Positions 1 through 35,980 of a stretch of 35,980 nt of DNA are shown piece by piece (position 1 is the stretch's first letter; the number at the start of each line of letters is the position of its first letter). The translations under genes were made by a program, and so were the position numbers. Under the pieces are notes generated by a model. The model was given only the letters and a program-made list of their open reading frames with translations. It ran no database searches and had not been told where the DNA came from. Source of the DNA: Candidatus Aenigmatarchaeota archaeon (GTDB taxonomy: Archaea > Aenigmatarchaeota > Aenigmatarchaeia > QMZP01 > QMZT01); contig WVZE01000020.1 of the NCBI GenBank assembly GCA_011772645.1, positions 1 to 35,980 of the forward strand, read 5' to 3'.

Positions 1-725
1 GCTTTCGCTTAGGCTTCCTTGCGTTAGCCTCGCCACAGAGATAAACTCCTTGCCGCGTGTTTCAAAACGGGCGACACCACTCCTGCAAGCAAGAGCAATG
101 CCTACCTATAGTTACATGGTTTTAGGCTCTTTTCATCTCCGGTTAAGGATACTTTTCACTTTTCCGTCACCGTATTCACTTCGAAGGAGGTAGGCCTGCC
201 TACCTCAGACGATCTAGTGCGCTATCGGACTCGAATTATATTTAGGATTGGGAGTTACTGGCTCCCACCTTCCCAATGGATATTCAACCATTGGTACTCT
301 GGAGGCCCGCTATCAACCTTCTTCCGTTCTCCTACGGGGCTATAACCCTTTATCGCGAATCTTTCCAGATCACTTCGGACTGGGAAGTTAGGCTGAGCGC
401 GAGTCCAAACCCCACATCCCCTCTGGCTCTCACCAGAAGGTTCGGTTTGTCCTTTTCCCTTTTCAATCGCCTCTACTAAGGGAATCGCAATTGCTTTCTT
501 TTCCTGCCCCTACTAAGATGTTTCAATTCAGGGCGTCACCGTTCCATATCGGAACGACCGAAGTCAGGAAGTCCCATTAGGAAATCCCGGGTTCAAGGGC
601 TGCTTGCGCCTTACGGGCGTATCAGCATGCTTCGCACGCTGGCAGTACCCCGGGCATATCGCAGCTTGCCACGTCCCTCTTCGGTATCCGAGCCAAACCA
701 TCCACCATGCAACGTAGCAGATCCT
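1..725 (-). rRNA. rrl: 23S rRNA, 5' portion (runs off window start)
   Basis: Reverse complement carries conserved archaeal LSU 5' segments (GCATGGTGGATGG.TTGGCTCGG, CTGAACCCGGGATTTCC..ATGGGACTTCC, GAGCCTAAAACCATGT). The 5' end is approximate. Confidence 0.9.
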
Positions 726-1107
726 TCTAGTCAGGACAACTCGCCTATGTTATCATTAAGGAACTCTTTTGGTGTTCACCTCGTCACTAAGGACTCGCGT
801 CCTTTCGGATGACCGTCCAAAACAATCATTGTCCCTCTCAAATCAGCCCGTTATAAGATAACGAGCGTCATCAATACATTGTTTATTCTGGTTGAGCATG
901 ATACTGACAGCTTGTTCAGAGAAAAAGATAGACATACTCGCGTACGCCACCCTCCGACTGCATACTCGCCTGCTGTCACCAAGCAAGATACGACTCTGAA
1001 CAGCCTTGGATAGCTGTGCAACATTATATTGTATTTATTTATTTAAATGCTTTTTAACTTGAAGCAGATTTCATCTGCTTCCTTCGTTCTTTATGGACCG
1101 AGTGGGA

Positions 1108-1142
1108 ATTCCTGCTGCCCCCGGGCCAACACCGAAGGCACC
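1108..1142 (-). other. tRNA-Ala T-loop intron (35 nt, about position 59/60)
   Basis: Splits GTGGGTTCGAA from TCCCAC; removal restores a canonical 17-nt T-arm. Confidence 0.75.
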
Positions 1143-1163
1143 TTCGAACCCACGGCCTCTGCC

Positions 1164-1583
1164 TCACTTGGAAACCATATATTTTTCGATATCTTTCCAG
1201 CTCATTCCTAAATTATCCATGCACCAGTGAATAGCCTTGTGGCATTTAAAACAGACTCTAATATACTTGTCTATTTTAATTTCAGTTTTCAAGGCTCTTA
1301 AACCCAAACTGCTAAGTTTTTCATGGCTGCTTCCATCTTTTCTGTGACATATCAGCCTCTTCTCGTATCCACAAAAAAGACACCTATTTCCTATTTCTTT
1401 ATTCACAAACTCTTTTACTTTTTTTCTAGTTATTTTGTTCCATTTCCTTTTAATTTCGAGTTGTCTTTTTCGTCTTTCTTCGGGTGTACGAGTTGGTGTC
1501 GTCCTTGTTGGAAGGCCAGCCTTTTTTCTCTGGTACCAGTCTTTTTGGTACTTTTTTTGAACCCCTTTGTTTTTATATGACAT
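1164..1583 (-). CDS. HNH-family homing endonuclease encoded in the tRNA-Ala intron
   Basis: 139 aa; CLFCG ... ICHRKDGSSH ... VCFKCHKAIHW matches a CxxC/CxxC HNH architecture. Confidence 0.72.
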   Translation of the reverse strand: MSYKNKGVQKKYQKDWYQRKKAGLPTRTTPTRTPEERRKRQLEIKRKWNKITRKKVKEFVNKEIGNRCLFCGYEKRLICHRKDGSSHEKLSSLGLRALKTEIKIDKYIRVCFKCHKAIHWCMDNLGMSWKDIEKYMVSK

Positions 1584-1620
1584 ATTAAATGTATGTTCAG
1601 GGTTCTATTTATTGGTTTCT
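1165..1620 (-). other. tRNA-Ala anticodon-loop intron (about 456 nt, position 37/38) carrying an HNH ORF
   Basis: Separates CTGCCCTTGCA from AGGCAG; the exons pair perfectly as an anticodon arm when joined. Confidence 0.83.
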
Positions 1621-1637
1621 TGCAAGGGCAGCGATCT

Positions 1638-1677
1638 GTAGCGATTGAAGCAGGTTACGCCTGCTTCGTCCGAAATT
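1638..1677 (-). other. tRNA-Ala D-loop intron (40 nt)
   Basis: Interrupts the D-loop after GGT; contains an 8-bp hairpin GAAGCAGG-CGTAA-CCTGCTTC. Boundary ambiguous by about 1 nt. Confidence 0.78.
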
Positions 1678-1774
1678 ACCGCTGATCTATCGGCCCAAAC
1701 GATGTTGGTAGGAGATTGTTCTGAAAATATATAAGGAGGTGATCCAACCGCACGTTCCCGTACGGTTACCTTGT

Positions 1775-2530
1775 TTATCGAGCAGTGAGATGGGAGCGTG
1801 TAATGGCCCTTATCTTATGATAAGGCATATGGGTATATTCCATGATTTCCCATAGGCTCTGACCCTTTGAAGGCGAAAAGAATTTAAAACTTCTATTTTT
1901 GTTGACTTTGAGAAGGATTTCAAGTTTTCTTCTTTTTTCAGAATCTGTGAAATTTACAAGTTTTTTAAAAAGTGAAATATCCTTGACATAGAAGTACCAA
2001 TCTGTTTTGTTATTGATGTTATCCCTTTTGGTCTTGGGTTCAGTGGATTTTATGCCGTATTTCTTCAACAGATTGGACGTCCTGAAGACTATTTCGCGGC
2101 CGTTTTTCTTATCCACCTGTTTAAACTCTATGTATCCCTTTATATCAACAGAGGCCTCTGCGTCAAAAATTCCCTTTATGAAATTTATGTCCGGTTTCTT
2201 TAAGCGCTTTTTAATTTCTTGAGCAAGTTTTTTAGAACCCACTCTAAGTCTTATTTTTTCTTTTCTGTATTTCCAAGGGCTTGTGCTTTTCTTTATTTTT
2301 ATATTTTGTTCAGGAAGGTTGAAAATTCTCGCCCATTTATTTTTCAACTCTTCATTAGTCGTTTCTGAATAGATGTCTACATGGATTCTTTTTTTCTCCA
2401 CTTGTTTTTTCAGGAAAGCAACTGCCTTTCGCAGAATGTCTTCAGATGAATTGTATAACTCGATATGTCTGTCGTCAAGATATCCATCACCTTGGATAAG
2501 GCCAGAGAACCACATGACACACATACTCAT
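1775..2530 (-). CDS. LAGLIDADG homing endonuclease (rRNA intron-encoded)
   Basis: Two motifs: FSGLIQGDGYL and FIKGIFDAEASV. Confidence 0.85.
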   Translation of the reverse strand: MSMCVMWFSGLIQGDGYLDDRHIELYNSSEDILRKAVAFLKKQVEKKRIHVDIYSETTNEELKNKWARIFNLPEQNIKIKKSTSPWKYRKEKIRLRVGSKKLAQEIKKRLKKPDINFIKGIFDAEASVDIKGYIEFKQVDKKNGREIVFRTSNLLKKYGIKSTEPKTKRDNINNKTDWYFYVKDISLFKKLVNFTDSEKRRKLEILLKVNKNRSFKFFSPSKGQSLWEIMEYTHMPYHKIRAITRSHLTAR

Positions 2531-2569
2531 ATCATCCCCTTAAGGGTCAAGTTGCCCATCTCACCACTT
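1775..2569 (-). other. 16S rRNA intron near E. coli position ~1495
   Basis: Interrupts AAGTCGTA|ACAAGG; intron termini pair (GTGAGATGGGC...GCCCATCTCAC). Confidence 0.88.
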
Positions 2570-2576
2570 TACGACT

Positions 2577-2625
2577 TTAGGCCCCCAATAATAATTGGTT
2601 TTTATTATTTAAATTATTATCGGGG
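2577..2625 (-). other. 16S small insertion / candidate mini-intron (about 49 nt, upstream of AGTCGTAACAAGG)
   Basis: GGGCTAA [CCCCGATAATAATT..AATTATTATTGGGGGCCTAA] AGTCGTA; about 13-bp stem; flanking sequence rejoins to a normal archaeal h44 3' strand. Confidence 0.65.
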
Positions 2626-2743
2626 TTAGCCCTCCTTGCAAAGCTGTGGTTCGATCTCCCCCGAAGGGAAAACCTCGCCAAAACTCCACTCGGATGGCTT
2701 GACGGGCAGTGTGTGCAAGGAGCAGGAACGTATTCGCCGCTGG

Positions 2744-2790
2744 AGTTTAGGCCCGAAAATCGCTTTTTACGGCGACTTTCGCACTTGCTA
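2744..2790 (-). other. 16S small insertion / candidate mini-intron (about 47 nt) in the helix 43 loop
   Basis: GCTGGT..[..]..CCAGC; about 10-bp internal stem CGAAAGTCGC/GCGATTTTCG. Confidence 0.5.
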
Positions 2791-2813
2791 ACCAGCGACT
2801 ACTAGGGATTTCG

Positions 2814-2846
<33 letters not shown>

Positions 2847-3231
2847 GACTGAGAATGGGTTTAGGGGTTGGCTTTACCTTTCGGTATCGCATCCCATTGT
2901 CCCATCCATTGTAGGCCGCGTGTAACCCAGGGGATTCAGGGCATACGGACCTGCCGTCGACCACACCTTCCTCGGGCTTATCGCCAGCGGTCCCCCATGA
3001 GTGCACCAACTGAATTGGTTAGCAACATGGGGCATGGGTCTTGTTCGTTACGACACTTAAGTCGACACTTCACAGCACGAACTGACGACGGCCATGCACT
3101 ACTTCTCAGCTTGTCTGGTAAGACCTTCAGCCTGACCTTCATTCTGCTGTCGCCCCTGGTGAGGTTCCCCGCGTTGAGTCGAATTGAACCGCAGCCTCCA
3201 CCCCTTGTGTGCTCCCCCGCCAATTCCCTTA

Positions 3232-3263
<32 letters not shown>

Positions 3264-3366
3264 ACCCACTTAACGGTTTCCCTCCGACACTGGAAACCCA
3301 CGTAAGATTCCCAATGTCTAGTGGGTATTGTTTACGGCTAGGACTACCCGGGTATCTAATCCGGTT

Positions 3367-4216
3367 TAAGCCCGGAAGAAGGAAGCAATTTAGCCAGATT
3401 TTTCAACAAGAAAATTTATTAAGTCCTTTGGTTTTTTGTAAGATTCTAAAACCTTTTCTAATATGAAGTTTTTTTCATACCCGCAAAGTTTTTTTGAATC
3501 CTTTCCTATTTTGCTATATTTAATAAATTTTATCTCTTTCTTGAACTTTGCTATATCTGAAATCCCTGTCAGCCTTATTTGATCTGGGTAGACTTTTGGA
3601 TCAAACCCAAGATTTTTTAGAAGTCTGGTCAAATCATTTCTTAAGTTTTGGTGTGTTACTGCTATGAAAAGCTTTCTTATTAGAAAGGGGTATTTTGTTT
3701 TACTTGAAGTTACTGAAATCCCACCATCGCAAGTCATATAAATTTTAAGGAAATATGTAGCTATTTCTTTGTCCTTAAAAACTAACTTCGGTAAATGTGA
3801 AGATGGGTAATTCTCTCTTTTTTGTTTTTCATGTGTACAAATCTTACATGAACCTCTTTTGCCATGTAGAGCAGGGCACTTTGGGTGTCTCTTACAATTA
3901 CTTGTTCTGTAAGATGGTGAAAATTTTAAAAGTTCTTCTCCGAGTTCTTTTGAATGTACTTTCACCATATATGTTACATCTTTTCTTTTTTGGATAGCTC
4001 CCAATTTTTTGATGCATCCAAATAACGTTTTTCTGAATTCCTTGATTACCGCTAAATCACTGTTTCTAAAATATATTGTCCAACTTTCTTTTCCTCTAGG
4101 GGATATGCCACCATCAGATAATAGAAATGGTGTAAGTTTTATTATATGTCTAATCCCCATAGTACCCCTGTTTTATTATATTATTTACTGGCTTATAAAG
4201 CTTCCCGCTTCCGGTT
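3367..4216 (-). other. 16S rRNA intron near E. coli ~781 (about 850 nt)
   Basis: Interrupts GGGAGCGAACCGG^ATTAGATACCC; AACCGG is repeated at both ends, so the exact junction is ambiguous within 6 nt. Confidence 0.88.
3390..4160 (-). CDS. LAGLIDADG homing endonuclease (rRNA intron-encoded)
   Basis: Two divergent motifs: LTPFLLSDGGIS and ATYFLKIYMTCDGGIS; lies entirely inside the 16S intron. Confidence 0.82.
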   Translation of the reverse strand: MGIRHIIKLTPFLLSDGGISPRGKESWTIYFRNSDLAVIKEFRKTLFGCIKKLGAIQKRKDVTYMVKVHSKELGEELLKFSPSYRTSNCKRHPKCPALHGKRGSCKICTHEKQKRENYPSSHLPKLVFKDKEIATYFLKIYMTCDGGISVTSSKTKYPFLIRKLFIAVTHQNLRNDLTRLLKNLGFDPKVYPDQIRLTGISDIAKFKKEIKFIKYSKIGKDSKKLCGYEKNFILEKVLESYKKPKDLINFLVEKSG

Positions 4217-4300
4217 CGCTCCCCTAGCTTTCGTCCCTCACCGTCGGATCCGTTCTAGTCAAGCGCCTTCGCCACAGGTGGTCCTCCTAGGATTACAGGA

Positions 4301-4363
4301 ATGTAACCTTTGCGTAAGCGTACTTTCCGTAAACGCTTTTGTGCGCTTGCCTGCGCAAAAGGG
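4301..4363 (-). other. 16S small insertion / candidate mini-intron (63 nt) in the 690-loop region
   Basis: GGGGTAAAA [CCCTTTTGCG...CGCAAAGGTTACAT] TCCTGTAATCC; removal restores the conserved sequence. Confidence 0.65.
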
Positions 4364-4548
4364 TTTTACCCCTACCCTAAGAGTACCCTTGACCTCTCCC
4401 GGTCCCAAGTTCTGCAGTATCCCCAGCAAGCCGATCAGTTTACTAATCGATTTCACCAGGGACTTACAAAACAGGCTACGAACGCTTTAAGCCCAATAAT
4501 CGTGGTCACCACTCGGGGCGCGGGTATTACCGCGGCGGCTGGCACCCG

Positions 4549-4594
4549 TTTAGTAGTCAGACGGCTTAATCCAATCTGTCCAAGCCGTCAAACT
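4549..4594 (-). other. 16S small insertion / candidate mini-intron (about 46 nt) just 5' of the 530 loop
   Basis: GGGTAAGA [..GACGGCTT..AAGCCGTC..] CGGGTGCCAGCCGCCGCGG; 8-bp stem; boundaries approximate. Confidence 0.6.
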
Positions 4595-4800
4595 CTTACC
4601 CACCCCTTATTCCTGAAGCTATTTGGACTTCAGAAAAGCTTCCTCCGAAGAGGAAGCACTCCAGATCTCTTCCTCACGCTTGCGCGCATTGGGAAATTTT
4701 CGCGCCTGCTGCGTCCCGTAGGACCTGGATTCTTGTCTCAGAATCCATCTCCGGGTTTCCCCTCTCAGGGCCCGTACGGATTATAGCCTTGCCAGGAGTG

Positions 4801-4861
4801 TAACCCTTTACAAGTTTTCGATAAAGCCTTTGGCAGAAGTGAAAGCTCTCGTAAAAGGCTT
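4801..4861 (-). other. 16S small insertion / candidate mini-intron (about 61 nt) near E. coli ~260
   Basis: TTGCTAGGGTAA [AAGCCTTT..AAAGGCTT..GGGTTA] CACTCCTGGCAA; removal restores the local helix. Confidence 0.6.
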
Positions 4862-5172
4862 TTACCCTAGCAACAAGCTAATCCGCCGCAGTCCCATCCT
4901 TAGTTCAACAATGGATCATTCCAGATTCCATTGCCTATCCGTCGTTAGCCCCAGTTTCCCGGGATTATGACGGGCCTAAGGGCAGGTTAACTACGTGTTA
5001 CTGAGCTTTTCGCTATGGTTTAACCCATAACTTGCATGGCTTAGTCAGATCCGGATAGCAGTAACCTCCGGCAGGATCAACCGGAATTAGAAATTGGCGG
5101 GAAGTCTCCTCAATGCCAATTGGGTTAACCCCGTTGGCACGGTGGAAACTCTCTCCTTATATTATCTTTCTC

Positions 5173-5184
5173 ACAATCTCCTAC
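5173..5184 (-). other. 16S processing-stem 5' strand (pairs with 1708-1719)
   Basis: Leader GTAGGAGATTGT is the perfect reverse complement of ACAATCTCCTAC downstream of the 16S 3' end; flanking AATATAAGGAG/CTCCTTATAT extends it. Confidence 0.7.
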
Positions 5185-5267
5185 TTCAAACTTAATCATA
5201 GTTCGGGAAATTAAGCTCACATCCTGCACCGTTTCGATGTATATCAGCATATATATTTTGTAGATAT

Positions 5268-5282
5268 GGATATTTAAACTTT
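5268..5282 (-). promoter_or_regulatory. Candidate BRE/TATA of the rRNA operon
   Basis: Minus-strand AAAAAGTTTAAATATCC, a plausible archaeal BRE + TATA upstream of the 16S leader. Confidence 0.45.
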
Positions 5283-5336
5283 TTAAGCTTTAGTTTGTAC
5301 TAGAAAAATCTCTTCAAAATAAAGGGAAAGGGGGTT

Positions 5337-5765
5337 TTATGCTGGCGGTGTTGCCGGTGGTGCTGCTGGTTTTTCCGCTGGTGCTGTCGCAGGCGTTGCT
5401 GGTGCCCCTCCCTTGCCGCTGAATATCTTGTGGCCTATTATCGCGAATATTATTATCAGGACGTAGCCCACGTAGATCATGTAGTTGGAATAGTATGCAG
5501 TGAGGTCCATACCCATCGCGAATGCCGCTATTGCCTCTATTATCGCTACCACTATCAGCCAGACAATGCTCACCACAACCATGTCCTTCATGGACGCGCT
5601 GACTTTACCCAGATAAAGCTTGGTGAATATCAGGGTGAAGATTATTATCGTTATCATCGCTGCCGGACTAACGTATGTGGGATCAACCATCCAAACCCCG
5701 TTTGCCACTGCAAGCACTATTATCGCCAGTATTATTCCGAACAAGATCGAAAATTTGAATTCCAT
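5337..5765 (-). CDS. Small multi-pass membrane protein with Ala/Pro-rich tail, function unknown
   Basis: 142 aa, four or so hydrophobic segments, C-terminal APATPATAPAEKPAAPPATPPA. Confidence 0.7.
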   Translation of the reverse strand: MEFKFSILFGIILAIIVLAVANGVWMVDPTYVSPAAMITIIIFTLIFTKLYLGKVSASMKDMVVVSIVWLIVVAIIEAIAAFAMGMDLTAYYSNYMIYVGYVLIIIFAIIGHKIFSGKGGAPATPATAPAEKPAAPPATPPA

Positions 5766-5849
5766 TCAAAAACCTCCTTTATTAACAATTGGTTTTGTTA
5801 TTAAAATATATTTACTAAACTCTACAAATAAATTAGGTATGGTGGAATT

Positions 5850-7301
5850 ATGAAAAAGAAAAAATCCCAGAGGGAGGAGGTGGCGGAACTCAAGGTCTCG
5901 AAATCCAGGGATTTCTCTGAATGGTACAACCAGGTCGTCCAGAAAGCTGGTCTGGCGGATTACGCCCCCATAAGCGGGTGCATGATAATTCGCCCGTACG
6001 GTTTCGCTGTGTGGGAAAAAATTCAGGGATGGCTTGACAGGGAATTGAAAAGGACAGGAGTTGAGAACGCGTATTTCCCCATATTCATACCAGAACGTTT
6101 TCTTAAAAGAGAATCGGAACACTTCGAGGGGTTCGTCCCTGAAGTCGCCTGGATAGAGAAAATGGACGAGAACGAGGAGAGGTATGCGTTACGCCCGACA
6201 TCCGAAACCATAATGTATGACGCGTATTCAAAATGGATCAGGTCGTGGAGAGATCTCCCCCTGAGGATTAACCAGTGGAACAACATCGTGCGCTGGGAGG
6301 TGAAGGCAACGAGATTGTTTTTGAGGACGAGGGAGTTCCTGTGGCAGGAAGGTCATACCGTGCATTCCACGGGAAAGGAATGCGAGGAGGAAGTTCTTTT
6401 GAGAGCGGAGCAATATAAAAAACTGGTGGAGACCCGGCTGGCGATACCGGTTGTCATAGGGAAGAAATCAAAAAGCGAAACGTTCGCAGGAGCGCTTTAC
6501 ACCATCGCTCTAGAGGCCCTGATGCCTGACGGGAAGGGGCTGCAGATGGGGACTTCCCATAACCTGGGACAGCACTTCGCAAAGGTTTTCGGTATTCGCT
6601 TCCTCGACAGGGACGGGGAGAAAAAACATGCCTGGCAGACATCATGGGGGCTGTCAACCAGGACGATCGGAGCGCTCGCCATGGTCCACGGAGATGACAA
6701 GGGCTTGGTCCTCCCTCCGAGAATCGCTCCCATACAGGTTATCATTATCCCGATTTACGACAATAAAACGAAAGGGAAAGTCCTGAAGGAAGGGGGGAAA
6801 GTGAGAAGGAAACTGGAAGGCAAATTCGAAGTTCACCTCGATGACAGGGATTCGTATTCTCCCGGGTGGAAGTTCAATGAATGGGAACTGAAGGGCGTTC
6901 CCGTCCGCCTGGAGATCGGCCCGAAGGATATCCGGAAGAAGCAAGTGGTCCTCGTGAGGAGGGATAACGGGGTGAAGAAGCCCGTGAAAGAAAAGGGTTT
7001 GGTGAAAGAGCTGGAAAAGACTCTTGAAGCCGTACAGGAAAACCTGTTCAGCAAAGCGAGAAGTTTCCTTAATGCGAACACGAAGTATGCGAAAAACTTC
7101 AGGGAACTCGAAAGGCTGATCAAAAACAGGAAGATGGCGAGGGCGTACTGGTGCGGAAGCGAGAAATGCGAGGGGAAGATAAAGGAAAAGACAGGAGCCA
7201 CGATACGCTGCATAAAGGAAGAAAGCGCAAAGAAAGAGGGGAAATGCGCGGACTGCGGAAAACAATCAAAAACGATCGCTTATTTTGCGAAGGCCTATTG
7301 A
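5850..7301 (+). CDS. proS: Prolyl-tRNA synthetase (archaeal/eukaryal type)
   Basis: Class II motifs; DFSEWYNQVVQKAGLADYAPISGCMIIRPYGFAVWE, LRPTSETIMY, WQEGHTVH; C-terminal IAYFAKAY. Confidence 0.95.
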   Translation: MKKKKSQREEVAELKVSKSRDFSEWYNQVVQKAGLADYAPISGCMIIRPYGFAVWEKIQGWLDRELKRTGVENAYFPIFIPERFLKRESEHFEGFVPEVAWIEKMDENEERYALRPTSETIMYDAYSKWIRSWRDLPLRINQWNNIVRWEVKATRLFLRTREFLWQEGHTVHSTGKECEEEVLLRAEQYKKLVETRLAIPVVIGKKSKSETFAGALYTIALEALMPDGKGLQMGTSHNLGQHFAKVFGIRFLDRDGEKKHAWQTSWGLSTRTIGALAMVHGDDKGLVLPPRIAPIQVIIIPIYDNKTKGKVLKEGGKVRRKLEGKFEVHLDDRDSYSPGWKFNEWELKGVPVRLEIGPKDIRKKQVVLVRRDNGVKKPVKEKGLVKELEKTLEAVQENLFSKARSFLNANTKYAKNFRELERLIKNRKMARAYWCGSEKCEGKIKEKTGATIRCIKEESAKKEGKCADCGKQSKTIAYFAKAY

Positions 7302-7336
7302 AAGGGATTTAAAATTTATTCGAAATTTAATAATCG

Positions 7337-8008
7337 ATGAAAAGAAGGGAATTTTTAAAATTATCTACTACAGGAACGGTGTTAAGCACCTTTATTATAC
7401 AACCCGACTTCAGGTACAGGGACGTTCTTAACAGAATATTCACAAAAACCATGGAGAACTATATTGATAAGGTCAAGGGAGAAGGAAGGTATAAAGAGGG
7501 CGAAAAGTTTATTGAATTTAATGTTGATTTGAGCAAAGAAGGGGTTCTTTACAGAGCAGGTGTCACGGATACGGATCAGAATTTGGAATTCAATCATTAC
7601 GTAGATTTTGGGTCTTTGAACAGTGTCCACTTCGTTGAAAACGATGGGTTATTTCACTATGCAGAAATATCATCGTCACCACCTACTCTCACAGATACTG
7701 GCATAAATACCATGGAACTTGGTATGAAATACGACAAGAATCATTTCAAAGAAATGGTCGGGGAACTCATGAAAAAGGAGATAAACGAGCAGGATGCTGT
7801 TTTTTCTATTTTACACAAAGTGAACCGCTACGTAAAGTACGGAAAAAGGTTAGATGGATTTGAAATAGTTATCCCATTAAAATTAGGTAAAGATATACCT
7901 ACAGATTCAGAAAGCAGGATTTTAGCCCTATACAAAACCTTTTCGGAACACTTTGGTGTGGATCCAAGGCTATCGGGCGTGGCCCGCAGTCAGGTTTATA
8001 ATATTTAA
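7337..8008 (+). CDS. Putative exported protein with twin-arginine-like signal, function unknown
   Basis: N-terminus MKRREFLKLSTTGTVLSTF; rest has no family I recognise. Confidence 0.6.
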   Translation: MKRREFLKLSTTGTVLSTFIIQPDFRYRDVLNRIFTKTMENYIDKVKGEGRYKEGEKFIEFNVDLSKEGVLYRAGVTDTDQNLEFNHYVDFGSLNSVHFVENDGLFHYAEISSSPPTLTDTGINTMELGMKYDKNHFKEMVGELMKKEINEQDAVFSILHKVNRYVKYGKRLDGFEIVIPLKLGKDIPTDSESRILALYKTFSEHFGVDPRLSGVARSQVYNI

Positions 8009-8043
8009 GCCAAAAATTAAAAGAATTGAAATAGCAAAGGAAT

Positions 8044-8226
8044 GCGGAGGTAACCAAACGGCTAGGTGGCCGGCTGCAGCATTCGCTGCGAGGCACCGGT
8101 GTTATGAGACCTCATGGTCAGTGAATAGCAGACACCGGCATAAGTGGGTTCGACAGACCCTTTTCCGAGAGCTAGCGCTTCCACAAAAGCGTCTACGGAA
8201 AAGTTTCGAAAGTCCCACCCTCCGCT
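8044..8226 (+). tRNA. tRNA-Cys(GCA) with an anticodon-loop intron (~8080-8133) and a T-loop intron (~8154-8211)
   Basis: GCGGAGG-TA-ACC-AAACGGCTA-GGT-G-GCCGG-CTGCAG^A-CCGGC-ATAA-GTGGG-TTCGA^GT-CCCAC-CCTCCGC-T; all stems pair and the discriminator is U73, as expected for Cys. Confidence 0.82.
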
Positions 8227-8243
8227 TATTCGTATCTCAGGGC
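8225..8243. repeat. 19-bp direct repeat, copy 1
   Basis: CTTATTCGTATCTCAGGGC, identical to 10034-10052. Confidence 0.85.
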
Positions 8244-8298
8244 CTCGATGAGGCTCGGCCTTGCCGCCGGTATTGCAGTGATTCTTGTCCTGAAGCAC
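8226..8298 (-). pseudogene. Remnant of an FtsX/MacB-type permease C-terminus
   Basis: Minus-strand reading frame ends ..TAIPAARPSLIEALRYE*, like the intact permease end ..LPARQAAKLSPIEALRYE*. Confidence 0.5.
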
Positions 8299-8386
8299 TA
8301 CTGAAAAAAGGATTTGTATAAATTACCTACTCAACAATAGTATTTAAACGATATGTTTAAAAACAGACAATCAATTACAAATATAT

Positions 8387-9877
8387 ATGTTGTATGATGA
8401 AGATTACTGGAAATGTTTTGTGGATACTGGATTTGAATCTAGAGGTCCCCACAGTGATTTAAAAACACGGAATCTTGTGCTGCAGGAGATGCCTCAGACA
8501 AATGAAGAGGAAAGAATCCAGAGAATGCGTTCTCATATGCGTGAAGGTTTAGACTCAATGCTTGGCAGGAGTAGCAAAGAAAGGTATATATCTGATGCTG
8601 AGGCAGAGGAGATGTCACGCAAGATAAAAACAATAATTGAGGAAAAAGGACCTGCCTTCAGATATACACCTGAATTCTTTAAAACAATTGCAGATGAAAG
8701 AGTGCGAAGACAAGCTTACAAATCAATTGAGCTTACTGGAATTCCGAATGAAGAGGAAAAGGATATTTTGAAAAATCCCTTCAAATATCTTGGATTACCC
8801 AATACAACCACCTTTGACCAGATCAGAGCCGCATTTATATCTTACTCAAAAGTCTATCATCCTGATATTGTGAATCCCCAGAATAAGAGGCAGAGAGAAC
8901 TTATCTTCGGAATTAAACCATATAAATTAGAGAGTGGGGAGAATCTTGATGAATGGCTCAAGGAAATTGCAAAACAACATCCTCCAGAAACAAAGTCTGT
9001 AGGGGAATTGGATAAAATGACAGAAAAAGAGAGGGAAAATTATAGGAATGAGCACGAAGCCTATCATATTTTGGAGGAGAAATATGAAGCAGTCAAAACA
9101 GAGATGAGAGTTAGGGCTACAAAGAAAATGCAGATAATTACCAAAGCGTACAAAGCTGCAAAAGCACTATTCTCGGAACAGGTTACATCAGGTCTAGGAG
9201 GATTTGAATGGGAGAGGGTTATACAAAAATCAGATTTTTTACAAAGTTTAGGGGGTCCTGACTTTGACGGCTTTCAGTATGAGAGTCTTCCTCTTGAGGG
9301 GGAGGGAGAAATAAGAAGAGACGTTGGCAGATTTAACAGCAGCAGAGAGGTATATCTTGCATACGATTTTGGAGAGGTTTATCTTGGTGGACCAGACTAT
9401 ATGCAGAGGCTACCTTTAAAAAAGTTTTTTGCATGGGTTGAGTTGCGGCAGGGCAGAGAGCTAAGTCCTTTACTGCTTGATGATATTGTTGAGTATTATG
9501 AACTAAATGCTGACAAAGCTGAACAACTCAGAGTAATGATAATGAACAGGGAATCCCCAAATTTTATTGTTGATGCTCTTGATATCGAGGAAGTAGAAAA
9601 AACCCATCCAAATTATTTAAGATGGTTTGTTGAATTTGCACTGCTTGGTCCTGAATTTTCACACCTAGTAGGTCAGCGTGATGATGTCCAGTATAAGCTT
9701 GGTGTTGAATTTACAAAAGATGATGGTATGCTTTTGAAATACGTCACTCAAGAAAGTGAGTACAATTTTTGGTGCTGCGGGAAAATGAAGCAGACTGCTC
9801 ATTTTACGCCAGAAGATGTTAAGATGATGACTGTACTGGCTTATGGCCCATTGCTGAATCAGATGGAAAAAATTTAA
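8387..9877 (+). CDS. J-domain-containing protein with large insertion in the J-domain
   Basis: NPFKYLGLPNTTTFDQIRAAFISYSKVYHPDIVNP has J-domain helix II plus HPD; helix III-like KKMQIITKAYKAAKALF occurs about 90 aa later. Confidence 0.7.
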   Translation: MLYDEDYWKCFVDTGFESRGPHSDLKTRNLVLQEMPQTNEEERIQRMRSHMREGLDSMLGRSSKERYISDAEAEEMSRKIKTIIEEKGPAFRYTPEFFKTIADERVRRQAYKSIELTGIPNEEEKDILKNPFKYLGLPNTTTFDQIRAAFISYSKVYHPDIVNPQNKRQRELIFGIKPYKLESGENLDEWLKEIAKQHPPETKSVGELDKMTEKERENYRNEHEAYHILEEKYEAVKTEMRVRATKKMQIITKAYKAAKALFSEQVTSGLGGFEWERVIQKSDFLQSLGGPDFDGFQYESLPLEGEGEIRRDVGRFNSSREVYLAYDFGEVYLGGPDYMQRLPLKKFFAWVELRQGRELSPLLLDDIVEYYELNADKAEQLRVMIMNRESPNFIVDALDIEEVEKTHPNYLRWFVEFALLGPEFSHLVGQRDDVQYKLGVEFTKDDGMLLKYVTQESEYNFWCCGKMKQTAHFTPEDVKMMTVLAYGPLLNQMEKI

Positions 9878-10033
9878 GATGTACCCGCTAGTGCAGAAAT
9901 TCTTATAATACTATCTTTTTGTTGTCTAATATATAGTCTCGCTACGCTCGGGATTTTATAGATAATGTAATTACTTAAATATTACTCGGAAAACTTTTGT
10001 TTTCCTGTGTCATATCTCGATGGCTTAAGTCGC

Positions 10034-10052
10034 CTTATTCGTATCTCAGGGC
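10034..10052. repeat. 19-bp direct repeat, copy 2
   Basis: CTTATTCGTATCTCAGGGC, identical to 8225-8243. Confidence 0.85.
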
Positions 10053-11138
10053 TTCTATCGGGCTAAGCTTAGCGGCCTGCCTGGCAGGGAGGATCCCTGA
10101 AACGATCCCTATAAAGGCAGCGAACAGGATTCCCTGTATCACGAGTCTTGGCGTTACCAGGGCGAGAGGTTGCATAAGGATCATGTTAATGTAGGAAGTA
10201 CCGCCAAAGCTCAGGATTATGCCCACTATCGCTCCTCCCACACTTATGGTCACGGCCTCCAAGAGTATCGCAAGCAAGACCTGCTTGTTCGTTGCCCCTA
10301 TCGCCTTCATGGTTCCTATATCCCTTCTCCTCTCGCGAACGGAAATGATCATCACGTTCATTATCACTATCCCCGAAATCAGGGCTGCAATGCTTCCAAG
10401 CGCGAAGGTCATCAGGTTCAACTGGCTCGTCATCTCACTAACCGAGTTCATGATGCTCTTGTCGCTCGCCGCCTGGATGTCATCGAAATCGTCGTTTATC
10501 GCCTGCTCTATGAAGTCCGCATCCGCCGGCGTCGAGGGCTGGATCATCATAATAGATATTTTTCCCTCGTTATCGGTGAGTTCCTGGAGGTCCTTCAAAG
10601 GCATGTTAACGGAATTATCCATACCGCTGTCTCCGGTTTCTTCCAGAATCCCCACTATTTCGTATTCCTTTTCATCCAGCTTTATCACGTCCCCTACCGA
10701 GTAATCGTTTTTTTCGGCGTAGCCGGTTCCTATTATTAACTCTTTTTGTCCCTCCTCGTAATCCCTTCCCTCGCCTACCTCAATCGTTACGCCTCTTATG
10801 ATGTTCTCGGTTCCCGGAGGGGTTCCAGTGATGCTGACACCGTCAACCGTTTCGAAAAGTATGGCAGCGACGTTTTCGACACCGGATATGCTCTCAACCT
10901 CTTCCACAAGATCCTCATCTATCTCGCTCTGCTGTATCATGAAACCGAAAACGCCCTTCTCAACAACGGTTACCAGACCGGAGGTGATTGCTATCTGGTC
11001 GTTCACGAAATAGGTTATGCCCTCTGAGAACGAGGAAACGCTCGTCACAAGAAATATCCCTATCATAACTCCGAGCATTGTCAAAACCGTTCGCAGTTTG
11101 TGCCTTCCGAATTCCCTTAACATCGCTTCCCACATCAT
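10035..11138 (-). CDS. ABC transporter permease, MacB/FtsX family
   Basis: MLREFGRHKLRTVLTMLGVMIGIFLV... and RRRDIGTMKAIGATNKQV...PIEALRYE. Confidence 0.9.
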   Translation of the reverse strand: MMWEAMLREFGRHKLRTVLTMLGVMIGIFLVTSVSSFSEGITYFVNDQIAITSGLVTVVEKGVFGFMIQQSEIDEDLVEEVESISGVENVAAILFETVDGVSITGTPPGTENIIRGVTIEVGEGRDYEEGQKELIIGTGYAEKNDYSVGDVIKLDEKEYEIVGILEETGDSGMDNSVNMPLKDLQELTDNEGKISIMMIQPSTPADADFIEQAINDDFDDIQAASDKSIMNSVSEMTSQLNLMTFALGSIAALISGIVIMNVMIISVRERRRDIGTMKAIGATNKQVLLAILLEAVTISVGGAIVGIILSFGGTSYINMILMQPLALVTPRLVIQGILFAAFIGIVSGILPARQAAKLSPIEALRYE

Positions 11139-11200
11139 TTTGCATTACCTTCCTATTCTGTAAACTTATTCTGTCAGGCTTGCCCTGACTTTCCGTTCGT

Positions 11201-12325
11201 TTATCCCTCCCTTATCGCCTTTATCGGATCTGTTTTGACCGCTATCCAGGCCGGATACAGGCTTGATATAACCGTGAGCAAAACCCCGTAAGCGACCGCC
11301 CCTATCGCGAGGACAGGGGTTATGACTGCGAGATTAATACCCCCCAGCAAAACGTTGTTGAGCAGGTCAACGAAAAAGAATGAAATTCCGACCGCTAAAA
11401 CGCTGCTCGCAACTGATAACAGCAGTCCTTCCTGAAGTATCTGAATGAGGATCGTCCTCCTCAAAGCCCCTACAGCCTTCATTATCCCGAGCTGTCTTCT
11501 CCGTTCAAGGACAGAGGTGTACATGGTGATTATAATCCCTATCGCAGCAACAATTGAAGCGATAAAACCTATCCCGAAAGTCATTATGTTGAGCGTACCA
11601 GTCACCTCCTCCATCATCGAGAGGGCGTCTTCCATCGTCATCGCATCGAGATCGTCGTGCTCATCCTCTATGGTTTGCTTTATCTCTTCAACCAGCGTTA
11701 CGTCCTCTGGTTCTATTATTATCTGCGTTGCACCCCCTTCTGTTTCGTATATCTCATCCGCGTAATCGTAAGGCATGAGTATAACCAGGTCGTACGCTCC
11801 TGAGCCTTCCTCGAATATTCCCATAACCTCCACTTCCTTTTTGTTCAGGGTTATGTAGTCCCCCACAACAACATCCAGCATGCTTGCCGGAAGAAACCCA
11901 AGAGCTGCTCCCCTGTCTTCGTTTTCAGGCCATCCGCCTTCCTTGAATTCCAGGTTCTCCGCACCGAACATGTCAACGTTATCCATATCAAGACCGTCAA
12001 CCTCGAAAAATCCGCCAAATTGTCTGGCTATTATAGGAACAACTCTATCGACTCCGGATAAAGATTTTAGCTCCTCTAACGTATCGGCTTCAATATCCTC
12101 TATCTGGTATGCGCCACCCGGTCCGATCATTTCAGAAATTTCAAAGCTCTTCATAACAAAAACGTAGTCACTCCCAAGAATCCCGGAAGAGGCTATGAGC
12201 TCGTTCACCCCCGCGGATATCGAACCGAGAGAAACAATCGCGGTTATCGCTATGAATATCCCCAGGGCTGTCAGTATCGTCCGAACCTTGTGTTCCTTCA
12301 GGTCCTTCAAAGCGAGATCAAGCAT
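11201..12325 (-). CDS. ABC transporter permease, MacB/FtsX family
   Basis: DLKEHKVRTILTALGIFIAITAIVSLGSIS...; RRRQLGIMKAVGALRRTI. Confidence 0.9.
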   Translation of the reverse strand: MLDLALKDLKEHKVRTILTALGIFIAITAIVSLGSISAGVNELIASSGILGSDYVFVMKSFEISEMIGPGGAYQIEDIEADTLEELKSLSGVDRVVPIIARQFGGFFEVDGLDMDNVDMFGAENLEFKEGGWPENEDRGAALGFLPASMLDVVVGDYITLNKKEVEVMGIFEEGSGAYDLVILMPYDYADEIYETEGGATQIIIEPEDVTLVEEIKQTIEDEHDDLDAMTMEDALSMMEEVTGTLNIMTFGIGFIASIVAAIGIIITMYTSVLERRRQLGIMKAVGALRRTILIQILQEGLLLSVASSVLAVGISFFFVDLLNNVLLGGINLAVITPVLAIGAVAYGVLLTVISSLYPAWIAVKTDPIKAIREG

Positions 12326-12330
12326 AATTA

Positions 12331-13011
12331 TTAATTGACGATCTTTCCGTCCATTATCCTGATTTCCCTGTGCGCTCTTTTCGCGAGATTTATGTCGTGC
12401 GTAACGACAATTATGGTTTTTCCCGTTTTCTTGTGAAGGTTTTCGAGCAGTTCGAATATCTCCTTGCCCGACTTCGTATCCAGGTTCCCGGTAGGTTCAT
12501 CGGCAAGTATAGCGTCCGGATCATTAATCAGGGACCTGGCTATCGCGACCCTCTGCTGTTCGCCACCGGAAAGTTCGTTTGGTTTATGGGTGGTTCTTTC
12601 TCCCAGACCGACCTTTCTCAAAACTTCCTTTGCCTTCCTCTGGGATTCTCCTCTTCCGTGCCCGCCCAGCCTCAGGGGTAACGCGACGTTCTCTATCGCG
12701 GTCAAACCGGGTATCAGATTGTAGGCCTGGAATACAAAACCTATCTTTTCTCTCCTTATCCTTGCGAGCTCGTCATCATTCATTTCCGAGACCTTTCTCC
12801 CCTCGACAAACACCCCTCCCTTCGTTGGAGTGTCCAGACAGCCCATTATGTGCATAAGGGTGGATTTTCCGGAGCCCGAAGGTCCCAGGATCGCGACATA
12901 CTCCCCCTTCCTTATTTCGAGGGTCGCCCCTCTCAAGGCGTGTGTTTCCACTCCCTTCATCTCGTAAACTTTACAAACGTCCTGCAGTTCGAACATGATA
13001 TTTTTTTTCAT
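12331..13011 (-). CDS. ABC transporter ATP-binding protein (LolD/MacB type)
   Basis: Walker A GPSGSGKST, signature LSGGEQQRVAIARSL, Walker B AILADEPTGNLD. Confidence 0.95.
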   Translation of the reverse strand: MKKNIMFELQDVCKVYEMKGVETHALRGATLEIRKGEYVAILGPSGSGKSTLMHIMGCLDTPTKGGVFVEGRKVSEMNDDELARIRREKIGFVFQAYNLIPGLTAIENVALPLRLGGHGRGESQRKAKEVLRKVGLGERTTHKPNELSGGEQQRVAIARSLINDPDAILADEPTGNLDTKSGKEIFELLENLHKKTGKTIIVVTHDINLAKRAHREIRIMDGKIVN

Positions 13012-13051
13012 AAGTCCACCCTACTTACAGCTGATAGCTAACGAAAAGAAC

Positions 13052-14206
13052 TTACTTTTTTCTTTTCCTGATTCTCCAAACATAGAAGGTTTCCAGAACC
13101 ACTATAACTATGAGGATAGCCGTTATTGTCGGGGAAACTCCCCCTCCTTGACCCTGGTCCTCCGCGTAAACCGACTGCTTTATGGAAACTGGTATTTCCC
13201 TGGTGAATTCGTTGTTGCTCTCGTCGAGGTACGTGATGTTAATTGCGGCTTCTCCGTAACTGAAGCCCTTGAAGCGAAGGGTCTTGTGCCTGGTTGGTTT
13301 CAATTCATTCGCTATCGCCGAATCCTTCACCTCACCTCCCTGGACAAGGCTGATCTTGAGGGCTTTCGCATTTCCTGTCCCTATGTTTTCGATGTCAACC
13401 TTGAAATCCGAATTGTCTATCTTTGCACTGAGAACCTCTATAACTGGCTGACCCTTGATGGGGACACCCACGCTGAACGTGGTTGATTGGAGCGTGTTGG
13501 TATCATCCCTGTAGGAAAGCGTTAATGTCGCGGGATACGTCCCGTACTCCGCATCATTACCTATGCTTATGTCGAAGAGCGCTTTCTCGCTGGAGCCGGG
13601 GTCGAGCTCTCCCATGTAGTAGGAACCGCCCGCAAGTACCGGAACTATGTAAGGCGAGCTGGAATTGAAAGTCGCCTCCATGTAGTGGACTCTTCCTGTT
13701 CCCACGTTTTTGATATCCACCTCGAACCTTACGGTATCCCCTGGTTCCACATCTTCTGGGTCGGTGTTGATGGAACTCAGTATGAGCTTGGGCGAACCCT
13801 GAACCCTCACAGAAACGCTCTTTTCAACTGTTATGTCAGGATCGGTCCCCTTGTAATATCTGAAATGAAGATCGTAATCGTTCGAAACAGCGGACTCGCT
13901 CACGTGGAGCTTATAGGTGCTCTTTATGCTGTCAGAAGCGCTTATCTTGGTGAAGGTTTTCGTTTCTGTCTCACCCAGCACCAGGGTGAAGGGATCCTCG
14001 GGCTCTATCTTCAGGACTATATCCGTCGCCTCGCTGTAGCCCGTATTCTGCAGTTCGATCTCGACGGTTACAATACCCCCGGGCTCAACGGGATAGGGAT
14101 TTTGCGAGGAAAGAACAACGTTAAGACTCGGTGCCGCCGCGTATGCGGTCTGCATTAAAAGGACTAAACCCAAAATTGTTACAAACATGAAAGATATTTT
14201 TTTCAT
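13052..14206 (-). CDS. Secreted, membrane-anchored CARDB/COG1361-like protein
   Basis: Signal peptide, repeated Ig-like segments (VEPGGIVTVEIELQNTGYSEATDIVLKI), C-terminal TM helix plus RKRKK. Confidence 0.75.
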   Translation of the reverse strand: MKKISFMFVTILGLVLLMQTAYAAAPSLNVVLSSQNPYPVEPGGIVTVEIELQNTGYSEATDIVLKIEPEDPFTLVLGETETKTFTKISASDSIKSTYKLHVSESAVSNDYDLHFRYYKGTDPDITVEKSVSVRVQGSPKLILSSINTDPEDVEPGDTVRFEVDIKNVGTGRVHYMEATFNSSSPYIVPVLAGGSYYMGELDPGSSEKALFDISIGNDAEYGTYPATLTLSYRDDTNTLQSTTFSVGVPIKGQPVIEVLSAKIDNSDFKVDIENIGTGNAKALKISLVQGGEVKDSAIANELKPTRHKTLRFKGFSYGEAAINITYLDESNNEFTREIPVSIKQSVYAEDQGQGGGVSPTITAILIVIVVLETFYVWRIRKRKK

Positions 14207-14267
14207 ACCACCAACCTCCAGTTAGATATATAATTGGATATGTCTTTATATACTTTTTGTATTTCCA

Positions 14268-14753
14268 TCATTTTTTCCTTAACCTCCCCTGCGCCTGCCT
14301 TAGCGTCTCTTTTATCTTTTCCATTATTTCCTCGAAGATCAACAGTTGCTCATAATAATTTTCCACGATTTTCTTCTCTTCTTTCGAACTTTTTTCCAGT
14401 TTGTACCTTTCAATGATTTCCGGGATCCTTGATTTCAGCATCAAAACGTTTCCCTCGAATTTTTTCAGCATCTCCGTGAACATCGAGGACATGTCCTTCT
14501 TAATGTAAAAATACACTTTCCTGGATCCCGGTTTCTTTGATCTATTAACAATCCCCACCCTTTCAAGGAATTTCATCGAAGTGCACAACGCCGACAAGCT
14601 GTAACCCGTTTTTGTTCTCAGCTCCTCGAGGGTTATTTCCCTTGGTTCTATGAACAGGGTTCCTATCAACCTTGATGAGAGCTCATCAAGACCTTTCGCT
14701 CTTTGTATCTCAACCATGAGTTCTATGAACTCTTCCTTGGGGGATTTTTTCAT
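14268..14753 (-). CDS. HTH transcriptional regulator (GbsR/MarR-like)
   Basis: LDELSSRLIGTLFIEPREITLEELRTKTGYSLSALCTSMKFLERVGIVNRSKKPGSRKVYF winged-helix signature. Confidence 0.75.
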   Translation of the reverse strand: MKKSPKEEFIELMVEIQRAKGLDELSSRLIGTLFIEPREITLEELRTKTGYSLSALCTSMKFLERVGIVNRSKKPGSRKVYFYIKKDMSSMFTEMLKKFEGNVLMLKSRIPEIIERYKLEKSSKEEKKIVENYYEQLLIFEEIMEKIKETLRQAQGRLRKK

Positions 14754-14851
14754 ACTTTCACAATTTTCTGAATTTTCATTATTTTATGAATTTAGTGAAA
14801 ACTAATATATAAAGTTTTCGACCCGGGAGGCTTTGCAACGAAAGCGGAATT

Positions 14852-15433
14852 TTAGTAGCTATAATTCATCTTTTCTATTTTGGTCTTAATTTCTTTTTTA
14901 GCCAATATGTTAAGATTCTTTTTATCAATTTTTAATGTTTCAACTATATTGTATCCTGCATCTTTCAATTTTTTTATTTTCATTGGGTTGCCAGAAAAAG
15001 TCCTTAAGTTCTTAGCCAGTCCAAGATCTTTTAATGCTTCCATTTCTGCTGTATATTCTCTTAAATCACTTCTCTTTAATCCCAATTTTCTAAAAGCTTC
15101 TACACTATCACATTTTTCTTTTCTCTGTATTTCCATTGCCTCTATCTTTTTCTTCAATCCAATACCCTTTCCTTCTTGATAAGAATACACAATCACTCCG
15201 CACTTGTTCTTGTGTATTAAGGACATGGTTTTCGTTAATTGATGATAACAATCGCAATGTAGTGAATGAAACACCTCTCCAAACAAGCAGTCAGAATGCA
15301 ATCTTACTATAACTCCGTCTTTTGACAAATCGCCTTGAGAGAAGGAAACACACGAACCGTGATTGGTTTCGTGATAGCTTACTCGGAACTCTCCAAATTT
15401 GGTCTGTATCACAGTGGAGGAAACTATTGCCAT
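14852..15433 (-). CDS. ribA: GTP cyclohydrolase II (RibA)-like protein
   Basis: VRLHSDCLFGEVFHSLHCDC (Zn ligands), YSYQEGKGIGLKKKIEA, SDLREY, FSGNPMKIKKLKDAGYNIVE. Confidence 0.82.
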   Translation of the reverse strand: MAIVSSTVIQTKFGEFRVSYHETNHGSCVSFSQGDLSKDGVIVRLHSDCLFGEVFHSLHCDCYHQLTKTMSLIHKNKCGVIVYSYQEGKGIGLKKKIEAMEIQRKEKCDSVEAFRKLGLKRSDLREYTAEMEALKDLGLAKNLRTFSGNPMKIKKLKDAGYNIVETLKIDKKNLNILAKKEIKTKIEKMNYSY

Positions 15434-15517
15434 GTTTTATTAATTATGACAGAATTTTAAATAAGCCCGTAGGTCCTGAATAATTATTTAAATAGATATA
15501 ACCTATATAGGTATACT

Positions 15518-16069
15518 ATGGCCAGGGAGAGGAAAGAAAAGAAGGCTGCTGAGAGGCATTCGGAAAAACCCGAGAGGGAGCCGGAAAGGAGAGAGCACAA
15601 GAAAGAGGTAAAGAACATCATAAGGGTCGGCGAAACCAACCTCGACGGTTCGAAAAGCGTAGAAGTGGGAATACGCCAGGTCAAGGGCGTGTCGTTCGCG
15701 TATGCGCATGCCGTTGTGAAGGCGTTCGGCTTTGAGAACAAGACCATTGGCGATCTCTCGGAAAGCGAACTCAAAACACTCGAAAAAATAATGGCCAATC
15801 CTGGCGAGCACAAAATACCATCATGGTTCTTCAACAGGAGAAAGGACCCGGACTCGGGAAATGACAAACACCTGATCACATCGAACCTTGAACTCACGAA
15901 AAGAATGGATATAGACAAGATGAAGAAAGTGAAATCGTACAGAGGGGTTAGGCACATGTTTGATCTGCCCGTCAGGGGCCAGAGAACGAGAGGGTCCTTC
16001 AGGAAAGGTAAGGTTGTAGGCGTTGCGAGAAAGGCGAGAGCCAAGCAGGCGGCCAAGAGCGGGAAGTGA
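15518..16069 (+). CDS. rps13: 30S ribosomal protein uS13
   Basis: IIRVGETNLDGSKSVEVGIRQVKGVSFAYAHAV; RGVRHMFDLPVRGQRTRGSFRKGK. Confidence 0.95.
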   Translation: MARERKEKKAAERHSEKPEREPERREHKKEVKNIIRVGETNLDGSKSVEVGIRQVKGVSFAYAHAVVKAFGFENKTIGDLSESELKTLEKIMANPGEHKIPSWFFNRRKDPDSGNDKHLITSNLELTKRMDIDKMKKVKSYRGVRHMFDLPVRGQRTRGSFRKGKVVGVARKARAKQAAKSGK

Positions 16070-16073
16070 TTGA

Positions 16074-16538
16074 ATGAGGAAGCTTAGAAGGAAATACAAG
16101 AAACCGAAGAGACCCTGGGACTCGAGCAGGATAGAGGAGGAAAGGAAGATCCTCAGGGAGTTCGGCCTGAGAAAGAAGAGAGAGATATGGATGGCGGAAG
16201 CGATAGTCAGGGAATTCAGGAGAAGGGCGAGGGATCTGATCGCGATAAGGGACGAGAACGAGACGAAGATACTGCTGGACAGGCTGGTGGGGCTCGGCAT
16301 TCTTGAAAGGGGTCAGGGCCTCGAGAACGTTCTTGCCCTGAACGTGAAGGACATTCTCAACCGGAGGTTGCAGACCATTGTCCTGAGAAAGAACTTTGCC
16401 GATACCATCAAACAAGCGAGGCAGAAGATTACGCATGGTCATGTTTATCTGGGAAACCGAAGGATTATATTCCCTTCCTACATAGTTCCTGTTGAGAAGG
16501 AACGGATGATAAATTTAAAGGGAGGAAAAAAGGGATAG
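16074..16538 (+). CDS. rps4: 30S ribosomal protein uS4
   Basis: [47 protein letters not shown]. Confidence 0.95.
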
Positions 16539-16539
16539 C

Positions 16540-16929
16540 ATGAAGGAAGACAAATGGGGGATTGCTCACATCTACTCCTCTGTAAACAACACGATTATCC
16601 ACATAACCGATGCGACCGGAGCCGAGACCATCGCTCGCTGCTCCGGGGGTATGATAACCAACAGGGACAAGGACAAGGGTTCTCCCTTCCCCGCAATGAA
16701 GGCGGCAAAAAAGGTTGCGGAGGAGGCGAAGAGTAAAGGACTGATAGGGGTTCATTTGAAGATACGCGCTCAGGGCGGACACAAAAAGAAGATCCCGGGC
16801 CCAGGAGCGCAGCCGGCGATCCGAGCTCTTGTCAGGACAGGTTTGAGGATAGGGAGAATCGAAGATTCCACCCCCATTCCACACGACACCACAAGGAAAC
16901 CAGGCGGAAGGGGGGGAAGAAGGGTTTAA
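16540..16929 (+). CDS. rps11: 30S ribosomal protein uS11
   Basis: [53 protein letters not shown]. Confidence 0.97.
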
Positions 16930-16944
16930 TAACGAGGGATTCTC

Positions 16945-17937
16945 ATGGCAAAGGGACACAAACCCAAGGCAGGATCAAGGGCTTACTGGCCCAGAAAACG
17001 GGCGAAGAGGATATACCCGAGATTCAAGCACTCGAAAGAACTGGAAAGGGTAGTGGGAGGAACGAAGGAAACGAAACCCCTCGAGTTCGGCGGTTACAAG
17101 GCAGGGATGACGAACGTTGTCTTTACTGACAGCAGGAAGGGAAGCCACACGCAGGGGCAGGATCTTTCGAAAGCGGTCTCGGTTATCGACTGCCCTCCTC
17201 TCTTAGTCTTCGGCATAAAGCTCTACAGGAAAACCCATTCCGGTTACGAAACATACGGGATGGCGTTTGCGCAGGATCTGAAGAAGGATCTGATCAGGAA
17301 ACTGGACGTGCCCAAAAAGAAGGGCTCGGATCTTTCAAAATTCGAGGGGTTGGAAAGGGTAGCTGACATCCGCTTGCTCGTTCACACCCAGCCAAGGGAG
17401 GGTTTTGGAAAGAAAAAGCCGGAGGTGCTCGAGGTGGATCTTTCCGGAACCCTGGAAAACAAATTGAACTACGCCAAGGAGAAGCTGGGGAAAGAGCTGG
17501 ATATCTCCGAGGCCTTCACCGAAGGCGAGTACGTTGACGTGAATGCCGTGACAAAGGGGAAGGGCTACCAGGGCGTCGTGAAGAGGTTCGGCGTGAGGAT
17601 AAGGAGCAGGAAGAACAAGGGGAAAAGAAGGCACATCGGAACGATGGGACCTGTCACGCCCGGGAGGGTACTCCCCGGTAAGATCGCGCAGGCCGGCCAG
17701 CTGGGTCTGCAGACAAGGACGGAGTTCAACAAGAGGCTTGTAAGGATCGGTAAGGAAGGCCTTAAGGTGAAGGGAGGCTTCCTTAGATACGGGGACGTGA
17801 AGAAGAACTACGTCCTGCTTGAAGGGTCCGTGCCCGGCCCGAAAAAGAGACTTGTACTGTTCAGGAAGTCGTTCAGGAAGACTGAAACCAAGGAGCCCAT
17901 AGAAATAAAATCGGTCTTCCTCGAGAGCCAGCAGTGA
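16945..17937 (+). CDS. rpl3: 50S ribosomal protein uL3
   Basis: PRKRAKRIYPRF...FGGYKAGMTNVVFTDSRKGSHTQGQ...KGKGYQGVVKRFGVR...TPGRVLPGKIAQAGQLGLQTRTEFNKR. Confidence 0.95.
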   Translation: MAKGHKPKAGSRAYWPRKRAKRIYPRFKHSKELERVVGGTKETKPLEFGGYKAGMTNVVFTDSRKGSHTQGQDLSKAVSVIDCPPLLVFGIKLYRKTHSGYETYGMAFAQDLKKDLIRKLDVPKKKGSDLSKFEGLERVADIRLLVHTQPREGFGKKKPEVLEVDLSGTLENKLNYAKEKLGKELDISEAFTEGEYVDVNAVTKGKGYQGVVKRFGVRIRSRKNKGKRRHIGTMGPVTPGRVLPGKIAQAGQLGLQTRTEFNKRLVRIGKEGLKVKGGFLRYGDVKKNYVLLEGSVPGPKKRLVLFRKSFRKTETKEPIEIKSVFLESQQ

Positions 17938-17941
17938 TACC

Positions 17942-18259
17942 GTGTATTACAACAGCATCACATTCACTGTCGATAATGAAAATTTCTTGGAAAAGGGAAG
18001 AGTAAATGCAGATGTCAGATTGCGCATGAGAGTTGGCGGGAAAAGATTGACATTTAACAAGAGATATTCAGGCCCCATTAACAGCATTGAGAATTTTCTC
18101 CGCCTCCCCATAAACGTTGAAAAATTTGGAAATGACAGAAAACTTATTGATGGTATAAGGAAAGTTGATTGCCAATATCCTCAAAACGAAAAAGGCAGGG
18201 ATTTAGAACGTTATACCAGGGAATTCATGGATTCTATCTTACCGAATAACTCTTTTTAA
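17942..18259 (+). CDS. Hypothetical protein, 105 aa
   Basis: GTG-start ORF a few nt after uL3 stop; no recognised domain. Confidence 0.5.
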   Translation: MYYNSITFTVDNENFLEKGRVNADVRLRMRVGGKRLTFNKRYSGPINSIENFLRLPINVEKFGNDRKLIDGIRKVDCQYPQNEKGRDLERYTREFMDSILPNNSF

Positions 18260-18282
18260 CCAGGCAAACCAAAATTATCTCT

Positions 18283-18789
18283 ATGGAGATCTGGTATCTG
18301 ATAACACTGATAGGAACGCCCGAATTCTGGCTGGCATTCACCGGGGTTCTGGTCCTCGCCTATCTTTTCATAAGAAGAAGAATCCCTCAGGAAACCAGGA
18401 GATTTGTCAGGCACGGAATCCTGATCTTCATAATAAGTCTCTGGGTCACGGCAGGCATAGCGTTCTCCCTGAAGTATTCGATCCCTATCGAAAGGCCCTG
18501 CGTGCCGTGCGCGGAGGGGATAACCGAATGCAACCCCTACTGCATGGAGGACAACTCCTTCCCGTCCGGCCACACGGCCGTGATATTCTGCGTGGTCACG
18601 TCCGTGTTACTCGTATTCAGGAAAAAGAAGCTGATCGTGCTCTTCGCTGTATCTTTCCTTGTTGCCCTTTCGAGATACTTCCTCAGGGTCCACTATCCCG
18701 TGGACATACTGACCGGGGCTGTTATAGGGACATTTGTACCGATAATCGTTTATGAAATCTACAGAAAAAGGTCAGGATTTGTATCTTAA
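18283..18789 (+). CDS. PAP2-family membrane phosphatase
   Basis: KYSIPIERP, PSGHTAV, SRYFLRVHYPVDILTG motifs. Confidence 0.85.
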   Translation: MEIWYLITLIGTPEFWLAFTGVLVLAYLFIRRRIPQETRRFVRHGILIFIISLWVTAGIAFSLKYSIPIERPCVPCAEGITECNPYCMEDNSFPSGHTAVIFCVVTSVLLVFRKKKLIVLFAVSFLVALSRYFLRVHYPVDILTGAVIGTFVPIIVYEIYRKRSGFVS

Positions 18790-19998
18790 TATCCCGCCTA
18801 TGCCGCCCATCTCTTTCAATTGGCTTCCCTCTTTGGTCTCAGCGGAGACCATCTCCACGTCCGTCCCCATCTCCTCTGCGAGTTTTATGATCTCGTCCGT
18901 AAGGTCCTTCTCGGCCAGGATATCGTAAAGCTCCCCGCATTTCTTGCATTTTTTCCCCTCGGCCTGCTTCCTTGTCATTATCAGGTCCTTCTCCTCCCCG
19001 CATTTTGGGCACTGGGCCCTCGCCTTGACCCAGTCGAAGTGTTCCGAGATCAGGAGAACTTCCACTGTCCCTGACTTGAGGGACTGGGCGACCTCCTTCA
19101 GTCCGTACACGGCCAGGCCGGAATCCTTCCCGAGTTCGTCGAAGAACCTGCCGAGCAGCTTTTTCTCCTTCATCACGCTCGCTTCCTTCAGGGCTTCCTC
19201 TGACCTGTTAACGGCCTCCTCGAGACCGTACTCCCCGGTGTAGGAGGTGTCCACGACCGAGATCACCTTCTCCTGGAAATCGTACCTTATGAATTTCCCG
19301 TTCATGAACCTGTCCTTCACAGGGCCTGGTCCCCCCACGATGACGCCCTTGAGGTCCTTGAGGTCGCTGAACTGCTGGGAGGCGACGTCGCCGACCTTCT
19401 TCATGAAGTCGTGGAGCAATCCCTCACGTACGCGGGCGTACCTCGCCTGGGACCAACCTCCCTTGTCGGTCTTGCCGGGAACGAGGGAATCCAGATGTTT
19501 AAGGGATTTTATCCTCTTTCCCTGGAGTACCCCGATCTCAGCCTCTGACTTGTCCAGGACTATGATCCCGTAAACCTCCTTCTCCCTGACCATGTCCTTG
19601 AGGGGATCGAGCACGAACTTCTGGTCGCACCAGTACAGTTTCTGCCTCATGGGTTCTGGAGGCTCGAGCGCGTAGATCTCGATGTCCGCCACGCCCTCGC
19701 GTTCGGAGATGTTCCCGGAGAACAGGACGAGGCCGTTCTCTGGCGTCTGCTTGTACAATTTCAAATGCTGGAGGATCCGTTCGAGAGCCGACATCACGTT
19801 CTTTTTCACGGTCTTTGATTTTATGTTCTGGGCGGTTGACTGCTCGTTCCTGATCTGCTCCACCACCTTGTTCAGGTTGTAACCGGAAGGAATGTAAACG
19901 GAAACGAGTTCAGTATGTCGACCGCGAAAGCCATCTAGTTCTTCGACTAGATCTTTCAGTCTTCTCTTCCGGATATCTTCCTTCGTCATTGCAGACAC
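18772..19998 (-). CDS. prf1: Peptide chain release factor aRF1 (GGQ replaced by GGW)
   Basis: NIKS (AQNIKSKTVKK) and YWCDQKF retained; Zn-ribbon CPKCG..CKKCG; catalytic loop reads GKTDKGGWSQARYARVRE. Confidence 0.92.
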   Translation of the reverse strand: MSAMTKEDIRKRRLKDLVEELDGFRGRHTELVSVYIPSGYNLNKVVEQIRNEQSTAQNIKSKTVKKNVMSALERILQHLKLYKQTPENGLVLFSGNISEREGVADIEIYALEPPEPMRQKLYWCDQKFVLDPLKDMVREKEVYGIIVLDKSEAEIGVLQGKRIKSLKHLDSLVPGKTDKGGWSQARYARVREGLLHDFMKKVGDVASQQFSDLKDLKGVIVGGPGPVKDRFMNGKFIRYDFQEKVISVVDTSYTGEYGLEEAVNRSEEALKEASVMKEKKLLGRFFDELGKDSGLAVYGLKEVAQSLKSGTVEVLLISEHFDWVKARAQCPKCGEEKDLIMTRKQAEGKKCKKCGELYDILAEKDLTDEIIKLAEEMGTDVEMVSAETKEGSQLKEMGGIGGILRYKS

Positions 19999-20046
19999 CT
20001 CGTTTTAAGTTTAGTTTTGATTTCTTATATTTAAAGAAAGGGAAGG

Positions 20047-21408
20047 TCAGACCCTTATCTGGAAAACCAGCGGGTTTTCCCGGGTTACATCAGGATTAAA
20101 GGCGAGAACTTCCTCAAGAATCACGAAACTCGTGTCGTAGTCTGATTTCTGTTTGTATTCTGACGTAGTCGAATATTCGCTCGTGACATGGTAATCGGAA
20201 AGCGATACTTCTTCCTTTTTGGAATTATACTTATCTTCTGAAACAGCATCTTCTATGTGTGTTTCTTTCTTTACCTGAACCTCAAAAACCTCGTTAAGCG
20301 GTGGTTTACTTGAAGGAACTTTTGTGGATGTGACAAATCTCCAAACTTCCTTTCTTGTCTCAAGATTGATGCAGTATAAGTTGCAATCCCAAGAACCGAA
20401 GTAAAGAAGATCATCATGTATTAAGGGTTCGTTGTATATCTTCCCTCCGGTCTTGAATCTCCAGACTTCTTTGCCTTCATTGCTAACAGCATAAATATTA
20501 CCGTCTTCACATCCAAAAATTACCTGCTCTTTGTACATTATGTAACTCTGGTCAATTATTGCACCTCCTGCACTGAATTGCCAAAGTTCTTTTCCGCTTT
20601 CTGGATCCAGAGCGTACAAAACACCGCTTCTTGATCCATGATACAAAATGCCTTTCCTGACAGTAGGTGTGCCTCCAGAATTGCCAAAGTTGCCTGTCTT
20701 TTTTTTCCAAACAAGTTTTCCAGTTTCTACATCGGCCGCGTATACAAAACTGTCCATTGAGGCAAAATATATAATATCTTTGTATATACAGAAAGGTACA
20801 TCATTTACCATCTCATCCCCTGTTGTAAGCCTCCAGATCTCCTTACCTGTCTCTGCATCCAGGCAGTACATGTTATGATCATAAGAAGTTACATACAATC
20901 TCCCATTGTACAATCTCGGCATTGAGGCTACAGGTCCTCCTGTTCTGAATTTCCATGCCTCTTTTCCTTCGATGGTTATACAATATACATACCCGTCCTT
21001 AGAGCCGAAATAAAATTTTTCTCTTCCTAACGCACCAGAAACGAATATACTATCACCTGTCTGGAAGGTCCAGATTATCTCGCCTTTTTTTGAATCTATT
21101 GCATAAAGCTTTCCGTCGAATGAGCCTATGAAGAATACATCTCCATGAAAAATAGGGGTTGAATCTGTGATAATTCCATCTGTCTTAACCCTCCATATCT
21201 CTTGACCATTAGAGATGTCAACAGCGTAAACATTCTGGTCACAGCAACCGAAATAAACTATGCCATCCCTTATTACAGGACTACTGTCTATACTCCCCCC
21301 TATGCTCATCTTCCATATGCGATCGTAAGTCTTCGTTTTTCTGACTTCTACTTCTTCTATCCCAACATCGAAGTCTGAGGACTCAAATCCTTCAAATCCG
21401 AAGTCCAT
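20047..21408 (-). CDS. PQQ-like beta-propeller protein, tandem copy 5 (last in transcription order)
   Basis: About eight repeats of YFGS.DG.VYA.D..TGKEIWRF.TGG; N-term MDFGFEGFESSDFDVGIEEV; tail SDYHVTSEYSTTSEYKQKSDYD. Confidence 0.9.
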   Translation of the reverse strand: MDFGFEGFESSDFDVGIEEVEVRKTKTYDRIWKMSIGGSIDSSPVIRDGIVYFGCCDQNVYAVDISNGQEIWRVKTDGIITDSTPIFHGDVFFIGSFDGKLYAIDSKKGEIIWTFQTGDSIFVSGALGREKFYFGSKDGYVYCITIEGKEAWKFRTGGPVASMPRLYNGRLYVTSYDHNMYCLDAETGKEIWRLTTGDEMVNDVPFCIYKDIIYFASMDSFVYAADVETGKLVWKKKTGNFGNSGGTPTVRKGILYHGSRSGVLYALDPESGKELWQFSAGGAIIDQSYIMYKEQVIFGCEDGNIYAVSNEGKEVWRFKTGGKIYNEPLIHDDLLYFGSWDCNLYCINLETRKEVWRFVTSTKVPSSKPPLNEVFEVQVKKETHIEDAVSEDKYNSKKEEVSLSDYHVTSEYSTTSEYKQKSDYDTSFVILEEVLAFNPDVTRENPLVFQIRV

Positions 21409-22721
21409 ACTTCATCCTCCATTATTCCTTCGAATATGACCAGATTAACATCATAATCAGACTTTTGTCTGTACTCGCTTGTTGTGGAATATTCGCTCGT
21501 CAGGTGGTAGTCGGAAAGGTTTACTTCCTCCACGTTCTTTGAGCTGTATTTTTCCTGAGAAACCTCTTCCTTCGGGCTCTCCTTCTTGATGACTATCTCG
21601 AACTGCTCGTGGGGGGGAGGACCCACAGAAGGCGTTTTCATGCTTGTAGCGAACCTCCATATCTCCTCGCCCGTGTCTGGATTGAGGATGTAAAGGTGGC
21701 AGTCCATGGAGCACGCTATCAGCATGCCGTTGTAGAGGGAAGGGGCATCGTAGGAGCCTCCCTTGCCGAAGTGATATCTCCAGACTTCCTTCCCGTTTCT
21801 GCCCAGGCAGTAGAGGTTCCCGTCCTCGGAGCCGAAGTATACGCGGTTGTTGATGATGCTTATTCCTATCAGCATTTCCTTGGCCCTGAACCTCCAGATT
21901 TCCTTGCCGTCCATGGTCAGGCAGTAAACATAACCGTCCCTGGAACCCGTTACCAGGGAATCACCCATAACAACAGCGCACGTATTGTTCCCGAATTTGC
22001 CCGTCCTGAACCTCCAGATTTCCTTTCCTGTTTCCACGTCAACGGCGTACAGGTAGCTGTCATGTGAGGTCACGTAAACGACTCCGTTATGAACGGTTGC
22101 AGGGAAGTCCATGAATATCTCGCCTCCAGTCTTGAATCTCCAGAGTTCTTTACCTTCCTTCCTGTCCAGGCAGTAAAAATACCCGTCAAAACTCCCCACC
22201 ATGACCTTCTCCTTGTAAACGCAGGGACCCGAAGCTATCTCCCCTCCTGTCTTGAATCTCCACAGCAAAGAACCGTCAAAAACATTGAGCGCGTAAAGGT
22301 AACCGGTCTTGGAACCGAAGTAGACCACGTCATCGCATATCTCAGGCCGGCTGTAGAGCTTGTCCCCTGTCCTGAAACTCCAGATTTCCTTCCCGTTCCT
22401 TATGTCAAGACAATAGATGTTTCCCTGGAAGCAGGAAAAGCACACCATGTTCTTGTACACATTCGAGGGCGGGCTTCCGTTAGGCCCGTTTGACCTGTAT
22501 TTCCACAGCAGTCTCCTGGTTTTCAGGTTAACTGCATAGAAATAACTGTCCATTGCTGGGAAATAGACTACGTCCTTGTGAATTACGTGAAAGGTGGTGC
22601 TACCCCCGGGGCTCCATTCCCATATGCGCGTGAATTTGCGGGTTCTCTTGACCTCGATTTCCTCCACGTCTACATCGAAACCCGAGAATCCGGAATCAAA
22701 TCCCTCGAATCCGAATGGCAT
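21357..22721 (-). CDS. PQQ-like beta-propeller protein, tandem copy 4
   Basis: Same repeats; N-term MPFGFEGFDSGFSGFDVDVEEI; tail SDYHLTSEYSTTSEYRQKSDYD. Confidence 0.9.
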   Translation of the reverse strand: MPFGFEGFDSGFSGFDVDVEEIEVKRTRKFTRIWEWSPGGSTTFHVIHKDVVYFPAMDSYFYAVNLKTRRLLWKYRSNGPNGSPPSNVYKNMVCFSCFQGNIYCLDIRNGKEIWSFRTGDKLYSRPEICDDVVYFGSKTGYLYALNVFDGSLLWRFKTGGEIASGPCVYKEKVMVGSFDGYFYCLDRKEGKELWRFKTGGEIFMDFPATVHNGVVYVTSHDSYLYAVDVETGKEIWRFRTGKFGNNTCAVVMGDSLVTGSRDGYVYCLTMDGKEIWRFRAKEMLIGISIINNRVYFGSEDGNLYCLGRNGKEVWRYHFGKGGSYDAPSLYNGMLIACSMDCHLYILNPDTGEEIWRFATSMKTPSVGPPPHEQFEIVIKKESPKEEVSQEKYSSKNVEEVNLSDYHLTSEYSTTSEYRQKSDYDVNLVIFEGIMEDEVWTSDLKDLSPQTSMLG

Positions 22722-24046
22722 GGCAACTCCTCCATATTTAAAATTCCTTCAAACATCACGAAGCTCGTATCGTAGTCTGATTTCTGCTTGTATTCGGAAG
22801 TGGTCGAATACTCGCTCTGAACATGGTAATCCGAGAGTGAGACGCTGTCCTCCTTTTTCTCCTTGTATTTTTCCTCGGAAACAGCGTCTTCCATGTGGGT
22901 CTCCTTTTTGACCTCCACCTCAAAGGAAGCGTGCGGATGGGGTATGTAGGATTCAACGAGGGTCGAGGTGGGGGTCCTCCAGAGTTCCTTTCGTTCCTCT
23001 ATATCCACAGCGTAAAAATAACAGTCCCATGAACCAATGTAGATCACGCCTTCGTGCATGAGGAACTTCCCGTAGAGCTTTCCGCTTGTCCTGAATCTCC
23101 AGAGCTCCTTGCCTTCGAGGCTGAGGAAATACAGGTTCCCGTCCTCGCAGCCGAATATGATCATATCCTTGTAGATCCTCGGCTGCTGCGCGATTATGGG
23201 TCCTCCTGCCCTGAACCTCCAGATCCCCTTGCCTTCGAGCGTCAGGGCGAAGAATTCGCCGTCCCTTGAGCCGAAGTAAATTATTCCTTTGTGTATCGCA
23301 GGTATGCCTCCGCCTATACCGTACTTGCCCGCCTGGAACCTCCATAGTTCCTTACCCGTGTCCGCATTGACAGCGTAAAGATTGCTGTCAAGGCCGCCGA
23401 AAAATAAAACGTTCCTGTGTATCAAGAAGGGCATGTTGTTTATCATCTCGTCCCCGGTCCTGAACCGCCAGATTTCCTTACCCGTTCCCGCGTCCAAGCA
23501 GTACATGTTGTTGTCGTAGGAGGTTATGTAGACCTTCCCGCTCTCAACCAGAGGAGCAGATGCTATCTCCCCTCCTGTCTTGAACCTCCAGATTTCCTTG
23601 CCTGTCTCGCAGCTGACAGCATAGACGTTTCCGTCCCTTGAGCCGAAATAAGCGTTTTCCCCGTAAACGAAGGGCGAGCTGAATATCTCCCCGGAGGTTT
23701 TGAAAATCCAGACTGTTTCTCTTTTTTCGAGGTCGATCCTGTAGAGGTTCTTGTCGCAGGAGCCGATTATTATGGAGTTGCCGAAAAGTGCGGGAGAAGA
23801 GCCTAAGATCCTGTCGTTGGTCTTGAATCTCCATACGATCTCGCCTGTTTTTTGATCCGCACCGTAAACATATCCGTCCTGCGCCCCGAAGTATATGATT
23901 CCTTTGTGTATTATCGGGTTGTTGTCTATGCTTCCGCCTATGCTCGTCTTCCACACCCTGTCATATGTTTTGACTTTACTGACCACGACATCCTCTATTT
24001 CTACATCAAAATCTGAGGATTCAAACCCTTCGAATCCGATGTCCAT
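22670..24046 (-). CDS. PQQ-like beta-propeller protein, tandem copy 3
   Basis: Same repeats; N-term MDIGFEGFESSDFDVEIEDV; tail SDYHVQSEYSTTSEYKQKSDYD. Confidence 0.9.
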   Translation of the reverse strand: MDIGFEGFESSDFDVEIEDVVVSKVKTYDRVWKTSIGGSIDNNPIIHKGIIYFGAQDGYVYGADQKTGEIVWRFKTNDRILGSSPALFGNSIIIGSCDKNLYRIDLEKRETVWIFKTSGEIFSSPFVYGENAYFGSRDGNVYAVSCETGKEIWRFKTGGEIASAPLVESGKVYITSYDNNMYCLDAGTGKEIWRFRTGDEMINNMPFLIHRNVLFFGGLDSNLYAVNADTGKELWRFQAGKYGIGGGIPAIHKGIIYFGSRDGEFFALTLEGKGIWRFRAGGPIIAQQPRIYKDMIIFGCEDGNLYFLSLEGKELWRFRTSGKLYGKFLMHEGVIYIGSWDCYFYAVDIEERKELWRTPTSTLVESYIPHPHASFEVEVKKETHMEDAVSEEKYKEKKEDSVSLSDYHVQSEYSTTSEYKQKSDYDTSFVMFEGILNMEELPCHSDSRDLIPDSRVSM

Positions 24047-25359
24047 ATGCTCTCCTCCTCCATAATATCTTCAAACATAACTAGCGAAACGTCGTAGTCA
24101 GATTTTTGTTTGTATTCTGATTCGGTTGAATATTCGCTTTCAACGTGATAATCGGAAAGGGAAACTGTTTCCTCTTTTTTCTTCTTGTATTTTTCCTCGT
24201 CTGCCTCCTCTTCGATATGACTTTCTTTCTTTATCTCCACCTTGAAAGAGCCGTGAGGAGGTGGTAAGAAAGACTGTTCATTGGTTGAAGTGGGAACTCT
24301 CCATAGTTCGTTCCCTTCCAAGTCATATGCGTAAAGATTACAATCCCAGGAACCAACAAAAACTTTGTCTTTGTAAAGAACAGGCGGGACCATCAGAATG
24401 TTTATCTTCTTTTTCCAGACTTCATGCCCTTCGAAATCTATCAGGTAAAGGAAACCATCTTCACTGATAATGAACATCCCCCTATCCGAGATTTGCGGTT
24501 TTTGCCATGTGGAGGCTCCCGAAGTTCTGTATCTCCATATCTCCTTCCCCTCCAAGGTCAGGGCGTAAAGGATTCCGTCCCTTGCAACGAAATATATAAC
24601 GTTTTTGTGAATGGTCACATTTCCCGAGTTGCCGTATTCTCCTGTTCTGAACCTCCAAATCTCCTTTCCTGTATCTGCATCTATTGCATAAAGGAAATTG
24701 TCAAAACTTCCGAAGTAAAGAACTCCGTTTTCAATCACCAGCGGAAGGTTGTTAATTATCTCTCCTCCTGTCTTGAACCTCCAAATCTCCTTTCCTGTCT
24801 CGGCTTCAAGGCAGTAGAGATTCGAATCGTGAGAACCTATGTAAACCCTTCCGTTCCATATTTGAGGACAGGACCCTACAGCATCACTTGCCTTGAACCG
24901 CCATATTTCCTTGCCATTCGAAACATCAACGGAATAAACATAGCCGTCAACCGAACCGAAATATACATTACCGTTCTCAGCGTTGGGTGAACCGAATATT
25001 TTATCGCCAGTTCTGAACCTCCATATTTCATTTCCTGTTTCTATATCAATGCAGTACAAGCAATAATCATAGCTACCTATGAATAATTTTCCGTCCTTCA
25101 CCATGGGACAGGAACCGAATATCAACGCATCTGTCTTGAATCTCCAGACAGTTTTGCCTGTATCTATTTCAACAGCGTAAACGTAACCGTTTGCCTCCCC
25201 GAAATAAGCAACGTTATTTTCGATGAACGGAACGCTGGTTATGCTTCCTCCCTTTCCCACTAAGAACATCCTGTCGAACTTTCCGACCTTCTTGACCTCG
25301 ACATCCTCTATTTCTGCATCAAAATCTGAGGATTCAAACCCTTCGAATCCGATATCCAT
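24001..25359 (-). CDS. PQQ-like beta-propeller protein, tandem copy 2
   Basis: Same repeats; N-term MDIGFEGFESSDFDAEIEDV; tail SDYHVESEYSTESEYKQKSDYD. Confidence 0.9.
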   Translation of the reverse strand: MDIGFEGFESSDFDAEIEDVEVKKVGKFDRMFLVGKGGSITSVPFIENNVAYFGEANGYVYAVEIDTGKTVWRFKTDALIFGSCPMVKDGKLFIGSYDYCLYCIDIETGNEIWRFRTGDKIFGSPNAENGNVYFGSVDGYVYSVDVSNGKEIWRFKASDAVGSCPQIWNGRVYIGSHDSNLYCLEAETGKEIWRFKTGGEIINNLPLVIENGVLYFGSFDNFLYAIDADTGKEIWRFRTGEYGNSGNVTIHKNVIYFVARDGILYALTLEGKEIWRYRTSGASTWQKPQISDRGMFIISEDGFLYLIDFEGHEVWKKKINILMVPPVLYKDKVFVGSWDCNLYAYDLEGNELWRVPTSTNEQSFLPPPHGSFKVEIKKESHIEEEADEEKYKKKKEETVSLSDYHVESEYSTESEYKQKSDYDVSLVMFEDIMEEESIWTSDSKGLNPQILM

Positions 25360-26690
25360 ATGCTCTCCTCCTCCATAATTCCTTCAAACATTACGAAAGT
25401 TGTGTCGTAATCCGACTTTTGTTTGTACTCGCTCTCGCTTGAGTACTCGCTCGTGACGTGATAATCCGAGAGCGAAACGCTTTCCTCTTCCTTTTTCTTT
25501 TTGTACTTTTCCCCTTCAACAGCTTCCTCCACGCCCGTATCCTTCTTCACCTCGAGTTCGAAACACTCGAAAGGTTCAGGTAACAAGGCAGGTTTGTTGG
25601 TGCTCGTCTGGAATCTCCAGATTTCTTCTCCTGTTTCTGGATCAGCCAGATACAAATGGCAGTCCCAGCTTCCGAAACACAGAACTCCCTCTATTAGAAC
25701 TACAGAAGTGTAAACGCCTCCGTTCGTTTGGAACCTCCAGAGTTCTTTTCCATCGAGCGAAAGGCAGTAAACGTTCCCATCCCCGGCTCCGAAATAAATT
25801 TTTTCGTTGTGAACTAGCGGGCCTTTGTCTATGATTTCCTTTCCGGTCTGGAACCTCCACAATTCTTTTCCTTCAAGTGTGAGCGCGTATAAAATCCCGT
25901 CCCTGGAACCGTAATACAAAACGTTTTCGTGGAGTGTGGGGATCCCGCAGTTCCCGTATTTACCTGTCCTGAACCTCCATACTTCCTTCCCGTTCTCCGT
26001 ATTTATCGCGTAAAGGTTGTTGTCGAAAGAACCGAAGTACATAATACCGTTGTGAACAAGGAAAGGATAGTCGTTCTCGATTTCCGCCCCTGATTTGAAC
26101 CTCCATATCTCTTTGCCTGTCTCTGCCTCCAAACAATAGATAAACCCGGAAAATGAGCCTATTATCATTTTCTCTCCTACAACAATCGGTGAAGAGGTGA
26201 CAGCGTCACCCGTATTGTATCTCCAGACCAGCTCGCCTGTTTTCACATCAACTGCGTATGCAAACCCGTCCTTGCTTCCGAAGTAGGCTTTCCCGTTACT
26301 TACGAAAGCGGTTGTGTTTATCTCGCCTCCGGTCTTGTGGTGCCATACCTCTTTCCCTGTGTTAACATCAATACAGTACATGTTGCCATCGAAAGAACCT
26401 ATTAGAACAGTGTCTTCATGAATCGTTGGGGAAGAGTCCAAAAACACTCCGTTCCCCCTGAATCTCCAGATCTCCTTTCGTGTGGTGAAGTCCAGGGCGT
26501 AAACATGATTATCGAGCGAGGAGAAAATTAGCATACCCTTATGAATAACCGGACGTCCGCAAACGCTCCCTCCGAACGTGACCTTCCATATCCTGTCGTA
26601 TTTCCTCTTCTTCTTGACCTGAACGTCTTCCACGTCCACGTCAAAATCCCCGAACTCGGAAGTTCCGAATCCCTCGAAATCGAGATCCAT
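25308..26690 (-). CDS. PQQ-like beta-propeller protein, tandem copy 1 (first in transcription order)
   Basis: Same repeats; N-term MDLDFEGFGTSEFGDFDVDVEDV; tail SDYHVTSEYSSESEYKQKSDYD; GAGGTG Shine-Dalgarno just upstream. Confidence 0.9.
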   Translation of the reverse strand: MDLDFEGFGTSEFGDFDVDVEDVQVKKKRKYDRIWKVTFGGSVCGRPVIHKGMLIFSSLDNHVYALDFTTRKEIWRFRGNGVFLDSSPTIHEDTVLIGSFDGNMYCIDVNTGKEVWHHKTGGEINTTAFVSNGKAYFGSKDGFAYAVDVKTGELVWRYNTGDAVTSSPIVVGEKMIIGSFSGFIYCLEAETGKEIWRFKSGAEIENDYPFLVHNGIMYFGSFDNNLYAINTENGKEVWRFRTGKYGNCGIPTLHENVLYYGSRDGILYALTLEGKELWRFQTGKEIIDKGPLVHNEKIYFGAGDGNVYCLSLDGKELWRFQTNGGVYTSVVLIEGVLCFGSWDCHLYLADPETGEEIWRFQTSTNKPALLPEPFECFELEVKKDTGVEEAVEGEKYKKKKEEESVSLSDYHVTSEYSSESEYKQKSDYDTTFVMFEGIMEEESIWISDSKGLNPQILMQK

Positions 26691-26727
26691 CCAAGACCAC
26701 CTCTTTCGTTGATAAATACTTGTTTTT

Positions 26728-26742
26728 TTGGTTTATAAAGCT
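26728..26742 (-). promoter_or_regulatory. Candidate TATA box of the propeller array
   Basis: Minus-strand GCTTTATAAACC about 40 nt upstream of the first start codon. Confidence 0.45.
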
Positions 26743-26836
26743 TTTTGTTACCTAAAAGTTGTTAATTTTTAGGTATTTAGTGTATCCGGGCAAACAATTC
26801 AAATTTAAAGGAAAAGTTTAATAAATGATACATAAC

Positions 26837-26995
26837 AGCCCCGTAGTCTAGTGGCCAATGCTTTCGAGAGCCATTCTCGAATGGCGGCTTGGGATACCAG
26901 GCTCTGGACATAAGAACCCCCAGCGCGGCTCTTATCAACTCACGGCAACCAGAGGGAGAGACCTGGAGACTGCGGTTCGAATCCGCACGGGGCTA
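26837..26995 (+). tRNA. tRNA-Gln(CTG) with a D-loop intron (~26861-26892) and an anticodon-loop intron (~26908-26960)
   Basis: AGCCCCG...CGGGGCT-A acceptor, anticodon arm CCAGG-CTCTGG^A-CCTGG, T-arm TGCGG-TTCGAAT-CCGCA; D-loop insert has hairpin TTCGAGA-GCCAT-TCTCGAA. Confidence 0.8.
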
Positions 26996-27282
26996 TTGTC
27001 ATACTTATTTAAAGTTTAGGATTATTCTCAATATTGCGGAAATACAGCTAAAGCTCAGGAGTGGATTAAATGGAAGGTAAAAGCCTGTGTACTTTCAACA
27101 GAAGGTGCGGAAGTTATTCGGAAGGGATAGAAGAATGAAACTTTTTGACAAATGATTACAGGTTTCATAACCTTAAATGTTATGCAGACCTAAGCGAAGA
27201 ACACTTCGGGTTTCGCAGCCCACTTTTGAAAAGCGCAAATATTGAAAAATAATTTTTTATGTGTTTCAATACAATATAATTT

Positions 27283-27624
27283 ATGGTAGAGATTAATTCT
27301 GTCAAGTTCGGGGAGATCACGATAGACAAGAAGATATATTATTCTGACATGATCATCTGGTGGGACGGAAAGACCGAATACCGCGAGAAGACGCACGAGT
27401 TCAAGATGGATGAGTTCCTCAAACTGCTCGAGAGGAAGCCTGAGATCATAGTTATAGGAACCGGGATAAGCGGGGTTCTGAAGGTACTGGAGGAGGTTGA
27501 ACAGGAGGCGGAGAACAAGGGAGTGGAGATCTTCAAGGACACCTCGCCTAAGGCGGCTGAAATGTTCAACGGTTTTGTGGCGGATAAAAAGCGGGCTGTT
27601 GCGGTTCTGCATTCGACATGCTAG
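27283..27624 (+). CDS. Mth938/DUF498-like domain protein
   Basis: YYSDMIIWWDGK...EIIVIGTGISGVLKV...DTSPKAAEMFNGFVADKKRAVAVLHSTC. Confidence 0.75.
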   Translation: MVEINSVKFGEITIDKKIYYSDMIIWWDGKTEYREKTHEFKMDEFLKLLERKPEIIVIGTGISGVLKVLEEVEQEAENKGVEIFKDTSPKAAEMFNGFVADKKRAVAVLHSTC

Positions 27625-27632
27625 TGTTCACT

Positions 27633-28775
27633 ATGGAAAAATTCGGTATAATAGCGGGGATTCCGACTTACAACGAGGCAGAAAACGTCGGCTTTGTTGT
27701 GAAACAGGTTGAGAGGGGATTGAGAAAACACTATCCAGGAAAGAAGGCGTTGATAGTCTGCTGCGACGGGAATTCCACGGACAGGACGAAGTCTGTTTTT
27801 CTGGATACCAAAACCTTTTCTGAAAAGAGGTTCCTGACCACGAAACTGAGGGGGAAGGGCAACGGGCTGAAGATGTTGTTCAATCTAGTGGTGGAATCAG
27901 AACCGGAAGCGACGATTATTGTTGACGCCGATCTGAAAAGCATAGAGCCCGGATGGGTCAGGCTCCTGGCAGGTCCCCTGTTAAAGGGGTATGATTACGT
28001 AACGCCTGTTTACGTGAGGGAGAGGTATGACGGAACGATCACGAACCACATAGCCTACCCGATTGTCTACGGCCTGTTCGGAAGGGATGTGCGCCAACCG
28101 ATAGCAGGGGATTTCGCGTTTTCAAAAAAACTAGTTGAATACTGGCTGGATCAGAGATGGACGAAGGAAGCGGGTGAATACGGGATAGACATTTTTATGA
28201 CAACGCACGCGATATTTAACGGGTTCAGGATATGCCAGACTAACCTGGGACACAAGATACACAGATCGAGCGAACCGAGATTGAGCGAGATGTTCCTGCA
28301 GGTGGTTAAATCCCTCTTTGATAACACCCTCAACAACATGGACAGGTGGAGGGCGAACTTGAGATCGAAAAACGAGAAGATATTCGGGATGAGAACACTC
28401 CCTGAACCGAGAAACCTCAAGCCGGATCCCGAGAGGATCCTGCAGACCGCGATCGGAGAATACCAGAGGGATAAGCTGAAAAACTACCTAAGCAAGGAGA
28501 ACTTCAAAATCATAAACTCCATGTTCTTCGAGAGGAATTTGAACATTGATGAGGAGCTGTGGGCACGGACCATATACGATCTCCTCTACTCCTACTCCCT
28601 GAAGAGGAAGATGGATGTCATCAGAAGTTTACGTTCACTCTACTTCGCGAAGATCTACACCTTTTTCAAAAGAATCCCGGAATACACGACCGAGGAAGTG
28701 GAGTCCGAAATCCGCGGGCAGGCGAAAATTTTCAGGAAGATGAGAAGCTACCTTGTGAGAAGAATTATTAAGTAG
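27633..28775 (+). CDS. Glycosyltransferase, GT2/GT81-like
   Basis: IIAGIPTYNEAENVGFVVKQV, CCDGNSTDRT, IIVDADLKSIEPGWV; start chosen at internal ATG (MEKFGII). Confidence 0.8.
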   Translation: MEKFGIIAGIPTYNEAENVGFVVKQVERGLRKHYPGKKALIVCCDGNSTDRTKSVFLDTKTFSEKRFLTTKLRGKGNGLKMLFNLVVESEPEATIIVDADLKSIEPGWVRLLAGPLLKGYDYVTPVYVRERYDGTITNHIAYPIVYGLFGRDVRQPIAGDFAFSKKLVEYWLDQRWTKEAGEYGIDIFMTTHAIFNGFRICQTNLGHKIHRSSEPRLSEMFLQVVKSLFDNTLNNMDRWRANLRSKNEKIFGMRTLPEPRNLKPDPERILQTAIGEYQRDKLKNYLSKENFKIINSMFFERNLNIDEELWARTIYDLLYSYSLKRKMDVIRSLRSLYFAKIYTFFKRIPEYTTEEVESEIRGQAKIFRKMRSYLVRRIIK

Positions 28776-28792
28776 TTTTACAGTATTTTATT

Positions 28793-29815
28793 ATGGGTGT
28801 CAACCTATCCGATATTGTCTCAGGGAAGCCTCTCGAAATCTCCGATCTCAAAGGGAGGACGATCGCTATCGATGCCTACAACTCCCTCTACCAGTTCCTC
28901 TCCATAATACGCGACAGGTTCACGGGCGAACCTTTAAAGGACTCGAAGGGGAGAACAACCTCCCATCTTTCCGGTTTGTTCTACAGGACAACCAAGCTCC
29001 TGGAAAACGGAATGAATTTAGTTTACGTCTTTGACGGGGAGCCCCCGAAGTTCAAGAGAAAAACCGTTGAATCGAGACAGGCTATCAGGAAGGAGGCGAG
29101 GGAGAAGCTTGAACTCGCTCGGAAAGAGGGTGATGTGGAGGGTATAAGGAGATACGCCCAGGCGACTTCGAAACTAACGGATGAGATGGTAAGGGAATCA
29201 AAGGATCTCCTCCTTTCCATGGGCATCCCGGTCGTTCAGGCTCCAAGCGAGGGGGAGGCCCAGTCAGCCTGGCTGGTAAACAGCGGAAAGGTCTGGGCCA
29301 GCGGTTCTCAGGACTGGGATTCCCTGCTGTTCGGGGCCTCGAGGATGGTGAAGAATCTAACGATAACGGGCAGGAGGAAGGTCCCGAGAAAGGAGGATTA
29401 CGTTGAGATAAGACCGGAGATGATAGAACTGGACCGCGTCCTTTCCCAGCTGGGGGTTGACAGGGAAAGACTCATCATGATAGGGATACTGATAGGGACC
29501 GATTACAATCCGAAGGGCGTTAAAGGTATAGGCCCGAAGAGCGCGCTGAAACTCGTCAGGGAAGGGAGAAGCCTGGAAAGGGTTTTTTCAAAGGTGGAGT
29601 GGGATTTCGAAACCCCGCCGGGAGAGATATTCGAATTCTTCAAAAACCCGCCCGTGGAGGAATGCGAGATAGGGAGTGTTCAGGCGGATTTCGGGAAGCT
29701 GAAGGAGATAATGCTTGACCATGATTTTTCAGGGGAGAGAGTTGACAAAACGATTGAAAGACTGAGGAAAACGGGCAGGGGGAAACAGGGAAGCCTCCAG
29801 GCCTGGTTTAAGTAG
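28793..29815 (+). CDS. fen: Flap endonuclease 1 (XPG/Rad2 family)
   Basis: IAIDAYNSLYQFLS, VFDGEPPKFK, APSEGEAQSAWL, GTDYNPKGVKGIGPKSALKL; C-terminal PIP box QGSLQAWFK. Confidence 0.95.
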   Translation: MGVNLSDIVSGKPLEISDLKGRTIAIDAYNSLYQFLSIIRDRFTGEPLKDSKGRTTSHLSGLFYRTTKLLENGMNLVYVFDGEPPKFKRKTVESRQAIRKEAREKLELARKEGDVEGIRRYAQATSKLTDEMVRESKDLLLSMGIPVVQAPSEGEAQSAWLVNSGKVWASGSQDWDSLLFGASRMVKNLTITGRRKVPRKEDYVEIRPEMIELDRVLSQLGVDRERLIMIGILIGTDYNPKGVKGIGPKSALKLVREGRSLERVFSKVEWDFETPPGEIFEFFKNPPVEECEIGSVQADFGKLKEIMLDHDFSGERVDKTIERLRKTGRGKQGSLQAWFK

Positions 29816-29824
29816 GGGGAGCGT

Positions 29825-30106
29825 ATGGAAAGCCCGATCAGCATAATAATAGAAATGATCATCACGGTCATAGCGAACGGGATAAACACCCTTCTGGAGC
29901 TTTTCGGTTTGCTTTTGAACCTGATAGGTTCGCTGGGCTTTGTGAGCAGGGTGGGAGGATTCCCTCTCTTCATAGTCTCAGTGGTTATAATATGTCTTGT
30001 GGTTTACTTTCTCGGTAAATTCTTTTTCAAGGTTGGCAAACAGATAATCATACTGCTCATCGTGGGGGTCGTTCTTGTCTGGATAGTAATTTTGAGTGTG
30101 GCGTAA
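29825..30106 (+). CDS. Small membrane protein, unknown
   Basis: 93 aa, two to three hydrophobic segments; 9 nt after fen. Confidence 0.55.
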   Translation: MESPISIIIEMIITVIANGINTLLELFGLLLNLIGSLGFVSRVGGFPLFIVSVVIICLVVYFLGKFFFKVGKQIIILLIVGVVLVWIVILSVA

Positions 30107-30184
30107 GCTTTTTATCCAGGCAGTGACATTAATAAAGTTAATGGATTTTAATATGAAAAATGCCAATAATAATTATGTGATTTC

Positions 30185-30877
30185 ATGGAAAGGGTCAAAA
30201 CTGGCATACCAGGACTGGACGAGATAATGAACGGGGGAGTCCCCAAAGGTCAGCTTGTTTTGTTGTCTGGGACTTGCGGTACCGGGAAAACCACAATATG
30301 CGGACAGTACGTTTACCAAGGTCTTACCAAGTTCGGGGAGAACGGGATTTTCCTTTCATTCGAGGACATGCCCGACAATGTAAAGAAAAACCTGAAAAGG
30401 TTCGGCTGGGACTTCGAGCCCTTTGAAAAGCAGAACAGGTTTGATTTCGTAAGGTACGATCCCTACCACATAGAGGAGGTATTCGACATACTCGAATCGA
30501 ATGTAAGGGAAATAAAGGCACGGAGGATCGTTATAGATTCCGTTTCAGCCCTCGGTTTGCACGTGAGGGACAAGGCGGAACTGAGAAGGATGATATTCAA
30601 CCTGTCAAATCTACTGAGAAAACTGGACTGCACGGTAATAATGGTTTCTGAAATAGTTCCGGGATCCGCCGGGATCTCCAGATACGGAGTGGAGGAGTTC
30701 GTGACGGACAGCGTGGTCGTTCTCTACTACGAAAGAAACGAATTCACGTTCACCCGGGCGATGCAGGTCTGGAAGATGAGCGGTTCTGATCATTCGAAGA
30801 AACTTCATCCGTATAAAATAACCAATAAGGGGATAGTTGTACAGCCGGGTGAGGAAGCCTTCATGAGAAGGAAGTGA
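30185..30877 (+). CDS. KaiC-like RecA-superfamily ATPase, single domain
   Basis: VKTGIPGLDEIMNGGVPKGQLVLLSGTCGTGKTT; RRIVIDSVSAL. Confidence 0.9.
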   Translation: MERVKTGIPGLDEIMNGGVPKGQLVLLSGTCGTGKTTICGQYVYQGLTKFGENGIFLSFEDMPDNVKKNLKRFGWDFEPFEKQNRFDFVRYDPYHIEEVFDILESNVREIKARRIVIDSVSALGLHVRDKAELRRMIFNLSNLLRKLDCTVIMVSEIVPGSAGISRYGVEEFVTDSVVVLYYERNEFTFTRAMQVWKMSGSDHSKKLHPYKITNKGIVVQPGEEAFMRRK

Positions 30878-31700
30878 TGTTTTTCAAGACCCTACCGAAA
30901 TCACCGAGCCTCATCTCATCGATCTTCTTCTCCAGGATCCCTCCTTTGATATCCATCCTGTTTATCGCTTCCCTCGCCAGGTTTTTCGTAAAATCCTTTC
31001 CCAGGATGTTTTTTTCGAAATTTATCAGTCCCTCCAGCAACGCGTTCTTCAGTTTCTTTTTCCCCTGAAGGAAGATTTCTTTCAGGATGTATTTTTCCGG
31101 GTGATCCCTGTAATCCTTTTTTGAGAGGGGTCTCACAACTACAACCACGGACTCTGTTTTGGGTTCGGGTCTGAAAGCGTTCTTGGGAATCTCAAACTCG
31201 ATTCTCACACCGAAAAAGCTCTGGGATCTAAGGGAAAGCTTTGAATAATTTTTTTCGCCGGGTTTTGCAAGCAGTATGCGGGCAAACCCTTCCGGAACGC
31301 TCAACACGGCGAGATCGAAATCCGTCCTTGTCAGTCTGTTTATCAGGGGTTCGCATATGGAATAGGGGAGGTTGGAGACTATCTTGTTGAATCTTATTCC
31401 CCCCATCACGTCCAGGGCATTTTTGAAAATTATTTTCAGGTTTCTCTGCCTTCCGAACTCCTTTTTAAGGATTCTCTTGAACCTCTTATCGCTTTCAACC
31501 GCTGTTACCTTCGCCCCTTTTTTCAGAATGCGCTTCGTCAGGTTCCCGTTCCCCGGTCCTATCTCAAGCACGCAATCCTCTGGTTTCAGGTCGCCGATTG
31601 AGACCATCCTCTCCATTATTTCCCTGTTTTCCATGAAGTGCTGGTCCCTGGAAACGCGGCTTTCAGGATTCATGTTTTTTTCCATGCAGGAAGTGCTCAA
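30861..31700 (-). CDS. ksgA: 16S rRNA (adenine-N6,N6)-dimethyltransferase
   Basis: QHFMENREIMERMV, VLEIGPGNGNLTKRIL, KIVSNLPYSICEPL. Confidence 0.93.
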   Translation of the reverse strand: MSTSCMEKNMNPESRVSRDQHFMENREIMERMVSIGDLKPEDCVLEIGPGNGNLTKRILKKGAKVTAVESDKRFKRILKKEFGRQRNLKIIFKNALDVMGGIRFNKIVSNLPYSICEPLINRLTRTDFDLAVLSVPEGFARILLAKPGEKNYSKLSLRSQSFFGVRIEFEIPKNAFRPEPKTESVVVVVRPLSKKDYRDHPEKYILKEIFLQGKKKLKNALLEGLINFEKNILGKDFTKNLAREAINRMDIKGGILEKKIDEMRLGDFGRVLKNITSFS

Positions 31701-33324
31701 CCTTCTTTATGATCTTCTCGGCAGAAACAAATTCAGGAACGATCACGACGTCCGCTCCCGCCATGTAAAGTCTCTCGGCGTCCATCTCGGAGTGGGCGCG
31801 TGCGAAGATTTTCACGTCCTTGTTGAACCTTTTGGCCTTCCTTATGACAAAGGAGGAGATATCCGCGTAGGGTAAAGTGAGGATGACGAGCCTTGCCTTG
31901 TAGAGGTTGATCTTCTTCAGTATCTCGTCGTTGTCCGCATCCCCGTAGACCGTGTATATCCCCATGCTGCCCAGATTCTTGACTATCTCGGGGTTTCTTT
32001 CAGCAACCAGGAATTTCTCTCCCTTGTTCTTCAGGTATTTCACGATCCTTCCGCCCATCCTGTCCGCCCCGAAAACTATCACGTGGTTTTCCAGCTCTTT
32101 CTGGGGGAAGTATTCGATTTCGTGAATGCTCCTGGGATGGATAAGGTGACTTATCCTGTCTATCCTCATTCTTGAAAAGGTTCTGTAGATGAGGTTTCGC
32201 CCTCTCATGAAGTAGGGGGTTGCGACGATGGAAACGACAACCAGGCTCAGCAGCAGGGAATAGAATTCGGGGGCTAGCATGCCCGCAATGAACATCTCCA
32301 TCGCTATTATGAACATGAACTCGCTTCCCTGGCCGAGTCCCATTCCTATCGAATTCGAGGTTCTTCCGCCGTAGCCCATGAAGAGGTAGATCATGGAAAA
32401 GATCAGGGGCTTTATTATCACTATGAAAAGGAATAGCGTTATGAACACAGGGAACATGCCCTGTATAACCCCGAAATCTATCTGCATGCCCAGGGTGGAG
32501 AAGAATATTATGGCAAAAAAATCCCTCAGCGCATGTGTCTCACCGGCGATCTCAATGTTGTAGGGGAAATTCGCCATCGAGAGTCCCGCGATGAAACCCC
32601 CTACGGCGATGGAAAAATCAAGGACAGCGGATGCACCTATGAAAAAGAAGCAGTTACCTATTGCCGTTATGAAAAGTATCTCGTGCCTTTCGGCAGCGTA
32701 ATCGAGTATCCTCGGGAAGAAAAATTTGTTCAGGAGGATCGCGATAGCGAACAGTCCCACGCCCTTCAGGATGATGGAAGCCACGAAATCGAATGTTATA
32801 AACATGCCTACATCCCTCAGGAGAGGCAGAGCGACAACCGCAATTATGTCCTGCAGAAGGAGGATTCCGAGCATTATCCTTCCGTGCATTGTGTTAAGCT
32901 CGTCCTTGTCCACCAGTATTTTCGTGACGATCATCGTGCTGCTGAGAGCGAGTAGAAGTCCGAAATAGACGCCCATATGGCCCATACCGAAAACGGATGC
33001 GATTGCAAAACCAAGCAGGAAGGTGATCACTATCTGCAACGCCCCGCCACTCAACGCGGCGAGACCGACGTTCTTGAACTTGCGGAAATCGATCTCAAGA
33101 CCGACAGAGAACAGGAGGAAAACAATCCCCAGCTCTGAAAGAAGTTTTATCTCCTCGAAATTTGATATCAGTCCGAGACCATGGATAGGGCCGATCAAAA
33201 CCCCTGCAACCACGTATGCGACTATGGCGGGCTGCCTGAGAAAACGAGCGAAATAAGCGAGAACGGCTGAGAAGATTATGATGAAACCGATATCAAAAAG
33301 TATTGGCGAAGGAGACACAACCAT
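31663..33324 (-). CDS. Kef-type CPA2 cation/proton antiporter with TrkA-N domain
   Basis: ILFDIGFIIIFSAVLAYFARFLRQPAIVAYVVAGVLIGP; C-terminal VIVFGADRMGGRIVKYL. Confidence 0.9.
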   Translation of the reverse strand: MVVSPSPILFDIGFIIIFSAVLAYFARFLRQPAIVAYVVAGVLIGPIHGLGLISNFEEIKLLSELGIVFLLFSVGLEIDFRKFKNVGLAALSGGALQIVITFLLGFAIASVFGMGHMGVYFGLLLALSSTMIVTKILVDKDELNTMHGRIMLGILLLQDIIAVVALPLLRDVGMFITFDFVASIILKGVGLFAIAILLNKFFFPRILDYAAERHEILFITAIGNCFFFIGASAVLDFSIAVGGFIAGLSMANFPYNIEIAGETHALRDFFAIIFFSTLGMQIDFGVIQGMFPVFITLFLFIVIIKPLIFSMIYLFMGYGGRTSNSIGMGLGQGSEFMFIIAMEMFIAGMLAPEFYSLLLSLVVVSIVATPYFMRGRNLIYRTFSRMRIDRISHLIHPRSIHEIEYFPQKELENHVIVFGADRMGGRIVKYLKNKGEKFLVAERNPEIVKNLGSMGIYTVYGDADNDEILKKINLYKARLVILTLPYADISSFVIRKAKRFNKDVKIFARAHSEMDAERLYMAGADVVIVPEFVSAEKIIKKVEHFLHGKKHES

Positions 33325-33364
33325 ATAATAATATTTTTATTTGTTCCTAAATAAAAAAGGAGGT

Positions 33365-34438
33365 ATGGAAAGGGAAGAGGAAATCAAGAACATAGAAGAT
33401 GAAATTCGCAGGACAAAGTATAACAAGGCGACGCAGTATCACGTAGGCCAGCTGAAAGCGAAACTGGCGAAGCTCAGGGAAGAAGTCGTTATCAAGAAAA
33501 GCCCGAAAGGAGGGAAAACCTACTCCATCCGCAAGTCAGGGGACGCGACCGTCCTTCTCGTGGGCTTCCCCTCTGTGGGTAAATCCACCCTTCTCAACAG
33601 CATCACGTCGGCGGAATCCAAAACGGGCGAATACGAGTTCACAACACTGGATGTCATACCCGGGGTTATGGAATACAATTCCTCCCGCATTCAGATACTG
33701 GATATACCTGGGGTGGTTTCGGGGGCCTCCACGGGGAAGGGCAGGGGGAAGGAGATACTTTCTGTCGTCCGCAACGCCGATCTCATTCTTATAATGATAG
33801 ACAGGATCGAGCAGATAGGGGTTATCGAAAGGGAATTGTACAATTCGGGTTTCAGGCCCAACCAGCGAAAGCCGGACGTGATCATAAAGAAAACGGACAG
33901 GGGAGGGGTGAAGGTAAGTTCCGCGGTTAAGCTGAAGAAAATAGACAGGAGGATGGTTCAGGTCGTGATTAATGAGAGGGGGATTCATAACGCGGAAATT
34001 CTTATACGCGAGGATCTCACGCTCGACAGGCTGATAGATTCCACCTGCAAGAACCGGGTTTACGTGAAATCGATCGTGATTTACAACAAGGTCGACCTGC
34101 TCTCGAAGGAGGAGAGAGAACGTATTCCGAAGGATTTTTTCCAGATTTCTTCTCTCAAGGGAGAGGGAATCGAGCAATTGAAAAGAAGGATATGGGATTC
34201 GCTGGAGCTCATGAGGATCTACATGAAAAAGACAGGGAAGCCCCCTGACATGGAGAAACCCCTGATAATCAGGAAGGGATCAAAGGTCTCGGACGTGGCT
34301 GAAAGGATCCACAAGGATTTCGAAAGAAATCTCGATTTCGCTAGGATTTGGGGGCCTTCCGCTCGCTTCGACGGGCAAAAGGTGGGCGGAGAAAGGATTC
34401 TGAAGGACAGGGACATCGTGGAGCTTCACATGGAATGA
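33365..34438 (+). CDS. DRG-family (Obg-related) GTPase with TGS domain
   Basis: LLVGFPSVGKSTLLNSIT, LDIPGVVSGASTGKGRG, YNKVDL; start chosen at MEREEEI. Confidence 0.92.
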   Translation: MEREEEIKNIEDEIRRTKYNKATQYHVGQLKAKLAKLREEVVIKKSPKGGKTYSIRKSGDATVLLVGFPSVGKSTLLNSITSAESKTGEYEFTTLDVIPGVMEYNSSRIQILDIPGVVSGASTGKGRGKEILSVVRNADLILIMIDRIEQIGVIERELYNSGFRPNQRKPDVIIKKTDRGGVKVSSAVKLKKIDRRMVQVVINERGIHNAEILIREDLTLDRLIDSTCKNRVYVKSIVIYNKVDLLSKEERERIPKDFFQISSLKGEGIEQLKRRIWDSLELMRIYMKKTGKPPDMEKPLIIRKGSKVSDVAERIHKDFERNLDFARIWGPSARFDGQKVGGERILKDRDIVELHME

Positions 34439-34466
34439 ATTTAAATTCTCGGTCGAAATAAGAACT

Positions 34467-34586
34467 ATGGCTAAATTTCGTTGTTTGCAGTGCGCTTGGG
34501 AAGGGAAGCCGATCATAATGGAGCCAGCGACAAAGGTGTGTCCAAAATGCGGCTCTGTCAGGCTTGAGAAACTGAAGAGGGAATGA
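34467..34586 (+). CDS. Tiny zinc-ribbon protein (39 aa)
   Basis: MAKFRCLQCAWEGKPIIMEPATKVCPKCGSVRLEKLKRE, two CxxC; read directly, not in the ORF track. Confidence 0.6.
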   Translation: MAKFRCLQCAWEGKPIIMEPATKVCPKCGSVRLEKLKRE

Positions 34587-34661
34587 CCCTCTAAAAAGTT
34601 TTTTTTAGGTTAGGTATTTATTCGGGCTCCGCCAATTAAAACTAATAAACCAGTGATTTTG

Positions 34662-34808
34662 GTGGTAAGAAAATCGTGCCATGGGTGTGACAGCAGGAAG
34701 GTAAAACTTTCCCTCTGCGTGAAGTCGGAGAAACACACGTGCAGGGACTGCTGCGTGAAGGACATAAAGATGATAGGGAAATGCACGTACTGGCCGGTGT
34801 GCTGGTAA
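34662..34808 (+). CDS. Tiny Cys-rich protein (48 aa)
   Basis: (GTG start) VVRKSCHGCDSRKVKLSLCVKSEKHTCRDCCVKDIKMIGKCTYWPVCW. Confidence 0.45.
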   Translation: MVRKSCHGCDSRKVKLSLCVKSEKHTCRDCCVKDIKMIGKCTYWPVCW

Positions 34809-34840
34809 CTATTTTAGAAAGGACGCCGTATATATTAAAT

Positions 34841-35980
34841 ATGAAACAGGTGCGAAGGGTTTCTTTGCTCATTCCCGTGATAATTTTAATTCTTGCATAC
34901 TTTCTCGTTCTTTCCTTCAATCTGCTGCCGTTTGGTCTTACATACGAATCCTTCACCGCGATAATAATCTTTTTTGTAACGATCTACCTTTGGGCTACAG
35001 AAATTCTTCCCCTCCCCGTGACCGCGTTCCTCGCGATGTTCCTCCTCGCCCTCTCAGGATCGGTTTCCCTCCCAGATTCCATCTACGGTCTGGGGTCCAC
35101 GGTCGTTTTTCTGATAATAATCGGTTTCTTCCTGGCCGCGGGCCTGACGAAATCCGGCCTGGACAAGAGGATCGCCTACAAGATCCTCCGGAATTCCCAC
35201 TCCGAGAATTCGGTATTGATCGGTCTTATAGTAATGACGGCGTTTCTCTCCATGATAATTTCGAACACCACAACCACTCTTCTGATGGTTCCCATCGCTC
35301 TACACATAATGCATAAAGTTCGGATGAATAACGAGGCCCTCCTTCTCGGGATCGCCTTCGCGGCGAACATTGGCGGCGCCGGTCTTCTCATAGGAACCCC
35401 TCCGAACATAATAGGATCAGAAGCGTTAGGCTGGGGATTCTATGAGTGGATGGTGAACGCGCTTCCCTTCACCCTGGTCATGATATTCCTGCTCTACGTG
35501 TCCTTCTTGATCTACTTCAGGCCGAAACACGAGAAGATAGAGAAACATCTTGTCAAGGATTTGGGACCCCTGAAACCTGAGGAGAAGAGGGCAGCCTTTG
35601 TGATCATATTCACCCTTTTGTTGTGGATTGCCTCCCCCATCCACAATCTCCCCGCAATAGTCGTGGGCCTGATAGGGGGTATGCTGATGTTCGTGCTTGT
35701 CTACGACTGGAGGTATTTCGAGCGCGTGACCCACTGGGGTACGATCATCCTGATAGCGGGAGCCGTCTCCCTTGGAAGGGCGCTCGAGGTGACGGGAGCA
35801 GCGCAATGGATAGCGACGAACTTCCTCGGGCTCACGGGTTTGACCTCCCCTGTGTTTATCGCATTCTCCTTCGTTGTCCTCGCTCTCTGCATAACCCAGT
35901 TCATACAGAACACGGCGACTGCTGCGATGTTCACCCCTGTTCTCGTGGGGTTATCCTCGGGTCTGGGGATCCTCCCCCAG
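34841..35980 (+). CDS. SLC13/DASS (ArsB/NhaD superfamily) transporter, truncated by window end
   Basis: MKQVRRVSLLIPVIILILAYF...ISNTTTTLLMVPIA...IGTPPNIIGSEAL...TQFIQNTATAAMFTPV; open to the last base. Confidence 0.88.
   Translation, partial: MKQVRRVSLLIPVIILILAYFLVLSFNLLPFGLTYESFTAIIIFFVTIYLWATEILPLPVTAFLAMFLLALSGSVSLPDSIYGLGSTVVFLIIIGFFLAAGLTKSGLDKRIAYKILRNSHSENSVLIGLIVMTAFLSMIISNTTTTLLMVPIALHIMHKVRMNNEALLLGIAFAANIGGAGLLIGTPPNIIGSEALGWGFYEWMVNALPFTLVMIFLLYVSFLIYFRPKHEKIEKHLVKDLGPLKPEEKRAAFVIIFTLLLWIASPIHNLPAIVVGLIGGMLMFVLVYDWRYFERVTHWGTIILIAGAVSLGRALEVTGAAQWIATNFLGLTGLTSPVFIAFSFVVLALCITQFIQNTATAAMFTPVLVGLSSGLGILPQ

Follow-up and report, generated by a model that had tools for sequence, protein, structure and literature searches.

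The closest described counterparts of the propellers analyzed here are BamB (TIGR03300/PF13360 PQQ_2), the PQQ-dependent alcohol dehydrogenases (TIGR03075, PF01011), and YxaL of Bacillus velezensis (PDB 7dxn and 7eq5) together with the propellers of AfsK-type kinases (NF053615). BamB has the same eight-bladed PQQ-like fold, with sequence similarity across the propeller. However, the archaeal propellers score 154 to 174 bits against the BamB equivalog cutoff of 285, lack a lipoprotein signal, belong to a large paralogue family with a tyrosine-hexad tail, and have an archaeal host. The dehydrogenases share the W-motif blade sequence, whereas the archaeal proteins reach about 104 to 108 bits against a cutoff of 480 and are shorter and leaderless, and cofactor binding finds no support. 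YxaL and the AfsK-type propellers are among the closest natural eight-bladed structures (~26% identity), but they are secreted or fused to kinases and have no tyrosine tail. Published work on other DPANN archaea concerns secreted or surface beta-propellers and not the Tyr-tailed family (PMC5498576, PMC10266531). We found no description of a propeller family with this tail in the open-access literature.

The propeller array and its overlapping genes

The window, by which we mean the whole 35,980-nucleotide stretch analyzed (contig WVZE01000020.1 of a Candidatus Aenigmatarchaeota archaeon), carries on its minus strand five consecutive ORFs of 452 to 460 amino acids (aa): gene 1, the first of the operon (26690 to 25308; 460 aa), gene 2 (25359 to 24001; 452 aa), gene 3 (24046 to 22670; 458 aa), gene 4 (22721 to 21357; 454 aa), and gene 5, the last of the operon (21408 to 20047; 453 aa). 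The start codons are 1331, 1313, 1325, and 1313 bp apart, and each gene encodes a PQQ-like propeller followed by the tail. The ORFs, the Pfam matches, and AlphaFold2 agree with the original observation of five paralogues on one strand, spaced by 1313 to 1331 bp and each containing about eight PQQ-like blades. PQQ_2 and Beta-prop_ACSF4 were both above the Pfam cutoffs in all five proteins; these superfamily matches (PF13360 and PF13570) scored 142 to 231 bits (gathering cutoff, 27.6) and 197 to 264 bits (gathering cutoff, 133), respectively. The products of genes 2 to 5 are 48% to 52% identical to that of gene 1. Orthologues of gene 1 are present in four other genomes (G001, G004, G005, and G007), while the core of gene 3 shows 76% identity to an orthologue from another genus and that of gene 5 shows 73% identity to its G004 orthologue.

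The AlphaFold2 model of the gene 3 product, built from a 110-sequence alignment, predicts eight four-stranded blades (pLDDT of about 97). Residues 19 to 24, within the N-terminal motif, form an extra strand of the folded domain, and residues 375 to 380 form one more strand beyond the last blade. After about residue 393, the whole tail included, pLDDT is mostly below 50, and the tail is predicted to be disordered. A scattered copy modeled separately gave the same eight blades and disordered tail. The best matches among solved structures were designed propellers, followed by tetrathionate hydrolase, BamB, and YxaL. The observation that the proteins have no obvious signal peptide was borne out, as neither a signal peptide nor a strong hydrophobic N-terminal segment was found in the window copies. 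Among 123 copies scanned, the six top ones had an N-terminal 15-residue hydropathy of ~1.5 to 2.1, the start codon being uncertain in some of them.

All five array proteins have the shared N-terminal motif and the four-hexad tail, as originally described. On the minus strand, the tails are encoded at positions 25407 to 25469 (gene 1; SDYHVTSEYSSESEYKQKSDY), 24094 to 24156 (gene 2), 22772 to 22834 (gene 3), 21453 to 21515 (gene 4), and 20137 to 20199 (gene 5). The segment FVMFEGI, said to follow the repeat, is indeed present but is not strict, occurring as FVMFEGI twice and as LVMFEDI, LVIFEGI, and FVILEEV.

Consecutive array genes overlap by 52, 46, 52, and 52 bp. In the first overlap (25308 to 25359, minus strand), the end of gene 1 and the start of gene 2 are out of frame with each other, and the gene 2 Shine-Dalgarno sequence GGAGGAGGAG (at about 25374 to 25365) sits within gene 1 codons. 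Likewise, the ribosome-binding site of each downstream array gene, ATGGAGG, lies within the last codons of the preceding gene, so that the stretch following FEGI shares its DNA, in another frame, with part of the conserved N terminus of the next protein. The residues after FEGI are therefore the Shine-Dalgarno sequence and first codons of the next gene read out of frame and do not constitute an independent motif. In relatives, the overlaps are mostly 43 to 61 nt long, and all 44 overlaps examined are 1 mod 3; with a Shine-Dalgarno-like run adjoining the overlap, this pattern would suit -1 frameshifting that joins the frames into multi-propeller polyproteins. However, just 5 of the 32 junctions contain a slippery heptamer, such heptamers are not conserved, the Shine-Dalgarno sequence is well positioned for the next ATG, and the common 4-nt ATGA overlaps share the same phase, leaving such polyproteins with a close to negligible probability.

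A promoter-like (BRE/TATA-like) element, CTTTTAGGTAACAAAAA-GC-TTTATAAA, is located 5' of the array (26732 to 26758, minus strand), and similar elements precede array genes in four other genera (G001, G004, G006, and G007). Array gene 1 also has a ribosome-binding site. Most scattered copies have a TATA-like box ~20 to 25 nt 5' of the ATG, and their mRNA appears to be leaderless. An FEN-1 gene is found near the array in five genera; on the opposite flank, the window and G007 carry eRF1, whereas others have a housekeeping gene such as that for threonyl-tRNA synthetase. No recurring functional neighbor or partner gene was found beside the arrays, where the neighbors are housekeeping genes. A known antiphage defense system was also considered and rejected, PADLOC giving no match.

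Distribution of the propellers and the tyrosine-hexad tail

The five tandem copies are a real array but not the whole set, since about 17 propeller copies or fragments were counted in the assembly containing the window (775 kb; 78% complete). At about 1.35 kb per copy, this one leaderless receptor-like family takes up about 3% of the genome. Among eight other genomes of the family, all of the compared genomes being incomplete metagenome-assembled genomes, seven carry 4 to over 20 copies and one carries none. Some copies form operon arrays and others are scattered; the arrays of relatives contain 1 to about 11 copies and many copies are solitary, which does not agree with the proposed assembly of five fixed subunits. 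The relatives are thus multicopy, leaderless, and tailed, and not the single-copy secreted BamB-like proteins lacking the motifs that would have been the alternative.

When two conserved peptides were scanned against the genomes of 85,488 species, matches were obtained only in Candidatus Aenigmatarchaeota. Sister families mostly have fewer copies than the family of the window, and in one genome of another family (G034), an array of the same type looks decayed, with one gene split and one truncated. Two near relatives (G003 and G014) have neither the propellers nor the tail, indicating that the system is dispensable, and in a third (G012), a propeller gene survives only as a deletion relic.

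The tail consists of four tyrosine hexads, (S[DE]Yxxx)4, spanning ~24 residues (peptide SDYHVTSEYSTTSEYKQKSDYD), and is rich in both acidic and basic residues. At least three tyrosines at an exact six-residue spacing were found in 96% of 96 family copies, compared with 1.8% in shuffles, and in all 17 copies of sister family f5, compared with 1.5% in shuffles; families f4 and f2 mostly show a spacing of 7 to 8. The tail DNA pattern had 20 matches in the window assembly, and its strict form was found in one f4 genome and in each of the eight genomes of the family that carry propellers; the reversed patterns had no matches in either search. A looser DNA pattern based on the tyrosines alone lacked the specificity to be useful. 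The tail profile matched 16 of 160 genomes of the phylum, all from one order, and its matches were confined to propellers and pieces of them, a relic, and fragments at contig ends. The tail model could also help to annotate proteins of this order that carry the possibly wrong labels "BamB-like" or "PQQ-binding-like." Searches of PDB and Pfam with the tail profile gave no significant match. The T7SS YxxxD/E signal was rejected by inspection, the acidic residues of the tail being at Tyr+5 and not at +4.

Scattered copies usually end directly after the last tyrosine, and array-type copies have a short hydrophobic segment after the tail. A penultimate tyrosine is present in 35 of the 96 family copies and in 10 of 23 copies from more distant families, some ending in IYK or VYK, and proteasome subunits were found in 40 of 41 genomes searched, the exception being the incomplete window assembly. 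These observations would be compatible with HbYX-like docking of the C-terminal tyrosine to the 20S proteasome, the propellers acting as substrate receptors for degradation. However, the tyrosine is usually preceded by E or D and not by a hydrophobic residue, array copies hide it behind 20 to 40 more residues, f5 copies lack a penultimate tyrosine, and the proteasome genes are nearly universal in the relatives and do not track propeller presence, all of which makes proteasome docking highly improbable.

Variation of heads and tails within and between genomes

Propeller cores pair as orthologues across genera with identities of up to 80%, and paralogues within one genome share about 43%; core identity is 0.426 within genomes and 0.435 between genomes. 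The variable tail positions, taken as the nine x residues in hexads 1 to 3, are instead more alike within genomes (identity, 0.635) than between them (0.356). In 42 of 50 copies, the tail was closer to those of its own paralogues than to that of the best cross-genome core match (sign test, 1e-6), and label permutation gave a null maximum of 0.097 for this tail effect, compared with 0.279 observed. The effect persists without the most divergent genome and among scattered copies. By column, at a threshold of P ≤ 0.001, genome specificity was seen in 13 of the 30 tail columns, 4 of the 24 N-terminal columns, none of the 28 linker columns, and 1 of the 346 propeller columns. Genome specificity is thus confined to the tail, weak in the N terminus, absent in the linker, and near chance in the propeller. 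Docking of the tail onto the propellers themselves was rejected on the basis of the single genome-specific propeller column.

Both flanking motifs had been taken to imply a common docking partner. For the tail, this view is supported by genome-specific covariation at the protein level, but the N-terminal motif carries far less weight, since residues 19 to 24 form one of the strands of the propeller fold and the first codons lie in the overlap with the upstream gene.

At positions with the same amino acid, copies from one genome share the codon at a frequency of 0.457 for the tails, compared with 0.440 for the cores. Codons are thus hardly more alike in tails than in cores, and recent gene conversion was rejected as the overall source of tail similarity, synonymous codons not being homogenized; the exception is G001, where codon agreement is mildly higher in the tails (0.540 versus 0.413). 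An older gene conversion, with purifying selection afterward, may also have made the tails alike. Selection on the protein sequence would explain the likeness better than recent gene conversion, and its simplest cause would be selection toward a common, genome-specific binding requirement. The tail is also more conserved than the core of the fold. This conservation and the protein-level homogenization argue against a neutral leftover on ordinary BamB- or quinoprotein-type propellers multiplied by duplication. The Pfam, NCBIfam, and structure matches all fall in the BamB/quinoprotein superfamily, as such an origin would predict, but the signal peptide is absent and the BamB and dehydrogenase cutoffs are not reached, and we consider this explanation very unlikely.

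In beta-propellers, the top face, formed by the D-A and B-C loops, is the usual ligand-binding side. Positions at which paralogues diverge but orthologues agree number 22, and 16 of these fall in the D-A loops, which comprise 77 of the 323 positions (Fisher P = 6e-7; 21 orthologue pairs, not mutually independent, versus 205 paralogue pairs). The ratio of orthologue to paralogue mismatches is 0.39 in the D-A loops, 0.50 in the B-C loops, and 0.74 to 0.76 in the A-B and C-D loops. By general propeller topology and not by model coordinates, we infer that the D-A loops are the ligand face of this family, and each paralogue therefore seems to keep its own ligand between genera. The conserved heads would fit endogenous ligands better than an arms race with a host.

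A candidate adaptor family

We infer from these sequence patterns that the propellers are cytoplasmic and that the tail would bind a partner common to all copies. The tail-confined, genome-specific covariation points to tails that meet a common partner or coassemble. With a confidence that we put at about even, the family would consist of cytoplasmic adaptors (receptors), with variable heads and a constant tail meeting one shared partner or assembly. The top face of each propeller would recognize one particular ligand conserved between genera, the flexible C-terminal tail would connect every copy to the same partner or shared assembly, and many different ligands would thereby be gathered at one place. 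More tentatively, and with some doubt, this may be an archaeal modular receptor system in which dozens of heads keep their own conserved ligands while a tyrosine-hexad code is tuned in each genome to a single hub. Heads that track the gene and tails that track the genome are what a shared partner would be expected to produce, and the 24-residue peptide could therefore serve as an experimental probe for the hub.

Homogenization of the tails as in the adaptor reading would also be produced by tail-tail coassembly or by an export tag. The main rival, which we regard as unlikely, is binding between tails, in which the spaced tyrosines act as stickers or beta-strands and all copies coassemble into a fiber or condensate displaying many heads. 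Homotypic assembly would likewise account for covariation of tails, and not of propellers, within a genome; the six-residue spacing would set all tyrosines on one face of an extended strand, and the tail alone is predicted to be disordered. However, the tail has only ~24 residues and is rich in charged ones, and no structural or family precedent for such binding was found.

The small genomes of DPANN archaea go with host dependence, and the genomes studied here are similarly small. A tag for exporting the propellers or delivering them into a partner cell would agree with this, as well as with leaderless copies whose C-terminal tails are alike within a genome. However, there are no secretion genes beside the arrays, and the D-A loop surfaces are conserved between genera, unlike the trace expected of a host arms race. 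Encapsulin cargo provides a precedent for another tail-addressed destination, several proteins carrying one C-terminal tag read by one shell, but a shell gene was found in none of the eight tail-bearing genomes of the family, while control genomes were positive in the same search, and encapsulin loading was rejected. An export or delivery tag is thus quite unlikely.

The share of the genome that a reduced, probably dependent archaeon gives to this leaderless family suggests an important undescribed process in these DPANN cells. The systems that the proposed adaptors most resemble in operation are the F-box/WD40 proteins (e.g., Fbw7) and the Kelch-Cullin receptors, which also combine varied propeller heads with a constant docking element in many paralogues. 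This is a works-like analogy only and not one of membership, as the archaeal family has neither an F-box nor a BTB domain and its putative docking element is a short C-terminal tail. If the modular receptor system is real, it would be a prokaryotic counterpart of the adaptor logic seen in eukaryotic propeller-ligase receptors.

Genes adjoining the arrays

In the window, only ~50 bp separate the stop of the final array gene from the start of the eRF1 gene (18772-19998, minus strand), which lies on the same strand, and eRF1 likewise adjoins an array in the related genome G007. This short same-strand gap and the recurring adjacency suggest that transcription of the window array could possibly read through into eRF1. 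A second array end of the source genome, on another contig of its assembly (locus L124, 151-3547), adjoins a tRNA synthetase gene, whose threonyl type was assigned from similarity to the neighbors in genomes G004 and G001, where threonyl-tRNA synthetase likewise flanks an array end. Elsewhere in the window, two adjacent MacB/FtsX-type permease genes (10035-12325, minus strand) form an ABC export-like pair, and a 496-amino-acid ORF (8387-9877, plus strand) had no match in a Pfam search at 1e-5.

Terminal array genes

Thr-rich tails (MNSGFTTTTTTSR, MNSVTTATTGSKTTTTGTTTSL) close the last genes of several arrays (L106, 5508-6899; L114, 4524-5879; L124, 2153-3547), and there is no next-gene overlap there.

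Reduced and decayed loci

Despite 93% genome completeness, G012 retains just a deletion relic (L177, 1474-1962, minus strand), in which only the start and the tail-bearing end of a propeller gene remain, both on one strand. The chromosome of G034, a member of another family with its own tail type, carries an array of the window family's type (L111, 8346-11026), which appears decayed, with a split gene, a truncated gene, and a run of N. This array could possibly have been acquired by transfer and then have decayed.
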